DNA of 47,113 nucleotides from Tabrizicola sp. (GTDB lineage Bacteria; Pseudomonadota; Alphaproteobacteria; Rhodobacterales; Rhodobacteraceae): NCBI RefSeq assembly GCF_016792905.1, contig NZ_JAEULP010000034.1:1-47113 (forward strand). The letters run 5' to 3'. Both the position numbers and the translations under genes were made by a program. The first letter of the stretch is position 1. Each line of letters starts with the position of its first letter. Of the stretch, positions 1 through 47,113 are shown one piece after another. The notes beneath the pieces were generated by a model that worked only from the letters and a program-made list of their open reading frames with translations, was not told the DNA's origin and made no database searches.

Positions 1-123
1 GATCTCGACCTCGGGCTGCGCCTCGATCAGCTTTTCCTGGACCTTCGCGTCCAGTTCGGCCGCCGTCACCGTGATGGTGTAGCCGCGCTTGAGGCCTTCG
101 TTCAGGGTCTCGGTGACCTGCAT
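1..123 (-). CDS. tig: Trigger factor, N-terminal fragment (cut by window edge)
   Basis: Reading the minus strand from ATG at 123 gives [20 protein letters not shown] and then an acidic stretch, 41 codons to the window edge. This is the start of the ribosome-binding domain of trigger factor, the peptidyl-prolyl isomerase and chaperone that sits at the ribosomal exit tunnel. The full protein is usually about 440 residues, so only a tenth is visible. A purine-rich GGAAGGA lies 8-14 bases upstream of the ATG. The leader back to the tRNA-Leu gene is about 150 bases and contains a candidate promoter at 211-223. The identification rests on the N-terminus only. Confidence 0.85.
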
Positions 124-210
124 GGGGGGACGTCCTTCCTAGCTTCTCTCGGGCGCTGATGCGCAATAGGTCAACGGCACAGGACCAAGGCCCTGCGCGC
201 GATCGCGGGC

Positions 211-223
211 CTTCTAGCAAAGC
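211..223 (-). promoter_or_regulatory. Candidate promoter -10 region of tig, duplicated upstream of tRNA-Leu
   Basis: The 13-mer GCTTTGCTAGAAG (minus strand) lies here and again at 366-378, just upstream of tRNA-Leu. In the second copy TAGAAG ends 9 bases before the mature tRNA 5' end, which suits a -10 box. Here it would leave tig a leader of roughly 80 bases. A TTACAT 17 bases upstream could be a weak -35. The promoter role is inferred from position and repetition. Confidence 0.4.
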
Positions 224-272
224 CTTCCGTCCGATGTAAGGGGGAATCGCCAGCCCTGACGCGGGCAGGCGC

Positions 273-357
273 TGGTGCGGGTGAAGGGACTTGAACCCCC
301 ATGCCTTGCGGCGCTGGAACCTAAATCCAGTGCGTCTACCAGTTTCGCCACACCCGC
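273..357 (-). tRNA. tRNA-Leu (anticodon UAG), CCA encoded
   Basis: On the minus strand an acceptor GCGGGTG (from 357) pairs with CACCCGC, followed by discriminator A and an encoded CCA (275-273). The anticodon arm is CTGGA-TTTAGGT-TCCAG, giving anticodon TAG, which reads CUN leucine codons. The T arm carries the expected GGTTCAAGTCC, and a long variable arm is present as expected for a class II tRNA. Length is 85 with CCA. Confidence 0.95.
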
Positions 358-365
358 ATGGCGGT

Positions 366-378
366 CTTCTAGCAAAGC
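366..378 (-). promoter_or_regulatory. Candidate promoter -10 region of tRNA-Leu
   Basis: This is the second copy of GCTTTGCTAGAAG, ending 9 bases upstream of the mature tRNA-Leu 5' end. Five of the next seven bases also match the copy at 211-223. No convincing -35 is visible. The direct repeat is observed; the promoter role is inferred. Confidence 0.4.
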
Positions 379-534
379 ACACCGCCAGGGGCGAGAGAGA
401 AAAACGCCGCCCCATTTGCGCCACAACCGAAGCGGGATCAGGCCACAACTGCCCCGAAATGACCGAACCCGCATCGAAAGCCGACCACAAAGCTTGGCGA
501 AGGTGACGGCAGGACAGATGTTGAGGGACCGGAA

Positions 535-1017
535 ATGGACGCCAACGCGCCGTTTTCCAGAACGCTAGGGGGCGCCGGTTTGCCACCCGCGCCGGGGATG
601 CTGGCGGGCAGCAGGGTGCGGACGCTGGAGGGCGTGCTCCCCGTCGAATACCTGATGCCCGGCGACCGCATCGTGACGCGGGCGGGTGCGCGGCGGCTGG
701 TCTCGGTGTCGGTCGCGGTGCGCAAGATGGTCAGGCTGGTGCGGATCCGCGCTTCGACCATGGGGCATGACCGGCCCGACCAGGACCTGCTTCTGTCGCC
801 TGACCAGCCGGTGATCATCCGCGACTGGCGGGCCGAGGCGCTGTACGGCGCGCCGGTTGCGGCCATTCCCGCCGCCCGGCTGGCCGATGGCGAATTCATC
901 TGCGTCGAGACCCATCGCAGCGCCCGGCTGTTCACCCTGCGCTTCGACGACGAGGAAGTGATCTACGCCGAGGGGCTGGAACTCGCCTGCCCCGCCTTCC
1001 TGCCGGAACTGGCCTGA
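535..1017 (+). CDS. Hint (hedgehog/intein) domain protein, probably without self-splicing activity
   Basis: The 160-residue product matches the Hint_2-type domain common in Rhodobacterales: GSRVRTLEGVLPVEYLMPGD near residues 25-45, then LLLSPDQPVII and a C-terminal stretch with FDDEEVIYAEGLE. In active Hint domains the first residue of this block is a Cys or Ser nucleophile; here the block begins GMLAGS, so I see no catalytic cysteine. There is no signal peptide and no linked haemolysin-type repeat, so this is a stand-alone Hint module. GAGGGA precedes the ATG. The gene is followed by the aldehyde dehydrogenase 53 bases on, but a functional link is not evident. Its role is unknown. Confidence 0.75.
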   Translation: MDANAPFSRTLGGAGLPPAPGMLAGSRVRTLEGVLPVEYLMPGDRIVTRAGARRLVSVSVAVRKMVRLVRIRASTMGHDRPDQDLLLSPDQPVIIRDWRAEALYGAPVAAIPAARLADGEFICVETHRSARLFTLRFDDEEVIYAEGLELACPAFLPELA

Positions 1018-1070
1018 CCCTGACGTTGCGTCGCACTGGGCTTGGCCCGCGGATCGGCTAAGGTCGCGCC

Positions 1071-2471
1071 ATGGACAATCCGCGCCCGGACATCGCCGCG
1101 CTTTTCACCGCAATGAAGGCGGGGAACGACGCCCGTCGCGCGGGTTTTGGGCTTTCGGAACGCCGCGCCGCGCTCGATCGGCTGGCCAAAGTCGTGCGGC
1201 GGAACGAGGCCGCCATCACTGCTGCCCTCGCCACCGACCTTGGCCGCCCCGAGGCCGAGGCGATCCTGATGGATTACCTCAACACCTTGCAGGAAATCCG
1301 CCACGCCCGCCGCCACCTGCGCCGCTGGATGAAGCCCCGCCGGGTTTGGCCGACGCTGGCCACTTTCGGCTCCTCGGCCCATATCGAGGCGCAGCCGCGC
1401 GGCACCTGCCTGATCATCGCGCCCTGGAACCTGCCCTTTCACCTGGCGCTCGGGCCGCTGGCCTCCTGCCTTGCTGCCGGGAATGCGGCGATCCTGAAGC
1501 CGTCGGAACTGACGCCGACCTCAAGCGCACTCATCGCCCGGATGATCGCCGACACTTTCCCGCCCGATCTTGTGACCGTGGTCGAAGGCGACAAGGCCGT
1601 GGCGGAGGAGCTTCTGGCCCTGCCCTTCGACCACATCTTCTTCACCGGCAGCCCGGCGGTGGGCAGAATCGTCATGGCAGCGGCGGCGCGGAACCTGACC
1701 TCCGTCACGCTGGAGCTTGGCGGCAAGTCGCCGGTGATCGTCGGACCCGGCGCCGACCTGAAACAGGCGGCAGACTGGATCACCTTCGGCAAGTTCCTGA
1801 ACGCCGGACAGAACTGCATCTCGCCCGATCACCTCTATGTCCACGCCTCGGTCAGGGGCGCCTTCCTGACCGCGCTTCGCGCCAGGATCGCCCGCGCCTA
1901 CGGAACAGCCGAGGCGAGCCCATATCTGACCCGAATCGTCAATCCCGCCCATGCGGCACGCCTGTCGGCCCTGATCGCCGATGCGATGGACAAGGGCGCG
2001 ACCCCGGTCCTTGCGGGCGGGCAATCGGGCCAGTTGGTCGGCCCACACCTGATCGAGGGCACGACACCCGACATGCGGCTTTCGCGGGAGGAAATCTTCG
2101 GTCCCGTCCTGCCGGTCCTGACCTATGATCGGATCGAGACGGTCATTGACGCAATCAACGCGGGCGACAAGCCGCTGGCCTTGTACATCTTCGTCCGCGA
2201 TGCCGCAGGGGCGGACGAAATCATCCGTCGCACCACCTCGGGCGCGGTGGGCGTCAACCTGACGCTCGTGCACTACACCCACCTGAACCTGCCCTTCGGC
2301 GGGGTGAACAGCTCCGGCATCGGCGCCGCGCATGGGGAGGCGGGGTTCCGCGCCTTCAGCCACGAGCGCGCGGTGATGCGGAACCGCTTTCTCTTGCTGC
2401 CGATCCTGTTTCCGCCCTACGGACCGCGCGTCATGCGGCTGGTGCACCTGTTGAAGCGGGTGCTCGGGTGA
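1071..2471 (+). CDS. Aldehyde dehydrogenase, AlkH-like (class 3/coniferyl aldehyde dehydrogenase family)
   Basis: This NAD(P)-dependent enzyme oxidises an aldehyde to the acid. In 466 residues it shows APWNLPFHLALGPL (cofactor domain), FFTGSPAVGR, the general base Glu215 in TLELGGKSP, the nucleophile Cys249 in GQNC, and EEIFGPVLPV. The C-terminal part, with NLPFGGVNSSGIGAAHGE, GFRAFSHE and LFPPYG followed by a basic hydrophobic tail, follows AlkH of Pseudomonas alkane degradation very closely as I remember it. The tail may bind membrane. The stop overlaps the GTG start of the AlkJ-like gene by 4 bases, so the two are translationally coupled and probably act in sequence on an alcohol. The natural substrate cannot be read from sequence. 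Confidence 0.9.
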   Translation: MDNPRPDIAALFTAMKAGNDARRAGFGLSERRAALDRLAKVVRRNEAAITAALATDLGRPEAEAILMDYLNTLQEIRHARRHLRRWMKPRRVWPTLATFGSSAHIEAQPRGTCLIIAPWNLPFHLALGPLASCLAAGNAAILKPSELTPTSSALIARMIADTFPPDLVTVVEGDKAVAEELLALPFDHIFFTGSPAVGRIVMAAAARNLTSVTLELGGKSPVIVGPGADLKQAADWITFGKFLNAGQNCISPDHLYVHASVRGAFLTALRARIARAYGTAEASPYLTRIVNPAHAARLSALIADAMDKGATPVLAGGQSGQLVGPHLIEGTTPDMRLSREEIFGPVLPVLTYDRIETVIDAINAGDKPLALYIFVRDAAGADEIIRRTTSGAVGVNLTLVHYTHLNLPFGGVNSSGIGAAHGEAGFRAFSHERAVMRNRFLLLPILFPPYGPRVMRLVHLLKRVLG

Positions 2472-4057
2472 ACGACTTCGACTACATCATCGTCGGCGCA
2501 GGGTCCGCCGGTTGCGTCATGGCCAACCGCCTGTCGGGGAACCCCGCCACCCGGGTCTGCCTGGTCGAGGCCGGACCGCCCGACCGCAACCCGATGATCC
2601 ACATGCCCTTCGGGCTTGCCGCGCTGGCCCGGATGCGCTGGCTGAACTGGGGGTACGAGACCGAGCCCGAACCGCACCTCATGAACCGTCGCCTCTACTG
2701 GCCGCGCGGGCGGGTGCTGGGCGGGTCGTCCTCGATCAACGCGATGATCTACATGCGCGGCCATCCCCAGGATTACCGCGACTGGGCTGCGGCGGCAGGA
2801 GAGGACTGGGACTGGCCCCGGGTGCGCGCGATCTTCAAGGACATGGAGGACAACCGGGCGATCACCGACGATCACCACGGGCAAGGCGGCCCGCTGACAG
2901 TGTCGAACCTGCGGCAGCCGAACCCGCTGAGCCGGGACTTCGTCCGCGCCGGGGCCGAATGCCAGATTCCGGTCAACCCCGACTTCAACGGCGCGGGTCA
3001 GGACGGCGTCGGACTATATCAGGTCACGCAGCGCGTCGGCCGCCGGTTCAGCGCCGCGCGCGCCTTTCTGGAGCCCGCGCTGCACCGCCCGAACCTGACG
3101 CTGATCCCGAAGGCACAAGTCCACCGCGTCCTCTTCGAGGGCCGCCGGGCCGTCGGCGTCACGCTCGCCACCCGCGAATTGCGGTTGCGCGAGGGTGGCG
3201 AGGTCATCCTGTCCGGCGGTGCGATCAACTCGCCGCAGCTTTTGATGCTGTCGGGCATCGGGCCGGGCGCGAACCTGCAGGCCATGGGCATCCCGGTGCT
3301 GCACGACACCCCCGAAGTCGGGGCCAATCTCGCCGATCACCTCGACATCACCGTGCAGGCCGCCCTGAACGACCGCGCCGCCATCGGCATCGCGCCCTCG
3401 TTCCTCCCCCGCGCGATCCGCGCCTCATGGGCCTACCTGCGCCGGGGCCAGGGCGAGTTCACCTCGAACGTGGCCGAGGCCGGGGGATTCCTGAAATCCG
3501 ACCCCACCCGCGATCGTCCGAACCTGCAATTCCATTTCATTCCAGCCTACCTGCACGACCACGGCAGACGCCTGTCGCTGGGCTATGGACTGACGCTGCA
3601 TGTCTGCGACCTGCTGCCGAAAAGCCGGGGAAGGATCAGCCTCGCCACCCCTGACCCGATGGCCCCGCCGCGCATCGCGGCCAACTACCTGTCGCATCCC
3701 GACGACCTGCCCGTTGTGCTGGACGGCCTCAAGATCGCCCGCAGGATCGCCGAGGCCCCGGCCCTTGCCCGCCACATCCGCCGCGAGACACTGCCCGGCT
3801 CGACCGTTGTGAGCGACACCCAGCTTGAAGCCGACATCCGCGCCCGGGCCGAGACGATCTATCACCCGGTCGGCACCTGCCGCATGGGCAGCGACGCGGG
3901 TTCCGTCACCGATCCGCAGGGCCGCGTCCGGGGCGTCGAGGGTCTGCGCGTCGTGGACGCCTCGCTGATGCCGCAGATCATCGCCGGGAACACCAATGCG
4001 CCCACCATGATGATCGCCGAAAACATCGCCCGGATGATGCTGGACCCGCGCGCCTGA
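2468..4057 (+). CDS. GMC-family alcohol dehydrogenase, AlkJ-like
   Basis: This FAD enzyme oxidises an alcohol to the aldehyde and passes electrons to an acceptor, probably the quinone pool if it behaves like AlkJ. The 529-residue protein has the dinucleotide fold YIIVGAGSAGCVMANRL at residues 5-21, the GMC signatures RGRVLGGSSSINAMIY and SGGAINSPQLLMLSGIG, catalytic His466 in YHPVGTCRMG and Asn510 in GNTNAPTMMIAEN. It follows AlkJ nearly throughout (DLLPKSRGRI, PNLQFHF), more closely than choline dehydrogenase BetA. GTG at 2468 is chosen because MNDFDYIIVGAGSAG is the family's start, and it overlaps the upstream stop. No alkane hydroxylase is visible in this window. Confidence 0.9.
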   Translation: MNDFDYIIVGAGSAGCVMANRLSGNPATRVCLVEAGPPDRNPMIHMPFGLAALARMRWLNWGYETEPEPHLMNRRLYWPRGRVLGGSSSINAMIYMRGHPQDYRDWAAAAGEDWDWPRVRAIFKDMEDNRAITDDHHGQGGPLTVSNLRQPNPLSRDFVRAGAECQIPVNPDFNGAGQDGVGLYQVTQRVGRRFSAARAFLEPALHRPNLTLIPKAQVHRVLFEGRRAVGVTLATRELRLREGGEVILSGGAINSPQLLMLSGIGPGANLQAMGIPVLHDTPEVGANLADHLDITVQAALNDRAAIGIAPSFLPRAIRASWAYLRRGQGEFTSNVAEAGGFLKSDPTRDRPNLQFHFIPAYLHDHGRRLSLGYGLTLHVCDLLPKSRGRISLATPDPMAPPRIAANYLSHPDDLPVVLDGLKIARRIAEAPALARHIRRETLPGSTVVSDTQLEADIRARAETIYHPVGTCRMGSDAGSVTDPQGRVRGVEGLRVVDASLMPQIIAGNTNAPTMMIAENIARMMLDPRA

Positions 4058-4076
4058 TCCCGCGTCGCGGGGCGTG

Positions 4077-4120
4077 CTGTCACACAGCTTTTACATTCCT
4101 GATATCTGTCCGTCACGCAG
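4077..4120 (+). promoter_or_regulatory. Two tandem Pho boxes upstream of pstS
   Basis: Four 11-base units follow each other without gaps: CTGTCACACAG, CTTTTACATTC, CTGATATCTGT and CCGTCACGCAG. Units 1 and 2 fit the PhoB consensus (CTGTCAT plus four spacer bases, repeated); units 3 and 4 form a second 22-base box, and unit 4 matches unit 1 at 9 of 11 bases. A possible -10 (TAGAGC, 4127-4132) lies 6 bases downstream, where PhoB normally replaces a -35. This implies phosphate-starvation induction of the pst genes. Confidence 0.8.
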
Positions 4121-4179
4121 GGCGGCTAGAGCGCTGTCATGCCGCCCTCGACGGGCCGCACGATCCTGGGAGTGTTCCG

Positions 4180-5229
4180 ATGAAATCCGCCTACCTCACC
4201 GCGTCGATCCTGGCCTTCGCCGCCGCGATGCCCGCCGCCGCCCGCGACCAGATCCAGGTCACCGGCTCTTCGACCGTGCTGCCCTATGCGACCATCGTCG
4301 CCGAAGCCTTCGGCGAGAACTTCGACTTCCCGTCGCCGGTCGTGGAAGGTGGCGGTTCGGGCGCCGGCCGCAAGAAACTGTGCGAGGGCGTGGGCGAGAA
4401 CACCGTCGACATAGCCAACTCCTCCAGCCGCATCTCGCAGTCGGACATCGACCTGTGCAAGGCGAACGGCGTGGACGAAATCATGGAGGTCCGCATCGGC
4501 TATGACGGCATCGTCTTCGCCAGCGCCGTGAGCGGCGCCGATTTCGCGCTGACCCCTGCGGATGTCTACAACGCGCTTGCCGCCAAGGTCGCCAAGGATG
4601 GTGCCCTGGCCGACAACGCCGCCGCGCAATGGGCGGAAGTGAACGCCGCCCTGCCCGCCCAGGACATCCTGGCCTTCATCCCCGGCACCAAGCACGGCAC
4701 CCGCGAAGTCTTCGACGTGAAGGTCATCGAGGCGGGCTGCAAGGAAACCGGCGCGCTGGACCTGTTCCTTGCGACCGCCGAAGGCAAGGACGACAAGGAA
4801 AAGGGCGACAACGCCAAGAAGATGTGCCACGAGCTGCGCACCGACGGCAAATCGGTCGATATCGACGGCGACTATACCGAAACGCTGGCCCGCCTCGATG
4901 CCGACAAGAACGCCATCGGCGTGTTCGGCCTGTCGTTCTACCAGAACAACACCGACAAGCTGAAGGTCGCCACCATCTCGGGCATCACGCCCTCGACCGA
5001 GACCATCGCCAGCGGAGAATACCCGGTGTCGCGTCCGCTCTACTTCTACGTCAAGAAGGCCCATATCGGCGTCATCCCCGGCCTGAAGGAATACATCGAA
5101 TTCTTCGTGTCGGACGACATGGCCGGCCCGGATGGCCCGCTCGCCGCCTACGGCCTGGTCTCGGACCCCGAGCTGAAGGCGACGCAGGATGCCGTGGCCG
5201 CCGAAACCCCGATGGGTCCGCTCGAATAA
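4180..5229 (+). CDS. pstS: Phosphate ABC transporter substrate-binding protein PstS
   Basis: PstS is the periplasmic protein that binds inorganic phosphate and delivers it to PstC/PstA. The 349-residue product starts with a signal peptide (MKSAYLTASILAFAAAMPAAA, likely cut before RDQ). The mature start IQVTGSSTVLPYATIVAEAF and VVEGGGSGAGRK carry the phosphate-binding Ser/Thr and Gly-rich loops of the PstS-like fold, with GTKHGTREVFD further on. It is the longer alphaproteobacterial form that lies next to a PstC with an N-terminal domain, not the E. coli form. GGGAG lies before the ATG, and tandem Pho boxes lie 60-103 bases upstream. A stem-loop separates it from pstC. Confidence 0.93.
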   Translation: MKSAYLTASILAFAAAMPAAARDQIQVTGSSTVLPYATIVAEAFGENFDFPSPVVEGGGSGAGRKKLCEGVGENTVDIANSSSRISQSDIDLCKANGVDEIMEVRIGYDGIVFASAVSGADFALTPADVYNALAAKVAKDGALADNAAAQWAEVNAALPAQDILAFIPGTKHGTREVFDVKVIEAGCKETGALDLFLATAEGKDDKEKGDNAKKMCHELRTDGKSVDIDGDYTETLARLDADKNAIGVFGLSFYQNNTDKLKVATISGITPSTETIASGEYPVSRPLYFYVKKAHIGVIPGLKEYIEFFVSDDMAGPDGPLAAYGLVSDPELKATQDAVAAETPMGPLE

Positions 5230-5240
5230 GCCAACCGATC

Positions 5241-5264
5241 GGGCGGGGCCTTCGGGTTCCGCCC
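5241..5264 (+). terminator. Stem-loop with UUCG tetraloop between pstS and pstC
   Basis: GGGCGGGGCC (5241-5250), loop TTCG, then GGTTCCGCCC (5255-5264): ten pairs including two G-U, closed by a C(UUCG)G tetraloop, followed by a pyrimidine-rich stretch. Such a structure can stop part of transcription or protect the pstS 3' end, giving more PstS than membrane subunits. That effect is inferred. Confidence 0.55.
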
Positions 5265-5298
5265 TGTCCTTCCCTGCCTCTCAGCCGCGGAAGCGCTC

Positions 5299-6759
5299 AT
5301 GTCCGTCCTTGCGACCCTCGCCGCCATCGCCGTCCTTGCCCTTGCCGCCTGGTTCCTGGCCCGCCAGCGCGCCCTGGCTTCGGTGCAGGGCAATCCCCGG
5401 CTCCTGCACTCGCTTCCCGCCTACTACGGCTGGTATGCCGCGCTCTCGGTGCTGGTTCCGGCGCTTTCGGCGCTTGTCCTGTGGCTGATCGTGCAGCCGG
5501 TCCTGGTCGAAAGCCGTGTCTCCGCGACTTTGCCTGCCGCGATGGTCGCCGACGCAACCAGCGCCGAACTGACCATGGCCGATGTGCGGCGGGTGGCGGG
5601 GGGGCTCGACGCGGCCATCGCGCAGGGCCTTCTGAGCGGCGAGGCGGCGACCCGCCTGAGCACGGGCGACACCGATGTCCGGGACCTGCTGGCTTCGGTC
5701 GGCGTGGCGCTTGGTGGCGAGGTCTCGCCCGAGGTGCTGACCGCTGCGCAGGACTACCGCACCCAGTCCCACTGGGGCGCGGCGGGCCGGACCGTGCTGG
5801 TCCTTGCACTCGCGGTCCTGGGGCTCTTCCGTGGTGTCACCCGCGCCCACGGCGACTTCCGCGCCCGCAACCGGGTGGAACGGGTCATCCTCGCGCTCCT
5901 GATCGCCGCTTCCTCCATCGCGATCCTCACCACCGTCGGCATCGTCTGGTCGATGGTCAGCGAAACCCTGGACTTCTTCTCGGAATACCCGATCCAGGAC
6001 TTCTTCTTCAGCCTGACCTGGTCACCGAACTTCCGGGGCGGCTCGGATCTTGGCATCCTGCCGCTGATCTGGGGCACGATGTACATCACCCTTGTCTCGA
6101 TGCTGGTCGCCATTCCCATCGGCCTCTTCGCCGCGATCTACCTTGCCGAATACGCCTCGAAACCCGTGCGCAACTGGGTCAAGCCGCTGATCGAGATCAT
6201 CGCGGGCATTCCGACCGTGGTCTTCGGCATCTTCGCCCTCGTCACCGTTGGCCCCTTCCTGCGCGACTGGTTTGCAGCGCCCCTGGGCCTCGGCAACTCC
6301 GGTTCCTCCGTCATGACGGCCGGGATCGTGATCGGCATCCTCAACATCCCCTTCATCTCCTCGCTCTCGGACGACATCATCAACGCCGTGCCGCAGTCCC
6401 TGCGCGACGGCAGCCTCGGCCTCGGCGCCACCAGGTCCGAGACGGTGAAGCAGGTGATCCTTCCCGCGGCCTTGCCCGGCATCGTCGGCGCCATCCTGAT
6501 GGCAGCCTCTCGCGCCATCGGCGAGACGATGATCGTCGTCATGGGCGCCGGTGCCGCCGCGAAACTGTCCCTGAACCCGTTCGAGGCGATGACCACGATG
6601 ACGGTGAAGATCGTTGGCCAGCTGACCGGCGACACCGATTTCGCAGCACCGGAAACGCTCGTCGCCTTCGCGCTTGGCATGACGCTCTTCGTCATCACCC
6701 TTGGCCTCAACATCTTCGCCCTCTGGATCGTCCGGACCTACCGCGAGCAGTACGAATGA
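5299..6759 (+). CDS. pstC: Phosphate ABC transporter permease PstC
   Basis: This is one of the two membrane subunits of the high-affinity phosphate importer. The 486-residue protein has an N-terminal extension (about residues 1-210, with membrane segments at 3-20, 45-68 and near 160-175 and a soluble part between) and then the permease core: GILPLIWGTMYITLVSMLVA, LAEYASKPVR, the cytoplasmic EAA-like loop around SLRDGSLGLGATRSETVKQV, and GIVGAILMAASRAIGETMIV. The Arg and Glu in ASRAIGET are typical of PstC/PstA. The long N-terminal domain is the usual form in alphaproteobacteria. The stop overlaps the pstA start by 4 bases. Confidence 0.92.
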   Translation: MSVLATLAAIAVLALAAWFLARQRALASVQGNPRLLHSLPAYYGWYAALSVLVPALSALVLWLIVQPVLVESRVSATLPAAMVADATSAELTMADVRRVAGGLDAAIAQGLLSGEAATRLSTGDTDVRDLLASVGVALGGEVSPEVLTAAQDYRTQSHWGAAGRTVLVLALAVLGLFRGVTRAHGDFRARNRVERVILALLIAASSIAILTTVGIVWSMVSETLDFFSEYPIQDFFFSLTWSPNFRGGSDLGILPLIWGTMYITLVSMLVAIPIGLFAAIYLAEYASKPVRNWVKPLIEIIAGIPTVVFGIFALVTVGPFLRDWFAAPLGLGNSGSSVMTAGIVIGILNIPFISSLSDDIINAVPQSLRDGSLGLGATRSETVKQVILPAALPGIVGAILMAASRAIGETMIVVMGAGAAAKLSLNPFEAMTTMTVKIVGQLTGDTDFAAPETLVAFALGMTLFVITLGLNIFALWIVRTYREQYE

Positions 6760-8102
6760 CCGACATCTCCACCACCTCCCCGGGCCGCCCCAGGCGGTCG
6801 ATCCTGACCGCCTCGGCCGAAATGAAGCGCCGCAATGCCACCGAGGCGCGCTTCCGGATCTATGGCCTGGTCGCCATCGCCATTTCGCTGCTGATGCTGG
6901 CCGCCATGCTGTTCACCATCCTGCGCGACGGCGTATCCGCCTTCCATCAGGCCCGGCTGACCTTCCCGGTCGAGCTTGCGGCCGAGGTGCTGGATCCCAA
7001 GGGCAACCGCAACCGCGACGAGATGGCCAAGGTCACGACCGTCGGATACCAGAAGGTGCTGGCCAAGGCGCTCGTGGCGGAACTTGCAGCCCGCGGCATC
7101 GCCGAAGACGGCGTTTCCGACAAACAGGCGGGCGAGTTGATCTCGAAGGATGCGGCCGGCCAGCTCCGCGCCGATGTCCTTGCCAATCCGGCGCTGGTCG
7201 GCACCACGATCACACCCGCCGTTCTGGCCGCAGGCCGGGTCGACGGCTTCCTCAAGGGCCGCGTCACCCTGGAAACGGCCGAGCGCGACAGCCTCATCTC
7301 TCCTGCGCAACTGCGGCTGGCCGAAAAGCTGCGCGATGCGGGTCTGCTCGCATCGCGCTGGAACTGGGACTTCTTCACCAACCCCGATGCTTCCGACCAG
7401 CGGCCCGAGGCCGCGGGTCTGGGTGTTGCCCTTCTCGGCTCGGCCTACATGATGCTGATGGTCCTTGTCATGTGCGTGCCGGTTGGGGTTGCCGCCTCGA
7501 TCTATCTTGAGGAGTTCGCCCCGAAGAACCGCTGGACCGACGCGGTCGAGGTCAACATCTCGAACCTTGCCGCCGTGCCCTCCATCGTCTTCGGCATCCT
7601 CGGGCTGGCGATCTTCATCAACTTCGCCGGGATGCCGCAGTCCTCCTCGGTGGTGGGCGCGCTGGTGATCAGCCTGATGACCCTGCCGACGATCATCATC
7701 GCCACCCGCGCCGCGATCCGCGCCGTGCCGCCCTCGATCCGCGACGCGGCTCTCGGGGTCGGCGCCTCGAAGATGCAGACCGTTTTCCACCACGTCCTGC
7801 CGCTTGCCATGCCCGGCATTCTGACCGGCACCATCCTCGGGCTTGCAAGCGCGCTTGGCGAAACCGCGCCGCTCCTCCTGATTGGCATGGTCGCCTTCGT
7901 CGACAACTATCCCGCCCCACCGCCCGAGGGTTTCCTTGACCCGGCGACCGCCCTGCCGGTGCAGGTCTACAGCTGGGCCAGCCGCGCCGATCCCGCCTTC
8001 ATCGAGCGTTCGAACGGCGCGATCATCGTGCTGCTCGTCTTCCTCGTGATCATGAACGTCGCGGCCATCCTTCTGCGCCGCCGCTTCGAACGCCGCTGGT
8101 AG
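6756..8102 (+). CDS. pstA: Phosphate ABC transporter permease PstA
   Basis: This second membrane subunit of the phosphate importer has 448 residues. The start at 6756 (MTDISTTSPGRPRRS) is fixed by the ATGA overlap with pstC, although the frame is open far upstream. An N-terminal domain with one membrane segment (about 34-54) precedes a soluble region, then the core follows: LGSAYMMLMVLVMCVPVGV, YLEEFAPKNRW, PSIVFGILGLAIF, the ATPase-contact loop SIRDAALGVGASKMQTVFHHV, and GLASALGETAPLLLIG. That contact loop is intact, so the protein expects a PstB ATPase, yet no pstB follows. The coding sequence ends RRFERRW and phoU starts 28 bases later. Confidence 0.92.
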   Translation: MTDISTTSPGRPRRSILTASAEMKRRNATEARFRIYGLVAIAISLLMLAAMLFTILRDGVSAFHQARLTFPVELAAEVLDPKGNRNRDEMAKVTTVGYQKVLAKALVAELAARGIAEDGVSDKQAGELISKDAAGQLRADVLANPALVGTTITPAVLAAGRVDGFLKGRVTLETAERDSLISPAQLRLAEKLRDAGLLASRWNWDFFTNPDASDQRPEAAGLGVALLGSAYMMLMVLVMCVPVGVAASIYLEEFAPKNRWTDAVEVNISNLAAVPSIVFGILGLAIFINFAGMPQSSSVVGALVISLMTLPTIIIATRAAIRAVPPSIRDAALGVGASKMQTVFHHVLPLAMPGILTGTILGLASALGETAPLLLIGMVAFVDNYPAPPPEGFLDPATALPVQVYSWASRADPAFIERSNGAIIVLLVFLVIMNVAAILLRRRFERRW

Positions 8103-8130
8103 GGGACACGCCATGACGAAGGAGCACCCG

Positions 8131-8838
8131 ATGCCCGACACCGACCAACAACATATCCTTGGGGCCTTCGATCGCGACATGACCGCGCTTCAGGCGCATT
8201 TCCTGCAGCTTTCCGGCCTGACCGAACACGCCTTGACCGAGGCCGCCCTTGCGCTGGAGACGCTGGACGCACAGGCCGCCGACAGGGTTATCGCTGCCGA
8301 CAGCGCCATCGACGACCTTGAGGAGTTCATCCAGACCGAGGCCGCCAGCCTGATCGCCCGCCGCGCGCCCACCGCCAGCGACCTGCGCCGGGTTCTGGCG
8401 GTCATGCGCGCGGCTCACAGTCTGGAACGGGTCGGTGACTATGCCAAGAACGTCGCCAAGCGCACCCGTGTCCTGCCCCCTTCGGCTCCGGTCGAGGGTC
8501 ACGCCGGCACGATCCGGCGGATGAGCAGCCTGGTGGTCCGGATGCTGGACGAGGCGACCCGCGCGCTGGTGCAGAAGGATGCCCGGCTGGCCGAGTCCGT
8601 CCGCAAGCGCGACGTGGACATCGACCAGATCTACAACACCCTGTTCCGGTCGCTCTTTACCTACATGATGGAAAGCCCCGGCAACATCGGCCCCTCGATG
8701 CACCTGCATTTCATCGCCAAGAACATCGAGCGCGCGGGCGACCACGCCACCGCAATCGCCGAACAGGCGCTCTACCTCGCCACCGGCACCCTGCCCTCCG
8801 CCCCTCGCCCCAAGGCCGGAATCGAGGCGGAGGGCTGA
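8131..8838 (+). CDS. phoU: Phosphate signalling protein PhoU
   Basis: PhoU is a cytoplasmic two-lobed helical protein that links the Pst transporter to the PhoR sensor and represses the Pho response when phosphate is plentiful. The 235-residue product shows the repeated PhoU signature: RAAHSLERVGDYAKNVAKR in the first lobe and FIAKNIERAGDHATAIAEQ in the second, each supplying an E-x-x-x-D metal motif. ATG 8131 is preferred because AAGGAG lies 7 bases before it; an in-frame ATG at 8113 would add six residues but has no good ribosome site. In related operons pstB lies just upstream and phoB often follows; neither is here. The last 67 bases overlap the convergent LuxR gene. Confidence 0.92.
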   Translation: MPDTDQQHILGAFDRDMTALQAHFLQLSGLTEHALTEAALALETLDAQAADRVIAADSAIDDLEEFIQTEAASLIARRAPTASDLRRVLAVMRAAHSLERVGDYAKNVAKRTRVLPPSAPVEGHAGTIRRMSSLVVRMLDEATRALVQKDARLAESVRKRDVDIDQIYNTLFRSLFTYMMESPGNIGPSMHLHFIAKNIERAGDHATAIAEQALYLATGTLPSAPRPKAGIEAEG

Positions 8839-9617
8839 TCGTTCAACAGCGGCAGCATCAGCGAGAACAGTTCCGCCTGCGAGGAGATGCCGCAGCGCTG
8901 GTACAGCTGTTTGCGAAACACCTTCACCGTCTGCGGCGACACCCCGAGCTTCAGCCCGATCGACGGGGTCGAATGGCCGCGCAACACCAGAAGCGCGACC
9001 ATCGCCTGCCGTGGCGACAGTGCAATGCCCCTGCGTTTCGCCGCCTGGATCAGCAGCGCGGGCGTGTCCTCGACCGGCCTCGCATCGCTTTCCAGGTCCC
9101 GCCATTCGGCACGCGCCAATGCCGCAATCACGGGGCTCACGCGCTGACAGGCCGCCAGATCCTCCGCCGAGAACGCCCGTCCGGATCGCGCATCCCGCCC
9201 GAGACACAGGTTCAGTGACAGTCCCTCGGCCAGCGGCACGACAAAGGCAATCTCGTCGATCAGCGTGGTCGCACCGAAATACTCGGTGAAATAGCGGCTG
9301 CGCTGAAAGGCGTCCGGCGCAATGTCCCGGCTGCGGTAGGCGCCGTCCGTCACCCGCGCGAGATGCAGTTCATAATACGGGTCCAGCCGGTAGGCGCCTG
9401 ACAGGTACAGCGTTTCAAGTCTGGCAAAGACGCGCGGATTGTCCGACCGATGCAGCAGGACCAGCGGCGGCCCGGCATCGCGGTAAGCCATGACGATCAG
9501 GTTGTCGGGCTTGGCCAGCGCACCGAAGAGATCCCAGAGCGCCACCGCGAACCCGTCCTGCCGCAGGCCGGAGATGGCCGCAGCCACGCAAGTCTCGATG
9601 CTGCCATGCTGGGTCAT
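8772..9617 (-). CDS. LuxR-family transcriptional regulator
   Basis: A 281-residue regulator with a C-terminal LuxR/GerE helix-turn-helix at about 199-255 (ALSPRQAMVALLVLRGHSTP, then GVSPQTVKVFRKQLYQRCGI). The N-terminal 180 residues resemble no sensor domain I can name; I do not see the conserved tryptophans and aspartate of an acyl-homoserine-lactone pocket. It is divergent from the amidase-TMADH-like operon, and two copies of ACGGGGGTAT lie in the 96-base gap, so it probably controls that operon and itself in response to the substrate. The last 22 codons run antisense through the end of phoU and look like an extension past the usual domain end. Confidence 0.85.
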   Translation of the reverse strand: MTQHGSIETCVAAAISGLRQDGFAVALWDLFGALAKPDNLIVMAYRDAGPPLVLLHRSDNPRVFARLETLYLSGAYRLDPYYELHLARVTDGAYRSRDIAPDAFQRSRYFTEYFGATTLIDEIAFVVPLAEGLSLNLCLGRDARSGRAFSAEDLAACQRVSPVIAALARAEWRDLESDARPVEDTPALLIQAAKRRGIALSPRQAMVALLVLRGHSTPSIGLKLGVSPQTVKVFRKQLYQRCGISSQAELFSLMLPLLNDQPSASIPALGRGAEGRVPVAR

Positions 9618-9630
9618 CCTGCATACCTCA

Positions 9631-9651
9631 ACGGGGGTATATACCCCCCGT
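9631..9651. promoter_or_regulatory. Palindromic candidate operator, LuxR-type
   Basis: ACGGGGG, TATATA and CCCCCCGT form a nearly perfect 21-base palindrome 14 bases upstream of the luxR start codon. The half-site ACGGGGGTAT recurs at 9683. Position suggests autoregulation by the divergent LuxR-type protein; binding is inferred. Confidence 0.55.
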
Positions 9652-9682
9652 GTTCGCTCGGTCTACAGTATTTTCGTGATTC

Positions 9683-9696
9683 ACGGGGGTATCCCC
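9683..9696. promoter_or_regulatory. Second candidate LuxR operator
   Basis: ACGGGGGTATCCCC repeats the half-site of 9631-9640 and then continues as a shorter palindrome. The repeats start 52 bases apart, close to five helical turns, and this one ends 17 bases before the amidase start codon. A shared regulator of both directions is the simplest reading. Confidence 0.5.
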
Positions 9697-9713
9697 AGAC
9701 CTGGAGCCGACCG

Positions 9714-10472
9714 ATGCGACTGGCCCTCTGGCAGGGACCTTCCCCCGCCGCCGACATCGACGCTGCCTGCGCCCAGGCCGAGGCCGCCCTTGCCGCCGCA
9801 TCCGCGATGGGCGCCTCCGCCCTTGTCCTGCCCGAAGTCTGGCTGCACGGCTACAACCAGCCCGACATCGCCGCCCGCGCGATGGGCCTCGACAGCCCGC
9901 CCCTCCGCCGCCTTTCCGCAGCAGCCGAGGCCGCCCGCACCGCCCTTGTCGTCGGCTATGCCGAACGCGACGGCGACCGGGTCTTCAACTCCGCCGCCTG
10001 TTTCGGGCCCGACGGAGCGCTTCTGTGCAACTACCGCAAGGTGCAACTCTACGGCCCGCGCGAACGCGCGATCTACACGCCGGGAGACAGCCTTCCCGTC
10101 TTTCAGCTTGGCGGGAAAACAACAGCGATCCTGATATGTTACGATGTGGAGTTCGCACCACATGTGAAGTCGCTTTCCGACCGCGGTGCGACCCTTATCC
10201 TCTGCCCCACGGCGAACATGGCCCCCTTCACCCATGTCGCCCGCCACACGGTCCCGGCCATGGCCGCAAACCACGGCCTCAGCATCGCCTATGCCAACTA
10301 CTGTAGCACCGAGGGCGACCTGACCTACATCGGCAGCTCGCTCATCTCAGGGCCGCATGGCGAAATCCTGGCCCAGGCCGGCGAGACGCCGACCCTGCTT
10401 GTCGCCGAAATCCCGCCCCGCGATCCGGCGCGGGTTTCCACCCAATCCGCCGACCTGCGAGTGCTGAAATGA
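9714..10472 (+). CDS. Nitrilase-superfamily amidase, DavA/omega-amidase-like
   Basis: This carbon-nitrogen hydrolase has 252 residues and the family's catalytic triad: Glu41 in LPEVWL, Lys109 in CNYRKVQL and nucleophile Cys142 in LICYDVEF. The order and spacing of NYRK, YTPGD, ILICYDVEF, PTANMAPF and YANYCSTEG follow Pseudomonas 5-aminopentanamidase DavA, so a free amide of a small amino acid or amine is a plausible substrate. ATG at 9714 is used, since the frame is open upstream but the DavA-like start RLALWQGP follows at once. The gene overlaps the next one by 4 bases. With an amine dehydrogenase and RidA downstream, it probably handles one step of amine or amide breakdown. Confidence 0.85.
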   Translation: MRLALWQGPSPAADIDAACAQAEAALAAASAMGASALVLPEVWLHGYNQPDIAARAMGLDSPPLRRLSAAAEAARTALVVGYAERDGDRVFNSAACFGPDGALLCNYRKVQLYGPRERAIYTPGDSLPVFQLGGKTTAILICYDVEFAPHVKSLSDRGATLILCPTANMAPFTHVARHTVPAMAANHGLSIAYANYCSTEGDLTYIGSSLISGPHGEILAQAGETPTLLVAEIPPRDPARVSTQSADLRVLK

Positions 10473-12550
10473 CCCGCCTTCCCGCACACGACATACTGTT
10501 CACGCCGCTGCAAATCGGCCCGAAGCTTGCCAAGAACCGCTTCTACCAGGTCCCGCACTGCAATGGCGGCGGTTACCGCGACCCGTCCGCCGTCGTGGAA
10601 ATGCGCCGCACCAAGGCCGAGGGCGGCTGGGGCGTGATCTTCACCGAACAGACCGAGATCCACCAGACCAGCGAGATCACCCCCTTCATCGAACAGCACC
10701 TCTGGGAGGACAAGGACATCCCCGCGCTGGCCCGCATGGCCGAGGCGATGAAGTCGCACGGCGCGCTTGCGGGCATTCAACTCGCCTACAGCGGCATCAA
10801 CGGCCCGAACCTCTACTCCCGCGAAGTGCCGCTTGCCGTGACCGGCGGCCCGATCCTGACCTTCACCTCCGACCCGGTGCAGGCCCGCACCATGGACAAG
10901 GAAGACATCCGCGACCTCCGCCGCTGGTTCCGCAACGCCTTCCGCCGCAGCCAGACGGCCGGGTTCGACCTGATCTGCCTTTACGGCGCGCATGGCTTCG
11001 GCATCCTGCAACACTTCCTGTCCCGTGCCACCAACCACCGCAACGACGAATATGGCGGCTCCTTGGAAAACCGCGGCAGGTTCCTGCGCGAAGTGGTTGA
11101 AGATCTTCGTGAAACCACCAAGGGCGAACTGGCCGTCTCCTTGCGCATGTCGCTGCACGAAGCCGGGGCCTACGGCTTCTCCAATGCCGAACTGCGCGAT
11201 TTCATCGCCATGAACGGCGACCTGCCCGACATCTGGGACCTCGCGCATGGTACCTGGGAAAACTGCTCCGGCACCAGCCGCTTCAAGCCCGAGGGCGCGC
11301 AGGAAGACCTCGTGCGCGGCATCAAGGAACTGACCTCGAAACCCGTTGTCGGCGTCGGCCGCTTCACCTCGCCCGACGCGATGGTGCGGCAGATCAGGAC
11401 CGGCGTCCTCGACTTCATCGGTGCCGCGCGCCCCTCCATCGCCGATCCTTTCCTGCCGCTCAAGGTGCAGGAGGGCCGGTACGAGGACATCCGCGAATGC
11501 ATCGGTTGCAACATCTGCGTGAGCGGAGACATGACGCAGGGCATCAGCCGCTGCACCCAGAACACCGCCTTCATGGAGGAATGGCGCAAGGGTTGGCACC
11601 CCGACCGCGCCCGCCCGAAGGGCGCTTCGGAAAGCGTGCTGATCGTCGGCGCCGGTCCCACCGGACTTGAGGCTGCCCTGCAAGCCGCCCGGCGCGGTTA
11701 CAAGGTCACGCTGGCCGAAGCCACCACCACCCTCGGCGGTCGCGTCGCGAAGGAACGGCTCCTCCCCGGCCTCTCCGCCTGGGGCCGCGTCGCCGACTAC
11801 CGCACCGGCCAGATGGCGGTGATGCCCGATGTCGAAATCTACCGCGACAGCCGCCTGACGCCCGAGGACATCCTGGCCATGGGGGCCGACCATGTCGCCA
11901 TCGCGACCGGGGCGACATGGCGCCGGGACGCCGTGGCGCGGCTCCACCTGCATCCGATCCCGACCGACCCGGCGATGGCCCTCTACACTCCGGACGACCT
12001 GATGGCGGGACGCTGCCCGGAAGGACAGACCGTCACGCTTTACGACGACGATCATTTCTACATGGGCTCGGTCCTGGCCGAACTTCTGGTCGCGAAGGGC
12101 AACCGCGTCCACTTCGTCACGCCCGCCGTGAAGGTTGCGGAATGGACCGACAACACGCTGGAGCAAGGCACGATCATGCGTCGGCTCATGGAGATCGGCG
12201 TCGAAATCCACCTGAGCAAGGCGCCCGAAGCCATCGGCGCGGCGGAGATCACCCTCGGCTGCACCTGGACGGGCCGGGAAACCACCCTGGCCACTGTTGC
12301 AGTCGTCTATGTCACCTCCCGCACTCCGGACGACGCGCTCTATCACGGGGCGAAGGCGCTGGACTGGCAGGGGGCGGGCATCCGCTCGCTGAAGCTGATC
12401 GGCGATGCCGCCGCCCCCGGCCCCATCGCCTGGGCGACCTATGCCGGTCGCGCCTGGGCCGAAGGCCTCGACCAGCCCGATCATGGCGACGCCTTGCCCT
12501 TCCGGCGTGAAATTGCCGCACTGGACCCCGGAGCCTCGCTCTTGCCATGA
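10469..12550 (+). CDS. Trimethylamine/dimethylamine dehydrogenase-like iron-sulphur flavoprotein
   Basis: This 693-residue member of the TMADH family probably oxidises an amine to an imine and passes electrons to an ETF-type acceptor. Residues 1-340 form the FMN barrel. Cys31 in FYQVPHC matches the cysteine that covalently binds FMN in TMADH, and the active-site Tyr and His sit in LYGAHGF. The 4Fe-4S ligands are Cys344, Cys347, Cys350 and Cys362 (CIGCNIC...SRCTQN). A dinucleotide fold (VLIVGAGPTGLEAALQAAR, near 390) starts the FAD/ADP part. Where TMADH has bowl residue Tyr60 this protein has Gln61, the change I recall for dimethylamine dehydrogenase; the other bowl tryptophan in the 4Fe-4S loop is absent. 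Substrate is unknown; histamine or a polyamine derivative is also possible. Confidence 0.85.
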   Translation: MTRLPAHDILFTPLQIGPKLAKNRFYQVPHCNGGGYRDPSAVVEMRRTKAEGGWGVIFTEQTEIHQTSEITPFIEQHLWEDKDIPALARMAEAMKSHGALAGIQLAYSGINGPNLYSREVPLAVTGGPILTFTSDPVQARTMDKEDIRDLRRWFRNAFRRSQTAGFDLICLYGAHGFGILQHFLSRATNHRNDEYGGSLENRGRFLREVVEDLRETTKGELAVSLRMSLHEAGAYGFSNAELRDFIAMNGDLPDIWDLAHGTWENCSGTSRFKPEGAQEDLVRGIKELTSKPVVGVGRFTSPDAMVRQIRTGVLDFIGAARPSIADPFLPLKVQEGRYEDIRECIGCNICVSGDMTQGISRCTQNTAFMEEWRKGWHPDRARPKGASESVLIVGAGPTGLEAALQAARRGYKVTLAEATTTLGGRVAKERLLPGLSAWGRVADYRTGQMAVMPDVEIYRDSRLTPEDILAMGADHVAIATGATWRRDAVARLHLHPIPTDPAMALYTPDDLMAGRCPEGQTVTLYDDDHFYMGSVLAELLVAKGNRVHFVTPAVKVAEWTDNTLEQGTIMRRLMEIGVEIHLSKAPEAIGAAEITLGCTWTGRETTLATVAVVYVTSRTPDDALYHGAKALDWQGAGIRSLKLIGDAAAPGPIAWATYAGRAWAEGLDQPDHGDALPFRREIAALDPGASLLP

Positions 12551-12609
12551 CCGCACAAAGCGCATTCACCTGTTCGCAAATATCCCCTGCGGAGCACGCC
12601 CGAGCCGGT

Positions 12610-12660
12610 TGCGCGCCCTTCGCGCGCAGAGGCGAGACAAAAGGAATGCGCGGAACGCGC
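12610..12660. repeat. Two small hairpins between the flavoprotein gene and ridA
   Basis: TGCGCGC (12610-12616) pairs with GCGCGCA (12622-12628), and GCGCG (12648-12652) pairs with CGCGC (12656-12660). The 145-base gap otherwise holds no gene. A TTGACA at 12666 follows, but no fitting -10 is seen. The hairpins may adjust the level of ridA and the DUF1028 gene relative to the upstream genes; this is inferred. Confidence 0.35.
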
Positions 12661-12695
12661 TCAATTTGACAACCGCCCGTCACAAAGGACCGACA

Positions 12696-13118
12696 ATGAC
12701 CCACTTCCGCCATCGCAAGTTCAACACCAAGGACACCTACCCCGAGCAGAAGCTTGACAACGACCTCGCCCAGGCCGTCGTCGCCCGGGGCCGAACCGTC
12801 TTTTTGCGCGGCCAGTGTCCGCAGGACCTCGACACCGCCAAGGACATCGGCAGCCATGACCCGGTGGAGCAGACCCACAAGGTGATGCAGAACATCCGCC
12901 AGCTGCTGGAAGAAGTCGGCGGGAAGATGGAGCATCTCTGCAAGGTCGTGGTCTACCTGACCGACGTCCGCCACCGGGAAGCCGTCTACCGGACGATGGG
13001 CGAGTATATCAAGGGTGTGCACCCGGTCTCGACCGGGGTGGTCGTCACGGCCCTTGCCCGGCCCTCCTGGCTGGTCGAGATCGACGGCACCGCAGTGATC
13101 CCGGACGACGAAGCATGA
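12696..13118 (+). CDS. RidA-family protein (Rid/YjgF/YER057c/UK114)
   Basis: RidA proteins hydrolyse reactive enamines and imines to the ketone or aldehyde. The 140-residue product contains FLRGQCPQDLDT, QTHKVMQNIRQLLEEVG, a KVVVYLTDVRHREAVY block and PVSTGVVVTALARPSWLVEID. In RidA the arginine of the last block (ALARPSWLVEID) binds the substrate carboxylate. ATG 12696 is preferred over upstream in-frame starts because MTHFRHRKFN directly precedes the fold; CAAAGGA lies in front. The stop overlaps the DUF1028 start (ATGA). Next to an amine dehydrogenase that would make imines, it plausibly clears or processes the oxidation product. Confidence 0.88.
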   Translation: MTHFRHRKFNTKDTYPEQKLDNDLAQAVVARGRTVFLRGQCPQDLDTAKDIGSHDPVEQTHKVMQNIRQLLEEVGGKMEHLCKVVVYLTDVRHREAVYRTMGEYIKGVHPVSTGVVVTALARPSWLVEIDGTAVIPDDEA

Positions 13119-13786
13119 CCTTCTCCATCGTCGCCCGCTGCGCGAAGACCGGCCAGTTCGGGATGGCGATCTCCTCGTCCTCCCCGGCCGTCGCGGCGCG
13201 CTGCGCCCATGTCCGGGCCGGGGTCGGGGCGGTCGCCAGCCAGAACATCACCGACCCCGCACTCGGGCCGCAGGTCCTGGACATGCTCGCCAAGGGGCTG
13301 GGGGCGGCCGAGGCTTTGGTTTCCGTCACGGCTGGCAGGGACTTCATCGACTACCGGCAGCTGCTGGTCGTCGACGCGACCGGCGCGACGGCGATCCATT
13401 CGGGACGGCAGGTGCTGGGCCTGTGGGGAGAGGCGCGGGCTGACGATTGCGCGGCGGGGGGAAATCTTCTGGCCAGCGAGCTGGTGCCGATGGCGATGGT
13501 GGAGTCTTTCGCCGGATCGAAGGGGCATCTGGGCGAGCGGCTGATGCTGGCACTGGAGGCAGGGCTGATGGCGGGGGGCGAGGCCGGGCCGGTGCATTCG
13601 GCAGGGTTGAAGGTCGCCGACCGGCTGGACTGGCCGCTGATCGACCTGCGGATCGACTGGGCCGAGGATCCGATCGGGATGCTGCGGCGGGCCTGGGACG
13701 TCTATGCGCCGCAGATGGCCGCCTACGTCCAGCGCGCCGAGGATCCGACCCAGGCCCCATCCTACGGGGTGCCGGGGGATGAGTGA
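13115..13786 (+). CDS. DUF1028 family Ntn-hydrolase-like protein
   Basis: The 223-residue protein starts MTFSIVARCAKTGQFGMAIS and continues SSSPAVAARCAHVRAGVGAVASQN, the hallmark of DUF1028, an Ntn-hydrolase-like fold known from structural genomics. Conserved GNLLASELV and the C-terminal RIDWAEDPIGMLRRAWDVY are present. Biochemical function of the family is not established; members are often found beside amidases and RidA, which suggests an amide or ureido hydrolase. It is the last gene of the amidase-flavoprotein-RidA run and is coupled to ridA by the ATGA overlap. A 15-base palindrome begins 8 bases after its stop. Confidence 0.85.
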   Translation: MTFSIVARCAKTGQFGMAISSSSPAVAARCAHVRAGVGAVASQNITDPALGPQVLDMLAKGLGAAEALVSVTAGRDFIDYRQLLVVDATGATAIHSGRQVLGLWGEARADDCAAGGNLLASELVPMAMVESFAGSKGHLGERLMLALEAGLMAGGEAGPVHSAGLKVADRLDWPLIDLRIDWAEDPIGMLRRAWDVYAPQMAAYVQRAEDPTQAPSYGVPGDE

Positions 13787-13794
13787 GGCTGACG

Positions 13795-13866
13795 TGTCCA
13801 CGGTGGACAGAAAAACCGGTCCAATGAAAACAATGCCTTGCGCGCGGGCATTCATGAAACGTTAAC
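13795..13866. repeat. Bipartite intergenic element, copy 1
   Basis: The palindrome TGTCCACGGTGGACA (13795-13809) is followed 51 bases later by GTTAACTTCTG (from 13861). The same palindrome and GTTAACTCCTG occur at 46206 with a 52-base gap. The middle is not conserved. The palindrome could form a hairpin end for the DUF1028 transcript or be an operator for the monooxygenase gene at 13888. Confidence 0.6.
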
Positions 13867-13887
13867 TTCTGGGAGGACGCAAGCGTC

Positions 13888-15102
13888 ATGACCGAAACCA
13901 CCCATACCCTCGTCATCGGTGCCGGACAGGCCGGGGTCGCGACCTCGACCCATCTGCAGAAGCAGGGCGTCCCGCACATCGTGCTGGAGCGCGACCGCAT
14001 CGCCGAACGCTGGCGGAGCGAACGCTGGGACAGCCTGGTCGCGAATGGCCCGGCCTGGCACGACCGCTTCCCCGATGCCGAGTTCACCGAGCTTGACCCC
14101 GACGCCTTCGCCCCGAAGGAATCGGTTGCCGACTATTTCCAGCGCTTCGCGGGGGACCGCAGCCTGCCGATCCGCACCGGGGTCGCGGTCACGAAACTGG
14201 AGCGGCAGGGCGACGGCTTCCGCGCCACCACCGCCGGGGGCGTGATCGAGGCGAAGAACGTGGTCGTCGCGACCGGGCCGTTCCAGAAGCCGGTGATCCC
14301 GACTGTCGTCACCGACCCCGGCATCGTGCAGATGCATTCCAACGCCTACCGCAACCCCGAGGCGCTGCCCGCGGGTGCGGTGCTGGTTGTGGGCGCGGGA
14401 TCGTCGGGCGCGCAGATCGCCGAGGAACTGGTGCGGGCGGGCCGCAAGGTCTATCTCTCGCTCGGCCCGCATGACCGCCCGCCGCGCCGCTATCGCGGAC
14501 AGGATTTCGTCTGGTGGCTGGGCAAGCTTGGCAAGTGGGACATGAAGGCCCCTGCCCCCGGCACCGAGCACATCACCATCGCCGTCTCGGGCGCCTATGG
14601 CGGGGCCACGATGGACTTCCGTCGCCTCGCGGGGCTGGGCGTCACGCTTCTGGGCCGGGCGGGCGACTACCGCGACGGCGTGCTGCGTTTCGCCAATGAC
14701 CTGCGCACGAACATCGAGAACGGCGACCGGAACTATCTGTCGGTGCTGGACGAGGCCGATGCCTATGTGAAGGCCGAAGGCCTTGACCTGCCCGAGGAGC
14801 CGGAGGCCCGCAACCTGTTGCCGCTGCCGGACTGCGTGACGAATCCCGCGCTGGAACTGGACCTGAAAAAGGAAGGCATCGGCACGATCATCTGGGCCAC
14901 CGGCTTCAAGCTGGATTTCGGCTGGATCGACATCGACCTGTTCGAGGGGGATGGCCGCCCGCGCCACAAGGAAGGCGTCTCGGTCATTCCCGGCCTTTAT
15001 TTCGTCGGCCTGCCCTGGCTGTCCTGCCGGGGGTCGTCCTTCATCTGGGGCGCCTGGAAGGATTCGGAGCGGCTGGCGGGGCTGATCGCGGCGCGGGGGT
15101 GA
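13888..15102 (+). CDS. Flavoprotein monooxygenase (FAD/NAD(P)-binding, FMO/TrkA-like)
   Basis: This 404-residue protein has two dinucleotide folds: VIGAGQAGVATSTHLQ at residues 8-23 for FAD and VLVVGAGSSGAQIAEEL near 166 for NADPH. ATGFKLDF and the C-terminal LYFVGLPWLSCRGSSF are typical of CzcO/YdhS-like flavin monooxygenases. Such enzymes oxygenate nitrogen, sulphur or carbonyl substrates; the actual substrate is not evident. GGGAGGA lies 12-18 bases upstream of the ATG. It sits 101 bases after the DUF1028 gene with the palindromic element between, so it may be a separate unit or the end of the amine operon. A GGGGGG/CCCCCC hairpin follows the stop. Confidence 0.82.
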   Translation: MTETTHTLVIGAGQAGVATSTHLQKQGVPHIVLERDRIAERWRSERWDSLVANGPAWHDRFPDAEFTELDPDAFAPKESVADYFQRFAGDRSLPIRTGVAVTKLERQGDGFRATTAGGVIEAKNVVVATGPFQKPVIPTVVTDPGIVQMHSNAYRNPEALPAGAVLVVGAGSSGAQIAEELVRAGRKVYLSLGPHDRPPRRYRGQDFVWWLGKLGKWDMKAPAPGTEHITIAVSGAYGGATMDFRRLAGLGVTLLGRAGDYRDGVLRFANDLRTNIENGDRNYLSVLDEADAYVKAEGLDLPEEPEARNLLPLPDCVTNPALELDLKKEGIGTIIWATGFKLDFGWIDIDLFEGDGRPRHKEGVSVIPGLYFVGLPWLSCRGSSFIWGAWKDSERLAGLIAARG

Positions 15103-15106
15103 TGGC

Positions 15107-15127
15107 GGGGGGCAATATCATCCCCCC
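15107..15127. terminator. Hairpin after the monooxygenase gene
   Basis: GGGGGG (15107-15112), nine-base loop, CCCCCC (15122-15127), only 4 bases after the stop codon. No T run follows, so it is a weak terminator at best. Confidence 0.35.
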
Positions 15128-15179
15128 GACCGCTCCGGTTTCGTGCTAGTCTTCCGGCATTTCATGACGGAGGCAGGCC

Positions 15180-15887
15180 ATGTGGAGATTTGCCATCGCA
15201 GCCCTGCTGTCGCTGACTGCGGGCTGCGCCAATGTTAATTACGCCAAGACCGAGCCCGGCAAGATCAGCGGTGAGATGGCCGTTGTCTGGTTGAAGGGCA
15301 CCCAGGACGGTTCTGGCGACGGGACCTTCGTCTATGTTCCGACCCAGCGGGATCCGCTGACCTTCACCCGTCCGGAGGGCAAGGACAGGGGAAATACGAT
15401 CACGCCGTCGATGATCTACACCGATGGCGGATCAGTCCCGTCCTTCGCGCGGATGTTCGATGGCCTGACGCCGTGGCACTACGGTCCCGCCTACATCGTG
15501 CATGACTGGCTGTTCCGGGCGCGGCAATGCCTGAACGACGACAGCGCGAATCCTGAATACCGTCAGATTGCGGATCTGACCTTTGAGGATTCTGCCGAGA
15601 TCATCGCCGAGAGCATCAAGGCGCTTGAGGACAGCGGTCGGGTCAAGAAGAGTGCCGTTTCGGGCGCCATAGTGACGGGAGCGGTCACAAGCCCATTCTC
15701 CTACGCCCTCTGGGTGAAGAAGCACGCCTGCAACGAAGTCAGCGATGCGGATGCGGCTCTGGCCTATGCTGCGGTCGGGCGGACGCCAAGGGTCGGACGC
15801 GAGGCAGGCTTGCGCACCTATCGGACTGCAGAGGGCAAACTGGTGCGTGATTCCGCGGCCGAAGTGGTGGCGATCATTTCCAACTAG
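15180..15887 (+). CDS. DUF1353 lipoprotein
   Basis: The 235-residue product starts with a lipoprotein signal (MWRFAIAALLSLTAGC, lipobox LTAGC with Cys16), so it should be anchored in a membrane facing the periplasm. The middle holds the DUF1353 pattern TDGGSVPSFARM and YGPAYIVHDWLFR (about residues 80-115), a domain more often met in phage tail-region proteins and known with conserved Ser/Pro and HD residues. No other phage gene is near. ACGGAGG precedes the start, and TGCTAGTCT about 32 bases upstream could be a -10. Its stop overlaps the end of the convergent marR gene by 4 bases. Function unknown. Confidence 0.75.
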   Translation: MWRFAIAALLSLTAGCANVNYAKTEPGKISGEMAVVWLKGTQDGSGDGTFVYVPTQRDPLTFTRPEGKDRGNTITPSMIYTDGGSVPSFARMFDGLTPWHYGPAYIVHDWLFRARQCLNDDSANPEYRQIADLTFEDSAEIIAESIKALEDSGRVKKSAVSGAIVTGAVTSPFSYALWVKKHACNEVSDADAALAYAAVGRTPRVGREAGLRTYRTAEGKLVRDSAAEVVAIISN

Positions 15888-16356
15888 GCGAAGGGGCCAG
15901 CGGGTCGCCCTCGGCATCCGCATGAAGCGTGATGATCTCGCGCAGGATCGCGTCGATCCGGGCCGACACTTCGGGCCCGAGACGGGCGCGCAGGTCGGCA
16001 TCGAAGTCGAGCGCCTGTTGCCCAATCTCGGCAAAGACGGCGCGGCCTTTCGGAGTGAGGGACAGGTTCTCGGCCCTTCGGTCGTCGGGGCTGGTGACGC
16101 GGGTCAGGAGTCCCTCGCCTTCCAGACCTGACACGGCACGGCTGACCTTGGTCTTCTCGATATGGCTGAGGCGGCAGATGTCGCGGGCGGTCATCGCGCC
16201 GAAGCGGCCGAGGTTGGCCATGACGCGCCATTGCGTGCGGGTCAGGCCGTAGCGGGCGCGGTAGGTGGCCTGGAAGCCGCGGCTCGTCGCCTCGGCGGCC
16301 TGGTTCAGGAGGTAGGGCAGAAAATCCTGCAGGTCGAAATCGCCGCCCTGTGCCAT
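15884..16356 (-). CDS. MarR-family transcriptional regulator, probable HmgR
   Basis: A 157-residue winged-helix regulator: TRTQWRVMANLGRFG, MTARDICRLSHIEKTKVSRAVSGLE (recognition helix) and the wing SPDDRRAENLSLT are standard MarR features. The ATG lies one base past the maiA stop, so the two share a transcript. Divergent hmgA has a perfect AGTTGCAACT palindrome within its promoter, which I take as this protein's operator. MarR proteins usually release DNA when an aromatic acid binds; homogentisate or a later intermediate is a likely ligand here. Confidence 0.85.
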
Positions 16357-16357
16357 G

Positions 16358-16993
16358 TCATTCCCCCGGTTTCACGCGGTCGGGGTGGGCGGCAGCAACC
16401 TGTGGCAGCGCCTCCATCCGGTCCGAGATGGCCGTGATGCGGGGGAACGGGGCCAGATCGACGCCCCAGCGGCGGGCGTTGTAGACCTGGGGGAGAAGGC
16501 AGAGGTCGGCAAGGCCTGGTTTATCGCCGTGGCTGAAAGTGGTGGCAGGACGTGCGGTCAGCATCGGCTCCAGCCCCTGAAAGCCGAGGGTGATGAAGTG
16601 GCGCATCCAACCTTCCGTCGTGGCGCTGCCACCAAGGCTGACCGCATGTTGCGCGACGCGGAGGTTGCAGACCGGCTGGATCTCCATCGCGACGGCATGG
16701 GCCAGCGCGCGGGCGCGGGCGCGGTCGGCGGGGGCTTTCGGCAGGAAGCCCGCGGCGCGGGTTTCGTCGAGGTATTCGAGGATCGCAAGCGACTGGGTGA
16801 GGCGGAGGCCGTCGATTTCCAGCACCGGGACCAGGCCCTGCGGGTTGGCCTTGAGGTGGGCCGGATCGCGCTGTGCGCCGGTGGTCAGGTCGACCGGGAT
16901 TGAGCGGTAGGGCAACCCCAGCAGGTTCAGCCCGATCCGCACCCGGTAGGCCGAGGAGGAGCGCCAGTAGTCGTAGAGGATCAGGTCGGTCAT
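16358..16993 (-). CDS. maiA: Maleylacetoacetate isomerase (zeta-class glutathione S-transferase)
   Basis: This enzyme converts maleylacetoacetate to fumarylacetoacetate with glutathione, between HmgA and FahA in tyrosine breakdown. The 211-residue protein has an N-terminal thioredoxin-like domain with the zeta signature [13 protein letters not shown] at about 12-24 (the usual SSCSWRVRIAL carries Cys where this has Ser-Ala), [28 protein letters not shown], and the helical domain with [18 protein letters not shown]. The catalytic first serine is kept. It is divergent from hmgA and followed at one base by marR. Confidence 0.9.
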
Positions 16994-17027
16994 GGGCTGG
17001 CTGTAGTCGATTGCGAATTGCTTGTCA

Positions 17028-17063
17028 TGTTAAGCTTGACTTGGTTGCAGTTGCAACTATTAA
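17028..17063. promoter_or_regulatory. Divergent maiA/hmgA promoters with MarR-type operator
   Basis: For hmgA, TTGACT (17036-17041) and TATTAA (17058-17063) stand 16 bases apart. The perfect palindrome AGTTGCAACT (17049-17058) fills the end of that spacer. On the minus strand TTGCAA (17056-17051) and TTAACA (17033-17028) stand 17 bases apart and could drive maiA-marR. A protein on the palindrome would block RNA polymerase at both promoters. Motifs are seen; the binding protein is inferred to be the adjacent MarR regulator. Confidence 0.65.
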
Positions 17064-17091
17064 TCGACTCATTCCGGGGGAGGAGGTTTCG

Positions 17092-18456
17092 ATGACTCAG
17101 CACGCGCTTCCGAAGGGCATGATCCGTGCCGCAAGCGTCACTGGCCCGCATGAGGGCTACATGCCGGGCTTCGGCAACGATTTCGAGACCGAGGCCCTGC
17201 CGGGCGCGCTGCCGCAGGGCATGAACAGCCCGCAGAAATGCAACTACGGGCTGTACGGCGAGCAGCTGTCGGGCACCGCCTTCACCGCGCCGAGCCACCA
17301 GAACGAACGGACCTGGTGCTACCGCATCCGGCCTTCGGTCAAGCATACGCATCGGTTCCGCAAGATCGAGGTGCCGTTCTGGAAGTCGGCGCCCTGCATC
17401 GACCCCGACATCATCAGCCTTGGCCAGTACCGCTGGGATCCGGTGGCCGTGCCCGCCGACCAGAAGCTGACCTGGATCACCGGGATGCGGACGATGGTGA
17501 CGGCGGGGGATGTGAACACCCAGACCGGCATGGCGAGCCATATGTATCTGGTGAATGCCTCGATGGAGGATGCCTATTTCTTCTCGGCCGACGGCGAGTT
17601 GCTGGTCGTGCCGCAGGAGGGCCGACTGCGGTTCTGCACCGAGCTGGGGGTGATCGACCTGGAGCCGCGGGAGATCGCGATCCTGCCGCGGGGGCTGGTC
17701 TACCGGGTCGAGGTGCTGGAGGGCCCGGCGCGGGGGTTCGTCTGCGAGAACTACGGGCAGAAGTTCATCCTGCCGGGACGCGGGCCGATCGGGGCCAACT
17801 GCATGGCGAACCGGCGCGACTTCAAGACCCCGGTCGCGGCCTTCGAGGATCGCGAGGTGCCCTCGACCGTGACGGTGAAATGGTGCGGGCAGTTCCATGA
17901 GACAGAGATCGGTCATTCGCCGCTGGACGTGGTGGCCTGGCATGGCAACTATGCGCCCTGCAAGTATGACCTGGACACCTACTGCCCGGTGGGCGCGGTG
18001 CTGTTCGATCACCCGGACCCGTCGATCTTCACCGTGCTGACCGCGCCGTCGGGCATCGAGGGGACGGCGAACATCGACTTTGTCCTCTTCCGCGAGCGCT
18101 GGATGGTGGCGGAGAACACCTTCCGGCCGCCGTGGTACCACAAGAACGTCATGTCCGAACTGATGGGCAACATCTACGGGGTCTACGACGCAAAACCCAA
18201 GGGCTTCGTGCCGGGGGGCATGTCCTTGCACAATTGCATGCTGCCGCACGGGCCGGACAGGAACGCCTTCGAGCATGCCTCGAACGAGCCGATGGTGCCG
18301 GTGCGCCAGTCCGAGACGATGAGCTTCATGTTCGAGACCCGCTTCCCGCAGCACCTGACGCCCTTTGCGGCGCAGGCGGGGCACTTGCAGGAGGATTACA
18401 TCGACTGCTGGGGGTCGCTGGAGAAGAAGTTCGACGGGACGCCGGGCGTCAAGTGA
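17092..18456 (+). CDS. hmgA: Homogentisate 1,2-dioxygenase
   Basis: This non-haem iron enzyme opens the ring of homogentisate to give maleylacetoacetate. The 454-residue length suits the family. By spacing with the human enzyme the iron ligands are His350 and Glu356 (WYHKNVMSE) and His386 ([11 protein letters not shown]); the spacing 6 and 30 is kept. [20 protein letters not shown] near the N-terminus and [16 protein letters not shown] are diagnostic. The start at 17092 is preferred because GGGGGAGGAGG lies just before it, although the frame is open further upstream. It is the first gene of a five-gene operon with fahA, an MBL protein, a FAD monooxygenase and DUF2783. Confidence 0.96.
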
Positions 18457-18467
18457 CGGGCGGCGGA

Positions 18468-18517
18468 CCGGGGGCCAGCCCCCGGACCCCCGGGATATTT
18501 CAACCAGTATGAAAGAG
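18468..18517. repeat. Rhodobacterales-type intergenic repeat with hairpin
   Basis: CCGGGGG (18468-18474), loop CCAG, CCCCCGG (18479-18485), followed by ACCCCCGGGATATTTCAACC and a purine-rich GAAAGAGG end. I recall this hairpin plus GGGATATTT pattern as a frequent intergenic repeat in this order. It separates hmgA from fahA; it may end some transcripts or stabilise the hmgA message. Confidence 0.55.
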
Positions 18518-18522
18518 GGCCG

Positions 18523-19779
18523 ATGCCGCTTCTTCGTTCCTGGGTCGACAGCGCCAATGCGCCGGACCAGCCGTTTCCGCTGAACAACCTGCCCTGCGGG
18601 GTGTTCTCGACGCCAGACGAGGAGGCCCGTTGCGGCGTGGCCATCGGGGATTTCGTGCTGGACGTGGCCGCGCTGGAGGAGGCGGGGCTTCTGGAGCTTC
18701 CCGGCGCGCCGCTGCTGGACGTGCCCTACTGGAACGAGGTGATGGAGGCCGGACCTGCGGTCTGGGCGGCGCTGCGGGCGCGGCTGACGGCACTGCTGGT
18801 GGAGGGTGCGGCGGAGCGGGCGGCGGTGGAGCCGCATCTGGTGCCGCTGGCGGGCGTGGAATTGCACCTGCCTTACCTCATCAGCGAATACACCGACTTC
18901 TACGCCGGGCGGCACCATGCCACCAACGTCGGCACCATGTTCCGGGGGGCGGAGAACGCCCTGCCGCCGAACTGGCTGCATATCCCGATCGGCTATAACG
19001 GAAGGGCCTCGTCCGTGGTGGTGTCCGGCACCCCGGTGCGGCGGCCCTGGGGGCAGGTGAAGGGGCCGGACCATGCGGCTCCCGTCTTCCAGCCCTCGCG
19101 CCGCTTCGACATCGAGCTGGAGCTGGGCGCGGTGGTGGGGGTGCCGAGCGACGGGCCGGTGACGGTGGCCGAGGCGGATGCGATGATCTTCGGCTATGTG
19201 CTTCTGAACGACTGGTCGGCACGGGACATCCAGGCCTGGGAGTACCAGCCGCTCGGGCCGTTCCAGGCCAAGGCGACGGCGACGACGATCTCGCCCTGGA
19301 TCGTGATGAAGGCGGCTTTGGAGCCGTTCCGCTGTTCCACCCCGCCGCGCGAGGTGCCGCTTCTGCCGCATCTGCAGGAGCCGGGGCCGATGCTCTACGA
19401 CATCGCGCTGGAAGTCGGGCTGACGCCCGAAGGGGGCCGCGAGACGGTGATTTCGCGGACCAATTACGCCGAGATGTACTACTCGGCCGCGCAGCAGCTG
19501 GCACATCATACGACAAGCGGCTGTCCGATGAATGCGGGCGACCTGCTGGGGTCGGGAACCATCTCGGGCTCGACGAAGGAGTCGCGCGGGAGCCTCTTGG
19601 AACTGTCCTGGGGCGGCAAGGAACCGATTGCCGTGGATGGCGGGACGCGGAGCTTCATCGAGGACGGCGACACGCTGGTGCTGCGCGGTCAGGCGCAGGG
19701 CGATGGCTACCGGATCGGCTTTGGCGAGTGCAGCGGCAAACTTCTACCGGCACTTGAAGACCCTTACGCAAGGAACTGA
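18523..19779 (+). CDS. fahA: Fumarylacetoacetase
   Basis: The last pathway enzyme splits fumarylacetoacetate into fumarate and acetoacetate. The 418-residue protein has the FAH N-terminal domain (PLLRSWVDSANAPDQPFPLN) and the catalytic domain with YTDFYAGRHHATNVG: Asp125 is a metal ligand and His132 the catalytic base. DIELELGAVVG supplies two more acidic ligands, and LLNDWSARDIQAWEYQPLG and GDLLGSGTISG are typical. One base separates its stop from the next start, so it is co-translated with the MBL gene. Confidence 0.95.
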   Translation: MPLLRSWVDSANAPDQPFPLNNLPCGVFSTPDEEARCGVAIGDFVLDVAALEEAGLLELPGAPLLDVPYWNEVMEAGPAVWAALRARLTALLVEGAAERAAVEPHLVPLAGVELHLPYLISEYTDFYAGRHHATNVGTMFRGAENALPPNWLHIPIGYNGRASSVVVSGTPVRRPWGQVKGPDHAAPVFQPSRRFDIELELGAVVGVPSDGPVTVAEADAMIFGYVLLNDWSARDIQAWEYQPLGPFQAKATATTISPWIVMKAALEPFRCSTPPREVPLLPHLQEPGPMLYDIALEVGLTPEGGRETVISRTNYAEMYYSAAQQLAHHTTSGCPMNAGDLLGSGTISGSTKESRGSLLELSWGGKEPIAVDGGTRSFIEDGDTLVLRGQAQGDGYRIGFGECSGKLLPALEDPYARN

Positions 19780-19780
19780 A

Positions 19781-20731
19781 ATGGCAAAGGCTTTCGCATC
19801 GCAGGGCGACCTTGCGGAGAAGAAGATCAGCTTCACCGAAGTGGGCGACGGGCTTTATGCCTTCACCGCCGAGGGCGACCCCAACAGCGGGGTGATCATC
19901 GGCGATGACAGCGTGATGGTGGTGGAGGCTCAGGCGACGCCGCGTCTGGCGCAGAAGGTGATCGACTGCATCCGGGGTGTGACGGACAAGCCGATCAGCC
20001 ATGTCGTGCTGACGCATTACCACGCGGTCAGGGTGCTGGGCGCCAGTGCTTTCAAGGCCCCGCAGGTGATCATGTCGGAGGCCGCCCGCAACATGGTCGC
20101 CGAGCGGGGGCAGGAGGACTGGGACAGCGAGTTCCAGCGTTTCCCGCGCCTGTTCCAGGGGCACGAGTCGATCCCCGGCCTGACCTGGCCGACCACCACC
20201 TTCAACGGGAAGATGACGGTCTGGCTGGGCAGGCGGCGGGTCGACATCCTGCAACTGGGCCGAGCGCATACTGCGGGGGATGCGGTGATCCATGTCCCCG
20301 ACCAGAACGTGATGTTCACCGGCGACATCGTCGAGGCGCACTCGGCCTGTTACTGCGGCGACGGGCATTTCGCCGACTGGGGCGGCACGCTGGAGGCGAT
20401 CCGGGCCTATGACCTCGACGCGATTGCTCCGGGGCGCGGGGATGCGGTCGTTGGGCGCAAGGCGGTGAACGGGGCGCTGGACCGGACCAAGGACTTCGTC
20501 GACAGCACCTACAAGCCGGTGGCGCGGGTGGCGGCGCGCAATGGCTCGCTGAAGGAAGCCTGGGACGCCTGTCGCGCGGAATGCGACCCGAAGTTCAGGG
20601 ACTACGCGATCTACGAGCACTGCCTGCCGTTCAACGTCGCCCGCGCCTATGACGAGGCGCGCGGCATCCACCACCCCCGCATCTGGACCGCCCAGCGCGA
20701 TCTGGAGATGTGGGCGGCACTTCAGGGATGA
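19781..20731 (+). CDS. MBL-fold (metallo-beta-lactamase superfamily) protein with altered metal motif
   Basis: The 316-residue protein has the MBL order: SGVIIGDDSVMVVEAQATP, VVLTHYHAVRVLGA, GRAHTAGDAVIHVPDQ and FTGDIVE. The normal HxHxDH metal motif is here His79-Tyr-His81-Ala-Val83-Arg84, so the Asp and third His are replaced. His163 and Asp182, the other usual ligands, remain. It could bind one metal only, or the motif may be a family variant. It lies between fahA and a FAD monooxygenase in the homogentisate operon, with 1- and 3-base gaps, so a role as hydrolase in aromatic breakdown is likely but its substrate is unknown. Confidence 0.8.
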   Translation: MAKAFASQGDLAEKKISFTEVGDGLYAFTAEGDPNSGVIIGDDSVMVVEAQATPRLAQKVIDCIRGVTDKPISHVVLTHYHAVRVLGASAFKAPQVIMSEAARNMVAERGQEDWDSEFQRFPRLFQGHESIPGLTWPTTTFNGKMTVWLGRRRVDILQLGRAHTAGDAVIHVPDQNVMFTGDIVEAHSACYCGDGHFADWGGTLEAIRAYDLDAIAPGRGDAVVGRKAVNGALDRTKDFVDSTYKPVARVAARNGSLKEAWDACRAECDPKFRDYAIYEHCLPFNVARAYDEARGIHHPRIWTAQRDLEMWAALQG

Positions 20732-20734
20732 GCC

Positions 20735-22285
20735 ATGCCATATGACTATCGCCCCTTTCCCTATGTCGCGCCGCCCGGCCTGACCACGCCCGAGCCGCGG
20801 CACAAGGTGGTGATCGTCGGGGCCGGTCCGATCGGGCTGGCGCTGGCGATCGACCTGGCGCAGTTCGGCGTGCCCTCGGTGGTGCTGGACGACAACAACG
20901 TCGTCTCGGTCGGCAGCCGCGCGATCTGCTGGTCGAAGCGGGCGCTTGAGGTACTGGACCGGCTGGGCGTCGGGCAGCGCTGCGTGGACAAGGGTGTCGT
21001 CTGGAAGGTCGGGCGGACCCTGCACCGGGATCAGGAGGTCTGGAACTTCGACCTGCAGCCCGAGCCGGGCTACAAGATGCCGGCTTTCGTGAACCTGCAG
21101 CAATATTACGTCGAGGAATACCTGGTCGACCGGGCGCTGGAGTTTCCCGGCCTGATCGACTTGCGCTGGAAGAACAAGGTCACGGCGGTGGAGCGGTCGG
21201 ATCATGTGGCGCTGACGGTGGAGACGCCGGATGGGGCCTACCGGCTGGAGGCGGATCATCTGGTCGCCTGCGACGGGGCGCGGAGCGATGTCCGGGGGAT
21301 GTTGGGCCTCGACTTCGACGGCGAGTTGTTCGAGGAACGTTTCCTGATCGCCGATATCGAGATGACGGGGGATTTTCCCTCGGAACGCCGGTTCTGGTTC
21401 GAGCCGCCCTTCCATGCCGGGCAATCGGCGCTGCTGCACAAGCAGCCGGACAACATCTACCGGATCGACCTGCAGCTGGGATGGGATGCCGACCCCGAAG
21501 CCGAGCGGCAGCCGGAGCGGGTGATCCCGCGGATCGAGAAGGCGGTGGGGCACAGCGATTTCCGGCTGGACTGGGTGTCGGTCTACACCTTCCAGTGCCG
21601 GCGGCTGGCGAAGTTCGTGCATGGCCCGGTGATCTTCTGCGGTGATTCAGCGCATATCGTCTCGCCCTTCGGGGCGCGCGGGGGCAATGGCGGGTTGCAG
21701 GACGTGGATGCGCTGGGGTGGCGGCTGGCGGCGGTGACGAAGGGGGCCGATCCGGCGATCCTGAACGCCTATGACCGGGAACGGCAGCATGGGGCGGACG
21801 AGAACCTGCTGAACTCCTCGCGGACCACCCGGTTCATGTCGCCCGCGCCGGGGGCGGAGCGGCTGTTCCGCGATGCGGTTCTGGCGCTGGCGGGCAAGGC
21901 GGCCTTCGCGCGGCCGCTGGTCAATTCGGGGCGGCTGTCGGTGGCCTGCACCTATCCGCTGACCGGGCCGGACGATGCGGCCCTGCCCTTCGCGGCGCGC
22001 CCCGGTGCCGTCGCGCCGGACGCGCCGCTGGGCGAAGGCTGGCTGATCGACCGGCTGGGGCGCGAGACGGTGCTGCTGGCCATCGGTCAGCCTGCGCCCC
22101 GCGTTCCGGAGCTTGCCACGCTCGCCGTGGAGGCGACGCCCGAGGTTCGCGCCCGCTATCTCGGCCGGGCCACCCGGGCGCTGTACCTGATCCGGCCTGA
22201 CCAGATCGTCGCGGCACGCTGGCAGACGGCCACACCCGAGGCCATCGCTGCGGCCCATGCGGCCATCTGGGAGGACCGGACATGA
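20735..22285 (+). CDS. FAD-dependent aromatic monooxygenase (MhpA/PHBH-type)
   Basis: This 516-residue class A flavoprotein hydroxylase has the three usual signatures: VVIVGAGPIGLALAIDLAQ at about 25-43 (FAD ADP part), DHLVACDGARSDVR near 170-183 (DG motif) and VIFCGDSAHIVSPFGARGGN near 303-322 (GD motif). The short C-terminal thioredoxin-like domain follows. Such enzymes hydroxylate phenolic acids with NADH or NADPH. In the homogentisate operon a hydroxylase that makes homogentisate, for example from 3-hydroxyphenylacetate, fits best; I recall MhaA/MhaB of Pseudomonas doing this with a small partner, and here a 62-residue protein overlaps the gene by 4 bases. Confidence 0.85.
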   Translation: MPYDYRPFPYVAPPGLTTPEPRHKVVIVGAGPIGLALAIDLAQFGVPSVVLDDNNVVSVGSRAICWSKRALEVLDRLGVGQRCVDKGVVWKVGRTLHRDQEVWNFDLQPEPGYKMPAFVNLQQYYVEEYLVDRALEFPGLIDLRWKNKVTAVERSDHVALTVETPDGAYRLEADHLVACDGARSDVRGMLGLDFDGELFEERFLIADIEMTGDFPSERRFWFEPPFHAGQSALLHKQPDNIYRIDLQLGWDADPEAERQPERVIPRIEKAVGHSDFRLDWVSVYTFQCRRLAKFVHGPVIFCGDSAHIVSPFGARGGNGGLQDVDALGWRLAAVTKGADPAILNAYDRERQHGADENLLNSSRTTRFMSPAPGAERLFRDAVLALAGKAAFARPLVNSGRLSVACTYPLTGPDDAALPFAARPGAVAPDAPLGEGWLIDRLGRETVLLAIGQPAPRVPELATLAVEATPEVRARYLGRATRALYLIRPDQIVAARWQTATPEAIAAAHAAIWEDRT

Positions 22286-22470
22286 GCCTGACCCTGACGC
22301 CCAATCTCGCCGACCCGGACGCCGCCTATGCCGCGTTGCTGGCCGCGCACAAGGGGCTGAGCGAGGCAGACACGCAGGCGCTGAACGCGCGGCTGGTGCT
22401 TGTGCTGATGAACCATGTCGGCGCAGAGGTCTTTGCCGAGGCGTTGAGGCTGGCCCGCGAGGCGGGGTGA
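22282..22470 (+). CDS. DUF2783 small protein
   Basis: The 62-residue acidic helical protein (MSLTLTPNLADPDAAYAALL, ending EALRLAREAG) fits DUF2783, a family found beside such FAD monooxygenases. It has no signal or membrane segment. The start overlaps the monooxygenase stop (ATGA), so its amount is tied to that enzyme. A coupling or partner protein of the hydroxylase is a reasonable guess, not established. A strong hairpin follows 12 bases after the stop. Confidence 0.7.
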   Translation: MSLTLTPNLADPDAAYAALLAAHKGLSEADTQALNARLVLVLMNHVGAEVFAEALRLAREAG

Positions 22471-22481
22471 GGCAGGTTTGG

Positions 22482-22525
22482 TGGGTTGGCACCCACCCTA
22501 CCCGGCGTAGGGTGGGTGCAACCCA
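22482..22525. terminator. Long inverted repeat between convergent operon ends
   Basis: GCACCCACCCTAC (22489-22501) and GTAGGGTGGGTGC (22507-22519) form 13 perfect pairs around a five-base loop, and six more pairs follow after one bulged G. It lies between the convergent ends of the DUF2783 gene and hppD, where a two-way terminator is expected. GTAGGGTGGGTGC is also a pattern I recall as a dispersed bacterial repeat. Confidence 0.65.
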
Positions 22526-22531
22526 ACGCCG

Positions 22532-23626
22532 TCAAGACGCCTTAAGGACCCCGCGGTCGATCTGGTCCTGTTCGATGCTCTCAAACAATGCGCGGAAATT
22601 GCCTTCGCCGAAGCCGTCGTCGCCCTTCCTTTGGATGAATTCGAAGAAGATCGGGCCGATGACGGTCTTCGAGAATATCTGGAGAAGGATGCGCGTTTCG
22701 CCACCGTCCACCACGCCTTCGCCGTCGATCAGGATGCCGTGCTTCGCGAGCTTTTCGATCGGCTCCTCGTGCCCGACCACGCGGGTTTTCGACAACTCAT
22801 AGTAGGCCATCGGCGGTTTCGGCATGAATTTCAGCCCGGCGTCCGCAATGGCATCGGTGGCGGCATAGATGTCATCGGTGCCGACGGCGATGTGCTGGAT
22901 ACCTTCGCCCTTGTAGCGCTTGAGGTATTCGACGATCTGCCCGGTCTCGCCCCGGTCCTCGTTGATAGGGATGCGGATGCGGCCGCAGGGGCTGGTCAGG
23001 GCGCGGGAATGGAGGCCGGTGAACTTGCCCTCGATGTCGAAGAAGCGGATCTGGCGGAAATTGAACAGCTTTCCGTAGAAGTCGAACCAGGTGTCCATGT
23101 TGCCGCGATGGACGTTGTGGGTCAGGTGGTCGAGGTAGTGGAAACCCACGCCCTGGGGTTTCGGCGCTGCCAGCCAGTCGAACTCGGCATCATAGGGGTT
23201 CGCATCGCCATAGCGGTCGGTGAAATAGATCAGCGAACCGCCGATGCCGGTGATGGCGGGCAGGTCCAGCGTCTTTTCCGGGCCTTCGAACGGCGTGGCC
23301 CCCAGGCTGACGGCGTGTTTGAAGGCATGGGCGGCATCTACCACACGCCAGCACATCGAGGGGGCGCAGGGGCCGTGTTCGTCGACGAACTTGCGGGCAT
23401 GACTGCCGGGTTCGTCGTTCAGGACATAGGTGATGTCGCCCTGCTGCCAAAGCTCGATGGCCTTGCGCTTGTGCCGGGCGGTCAGGGCATAGCCCATGCG
23501 GGTGAAAAGCGCGCGCAGCTCGTCGGGGTTGGGGTGGGCGAACTCGACGAATTCGAAGCCGTCGGTGCCTGCGGGGTTCTCGGGCGAAATCACCGCGCGG
23601 GGGGCGTTGTGCGGAAAGGGGCCCAT
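22532..23626 (-). CDS. hppD: 4-hydroxyphenylpyruvate dioxygenase
   Basis: This iron enzyme turns 4-hydroxyphenylpyruvate into homogentisate, the substrate of HmgA. The 364-residue product has two vicinal-oxygen-chelate halves. Iron ligands lie in FHYLDHLTHNV (first His), GIQHIAVGTDD (second His) and FFEFIQRKGDDGFGEGNFRALFESIE (Glu). Two ATGs lie 6 bases apart; GGAGG is 8 bases before the inner one (23626) and only 2 before the outer (23632), so the inner is preferred. The gene is convergent with the hmgA operon and divergent from an AsnC-type regulator. Confidence 0.95.
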   Translation of the reverse strand: MGPFPHNAPRAVISPENPAGTDGFEFVEFAHPNPDELRALFTRMGYALTARHKRKAIELWQQGDITYVLNDEPGSHARKFVDEHGPCAPSMCWRVVDAAHAFKHAVSLGATPFEGPEKTLDLPAITGIGGSLIYFTDRYGDANPYDAEFDWLAAPKPQGVGFHYLDHLTHNVHRGNMDTWFDFYGKLFNFRQIRFFDIEGKFTGLHSRALTSPCGRIRIPINEDRGETGQIVEYLKRYKGEGIQHIAVGTDDIYAATDAIADAGLKFMPKPPMAYYELSKTRVVGHEEPIEKLAKHGILIDGEGVVDGGETRILLQIFSKTVIGPIFFEFIQRKGDDGFGEGNFRALFESIEQDQIDRGVLKAS

Positions 23627-23747
23627 GGTCATGTCCTCCGGGTAAAGTCTGGTCTGCTTCAGATTGCCACAGGCCTTCCGTCGGCGGCGCGCATAGTTCG
23701 GCTTCATTCTTCCTGATAATGCGCGGTTTTCTTGCTTTCTGGACAGG

Positions 23748-23766
23748 ATGCGCAACAATCTCGCAT
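23748..23766. promoter_or_regulatory. Inverted repeat at the asnC start
   Basis: ATGCG, nine bases, CGCAT lies over the start codon of the AsnC-type gene, and another ATGCGC lies 32 bases upstream at about three helical turns. Lrp/AsnC proteins often bind spaced degenerate sites, so autoregulation and control of hppD are possible. The evidence is positional only. Confidence 0.3.
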
Positions 23767-24220
23767 GACCGACGAAACCGATTCCCGCCTCCTTGCTGCC
23801 GTGCAGGCCAATGCCCAGATCACCGCGCAGGATCTGGGCGACCTGTTGAACCTTTCCGCCAGCCAGGCCGCCCGCCGCCGGGCGCGGCTGGAAGGCGACG
23901 GGCTGATCACCGGCTACAGCGCGCGGCTTTCGCCCCAGAAGCTGGGCCTGACGGTGCAGGCCTTCATCCAGGTGCATTTCGCCGCCCATTCGCCCGAGGC
24001 GGCACGCGATTTCCTGCGCCTGATCGCCACCCTGCCCGAGGTCGTGGCCTGCTGGACCCTGACGGGCGAGGCTGACTACCTCCTGCGGGTCTGGTGCGCC
24101 GACCTGCCCGCGCTGAACCACCTGATCCACCACCGGCTCTTGCCGAACCCGTCGGTCGCAAGGGTGCAAAGCCAGATCGTGATGGACCAGCCAAAGCCCG
24201 ATGCGGGGCTGCCCGTTTGA
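23765..24220 (+). CDS. Lrp/AsnC-family transcriptional regulator
   Basis: A 151-residue regulator: helix-turn-helix ITAQDLGDLLNLSASQAARRRARLEGDGLI at about 18-48, then an AsnC-type ligand domain with VQAFIQVHF, EVVACWTLTGEADYLLRV and a short C-terminal strand. Such proteins respond to amino acids. It is divergent from hppD with 138 bases between starts, so tyrosine- or phenylalanine-responsive control of hppD is likely. ATG at 23765 is used; an in-frame TTG at 23732 would add 11 residues. Position relative to hppD is the main support for the role. Confidence 0.88.
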   Translation: MTDETDSRLLAAVQANAQITAQDLGDLLNLSASQAARRRARLEGDGLITGYSARLSPQKLGLTVQAFIQVHFAAHSPEAARDFLRLIATLPEVVACWTLTGEADYLLRVWCADLPALNHLIHHRLLPNPSVARVQSQIVMDQPKPDAGLPV

Positions 24221-24280
24221 GGGCCGGGAGCCGAACCCGCCGTTGCGGCGTTGCACTGATCAACAAGCAAGGAGGAAGAA

Positions 24281-24628
24281 ATGGGATACGTCGATGGTTT
24301 CCTGATCCCGGTCGAAAACAGCCGGAAAGACGAATACCGCGCCCATGAGCAGAAATGGTGGCCCTCGTTCCGCGACAAAGGGGCAAAAGCCATGACGGTG
24401 TGCTGGGGCGACGATGTGCCCGAAGGCAAGCTGACCGACTTTCGCCGCGCAGTTGACCTGAAAGAGGGCGAGTCGGTGGTGTTCTGCTGGATGGTCTGGC
24501 CGGACAAGGCCACGCGCGACAAGGCCTATGCCGCGATGATGGCTGACACCAGCATGGAAGGCATGGAGATGCCCTTCGACGGCAAGCGGATGATCTGGGG
24601 CGGCTTCCAACCGATCCTTGAAGTCTGA
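24281..24628 (+). CDS. DUF1428 family protein (YbaA-like)
   Basis: The 115-residue protein starts MGYVDGFLIPV and contains CWGDDVPEGKLTDFRRAVD, KEGESVVFCWMVWPDK and FDGKRMIWGGFQPIL, which define DUF1428, a small dimeric alpha-beta-barrel (ferredoxin-like) family including E. coli YbaA. No catalytic function is established. AAGGAGGAAG is a very strong ribosome site. It may follow the AsnC gene in one transcript, as the gap is 60 bases. Confidence 0.85.
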   Translation: MGYVDGFLIPVENSRKDEYRAHEQKWWPSFRDKGAKAMTVCWGDDVPEGKLTDFRRAVDLKEGESVVFCWMVWPDKATRDKAYAAMMADTSMEGMEMPFDGKRMIWGGFQPILEV

Positions 24629-24697
24629 CGCCCGTTCATGCGCTTCCCCTTCCGCGCGGGTCAGGCTAGAACCCGCCGGGACCAAGGGGAATACGCG

Positions 24698-27856
<3,159 letters not shown>

Positions 27857-27858
27857 TT

Positions 27859-27880
27859 TTCGGAGGTAGGGAAATCCGAA
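27859..27880. repeat. Small hairpin after valS
   Basis: TTCGGA (27859-27864) and TCCGAA (27875-27880) pair across a ten-base loop, 2 bases after the valS stop. It has no T run and is weak as a terminator. Confidence 0.3.
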
Positions 27881-27885
27881 CCAAG

Positions 27886-27928
27886 CTTTCCGGGGGCGAA
27901 TGCGTCAGACTGATGCAACCCCGGAAAG
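27886..27928 (+). promoter_or_regulatory. Long stem-loop covering the ribosome site of the next gene
   Basis: CTTTCCGGGG (27886-27895) pairs perfectly with CCCCGGAAAG (27919-27928), and an inner stem TGCGTC/GATGCA (27901-27906, 27912-27917) extends it. The right arm includes most of the ribosome site AAAGGA (27925-27930) of the gene at 27935, so folding would hide it. It could act as a translation switch or as the valS transcript end; no T run follows. Confidence 0.5.
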
Positions 27929-27934
27929 GACCTG

Positions 27935-28351
27935 ATGATGCGCCTTGCTCTTGCCGCCCTTGCCCTGATCGGCGTGACCAGTGCCGCCTGGCCGCTGACC
28001 ACCAAGCTTTACCCGGAAGTCACCCTGAAAGGCGGCGAAGGCACCGTTCTTCCCGATACCGGCGTCACGCTTCTCTTGACTGGCATCACCGACCAGCGCT
28101 GCCCGCCAGACGTCGACTGCTTCTGGGAAGGCATGATCCGCGCCGAAATCACCGTGATGGCCGAGCAGCAGGAGTTGCAGCAGATCGTGCTTTGCAACCA
28201 GTGCGAGGACGGCGAAAGCCTTGTCACTGTCGCGGGGCTGACCATCGGACTTGTGGGCCTTGCGCCCTCGACCAAAGAGCTGGCGAAGCTTGGCCGCGCG
28301 CCGCGGCTGACCGACTACGAACTGACGGTGAACTACGGGCCTGCCGGGTGA
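27935..28351 (+). CDS. Exported cysteine-containing protein of unknown function
   Basis: The 138-residue product has a signal peptide (MMRLALAALALIGVTSAAWP) and a mature part with CPPDVDCFWEG and LCNQCEDGE, two close cysteine pairs that could form disulphides or bind metal. The rest looks beta-rich, ending LTDYELTVNYGPAG. I recognise no named family with confidence; the RCPPDVDCFWEG block recalls small lipoproteins found in many proteobacteria. The ribosome site is AAAGGA, inside the stem-loop described above. Confidence 0.7.
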   Translation: MMRLALAALALIGVTSAAWPLTTKLYPEVTLKGGEGTVLPDTGVTLLLTGITDQRCPPDVDCFWEGMIRAEITVMAEQQELQQIVLCNQCEDGESLVTVAGLTIGLVGLAPSTKELAKLGRAPRLTDYELTVNYGPAG

Positions 28352-28401
28352 GCGCTTGCGCAGCGTATCCGCAAGGCCCAGGTTCGGGTTGGAGGTGACG
28401 C

Positions 28402-28731
28402 ATGTCTTGGCTTTCCCGCCTTGCCGAACGCCAGATCCAGAAAGCGCGGCTGAAGGGGCAACTTCAGGGGCTGGAAGGGGAAGGCAAACCCCTGCCCGAT
28501 CGGCCAGGCGATGCTTTCGTCAGCCCGGGCGATGCCATCGGCTTCCGGATCATGGCCGAGGCAGGCGTCCTGCCGGAGGAGATCACGCTGAAAAAGCAGG
28601 TCATCGCCCAAAGGGCCGCGCTTGCGACCCTGACCGACGAAAGTGACCGCAAAGCCGCGATGGCCCGGCTGGCAGAGCTGGAGATGCGGCTGGCCATCGC
28701 CGAGGAAAGCCGCCGGAAGTTCCTGCGTTGA
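28402..28731 (+). CDS. DUF1992 domain protein (DnaJ-homologue subfamily C member 28 type)
   Basis: The 109-residue protein has the DUF1992 core: AERQIQKARLKGQLQGLEGEGKPL at about 8-31, then FRIMAEAGVLPEEITLKKQV. The domain is known from bacteria and from eukaryotic DNAJC28, with no established biochemical role. The second half is a charged helix (RLAELEMRLAIAEESRRK), probably coiled-coil. GGAGGTGAC lies before the ATG. Confidence 0.82.
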   Translation: MSWLSRLAERQIQKARLKGQLQGLEGEGKPLPDRPGDAFVSPGDAIGFRIMAEAGVLPEEITLKKQVIAQRAALATLTDESDRKAAMARLAELEMRLAIAEESRRKFLR

Positions 28732-28792
28732 CGCCGATGCCCGTGCCAAGGTCCCCTTGCGCGGACCCCCGCCCCATGCCAGCCTTCGCCGC

Positions 28793-29893
28793 ATGAGCCG
28801 CTTTCTCACCCCCCATGCCGCCTCCCTGCCATCCACCGTGCCTTTCACCGGGCCCGAGACGCTGGAGCGGCGCACCGGTATTCCGTTCCGCGCCCGGCTT
28901 GGTGCGAATGAAAGTCTGTTCGGCCCTTCGCCCCGCGCAATTCTTGCCATGCGAGAGGCGGCAAGCGGGGCCTGGATGTATGGCGACCCGGAAAATCATG
29001 ACCTGAAACAGGCGCTTGCGTCGCATCATGGGGTGACGCCTGCCCATATCGCCGTGGGGCCGGGGATCGACGGCCTGCTCGGGCTGATCTGCCGCCTGAC
29101 CCTGGAGCCGGGCACCCCGGTCGTGACCTCGCTTGGCGCCTACCCGACCTTCAACTTCCATGTTGCGGGCTATGGCGGGAGCTTGACCCGCGTGCCCTAC
29201 AAGGGCGATTTCGAGGACCCGGAAACCCTTGTCGCCGCGGCAAGATCCACCGGCGCGAAACTGATCTACCTCGCCAATCCCGACAATCCGATGGGCAGCC
29301 ATCACGCCGCCCCTGTGGTGGAGGACATGGCCGCCAACCTGCCCGACCACAGCCTCCTGATCCTGGACGAGGCTTATGCCGATCTCGCGCCGCCCGGCAC
29401 GGTGCCTAACATTCCCGCCGATCATCCGCAGGTGATCCGGCTTCGGACCTTTTCCAAGGGTTACGGGCTGGCGGGCGCGCGAGTGGGCTACGCGATCACC
29501 AATCCCGACCTGGCAACTGCCTTCGACAAGGTGCGCGATCACTTCGGCATGGGCCGGATCAGCCAGGCGGGCGCATTGGCGGCGCTGGCGGATCAGGGCT
29601 GGCTGAAGAGCGTGCAGGATCGGACAGTTGCGGCGCGGGAGCGGCTTTCAGCCATCGCGCGGGCGAACGGGCTGAGCCCCCTGCCCTCGGCCACCAATTT
29701 CGTGACCATCGACTGCGGGCGCGATGGGGATTTTGCCCGACGGGTTCTAGCCGAACTGGGTGCCTTGGGCGTGTTCATCCGGATGCCGGGTGTGCCGCCG
29801 CTGGACCGTTGCATCCGCATCAGCCTTGGCGATGAACAGACACTTGATATCCTTGCGGAAACCCTGCCCCTGGCGCTGAAGGCCGCGGGCTGA
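28793..29893 (+). CDS. Class I/II pyridoxal-phosphate aminotransferase, HisC-like
   Basis: A 366-residue aminotransferase of the histidinol-phosphate subgroup: ARLGANESLFGPSP near 34-47, YGDPENHDLKQAL, IYLANPDNPMG, LLILDEAYADL and the PLP lysine Lys222 in RTFSKGYGLAGARVGY. FIRMPGVPPLDRCIRISLG near the C-terminus carries the carboxylate-binding Arg. No other histidine gene is near, so it may act on an aromatic or other amino acid rather than in histidine synthesis. The start at 28793 (MSRFLTPHAA) suits the family. Confidence 0.85.
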   Translation: MSRFLTPHAASLPSTVPFTGPETLERRTGIPFRARLGANESLFGPSPRAILAMREAASGAWMYGDPENHDLKQALASHHGVTPAHIAVGPGIDGLLGLICRLTLEPGTPVVTSLGAYPTFNFHVAGYGGSLTRVPYKGDFEDPETLVAAARSTGAKLIYLANPDNPMGSHHAAPVVEDMAANLPDHSLLILDEAYADLAPPGTVPNIPADHPQVIRLRTFSKGYGLAGARVGYAITNPDLATAFDKVRDHFGMGRISQAGALAALADQGWLKSVQDRTVAARERLSAIARANGLSPLPSATNFVTIDCGRDGDFARRVLAELGALGVFIRMPGVPPLDRCIRISLGDEQTLDILAETLPLALKAAG

Positions 29894-30271
29894 TCACTCG
29901 GCCGCAAGGCCCTTGGCCGGGCCGACTGCCGGTGCGTTGCCGGGCGTCGGCGCTTCGGCCGGGCCAAGGCGCGGGGTCGCTGGGATCGGTTCCTGCAAGA
30001 GAAGGCGGGAGGCAGGGGCTGCCTCGGTCTCGGCCTTGCCGATCACCCGGCGGAACACCAGCACGTTCTGGAAGGTGGTCTTGGTTCCGGTCAGGCCAAC
30101 CCGTTCCTCGCACGGAAGGGCGTCGGCCCGGACATAGTCCCAGCCCTCGGCACCAAGCTGGTTCATCAGGGTGGTCAGGGCCAGCGCGAAGCGGTCTTCG
30201 GTGGACTTCACCCCGCGAGCCTTCTCTCCACGCCGGGGCGCCGGAATGACCTTGAACTCAAAACGCTGCAT
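29894..30271 (-). CDS. DUF4177 protein
   Basis: The 125-residue product starts MQRFEFKVIPAPRRGEKARG and contains NQLGAEGWDYVRADALPCEE and KTTFQNVLVFRR, the DUF4177 pattern in its Rhodobacterales form. The C-terminal 45 residues are Pro/Ala-rich and likely disordered. ATG at 30271 is preferred because GGGAG lies 7 bases before it; the frame is open further upstream. It ends directly against the convergent aminotransferase gene. Function unknown. Confidence 0.82.
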   Translation of the reverse strand: MQRFEFKVIPAPRRGEKARGVKSTEDRFALALTTLMNQLGAEGWDYVRADALPCEERVGLTGTKTTFQNVLVFRRVIGKAETEAAPASRLLLQEPIPATPRLGPAEAPTPGNAPAVGPAKGLAAE

Positions 30272-30379
30272 CGGGCGGCTCCCGCACTGTTCGCGGAAAG
30301 ACATATGGGATTCTACGGCTTGCCGCAAACAACACAGAGCTTTTCCGGCAGAACCGCGCCTGTTGGGCAACAGCCGGGG

Positions 30380-31891
30380 TCAGAGCCCCAGTTTCGCCGC
30401 GACCAATGCGTTGACCGTCGCCGGATTCGCCTTGCCGCCGGTGGCCTTGATCACCTGCCCGGTGAACCAGCCCGCAAGCTTTGGATTCGCCTTGGCTTTT
30501 TCCACCTGCTCGGGGTTCGCGGCGATGATCTCGTCCACCGCCTTCTCGATGGCGCCGGTGTCCGTGACCTGCTTCATGCCGCGGTCTTCGGCAATCCGGG
30601 CGGGGTCGCCGCCTTCGGTCCAGACGATCTCGAACAGATCCTTGGCCATCTTGCCGCTGATGGTTCCGGCGGCGATCAGGTCGATCACCCCACCAAGCTG
30701 AGTGGCGGACACCGGGCTTTCGGTAATGTCGTGGCCTTCCTTCTTCAGCCGCCCGAACAACTCGTTGATCACCCAGTTCGCGGCCATCTTGCCATCGCGG
30801 CCCTGCGCCACTTCGTCGAAGTAGCGCGCGCTGTCGAGTTCGGCGGTCAGGACGTTGGCGTCGTAGTCGGTGAGCCCGTAATCGGCCATGAAGCGGGCCT
30901 TCTTGGCGTCGGGCAGTTCCGGCATCGCGGCGTGGATGCCATCGACCCAGGCCTGTTCGATTTCCAGGGGCAGAAGGTCGGGATCGGGGAAGTAGCGGTA
31001 GTCATGCGCCTCTTCCTTCGACCGCATCGAACGGGTCTCGTTCTTGTCGGGGTCGTAGAGGCGGGTTTCCTGCACCACCTTGCCGCCATCCTCGATGATG
31101 GCGATCTGGCGCCGGGCCTCGTAGTCGATGGCCAACTGGATGAAGCGCATCGAGTTCATGTTCTTGATCTCGCAGCGGGTGCCGAGATGCGAGAAGTCCT
31201 GGGTTGCCTGGTACTTCTCGTACTGGCCGGGCTTGCAGACCGAGACGTTGACGTCGGCGCGCAGGTTGCCGTTCTGCATGTTGCCGTCGCAGGTGCCAAG
31301 ATAGCGCAGGATCTGGCGCAGCTTCGTCACATAGGCCGCCGCTTCCTCCGGCCCCCGGATGTCGGGGCGGGAGACGATTTCCATCAGCGCAACGCCGGTG
31401 CGGTTGAAGTCGACGAAGGAAAGGTTCGGGTCCATGTCGTGGATCGACTTGCCGGCGTCCTGCTCCAGGTGGATGCGTTCGATCCGGACCCGCCGGGCCA
31501 CGCCTGGGGCCATTTCGACCGTGACCTCGCCCTCACCGACGATGGGATGGTAAAGCTGGCTGATCTGATAGCCCTGAGGCAGGTCGGGGTAGAAATAGTT
31601 CTTCCTGTCGAAGGCCGAGGTCAGGTTGATCTGCGCCTTGAGCCCCAGCCCGGTGCGGACCGCCTGCTCCACGCAGTACTCGTTGATCACCGGCAGCATC
31701 CCCGGCATCGCGCAGTCGACGAAGGAGACGTTGGAGTTCGGCTCGGCGCCGAAAGACGTGGACGCGCCGGAGAAGAGCTTGGCGTTCGAGGAAACCTGAG
31801 CGTGGATTTCCATCCCGATCACCAGTTCCCAGTCGTGCCTGGCCCCGGCGATCACCTTGGGCGCGGGCGCGGTGTAGGTCAGGTCAAGCAT
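30380..31891 (-). CDS. gatB: Aspartyl/glutamyl-tRNA(Asn/Gln) amidotransferase subunit B
   Basis: GatB activates the misacylated Glu-tRNA(Gln) or Asp-tRNA(Asn) for amidation by GatA with GatC. The 503-residue length is typical. Diagnostic blocks are [40 protein letters not shown], the cysteine-containing [19 protein letters not shown], and [16 protein letters not shown]. The C-terminal YqeY-like tail with NELFGRLKK and [17 protein letters not shown] is complete. GGAGG lies 6 bases before the ATG. gatA and gatC are not adjacent. Confidence 0.96.
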
Positions 31892-31959
31892 GGATAGCCT
31901 CCGGCAAACGGTCTCGGGCCGGGTTTAGGCCGCCGGGGCGCGCGGGGCAAGAGGATGCG

Positions 31960-33168
31960 TCAGGTGCGCCGCACCAGCGTGCCAAGCCCGTCGCCGCGCC
32001 GCACGATCCGCGCCCCGCGCTTGAGTGCTGGACCGAAGACCTCGGCCATGGCGAAGGCCAGGCTTTCCGAATGGCGCGTCCAGCAGTCCAGCTGGATCTC
32101 GCGCAGGCGGTTCCACAGCACGTCCGACAGCGCCGCGCGGGTCTTGGTCAACTGGTAGGCGGCATCTGCGCCATCCTTGCGGAACCCCATCGCCATGCCG
32201 GACAGAAGATGTGCCGCCACGTTGGCGCGATGCTGGCAGCCGGTGGCGGCCTGGTAATCCTGCAGGGCCTCGAAGAAATACTCCATCTCCAGGGTGGGCG
32301 ACAGATCGCCCAGCGCCTCGGCGGCAGCGATGTGGAACACGGCATAGGACGCCTTGCCGGAAACGCCTTCGGTCAGCCGGACGGAGCGACGCGCCTCGCG
32401 TTCGAAGGCGGAAAGCGAACCGTGCCAGCCGGGCAGCATGTTGACCGCGTGGGCGGCATGGACAGCGGCATTTTCGGGGTCGAGATCGCACCAGTCCTCA
32501 TACCATTCGCGGCAGACTGACCCGCCATCCTCGATCCCGGGGATCAGGGCGTAGCGGGTTCCGGCCAGAAGCGGCGACATCTCCTCGATCGGATCGAAGA
32601 TCGTGACCAGGGTTTCGGCGCGCTCGAAATGGACGGCGCCTTCCGACCAGACCTCGCGCGAGAGCTGGCCCTGTGGGGCGGTCTTGCGCCTTGCATCGGC
32701 AAAGTCGACATGAGCCTGGGCCACGACCTGCGCGGCGCAATAGTCTTCGGGATTGCGGTCGTAGAGCCCTTCCAGCACTTCAAGCTCGGCCTTGGCCATC
32801 GTCCAGTCGTTGCGCGAGATTGCCGCTGCAAGGCCCGCGCGCATCCCTTCGCTGATCAGGGGCGCGACGCGATGCCCGCCCGAGGCCATGATCCGTTCCT
32901 GGTCCGTGTAGCGCAGCGCTTCCAGAAGATCGGGCCATTCGCCCGCCGCGGCCATCGCTGCATGATCGTCGACGATGCATTGCCATTCGGTCTTTTCTGC
33001 ACCCTGACGCAGCACCGGCACGTCAACCCGCATCAGTACCTGCTCGGCGGTGAGACCTTCCAGAAGCTCACCGCCGCGCCCTGCCGCCGGCCGCAAAAGA
33101 CCGGCGTCTTCTTGCTGACCGCGGCCTGCCCGGGTTTTCACATGCATCAGTGACGGTGTAACCAGCAT
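31960..33168 (-). CDS. Conserved hypothetical protein, 402 residues, alpha-helical
   Basis: I do not recognise the family. The protein has no signal peptide or membrane segment and looks like helical repeats (for example AMAAAGEWPDLLEALRY, NDWTMAKAELEVLEGLYDR, PTLEMEYFFEALQDYQAA), similar in texture to TPR-like folds. Tryptophan- and acid-rich parts such as CREWYEDWCDLDPENAAVHAAHAVNML lie in the middle. GGAGGG lies 7 bases before ATG 33168; a later in-frame ATG at 33034 (MRVDVPVL) is an alternative, since the first 45 residues look poorly structured. It is transcribed in the same direction as gatB and ends 68 bases before gatB starts, so gatB may be expressed with it. Confidence 0.6.
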   Translation of the reverse strand: MLVTPSLMHVKTRAGRGQQEDAGLLRPAAGRGGELLEGLTAEQVLMRVDVPVLRQGAEKTEWQCIVDDHAAMAAAGEWPDLLEALRYTDQERIMASGGHRVAPLISEGMRAGLAAAISRNDWTMAKAELEVLEGLYDRNPEDYCAAQVVAQAHVDFADARRKTAPQGQLSREVWSEGAVHFERAETLVTIFDPIEEMSPLLAGTRYALIPGIEDGGSVCREWYEDWCDLDPENAAVHAAHAVNMLPGWHGSLSAFEREARRSVRLTEGVSGKASYAVFHIAAAEALGDLSPTLEMEYFFEALQDYQAATGCQHRANVAAHLLSGMAMGFRKDGADAAYQLTKTRAALSDVLWNRLREIQLDCWTRHSESLAFAMAEVFGPALKRGARIVRRGDGLGTLVRRT

Positions 33169-33268
33169 CGACTCGCCCTCCGGGCAGTTTTCTGCCTGCC
33201 ACGATCAGACCGTGATCGCGGATCAGGGCGAAAAAAGGGAAATGCGGTGATCTTCGGGTGACTTCGAC

Positions 33269-33862
33269 ATGCTTGCACGCGTGATTTTGGGAATGTTTGC
33301 AGCGGCTTCGCTGGCGGCCTGTGTCAACACGGCGCCGACCGAGCCGATGTCCTTCGTCGCGCCTCCGATGCAGTGGGACCATCACCCCGAGGGCGCGGAG
33401 TGGACCGAATCAACGCTTGTGGCGCTGTCAACCAAGGATCAGGAACTGTCCGAGCGGGTTCCCGCCGATATTGAAACCTGGTGCCCCGGCTACACGGAAG
33501 CGCCGGTCGAAGAGCGGCGCGCCTTCTGGGCCGGGCTCCTGTCGGCGGTCGCGAGATACGAAAGCACCTGGAACGAGAACGCCTCGGGCGGCGGCGGGCG
33601 CTGGATCGGGCTGATGCAGATCGACCCGCGCTCGGCGGCGAACTACGGCTGCGAGGCGACCTCGGTCGGCGCATTGAAGGACGGCGAGGCCAACCTGGAA
33701 TGCGCGGTCGAGATCATGTCGACCCAGGTGGCCAAGGACGGGCTGGTGGCCGGAAGCGGCAACCGTGGCATCGGTCGCGACTGGGCGCCGCTGCGCAGCA
33801 ACGAGAAGCGGTCGGCAATGTCGGCCTGGACCAGGCAGCAGCCCTATTGCAAGGCGGGCTGA
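33269..33862 (+). CDS. Lipoprotein with lytic-transglycosylase-like domain
   Basis: The 197-residue product starts with a lipoprotein signal (MLARVILGMFAAASLAAC, Cys18). The C-terminal half has an SLT-like core: WAGLLSAVARYESTWNENAS with the probable catalytic Glu98, then RWIGLMQIDPRSAANYGC and a following cysteine that may pair. Such enzymes cleave peptidoglycan between MurNAc and GlcNAc. It is shorter than most, without binding domains. No good ribosome site is visible before ATG 33269. It converges with pepN. Confidence 0.8.
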   Translation: MLARVILGMFAAASLAACVNTAPTEPMSFVAPPMQWDHHPEGAEWTESTLVALSTKDQELSERVPADIETWCPGYTEAPVEERRAFWAGLLSAVARYESTWNENASGGGGRWIGLMQIDPRSAANYGCEATSVGALKDGEANLECAVEIMSTQVAKDGLVAGSGNRGIGRDWAPLRSNEKRSAMSAWTRQQPYCKAG

Positions 33863-33869
33863 CGGGTCG

Positions 33870-36428
33870 TCACCCTGCCGCCAGCATCCGTTCCACCATC
33901 TCGCGAAGGTCGCCCGACAGGGGGGCTGCGAGCATCCGTTCCAGTTCGGCGCGTGCGAGCTTCCGGCGGGCGGCATCGTAGCGGGGCCAGGTCTCGAAGG
34001 CGGTCGACACGCGCGAGGCGGTCTGCGGGTTCAGCGGGTCGAGCTTCAGGAGCCAGTCGGCGACCAGCTTGTAGCCCGCGCCGGAGCGGTGGTGGAAACC
34101 GGCATGGTTCGCGGCCAGCGCGCCGATGGTGGTGCGGAAGCGGTTGGGGTTCCTCCAGTCGAAGCCCGGGGTCTCCAACAGGCGCGCAGTCAAGGCGGCG
34201 GCCTCGGCGGGTTCGGCCGTGGCGATCTGCAGCGCATACCACTTGTCCATGACATTCGCGTCGCGGCCCCAGCGGGCGGCGAAGGCGACCAGTTCCTTGT
34301 CGCCCTGGTGCACGTCAAGGAGTGCCGCCAGCGCGCCGATTTCCTCGGTCATGCTGCGCGCACGCGCGAAGGCCGAGGCGGCAAGCTTGCCGCCGTCGCG
34401 CCGGGTCAACAGGCCCAATGCCGCGATCTTCAGCGCCCGCCTGCCCGCCTGATCTGCCGATGGAGAGAAGGGAGCATTGTCGTCCAGGTCTTTGTAAAGC
34501 CTGTGCAATCCTTCGCCCAAGCGGATAGCCAGCGCACCTGACATCTCGCGCCGGGCGGCGTGGATCTTGGCGGGGTCGGGAATGCGGCCCATGGCGTGGA
34601 TGGTCTGGGCAAGGTCATCCTCGCCCGGCAGGCGCAGGCAGAGCGCGCGGAAGGCGGGGTCGAGGGTTTCGTCGAAGGTGACGGCGGCGACCGCATCCAG
34701 CCAGTCGGCACGAACCGACATGCCCTTCAGCGCCATCTCCGCCATGACCTCCTTGGCCAGCGCGCGCCCCGCCTCCCATTTGTTGAAGGCGTCGGTGTCG
34801 TGGGCCAGGAGAAAGGCGCGTTCGCCCGGCACAGGCTTGCGGTCCAGCACCACGGGGGCCGAGAAACCGCGGAGGATGGACGGAACGGGCCTTGCCGCCA
34901 GGCCCTCGAACCGGAAACTTTGCTTTGCCCGCGTCATCTCCAGCATGATCGTCGGCACGACCTCGTCGCCGTTCGGGTTCAGGAGACCAACCTTGATCGG
35001 GATGACCTTCGGATCCTTTTCCGGCTGGCCGGGCGTGGGCGGGTTCTTCTGGGTGAAACTCAGGGTATAGACCCCATCGGCCCAGGCGTCCTCGACCTTG
35101 AGCCGGGGAGTTCCGGCCTGCGAATACCAGCGCTTGAACTGGGTCAGGTCGCGGTCGGTGGCATCCTCGAAGACCTTCAGCCAGTCCTCGATCGTCGCGG
35201 CATCGCCGTCGTGGCGGTCGAAGTAGAGGTCGAGCGCGCGCTTGTAGCCGGTGTCGCCGACCAGCGACTTGAGCATGCCGATGACCTCGGCGCCTTTTTC
35301 GTAGACCGTGGCGGTGTAGAAGTTGTTGATCTCGACAAAGCTTTCCGGGCGGACCTGGTGCGCCAGCGGCCCGGCATCCTCGCGGAACTGGCGGGCGCGG
35401 AGGGCGACCACATCCTCGATCCGGCGCACGGCGGCCGACCGCATGTCGCCGGAAAACTGGTGGTCGCGGAAGACGGTCAGGCCTTCCTTCAGGCAGAGCT
35501 GGAACCAGTCGCGGCAGGTGATGCGGTTGCCGGTCCAGTTGTGGAAGTATTCGTGCGCGATGATCGCCTCGATCCGGGCATAGTCATCGTCTGTGGCGGT
35601 TTCGGGGCTGGCGAGGACGTAGCGGGAGTTGAAGATGTTCAGTCCCTTGTTCTCCATCGCGCCCATGTTGAAGTCGTCGACCGCGACGATGTTGAACACG
35701 TCCAGATCGTATTCCCGGCCATAGACCTGTTCATCCCAGCGCATCGACCGGATCAGGCTGTCCATCGCATAGGCGCAGCGGTCTTCGTCGCCAGGGCGGA
35801 CCCAGATGTTCAGCGCGACCCTGCGGCCCGATGCCGTGGTGAAATCGGCGGAATGGGCGCGCAGGTCGCCCGCCACCAGCGCGAACAGATAGGCCGGTTT
35901 CGGCCAGGGGTCATCCCATTCGGCCCAGCCCTTGCCTTGCGCGGTCGGGTTGCCGTTGGAAAGGAGGATGGGCAGATCGGCCTCGACCCGCACCCGGAAG
36001 CGGGACATCACGTCGGGCCGGTCGGGGTACCAGGTGATCTTGCGGAAGCCTTCCGCCTCGCACTGGGTGCAATACATGCCTTTCGACATGTAAAGTCCTT
36101 CCAGCGCGGTGTTCGCATCCGGCGCGTTCTGGACTTCGGTTTCCAGCGTGAAGGGGCCGTCCGGCAAGTCCGTCGCGGCGATGGTCAGCGAATGGGCGTC
36201 AAGCCGCGGGGTCACGGGTCGACCATCCACGGTACAGGAGAGATGCGTCAGTCCCTCTCCATCAAGCCGCAGGTCGTTCCGCCCCGGACGATCCGGGTTC
36301 GGGCGCAGGGCCAGCCGGGCCGAAACCCGCGTCGCGCCGGGGGCAAGGCGGAAGGTCAGGTCCACGCTGTCGACGATATGGCTGTAGGGTTGGTAGTCGG
36401 CGAGGTGGATGGTCTTCTGCTCGGTCAT
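33870..36428 (-). CDS. pepN: Aminopeptidase N (M1 family)
   Basis: This zinc aminopeptidase removes N-terminal residues from peptides in the cytoplasm. The 852-residue protein follows the E. coli PepN type: substrate-binding GAMENKGLNIFN, zinc site His292-Glu293-x-x-His296 with Glu315 (HEYFHNWTGN... LKEG), and YEKGAEVIGML with the catalytic Tyr nearby (FYTATVYEKGAEV). The helical C-terminal domain is complete (DWRNPNRFRTTIGALAANH, then LDPLNPQTASR). The gene is divergent from the photolyase-family gene with 146 bases between starts. Confidence 0.96.
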   Translation of the reverse strand: MTEQKTIHLADYQPYSHIVDSVDLTFRLAPGATRVSARLALRPNPDRPGRNDLRLDGEGLTHLSCTVDGRPVTPRLDAHSLTIAATDLPDGPFTLETEVQNAPDANTALEGLYMSKGMYCTQCEAEGFRKITWYPDRPDVMSRFRVRVEADLPILLSNGNPTAQGKGWAEWDDPWPKPAYLFALVAGDLRAHSADFTTASGRRVALNIWVRPGDEDRCAYAMDSLIRSMRWDEQVYGREYDLDVFNIVAVDDFNMGAMENKGLNIFNSRYVLASPETATDDDYARIEAIIAHEYFHNWTGNRITCRDWFQLCLKEGLTVFRDHQFSGDMRSAAVRRIEDVVALRARQFREDAGPLAHQVRPESFVEINNFYTATVYEKGAEVIGMLKSLVGDTGYKRALDLYFDRHDGDAATIEDWLKVFEDATDRDLTQFKRWYSQAGTPRLKVEDAWADGVYTLSFTQKNPPTPGQPEKDPKVIPIKVGLLNPNGDEVVPTIMLEMTRAKQSFRFEGLAARPVPSILRGFSAPVVLDRKPVPGERAFLLAHDTDAFNKWEAGRALAKEVMAEMALKGMSVRADWLDAVAAVTFDETLDPAFRALCLRLPGEDDLAQTIHAMGRIPDPAKIHAARREMSGALAIRLGEGLHRLYKDLDDNAPFSPSADQAGRRALKIAALGLLTRRDGGKLAASAFARARSMTEEIGALAALLDVHQGDKELVAFAARWGRDANVMDKWYALQIATAEPAEAAALTARLLETPGFDWRNPNRFRTTIGALAANHAGFHHRSGAGYKLVADWLLKLDPLNPQTASRVSTAFETWPRYDAARRKLARAELERMLAAPLSGDLREMVERMLAAG

Positions 36429-36574
36429 CGGGCTCTCCCTTTCCGGCAGAAGCTACGGCCAAACGCCCCGGACGCAAGGGGGAGGCGTTCAACAGACGGG
36501 CAAGAGGCGAGCTACAGCCGGAGAACTGTCATTTGCGGCTTTACGAATCCGCGGCAGGCGGTCATCCATGTTCC

Positions 36575-37969
36575 ATGAATGTTCTCGTCTGGTTCAAGCG
36601 CGACCTGCGCATTCACGACCATCCGGCGCTGGTTCTGGCGGCCAGGACCGGCGCGGTCCTGCCGGTCTTCGTGGTGGAGCCCGAGCTTTGGGCGCAGCCG
36701 GAGACCTCGGCCCGGCAGTGGGCGTTCGTGGAGGAGAGTTTGGCCGACCTGCGGGAAGACCTGTCGGGGATCGGCGCCCCGCTGGTGGTGCGGGTGGGCG
36801 ATGCGGTGCAGGTGCTGGCGGGCTTGTGTCGGCGGCATGGCATCGGGCAGATCGTCAGCCATGCCGAAACCGGGACACCTTGGACCGAAGCGCGCAACCG
36901 GCGCGTGGCTGATTGGGCGCGGGCGGCGGGGATCATTTGGACCGAACTGGTGCCCCCCGGCGTCTTGCGGGGGCAGACAGGCGCCTCGTTGCCCGCCCCT
37001 GCCCTCCTTGGCATGGCGGGGGTCGAGCCGGGGCTGATCCCGTCCGCACGGGCCCTGAAGCTGGCCGCCGATCCCTGCCCGCACCGCCAGTTGGGCGGGC
37101 GCGATTGGGGGCTGGAACTGCTGGACAGCTTCCTCTCGCGTAGGGGCGAAGCCTATCGTGTGGCGCAGTCCTGTCCTTTGGCCAGCGAGCGCGCTTCGTC
37201 CCGCCTGTCTCCGCATCTGGCCTGGGGAACAGTGGCGGTCGGCGAGGTCGCCAGGGCAACGGCCGTGCGGCAGGCGGAACGGCCGGGCGGGCGCTGGGGC
37301 AGCGCGCTGTCGGCCTTTCGATCGCAATTGACCGGGCGGGAGGCTTGCGCGGCAGGCTTGGCGGACGTGCCGACGGGCTGTTTGGCGGGACCGCCCGGCG
37401 ATCCGGAACGGCTGGCCGCCTGGGTTGCGGGCGAAACCGGCCTGCCTTTCCTCGACGCCTGCCTGCGCTACCTGCGGGCAAGCGGTTGGCTGAATGCCCG
37501 GTTGCGCGGAATGGTGGCCTCGGTCGCCTGCCACCAGCTTGGGCTTGACGGGCAAGCCGTTGGCCAGCATCTCGCCCGGCAATTCACCGACCACGATCCC
37601 GGCGTCCTCTGGCCGCAGATGCGGGCGCTGGCGGGGACCGGTTTCACCCAGCCACGGCGCTTGTACGATCCGGTGAGGCTGGGTTGCGCGTTGGACCCGG
37701 CGGCGGTCTTCACCCGCCGCTGGCTGCCCGAATTGGCAGCGGTACCGGAGGCCGTCCTGCACGCACCCTGGCGCTGGCCCGAGGCGCGGCGGCTGCTCGG
37801 CCAGCGCTACCCCGAGCCGATCATCGATCTTGCAAGCGCCGCCCGAGAGATAGGCGAGCGGAGCCGGTCGGCGCGACGCCGCGCTGTCCCTGCGGGTGCC
37901 GCGATCAGGCGAGGCGGAGAACCGGCGAAGCCTTGGCCTTCACAAGCGCAGCTCTGCCTGCCCTTCTGA
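36575..37969 (+). CDS. Cryptochrome/photolyase-family flavoprotein, possibly degenerate
   Basis: The 464-residue protein has the photolyase N-terminal alpha/beta domain (NVLVWFKRDLRIHDHPAL, HAETGTPWTEARNRRV) and the FAD domain (SSRLSPHLAWGTVAVGEV, GLPFLDACLRYLRASGWLNARLRGM, FTDHDPGVLWPQM, RRWLPELAAV, YPEPIIDLASAARE). In related proteins the stretch after GWMNFRMRAM carries tryptophans (pattern LWLDW); here it reads LGLDG (Gly323, Gly326), while the Trp346 near the flavin is kept. The middle residue of the electron-transfer chain may thus be lost. The conserved Asn region of true photolyases is not clear either. It may be a light sensor or a decaying repair enzyme. Confidence 0.8.
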   Translation: MNVLVWFKRDLRIHDHPALVLAARTGAVLPVFVVEPELWAQPETSARQWAFVEESLADLREDLSGIGAPLVVRVGDAVQVLAGLCRRHGIGQIVSHAETGTPWTEARNRRVADWARAAGIIWTELVPPGVLRGQTGASLPAPALLGMAGVEPGLIPSARALKLAADPCPHRQLGGRDWGLELLDSFLSRRGEAYRVAQSCPLASERASSRLSPHLAWGTVAVGEVARATAVRQAERPGGRWGSALSAFRSQLTGREACAAGLADVPTGCLAGPPGDPERLAAWVAGETGLPFLDACLRYLRASGWLNARLRGMVASVACHQLGLDGQAVGQHLARQFTDHDPGVLWPQMRALAGTGFTQPRRLYDPVRLGCALDPAAVFTRRWLPELAAVPEAVLHAPWRWPEARRLLGQRYPEPIIDLASAAREIGERSRSARRRAVPAGAAIRRGGEPAKPWPSQAQLCLPF

Positions 37970-37971
37970 CC

Positions 37972-38001
37972 TTGACGCGGGCCGCGCGCCGCCAATACTA
38001 T
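37972..38001 (+). promoter_or_regulatory. Candidate sigma-70 promoter of the second flavoprotein operon
   Basis: TTGACG (37972-37977) and TACTAT (37996-38001) stand 18 bases apart, 24 bases before the start codon at 38026. The -35 overlaps the end of the photolyase operon, 3 bases past its stop. AAGGA (38015-38019) is the ribosome site. No clear TetR palindrome is seen nearby. Confidence 0.55.
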
Positions 38002-38025
38002 ACGATCATTCAGCAAGGATGACCG

Positions 38026-40050
38026 ATGCCGCGCGATCCCCGCTATGACATCCTGTTCGAGCCGGTTCGGATCGGCCCGGTCACGGCGCCCAATCGCTTC
38101 TACCAGACTCCCCATGCCACCGGCTTCGGCTGGCAGCGCCCGCAGTCCGGCGCGGCGCTGCGCGGGGTGAAGGCGGAAGGCGGCTGGGGGGTGGTCTGCA
38201 CCGAATACTGCTCGATCCACCCGACATCGGACGACAGCCCCTATGCCTTCCTGACACTGTGGGATGACGACGACATCGCCCCCCTCGCCCTGACTGCGGA
38301 CGCGATCCATGCGCATGGGTCGCTGGCAGGGATCGAGCTTTGGCACGGCGGCGCCCATGCCTCGAATAGGATGACGCGCGTGCCGGGGATTGCGCCGGAT
38401 GCGCAGCCCGCCCTCTACCACCTGCCGACGACGGCACGGGCAATGGACAAGGCCGACATCCGCGCCTTTCGCGGATGGCAGCGCGATGCTGCCGTGCGGG
38501 CGAAGCGGGCGGGCTTCGATCTGGTCTATGTCTATGCCGGGCACGACTACCTGCCCTTCCAGTTCCTGTCGCGCCGCACCAACGCACGCTGCGATGCCTA
38601 TGGCGGGTCGCTGGAGAACCGCGTGCGCCTCTTGCGCGAGATGATAGAGGACACCAGGGAGGCGGTGGGCGACACCTGCGCGGTCGCCGTGCGACTGGCC
38701 GTCGACGAATTGCACGGGCCGGAGGGGATCACCTCGGAAGGCGAGGGCCGCGAGATCATCGAGATGCTGGCGGAATTGCCGGACCTCTGGGACGTGAACG
38801 TCGCGGGGGCCCTGGGCAATGACTCGCGCTCGGCCCGCTTTTCGGCGGAGGGGTTTCAGGAGGAGAATGTCGCCTTCGTGAAGTCGCTGACCACGAAGCC
38901 CGTGGTCTCGGTTGGCCGCTTCACCTCTCCCGACCGCATGGTCAGCCAGATCAGGCGCGGAGTGCAGGATTTCATCGGTGCGGCGCGTCCCTCGATTGCC
39001 GACCCCTTCCTGCCCGCGAAGATCCGGGAGGGGCGGGAGGACGAGATCAGGGAGTGCATCGGCTGCAACATCTGCCGGGCGGCGAACAACGAAGGCGTGG
39101 GGTTGCGCTGCACCCAGAACCCGACAATGGGCGAGGAATGGCGGCGCGGCTGGCACCCGGAGCGGATCGCGGTTCATCCCCGCCGGGAGACGGCGCTGGT
39201 GATCGGCGGCGGCCCGGCCGGGCTGGAGGCGGCGCTGACCGTGGGGCGGCGGGGGCTTGAGGTGACGCTCGCCGAGGCGGGCGATGCCTTCGGCGGCAGG
39301 CTTTTGCGCGAGGCGGCGCTACCGGGGCTGGCAACATGGATGCGGGTCAGGGACTGGCGGCTGACCATGCTGGACAAGTTGCCGAACGTGCAGCTTTACC
39401 CCGGCAGCCGGATGGGGGCCGCCGAGGTGGCGGAGTTCGGCGCGGATCATGTGGTGCTGGCAACCGGCTCGCGCTGGCGGCGCGACGGGGTGGGGGTCTA
39501 TGCCATCCGGCATGGGGTCTTTCCCGAGGCGCTGACGCCCGATGATGTCTTCGCCGGGGCGCGGGTCACGGGGTCGGTGGTGATCTACGACGACGAGCAC
39601 TACTTCATGGCCGGTGCGCTGGCCGAGCGGCTGGCCAAGCAAGGCCATGCGGTGCGCTATGTGACGACGGCTGCCCTGGCCTCGTCATGGACAGTGCTGA
39701 CCAACGAACAGGATTTCCTGCAGGCCCGGCTGATCGAGGCGGGGGTGGAGATTATTCCGCTCAAGTCCCTGACGTCGCAGGGCAAGGGAGAAGTCGCGCT
39801 GTCCTGCGTCTATACGGGACGCGAGGAAAGGCTTCCCTGCGGCACGCTGATCCTGGCCACGGGACGCCTGCCGGAGGACAGCCTGTGGCACGATCTGGTG
39901 ACGGCAGGGATCTCCGCCACCCGGATCGGCGATTGCCTTGCGCCGTCCTCCATCGCCGATGCCGTCCATTCCGCCCACCGCTTCGCCCGCCTCTTGGGCG
40001 AGCCCGACCTGCCGCCGCGCCGCGAGCGCGCCCCGGAAAGGAGCCTCTGA
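38026..40050 (+). CDS. TMADH-family flavoprotein lacking the FMN-linking cysteine
   Basis: This 674-residue paralogue of the protein at 10469 has the FMN barrel, 4Fe-4S ligands Cys344, Cys347, Cys350 and Cys362 (CIGCNIC...LRCTQN) and a dinucleotide fold (ALVIGGGPAGLEAAL). The active-site Tyr and His are in VYAGHDYLP, and bowl residue Tyr61 (TEYCSIHP) matches TMADH Tyr60. However the cysteine that binds FMN covalently in TMADH is Ala31 here (FYQTPHA), so FMN should be held non-covalently; other bowl tryptophans are absent (GALGNDS, RAANNEG). It shares a TGATG junction with the MttB-family gene, pointing to a methylated amine substrate. Confidence 0.85.
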   Translation: MPRDPRYDILFEPVRIGPVTAPNRFYQTPHATGFGWQRPQSGAALRGVKAEGGWGVVCTEYCSIHPTSDDSPYAFLTLWDDDDIAPLALTADAIHAHGSLAGIELWHGGAHASNRMTRVPGIAPDAQPALYHLPTTARAMDKADIRAFRGWQRDAAVRAKRAGFDLVYVYAGHDYLPFQFLSRRTNARCDAYGGSLENRVRLLREMIEDTREAVGDTCAVAVRLAVDELHGPEGITSEGEGREIIEMLAELPDLWDVNVAGALGNDSRSARFSAEGFQEENVAFVKSLTTKPVVSVGRFTSPDRMVSQIRRGVQDFIGAARPSIADPFLPAKIREGREDEIRECIGCNICRAANNEGVGLRCTQNPTMGEEWRRGWHPERIAVHPRRETALVIGGGPAGLEAALTVGRRGLEVTLAEAGDAFGGRLLREAALPGLATWMRVRDWRLTMLDKLPNVQLYPGSRMGAAEVAEFGADHVVLATGSRWRRDGVGVYAIRHGVFPEALTPDDVFAGARVTGSVVIYDDEHYFMAGALAERLAKQGHAVRYVTTAALASSWTVLTNEQDFLQARLIEAGVEIIPLKSLTSQGKGEVALSCVYTGREERLPCGTLILATGRLPEDSLWHDLVTAGISATRIGDCLAPSSIADAVHSAHRFARLLGEPDLPPRRERAPERSL

Positions 40051-41558
40051 TGCGCCAGCGCCGCCCCGCCCGGAGCCCGAACGCGATCCCCCAGCGCCCC
40101 TTCGGCCAGGTGCCGCGGGTTTATGACCCGATCCGGGTGCTGTCCGACGATCAGGTGGAGGCGATCCACCGTGCCGCGCTGGTTTTGCTGTCGACGCAGG
40201 GGATGCGGGTCCTGAACGGCTCCGCGCTGGACCATTTCCGCCGGGCCGGGGCGAAGGTCGAGGGCAACATGGTCTACCCAGACCCCGGTCTGGTCGAAGA
40301 ACGGCTGGCGACCGTGCCCCGGACCTTCACCATCGCGGCGCGGAACCGGGCGAAGGACCTGCGTTTCGGCGGCAACGACTTGGTGTTCTCCAGCGTCGGC
40401 GGCCCGGCCTATGTGATGGACCTCGACCGCGGCCGCCGCGACGGGACCTTGCAGGACATGCAGGATTTCCTGCGCCTCTGCCAAAGCCTGAACGTGATCC
40501 AGCAGGAATCCGGCGGCCCGCTGGAACCGATGGACCTGCCCGCCGCGACGCGCCATCTGGACCTTTACCTGTCGCAATGCACGCTTCTGGACAAGAGCTG
40601 GAACCTGAACGCCCTTGGCACCCAGCGCACGATGGACGGCCTGCATATGGCGGCGCTCCTGATGGGCTGGAGCATGGATGACCTTGCCCGCCAGCCGATG
40701 ATGATGGGCGTGATCAACACCAACTCGCCCCGGCAACTGGACGACCCGATGAGCCAGGGACTGATCGCACTGGCCGAGCATGGTCAGGTCGCCATCGTCA
40801 CTCCCTTCACGCTGGCGGGCGCGATGGCCCCTGTCAGCCTGGCGGGCGCGCTGGTCCTGCAGCACGCCGAGGCGATGTTTGGCATCACCCTGACCCAGAT
40901 CGTGCGCCCCGGCGTGCCGGTGATGTACGGCGGCTTCACCTCGAATGTCGACATGAAGACCGGGGCGCCCGCCTTCGGGACGCCCGAATATGCCAAGGCC
41001 GCGCAGGCCAGCGGGCAACTGGCGCGGCGGATCGGGGTGCCGTTCCGGTCATCCAACACCACGGCGGCCAATGCCATCGACGCCCAGGCGGCCTATGAAT
41101 CGATGATGTCGCTCTGGGGTTGCCTGATGGGCGGGGCGCATCTGGTGATCCACGGTGCGGGCTGGATGCACGGCGGGCTGACCGCCAGCTTCGAGAAGCT
41201 GATCCTCGACGCCGAGATGCTGGGGATGATGCAGGCCTATTTCCAGCCCATCCCCGTGACCGACGAATCCCTGTCGCTCGATGCCATTGTCGAGGCCGGG
41301 GTGGGCGGGCATTTCTTCGGCACGGCGCAGACCATGGCGCAGTATGAAACCGCCTTTCACCCGCCGATGCTGTCGAACTGGGACAGCTATCCGAACTGGC
41401 TGGCGCGCGGGGCCGAGGAAGCCCCGGCCCGCGCCAACCGCATCTGGAAGGAATTGCTTTCCAGCTACGAAGCGCCGCCCCTTGACCCCGGCGTGCTGGA
41501 AGCGTTGAACGCCTATGTCGCCCGCCGAAAGGCCGAGGGTGGCGCGCCCACGAACTAG
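40050..41558 (+). CDS. Trimethylamine methyltransferase (MttB) family protein, non-pyrrolysine type
   Basis: MttB-family enzymes move a methyl group from a quaternary or tertiary amine to a corrinoid protein. The 502-residue product shows the family texture: RVLSDDQVEAIHRAALVLL, GGPAYVMDLDRGRR, QQESGGPLEPMDLP, AIVTPFTLAGAMAPVSLAGAL and NTTAANAIDAQAAYESMM. There is no in-frame stop inside, so no pyrrolysine; such members are known to act on glycine betaine, proline betaine, carnitine and similar compounds. The start overlaps the flavoprotein stop (TGATG), with AAGGAG 7 bases before. No corrinoid-binding protein is encoded nearby, so the methyl acceptor is unclear. Confidence 0.85.
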   Translation: MRQRRPARSPNAIPQRPFGQVPRVYDPIRVLSDDQVEAIHRAALVLLSTQGMRVLNGSALDHFRRAGAKVEGNMVYPDPGLVEERLATVPRTFTIAARNRAKDLRFGGNDLVFSSVGGPAYVMDLDRGRRDGTLQDMQDFLRLCQSLNVIQQESGGPLEPMDLPAATRHLDLYLSQCTLLDKSWNLNALGTQRTMDGLHMAALLMGWSMDDLARQPMMMGVINTNSPRQLDDPMSQGLIALAEHGQVAIVTPFTLAGAMAPVSLAGALVLQHAEAMFGITLTQIVRPGVPVMYGGFTSNVDMKTGAPAFGTPEYAKAAQASGQLARRIGVPFRSSNTTAANAIDAQAAYESMMSLWGCLMGGAHLVIHGAGWMHGGLTASFEKLILDAEMLGMMQAYFQPIPVTDESLSLDAIVEAGVGGHFFGTAQTMAQYETAFHPPMLSNWDSYPNWLARGAEEAPARANRIWKELLSSYEAPPLDPGVLEALNAYVARRKAEGGAPTN

Positions 41559-41565
41559 GATCCCG

Positions 41566-42159
41566 ATGCCCCGCGCCTCTGCCCCCCGCTTCACCCGGAT
41601 GACCAGCGAGGACCGCCGCGCGCAGCTGATGGACGTGGCGCTTGCCGGGCTGGCGAGGGGCGGCATCCAGGAATTCACCGTGGACCGCATCTGCCAGGCG
41701 GCGGGCGTGTCGCGCGGGCTGATCCTGCATCATTTCGGGTCAATGGGCGGGCTTCTGGCTGCCGTCTATGCCCGGCTTTACCGCGAGACCACGCCCAACC
41801 TTGCGTCCTTGCCCACCAATGCGCGGCTGGAGGCCCTGATCGAGGGCACCTTCGCGCCGAAAGCCTTCAACCGCGATACGCTGAACGCCTGGGTCGCGCT
41901 TTGGGGCCAGATCGCCAACACCCCGAAACTGCGTGAGGAACACCGGCGGCAATACGCGGCCTATGTCGAGGATGTGTCGGCGGCGATTGCGGCCCTGTCC
42001 TCGACGCCGGGAGGCGCCCTGGAGGCCCGCCCCCTGGCCAAGGCGCTGATCTGCCTGATCGACGGGCTTTGCCTGCAACACTGCCTCGATCCTGCAGCGA
42101 TGCCCGCCGAGACGGCGAAGGCGGCCTGCGGCGCCTTCCTCGCGCCCCATCTCGGCTGA
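41566..42159 (+). CDS. TetR-family regulator, BetI-like
   Basis: The 197-residue protein has an N-terminal TetR helix-turn-helix (RRAQLMDVALAGLARGGIQE, ICQAAGVSRGLILHHFGS) and a BetI-like C-terminal domain with RDTLNAWVALWGQIANTP, REEHRRQYAAYVEDV and LIDGLCLQHCLDPA. BetI senses choline, so this member may sense the quaternary amine used by the two upstream enzymes. The gene begins 7 bases after the methyltransferase stop and ends directly against the convergent SRPBCC gene. Confidence 0.87.
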   Translation: MPRASAPRFTRMTSEDRRAQLMDVALAGLARGGIQEFTVDRICQAAGVSRGLILHHFGSMGGLLAAVYARLYRETTPNLASLPTNARLEALIEGTFAPKAFNRDTLNAWVALWGQIANTPKLREEHRRQYAAYVEDVSAAIAALSSTPGGALEARPLAKALICLIDGLCLQHCLDPAAMPAETAKAACGAFLAPHLG

Positions 42160-43050
42160 TCATTCGGCGCCGACAATCCGCGCCAGCTTGCCCAGGGTTT
42201 GCAGGCCCAGTTCAACCGCGCCGAAGCCCTTGGCATCCCGGTATTCCTGCGCCGTCGCCATCACCATGCCGAGCGTCACCCTGGTCGCCCCGTCCACATC
42301 GTCGAAACTGGCCCAGGCGTCGGCATGTTTCGGCCCGTTCTCGCCCCAGTGCAGCGTGTAGTCGAGCCGCGCTTCCGGAATCACTGCGCCGTAGCGATGG
42401 TGGTTCGGAAAGACCGTCCCGTCCGGCCCGATCATGTCGAAGACCCATTCGCCGCCCGCCCGCAGGTCGATGCGGCTGGTCCGGCAGGAGAAGCCCTCCG
42501 GCCCCCACCATTTCGGCAAACTTTCGGCGTTCATCCAGGCTCCCCATACCACCGGGACCGGGGCCCTGATCACCCGATGGAAAAGGATCGTGCGCTCGGC
42601 CACGCCCCCCATGTTGCCAAGGCCCGCGTCGAAGCCCTGCCGGTAGCCCGCCGCCATATCCTCGGCCAGCGAGGCAAGCTGGACCGTCACCTCGATCCGG
42701 CTGCCCTCGCCCGCTGCTGCGAAATCGGCGGTGACAAGGGCAGCGGAGAGCCGCGTCCCCTCACGCGAGACGACTTCGGTGCCGACCGTTCTCGTGTCTC
42801 CGACCAGGTCCAGCCAGTCGGCCTCGACCCGGATGTCCGGCTCGCCCGCGACCTTGCAGAGCGAGACCTCTCGGCCGCCGACCCGGGTATCGGCCTCAAG
42901 GAACTCGACTGTCACGCCCGGGGCGGGGGAGGCCCAGACCGCCCGCGCGGCAGGTGAGGTCCAGGCGGCATAAAGTGTCGCCACCGGGGCCGCGACATTG
43001 CGGGTGAATTTCAGCGTGGCGAAGCGGTCGGCAGTCAGGTCGCGGCTCAT
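42160..43050 (-). CDS. Protein with two fused SRPBCC (AHSA1-like) domains
   Basis: The 296-residue product holds two SRPBCC/AHSA1 units. The first (about 10-140) has FTRNVAAPVATLYAAWTSPAARAVW; the second (about 150-290) has HRVIRAPVPVVWGAWMNAESLPKWWGPEG and the strand block GGEWVFDMIGPDGT. Such helix-grip folds bind hydrophobic ligands or Hsp90. It overlaps the upstream SRPBCC gene by 4 bases, so the three-gene unit arsR-SRPBCC-SRPBCC is one operon. The fusion of two copies is the odd feature. Confidence 0.83.
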   Translation of the reverse strand: MSRDLTADRFATLKFTRNVAAPVATLYAAWTSPAARAVWASPAPGVTVEFLEADTRVGGREVSLCKVAGEPDIRVEADWLDLVGDTRTVGTEVVSREGTRLSAALVTADFAAAGEGSRIEVTVQLASLAEDMAAGYRQGFDAGLGNMGGVAERTILFHRVIRAPVPVVWGAWMNAESLPKWWGPEGFSCRTSRIDLRAGGEWVFDMIGPDGTVFPNHHRYGAVIPEARLDYTLHWGENGPKHADAWASFDDVDGATRVTLGMVMATAQEYRDAKGFGAVELGLQTLGKLARIVGAE

Positions 43051-43523
43051 TTTATCAGACCCTTGGCATAGTTCTCCAGCTGGGTGACCACCGTTCCCCA
43101 GCCGTCGTAAAAGCCCATGTCCTCATGCGCCTTGCGGGTGTCGGGGTTCCGGTGCCGGGCGATGGCGGTATAGCTCGTCCCGCCCCCCGGCGCGTCGGAC
43201 AGAAGCAGGATCGCGGTCATGAAGGGTTCCGGCGCAGGCTTCCAGCCTTCGGTGTAGGCATCGGTGAAGACGAGCTTTTCGCCCGGCACAACCTCCAGAT
43301 AGACGCCCTTGTTGTCCATCACGTTGCCTTCGACGTCGAAGCTGGTGTTGAACCGCCCGCCGACCCGCAGGTCGATGTCGACGGCCGTCACCTTGTGCGG
43401 TTTCGGAATGAAGAAATGCGGAATGTGCTTGGGTTCTGTCCAGCATTCCCAGACCAGTTGGCGCGGCACGGCCAGTATGCGGGTGAAGGAAAGGTCGGTT
43501 GCAGGGTCCAGGTCGGGGGTCAT
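43047..43523 (-). CDS. SRPBCC (AHSA1-like) protein
   Basis: A 158-residue helix-grip protein: FTRILAVPRQLVWECWTEPKHIPHFF at the start, GGRFNTSFDVEGNVMDNKGVYLEVVPGEKLVFTD in the middle and YDGWGTVVTQLENYAKGL at the end. It belongs to the family often paired with ArsR-type regulators in proteobacteria. Start and stop overlap both neighbours by 4 bases. Ligand unknown. Confidence 0.87.
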   Translation of the reverse strand: MTPDLDPATDLSFTRILAVPRQLVWECWTEPKHIPHFFIPKPHKVTAVDIDLRVGGRFNTSFDVEGNVMDNKGVYLEVVPGEKLVFTDAYTEGWKPAPEPFMTAILLLSDAPGGGTSYTAIARHRNPDTRKAHEDMGFYDGWGTVVTQLENYAKGLIK

Positions 43524-43861
43524 TTCTCGCGCTCCTTCATGAGGTTCATCACATAGTCGTCCAGGCGATCCAGCCGCGCCTCCCAGACCTTGCGCTGGTC
43601 TTCCAGCCAGGCGGTCATCGGCTGCAACGCCTTTGGCTGGAAGGCGCAGGACCGGACGCGGCCGTCTTTTTGGGTCGCGACCAGCCCCGCTGCCTCCAAG
43701 ACCGACAGGTGGCGCAGGATCGTCGGAAGCTTAAGCCCCGTGGGCCCGGCAAGTTCCGTCACTGGGGCGGGCCCCTTGGCCAGACGGTTCAGCATCATCC
43801 GCCGCGTAGGATCGGACAGGGCGTGGAACAAGAGGTCGAGGTGGGGATCATGCTTAGCCAT
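43520..43861 (-). CDS. ArsR-family transcriptional regulator
   Basis: The 113-residue winged-helix regulator has DLLFHALSDPTRRMMLNRL, VTELAGPTGLKLPTILRHLSVLEAAGLV (recognition helix) and VRSCAFQPKAL; no metal-binding cysteines of the ArsR motif are present, so it is of the SdpR-like, non-metal type. ATG 43861 is preferred: a longer form from 43879 has no ribosome site, and the promoter position suggests transcription begins at about this codon. An inverted repeat lies over the start. Confidence 0.85.
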   Translation of the reverse strand: MAKHDPHLDLLFHALSDPTRRMMLNRLAKGPAPVTELAGPTGLKLPTILRHLSVLEAAGLVATQKDGRVRSCAFQPKALQPMTAWLEDQRKVWEARLDRLDDYVMNLMKEREK

Positions 43862-43896
43862 ATTGCTAACTATGATCACAGCGCCGAGCCGCGCAA
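43854..43896 (-). promoter_or_regulatory. arsR promoter with overlapping operator, probably leaderless
   Basis: On the minus strand TTGCGC (43896-43891) and ATAGTT (43873-43868) stand 17 bases apart, placing transcription start near 43861, the start codon itself. The inverted repeat TTAGC, six bases, GCTAA (43854-43869) covers the -10 and the start codon, as expected for self-repression. No ribosome site precedes the ATG. Leaderless reading is inferred. Confidence 0.5.
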
Positions 43897-43987
43897 GGGA
43901 AACTTAGCCAACCGGCAAAGTTTTCCGCTTTCAGGTTTTCGCGACAAGTGATTTTCGGGCTGGCTTGAAATTCCGCAGCCGGTTTCC

Positions 43988-44025
43988 TTGCTGAACCAAG
44001 ACCCCCTCGCCTATTGTGTGCCACA
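43988..44025 (+). promoter_or_regulatory. Candidate glcB promoter and small palindrome
   Basis: TTGCTG (43988-43993) and TATTGT (44012-44017) stand 18 bases apart, followed by TGTGCCACA (44017-44025), a short imperfect palindrome that could be an operator. The match to consensus is modest. Confidence 0.35.
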
Positions 44026-44060
44026 GCATACGAACGGCCCTACGGCCAAGGGGGACTGCC

Positions 44061-46205
44061 ATGACAGAACGTCTGGATCGTGCGGGGCTTCAGGTGGATG
44101 CAGTGCTCGCCCGTTTCATCGAGGACGAGGCCCTGCCCGGCTCCGGGATCGAGGCTGCAACCTTCTGGTCGGGCCTCGCGGGCCTGCTGGGGGACTTTGC
44201 GCCGAAGAACCGGGCGCTTCTGGCCAAACGCGAGGACCTTCAGGCGAAGATCGACGCCTGGCATGTGGCCCGGCGCGGACAGCCGCACGATCATGCCGCC
44301 TACAAGGCCTTCCTTGCCGAGATCGGCTACCTGCTGCCCGAGGGGCCGGCCTTCGTGATCGAGACAACCAACGTCGATCCCGAAGTGGCCAAGGTACCGG
44401 GGCCGCAGTTGGTGGTGCCGGTGACGAACGCCCGCTACGCGCTGAACGCGGCGAATGCGCGCTGGGGAAGCTTGTACGATTGCCTCTACGGCACCGATGC
44501 GATGGGCTCGCTGCCCCCCTCGGGTGGCTATGAACGGGGCCGCGGCGCGCGAGTCGTCGCCCGCGCGCGGGTCTTCCTGGACGAGGCCTTCCCGATTGCC
44601 GGGACCAGCCATGCCGACGTGCGCCGCTATGTAGTGAAGGACGGCACGCTTCTGGTCGACGACCTGCCGCTGGTGGACCCGTCGAAGTTCGTCGGCTACC
44701 GGGGCAACCCCAAGGCGCCGGACGCGATCCTGCTGCGGAACAACGGGCTGCATGTCGAGCTGGTTTTCGACCGGGCGCATTTCATCGGCTCGCGCGACCA
44801 GGCGCTGCTGGCCGATGTCCAACTGGAAAGCGCGTTGACGGCCATCATGGATTGCGAGGATTCCGTTGCCTGCGTCGATGCCGAGGACAAGGTCGGGGCC
44901 TACCGCAACTGGCTGGGGTTGATGCAGGGCAACCTCTCGGAAGTGTTCGAGAAAGGCGGCCGCAAGGTCGAGCGGCATCTGGCGCCGGACCGGGAGTATC
45001 TGGACCCGGCGGGCCGCCCCTTCGCGATCAAGGGCCGCGCGCTGATGTGGGTCCGCAACGTCGGCCACCTGATGACCAACCCGGCGATCCTGTTGCCGGA
45101 CGGCTCCGAGGTCCCCGAGGGCCTGATGGACGCGATGGTGACGGTGGCGATCGCGCTGCATGACCTGAAGAAGACCGGGGGGATGCGGAACTCGGTCCTG
45201 GGCTCGGTCTATGTGGTGAAGCCCAAGATGCACGGGCCCGAGGAAGTGGCCTTCGCCGATGCCGTGATGGCGCGGGTGGAAGAGGTGCTGGCGCTGCCCA
45301 GGGCGACGGTGAAGCTCGGCATCATGGACGAGGAGCGGCGGACCTCGGTGAACCTCAAGGAATGCATCCGGGCTGCGAAGGGGCGGGTCGCCTTCATCAA
45401 CACCGGCTTTCTCGACCGGACCGGGGACGAGATCCACACCTCGATGGAGGCGGGACCGTTCAGCCGGAAGGACTTCATCAAGCGGAAGAGCTGGATCACG
45501 GCCTATGAGAACCTGAACGTCGATATCGGGCTGGAATGCGGCCTCTCCGGCAAGGCCCAGATCGGCAAGGGGATGTGGGCCATGCCCGACCTGATGGCGG
45601 CGATGCTGGACGAGAAGATCGCCCATCCCCGCGCCGGGGCGAACACGGCCTGGGTCCCCTCGCCAACCGCAGCGACCCTCCATGCCCTCCACTACCACAA
45701 GGTCGACGTCTTCGCGGTGCAAGCGCGGCTGGCCAAGGGGGGGCGGCGGGCGCATGTGGACGGGATCCTGGACATTCCGCTGGCGAGCTACCGGCAGTGG
45801 AACCGGGCGCAGGTCCTGCGGGAGGTCGAGAACAACGCGCAGGGGATCCTGGGCTACGTCGTCCGCTGGATCGACCAGGGGGTCGGCTGTTCCAAGGTGC
45901 CGGACCTGAACGATGTCGGGCTGATGGAGGACCGCGCGACCTGCCGGATCTCGGCCCAGCATATCGCGAACTGGCTGCATCACGGGGTGGTCTCCCCGGA
46001 AGAGGTTTCGGAGGCGATGAAGAAGATGGCGGCCGTCGTGGACCGGCAGAATGCGGGCGATCCGCTCTACCGGCCGATGGCTCCGGCCTTCCAGGGGGCT
46101 GCGTTCCAGGCGGCTTCGGACCTGGTCTTCAAGGGGCGGGAGCAGCCATCCGGATACACCGAGCCCCTGCTCCATGCCTGGCGGCTGCGGGTGAAGGCCG
46201 GGTAG
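44061..46205 (+). CDS. glcB: Malate synthase G
   Basis: This enzyme condenses glyoxylate and acetyl-CoA to malate, used with acetate or glycolate as carbon source. The 714-residue length and single-chain form match isoform G. Seen are [53 protein letters not shown] (catalytic Arg region), [13 protein letters not shown] (metal Glu region), [20 protein letters not shown], and the C-terminal [25 protein letters not shown] with the probable catalytic Asp. AAGGGGGA lies before the ATG. The palindromic repeat element starts directly at the base after its stop codon. Confidence 0.96.
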
Positions 46206-46278
46206 TGTCCACGGTGGACATTCTCCGATTATCCTTCTTTGTCAGATATTTGGTTGCGGACGTTAGGGGAAAGTTAAC
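46206..46278. repeat. Bipartite intergenic element, copy 2
   Basis: TGTCCACGGTGGACA (46206-46220) follows the glcB stop without a gap, and GTTAACTCCTG starts at 46273 after 52 bases. The same pair is at 13795 with 51 bases between. The order, spacing and position after a stop codon agree in both copies. Confidence 0.6.
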
Positions 46279-46524
46279 TCCTGCCCGACCCTCTGCCGAC
46301 CTTGTCCTGCATCCCCGTTCACGGCCTCCGGCCCGACGTCGAAACGGATGAACCGGGATCGGAGCATGCCTCCTCAGCCGATGACGGTGTGAACCGGGAG
46401 ATCACCCGGATCAGCGCCTCACAAGGGGTCCTGCCCGAGGGCACAAATAGGCCGAAAACGCATTGTGGGTGCCAACTGCGACCGCGCCATCGCGGCAGGA
46501 GCGGGTGCATGCTTGCACGCACCG
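46279..46524. other. Intergenic region with no supported gene
   Basis: Together with the element above, 319 bases lie between the convergent glcB and nnr genes. An open frame from 46302 runs through nnr antisense and has no family likeness. A hairpin CCGCG-CCAT-CGCGG (46482-46495) lies 30 bases beyond the nnr stop and could end that transcript. I see no tRNA or known RNA here. Confidence 0.4.
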
Positions 46525-47029
46525 CTAAATCCCGAGCGCCCGGAACACTTTCGGCAACTCCTCGGGCAGGTCCTCGGCGATCAGCCCCGGCCCGAAGGAG
46601 AGCGCACATTCCACATGCAGCCAGGCCCCGGTGCAGGCGGCATCGAAGGGGCTGAACCCCCGCGCCAGCAGCCCGGTGATGAACCCCGCCAGCACATCCC
46701 CCGACCCCGCCGTCGCCAGCCACGGCGCCGCCCGGTCGTAATGGGCGGAGTTGATGGCGCAGCGGCCGGAGGGGTCGGCGATCACCGTGTCGGGGCCTTT
46801 GTACAGCACCACGCAGCCCGCGCGTTTGGCGGCCTCCCGCGTGGCATCGACCTTGGAGTAGGCGGGGCCTTTGGTGGCGGGGGCCGCGAGCTTCTCGGCA
46901 ATGTCGGGGAAGAGGCGGGCGAACTCCCCGGCATGGGGGGTGAGGATGCAGCTCTCGTGCAGGGCAGAGAAGAGGTTGGGGTGTTGCGAGAGGATGGTGA
47001 GGGCGTCGGCGTCGAGGACCAGAGAGAGT
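46525..47029 (-). CDS. nnr: ADP-dependent NAD(P)H-hydrate dehydratase, C-terminal part (broken by contig end)
   Basis: The minus-strand frame ending at 46525 reads LSLVLDADALTILSQHPNLF, ILTPHAGEFARLFPD, VVLYKGPDTVIADPSGR and PWLATAGSGDVLAGFITGLLARG, the YjeF C-terminal (ribokinase-like) domain that repairs hydrated NAD(P)H. TPHAGE and the nucleotide loop GSGDVLAG are clear. Members in this order are usually fused to an N-terminal NAD(P)HX epimerase, which would lie beyond the window. From about 47030 the sequence turns into G and C runs and the frame can no longer be followed. Confidence 0.85.
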
Positions 47030-47113
47030 CGGGGGGGGGGGGGGGGCCGCGCGGCGCGGGGGGGGGGGCCCGCCGGGGCCCACCCGCCCCCCCCACCCCC
47101 CCCCCCGCCCCCC
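47030..47113. other. G/C homopolymer runs at contig end
   Basis: Long runs of G and then C without coding sense follow abruptly after good nnr coding sequence. This looks like a sequencing or assembly artefact, not natural sequence. Confidence 0.75.

Follow-up and report, generated by a model that had tools for sequence, protein, structure and literature searches.

Among the closest described systems is MtgBCD of Ruegeria pomeroyi DSS-3, a glycine betaine methyltransferase and split methionine synthase. As far as the accessible part of the source describes it, up to seven MttB-family open reading frames per genome share an unlinked MtgC, MtgD, RamA and DUF1638 are encoded apart from them, and the methyl group passes to tetrahydrofolate (PMC12478193, 2025). 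The same part of that paper describes no flavoprotein, hydrolase or importer cassette for any MttB paralogue. In the accessible part of PMC12155760, the substrates known for MttB are quaternary amines that bear an acidic group. By fold, histamine dehydrogenase, 6-HPON amine oxidase and TMADH are the solved proteins that most resemble the flavoprotein considered here.

The locus and its methyltransferase

We analysed a 47,113-nucleotide stretch of Tabrizicola sp. DNA (the window), in which this flavoprotein (FLV) adjoins an MttB homologue and a TetR-family regulator. The features of the locus are as follows:

37972-38001, forward strand: sigma-70-type promoter-like site, by consensus match only (TTGACG at 37972-37977, 18-base spacer, TACTAT at 37996-38001)
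37995-38016, no strand assigned: predicted operator of the BetI-like TetR, an imperfect palindrome, ATACTATACGATCATTCAGCAA, overlapping the -10 hexamer
38026-40050, forward strand: FLV, a TMADH/histamine-dehydrogenase-type Fe-S flavoprotein of 674 amino acids, with Ala31 at the FMN-linking Cys site
40050-41558, forward strand: non-pyrrolysine methyltransferase of the MttB superfamily (COG5598/PF06253), 502 amino acids
41566-42159, forward strand: BetI-like TetR-family regulator, 197 amino acids, with TetR_N and TetR_C_6 domains

The three genes share a strand. The FLV stop codon (40048-40050) and the MttB ATG (40050-40052) overlap in a TGATG junction and the TetR gene starts 7 bases 3' of the MttB stop, confirming the tight coupling noticed in an earlier, sequence-only reading of this DNA. 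At loci L059, L082 and L093, the MttB open frame overlaps FLV. The promoter-like site upstream of FLV has 9 of 12 consensus matches, and two overlapping promoter-like sites were counted, whereas 50 shuffled versions of 37850-38100 gave a mean of 0.0.

The MttB homologue is a member of its superfamily (Pfam MTTB, 625 bits against a cut-off of 25, positions 6-500 of 500). It falls outside the pyrrolysine-type trimethylamine methyltransferases, scoring 288.9 bits against the TIGR02369 cut-off of 525. Its Thr337 aligns with X334 of MttB chain 7xcl, which we take to be pyrrolysine, and the frame is open; the call of a non-pyrrolysine MttB made from the sequence alone is thereby upheld. MtgB (2qne/9yce) and 4yyc, presumably the Sinorhizobium MttB homologue, are likewise non-pyrrolysine and matched over nearly the whole length, but at only 322-348 bits, and at the Pyl334 position the cassette family has a loop of SSN(T/V)xAAN where MtgB has SGG-L-NDSK. 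In the structure model (mean pLDDT 75.5), confidence is low over residues 337-384 and the active-site region is too poor for a pocket reading. As judged from sequence, the protein is probably a quaternary amine:corrinoid methyltransferase. The Tabrizicola sp. genome carries eight MttB-family genes, comparable to the several paralogues of R. pomeroyi, and just one of them is adjoined by this FLV. The likeness of the window MttB to the MtgBCD system implies no tie to glycine betaine.

The flavoprotein and its pairing with MttB

FLV has the full-length architecture of the TMADH/histamine dehydrogenase family, comprising an OYE-type FMN barrel, a 4Fe-4S site and Rossmann domains (Pfam Oxidored_FMN and Pyr_redox_2), in the same order as TMADH. 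Its predicted structure (mean pLDDT 79.7) gives TM-scores of 0.9 to 3k30, 6l6j and 2tmd. Alignment to TMADH (1djn) shows that FLV retains the full set of 4Fe-4S cysteines (C344, C347, C350, C362) and that Y61, H173, Y175 and D266 occupy the sites of TMADH Y60, H172, Y174 and D267. The same alignment places Ala31 at Cys30, so that the 6-S-cysteinyl FMN link is absent, and Leu263 and Asn354 at W264 and W355. The sequence-only reading had claimed both the retained Tyr/His and cluster cysteines and the replacement of the FMN-linking Cys by Ala31, and both claims hold. We assume the roles assigned to these six TMADH residues (Y60, H172, Y174, D267, W264, W355) and take Y60, W264 and W355 to form its aromatic bowl; on that assumption FLV lacks a TMADH bowl proper, with the Tyr kept and both Trp replaced. 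Since the bowl that holds trimethylamine is altered (W264L, W355N), the substrate of FLV is not readable from TMADH. The missing Cys itself is not unprecedented: Ala occurs naturally at this site in 6l6j, L096 and L222, and was engineered in TMADH C30A (1djq). With 6l6j also lacking it, the FMN-linking Cys is no strict feature of the family.

On sequence evidence FLV is a probable tertiary-amine dehydrogenase/demethylase. It is conceivable, though unlikely, that it acts in the same pathway by cleaving the C-N bond of the hydrolysed product to yield an aldehyde and a small amine. Its nearest solved relatives point in that direction, being histamine dehydrogenases (3k30, 6de6) and the 6-HPON amine oxidase HisD of Pseudomonas geniculata N1 (6l6j) at 48-49% identity, against 40% for TMADH, as does the unconserved bowl. 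Histamine dehydrogenase deaminates, and 6-HPON oxidase (Pno) releases methylamine, as stated in the accessible part of PMC5500553; 6l6j, a homologue of Pno, carries Ala at the Ala31 site. This reading is countered by the equivalents of Y60, H172, Y174 and D267, which FLV1 keeps as TMADH does, and by the FLV motif HDYLPFQFL, which is nearer to HSYLPLQFL of TMADH than to the histamine dehydrogenases. The latter share the fold of FLV but keep the Cys; 6l6j shares the fold and the Ala but branches elsewhere in the tree, has a Leu-type substitution in the Y174 region (HNL) and shows no MttB linkage in the loci examined.

The association with MttB is conserved. FLV lies directly upstream of MttB in 19 of the 20 MttB-selected loci whose MttB is at least 60% identical, compared with 2 of 53 at less than 55% identity. 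A survey of 198 genomes of the family gave 86 FLV-like matches, 11 of them FLV1/FLV2-type (at least 60% identical); all 11 orthologues adjoin MttB and all 11 have Ala31, and none of the other 75 has an MttB of at least 50% identity. The search for conserved co-occurrence proposed in the sequence-only reading thus finds the pairing kept, and these counts speak against a chance neighbourhood, which we reject. They are also consistent with the first of its two alternatives, in which FLV acts on the tertiary amine left by MttB. One locus (L109; MttB 88%) has CocE and an importer but no FLV beside MttB, and its genome contains no FLV above 53% identity, indicating that FLV has been dispensable at least once.

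The MttB-paired FLVs form a single clade. Support was 93 (SH-aLRT) for 30 Ala rows in a first tree, built without L059 and L082 (whose genomes also supply L119 and L117), L138 (motif unmatched) and all rows shorter than 600 columns. In a second tree, with L138 added and the long branches L096 and L086 removed, it was 86 for 32 paired rows, including the Cys-bearing L138 and L160, and 38 for the 30 Ala rows alone. Because the paired FLVs are one clade, the association of Ala31 with pairing represents approximately one event and an independent-pairs test is without power. In FLV2-type partners, the TMADH His172 site is Met and the Tyr60 site is Ala; as a result, partner FLVs need not share one chemistry.

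Linked hydrolase and importer genes and a predicted shared operator

In most loci the pair is accompanied by genes for a CocE/NonD hydrolase, a related TetR and an importer of the Opp/Dpp type. Within the 20 MttB-selected loci of at least 60% identity, CocE is present in 15, TetR in 18 and an L099-type SBP5 in 12, and CocE and SBP5 are found in Rhodobacterales and Hyphomicrobiales alike. Annotated examples of the cassette occur in Fuscovulum ytuae and Mesorhizobium sp. B2-1-8; Fuscovulum ytuae YMD61 and Frigidibacter sp. SD6-1 have all of it as a single run of genes. In Tabrizicola sp. a CocE orthologue, an AstE/AspA-like gene, an OppA-like SBP and permeases are located on contig C69, apart from the window contig. 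This hydrolase-importer half and the shared operator did not feature in the sequence-only reading, C69 being outside the window. Our literature search, which covered a set of open-access papers, brought up no report of an MttB-flavoprotein-CocE cassette.

A predicted operator is common to the two halves. Its search pattern was drawn up once upstream sequences from relatives and, in translation, part of the C69 site had been inspected, so the ranking of that site is not blind; genome-wide (3.79 Mb), its best match is C69:58976-58997, upstream of the CocE gene (1 mismatch), and its second best C38:37995-38016, at the FLV promoter (2 mismatches). The reversed pattern gave one match in the genome. 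By strict consensus the site at 37995-38016 scores 14 of 20, weaker than in relatives, and no match in the window reaches 15. Scores of at least 15 occur at 30 places in 34 cassette loci, against 5 matches in 1.44 Mb of 88 control loci. A scripted rule assigned 23 of the 30 to the 250 bases preceding FLV, CocE or MttB; the other seven (L189, L114, L121, L122, L123, L125, L127) lie at CocE 5' ends by coordinate reading, and fall outside the rule because the CocE reference carries an N-terminal extension.

Cassette TetRs are 40-61% identical to the window TetR or the L099 TetR. The window TetR resembles BetI repressors in its TetR_N and TetR_C_6 domains, the latter the BetI-type C-terminal domain, and in having a palindromic predicted operator near a promoter. 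The label "BetI-like" is therefore sound as a statement of family resemblance, but does not extend to membership: both NCBIfam BetI models are missed (86.6 bits of 118 and 84.1 of 201.3), and there is no betAB linkage here. The predicted operator presumably also differs from known BetI operators. We predict that TetR represses both the FLV-mttB operon and the C69 block.

Conservation of these genes bears on what the substrate may be. A free betaine of an ordinary kind (such as glycine betaine, proline betaine or carnitine), with the hydrolase and importer genes serving otherwise, strikes us as an improbable substrate to about the same degree as C-N cleavage is an improbable reaction. In the accessible part of PMC12155760, earlier characterized MttB-family substrates are all free betaines or phosphocholine. 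The hydrolase-importer block is also unlinked in the Tabrizicola sp. genome, and a CocE above 60% identity is limited, among 13 genomes searched, to G000, G028, G034 and G200; the other nine, G178, G188, G201 and G217 included, have matches of 42-48%. The frequencies of CocE and SBP5 across two orders argue against it, as do the predicted operators at CocE promoters. Moreover, loci without CocE can bear other hydrolases: L110 has an HDAC-like protein, an alpha/beta hydrolase and an M19 dipeptidase, plus SBP5, and L138 has an alpha/beta hydrolase between FLV and MttB.

The corrinoid system and a proposed pathway

The sequence-only reading had found no corrinoid protein in the window. This is correct: the window contig has no PF02310 B12-binding domain, and the four matches of the genome are on C21, C40, C75 and C56. 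Candidates for the distant corrinoid and methyltransferase II genes for which it had proposed a search were found: an MtgC-like corrinoid protein (L013) adjoins DUF1638 on C21, an MtgD-like pterin protein (L190; NF005719, 407.8 bits, cut-off 259) is on C36 and a RamA-like activase (L192) is on C79, completing an MtgBCD-type gene set. Of 31 genomes that have the MttB gene, 29 encode an MtgC-like protein matched at full length; G068 (an incomplete assembly, 76%) and G210 (match broken up) are the exceptions. None of the MtgC-like proteins reaches the NCBIfam MtgC cut-off. In only one of the 20 MttB-selected loci of at least 60% identity does the fetched 20 kb include MtgC.

It is much less probable that FLV is a redox partner of this system that might, for instance, return inactive Co(II)-MtgC to the reduced state for MttB. 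In favour of such a role, FLV is coupled tightly, and in a conserved way, to a single MttB lineage, a non-covalent FMN could have a lower potential and the catalytic-triad His is gone in FLV2; nevertheless, RamA-like and DUF1638 proteins already serve eight MttB-family genes, of which one has this FLV adjacent, and FLV groups with amine dehydrogenases. Joint action of MttB and FLV with no corrinoid protein, the second alternative of the sequence-only reading, is the least credible option and can be set aside as unneeded, since the scarcity of corrinoid genes near MttB is offset by the MtgC-, MtgD- and RamA-like genes elsewhere in the genome, the 29 of 31 genomes with MtgC and the unlinked, shared MtgC published for R. 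pomeroyi (accessible part of PMC12478193).

We return to successive demethylation. The gene pair probably strips methyl groups one after another from a quaternary amine via a B12 protein encoded elsewhere, and the balance of the sequence evidence leans towards a dispersed regulon for breaking down a conjugated quaternary amine, with the window genes as its catalytic core and regulator. What can be read directly from sequence is the genes and the conservation of their linkage, the MtgC/MtgD/RamA/DUF1638-like genes and the shared palindrome; from these we infer all reactions, the order of steps, the pairing of regulator with operator and the kind of substrate. Candidate substrates would be betaine-like compounds conjugated as an ester, amide or peptide. 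The Opp/Dpp-type ABC importer (C69) would bring in the conjugate, from which the CocE/NonD hydrolase and the neighbouring AstE/AspA-type deacylase would release the quaternary amine, possibly uncovering an acidic group of the kind bound by known MttB-family enzymes. MttB would then pass one methyl group to the shared MtgC-like protein (C21) and the MtgD-like protein (C36) would carry it to tetrahydrofolate, with RamA-like (C79) and DUF1638 (C21) proteins holding the corrinoid reduced. FLV would oxidize the remaining tertiary amine, by demethylation or C-N cleavage, its electrons leaving through the 4Fe-4S cluster, probably to ETF. TetR, bound to the promoter palindrome, would block both units until released by binding of the substrate or a metabolite.

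A fuller reading is more doubtful and is offered tentatively. It would make this a new aerobic pathway for conjugated quaternary amines, combining import through the Opp/Dpp-type transporter, exposure by CocE/NonD of the carboxylate required by MttB, corrinoid and then flavin demethylation, and one BetI-like regulator. It also supposes, with the same reserve, that the covalent FMN link of FLV was lost inside the lineage paired with MttB and that the corrinoid protein is held in common with methionine synthesis. Two elements have precedents, namely the shared corrinoid arrangement in R. pomeroyi (accessible part of PMC12478193) and the Cys-site Ala in 6l6j and 1djq.

In aerobic Rhodobacteraceae and rhizobia, many MttB-family genes without an assigned substrate draw on one corrinoid protein. 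The FLV lineage is a natural one without the 6-S-cysteinyl FMN bond that was deliberately removed in TMADH C30A. The cassette would couple corrinoid methyl transfer at the quaternary step with flavin oxidation at the tertiary step. It supplies one MttB lineage with a full set of putative partners, comprising an importer, a hydrolase, a second-step flavoprotein, a regulator and an operator, and hence the substrate of that lineage should be findable by induction tests.

A conserved flavoprotein-methyltransferase pair

The three genes are as the sequence-only reading described them, in their coordinates, family matches, Ala31 and retained flavoprotein residues:

38026-40050, forward strand: FLV, a flavoprotein like trimethylamine dehydrogenase (TMADH); Oxidored_FMN family match
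40050-41558, forward strand: MttB-superfamily methyltransferase (MttB); MTTB family match, start overlapping the FLV stop in TGATG
41566-42159, forward strand: BetI-like TetR regulator gene; TetR_C_6 family match

Aligned to TMADH, FLV has Ala31 at the position of Cys30, which links FMN, and retains the 4Fe-4S cysteines and the Tyr, His and Asp positions. In MttB, alignment places threonine at the pyrrolysine position.

Genome contigs were scanned with an alignment of nine paired MttBs (A1) and the best 80 loci, of more that exist, were kept. Among these 80, FLV lies directly upstream on the same strand at 19 of the 20 loci where MttB is at least 60% identical to that of the window (counted by presence in the locus). 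It is found at three of seven loci with 55-60% identity, two of 37 with 50-55% and none of 16 below 50%. When adjacency was counted in a mixed locus set that includes duplicates, 31 of 32 loci were paired at an MttB identity of at least 60%. The reverse view took all 86 FLV-like matches (E <= 1e-150) from 198 genomes of Rhodobacteraceae. Eleven are of the window type (FLV1) or a second MttB-paired type (FLV2), and all 11 combine alanine at the cysteine site with an adjoining MttB of at least 64% identity. A further 73 have the cysteine and no such MttB adjoining; the other two (L096, L222) have alanine without MttB. The pairing is therefore conserved in relatives, as the proposed co-occurrence check had asked, at 19 of 20 loci and in 11 of 11 matches.

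The hosts are Rhodobacterales, Mesorhizobium and other Hyphomicrobiales, and metagenome-assembled genomes (MAGs) labelled Gammaproteobacteria and Alphaproteobacteria. FLV stop and MttB start overlap at many loci (e.g. L058, L083-L085, L088, L092, L098, L099, L124, L126, L130, L160); in alignments, about 335 bases separate the two genes at L082/L117. The arrangement is a real, conserved grouping of known enzyme families, and no prior description of it was found in a search of freely available journal papers.

Flavoprotein relatives and the cysteine site

The solved structures nearest to FLV are histamine dehydrogenase, 6-hydroxypseudooxynicotine amine oxidase and TMADH. A family member lacking the cysteine is not new, because the second of these (6l6j) has alanine at the site, as does the TMADH C30A mutant 1djq, identified from its structure title. 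What is new is that the loss is fixed within the MttB-paired lineage: alanine occurs in 30 of 32 paired rows of the tree alignment versus two of the 40 others, which include three solved structures. The paired rows form one clade with modest support. Since this clade contains two cysteine-bearing rows (L138, L160), pairing may predate the cysteine loss.

FLV1 retains the equivalents of Y60, H172, Y174 and D267, positions at which FLV2 has Ala, Met, Tyr and Asp. Mesorhizobium genomes hold FLV1 or FLV2 within an otherwise identical cassette (L098, L121, L125 versus L120, L122, L123, L127), at near-identical MttB levels (61-62%). These cassettes suggest that the two types are interchangeable and that one has replaced the other in place.

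A second TMADH-type flavoprotein in the window (10469-12550, forward strand) is 48% identical to FLV, has the FMN-linking cysteine and is placed by the tree with histamine dehydrogenase 3k30. It is preceded by an open frame (9450-10472) that we take to be of nitrilase type and followed by another, within 12405-13118, presumably of RidA type. Elsewhere, cysteine-bearing FLV relatives adjoin distant MttB homologues, 25-26% identical to that of the window (L070:5980-9620, L080:5935-10896). Here the two enzyme types form a different amine-catabolic pairing, which was left out of the pair counts. In L080, a Rieske oxygenase lies between the two genes and a PotABCD-like importer upstream.

Hydrolase, importer and predicted operator

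Fuscovulum ytuae has a run of nine co-directional genes: FLV, MttB, a CocE/NonD hydrolase (CocE), two ABC permeases, two ABC ATPases, a solute-binding protein and TetR. In Mesorhizobium sp. B2-1-8, FLV-MttB faces TetR, the binding protein, two ATPases, two permeases and CocE. At the 20 loci with MttB identity of at least 60% among the best 80, CocE is linked at 15, a related TetR at 18 and an L099-type binding protein at 12. In the nearest relative, a Tabrizicola MAG (L108, MttB 91%), FLV-MttB is divergent from CocE and TetR, beyond which lie a gene judged AstE/AspA-like because by eye it resembles the one on C69, a binding protein and permeases of Opp type. In the genome of the window, this block sits on contig C69 and encodes CocE (62% to the L059 CocE), a 371-aa AstE/AspA-type protein, an OppA-like binding protein, OppB/C-like permeases and two ATPases.

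A search for CocE in 13 genomes gave a match above 60% in four and only 42-48% in nine. Other hydrolases can occur at loci that lack CocE, as in L110 (histone-deacetylase-type amidohydrolase, BKACE, alpha/beta hydrolase, M19 dipeptidase, SBP5), L138 (alpha/beta hydrolase between FLV and MttB) and L146 (M20 peptidase preceding MttB). The amidohydrolase adjoins FLV-MttB in Rhodobacter-like genomes (L110:4866-7311, L111:5531-6547) and, with the L110 BKACE, is a possible hint at the substrate's carbon skeleton. Single runs of CocE, FLV, MttB and a Rieske-type oxygenase (L160:5695-12621), or the same without FLV (L142:7849-12597), occur in deeper-branching MAGs; the hydrolase-MttB link is thus older than the Ala31 lineage.

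A palindrome, TTGTTGTACGATCGTTCAACAA, lies upstream of FLV in Mesorhizobium. Sites that agree with its consensus in at least 15 of the 20 positions number 30 in 34 cassette loci (636 kb), compared with five in 88 control loci (1.44 Mb). By scripted assignment, 23 of the 30 strong sites lie upstream of FLV, CocE or MttB at a distance of 250 bases or less. With a search pattern that was not made blind, the two best matches in the whole genome are the CocE promoter on C69 (one mismatch) and the FLV promoter of the window (two mismatches); the remaining rows have three mismatches. A control with the pattern reversed yielded a single match. The window copy of this predicted operator is weak and overlaps the -10 element of a promoter-like site.

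Corrinoid supply and proposed route

The evidence does not support the most striking claim of the sequence-only reading, that FLV and MttB might act in the absence of a corrinoid protein. Eight MttB-family genes were counted in the genome. Its one stand-alone corrinoid protein (PF02607 + PF02310), which is MtgC-like, is encoded on contig C21, next to DUF1638 and a protein of homocysteine-methyltransferase type. Contig C36 encodes an MtgD-like methyltetrahydrofolate:corrinoid methyltransferase-type protein, above its NCBIfam cut-off, and C79 a RACo/RamA-type activase. This is the same corrinoid gene set as that reported for Ruegeria pomeroyi (PMC12478193). There, MtgC and MtgD act in methionine synthesis as well as in glycine betaine demethylation, and MtgC is thought to be common to up to seven MttB-family ORFs.

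Full-length MtgC-like matches (189-218 bits) occur in 29 of 31 genomes with the MttB gene; in the other two, the match is broken up (G210) or there is none (G068, 76% complete). None of the matches in these MttB-bearing genomes reaches the curated MtgC cut-off (370 bits), and 11 of 14 control genomes also have matches, which are weaker. In Frigidibacter sp. SD6-1 (L115), the MtgC and DUF1638 genes are about 7 kb from the cassette.

According to PMC12155760, known MttB-family substrates are quaternary amines carrying an acidic group, and choline must first be phosphorylated. By analogy, the cassette hydrolase would free a carboxylate on the substrate. MttB would hand one methyl group to MtgC, and the tertiary amine would be oxidised by FLV. 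That FLV is dispensable is shown by L109, which keeps MttB, CocE and the importer with no FLV beside them.
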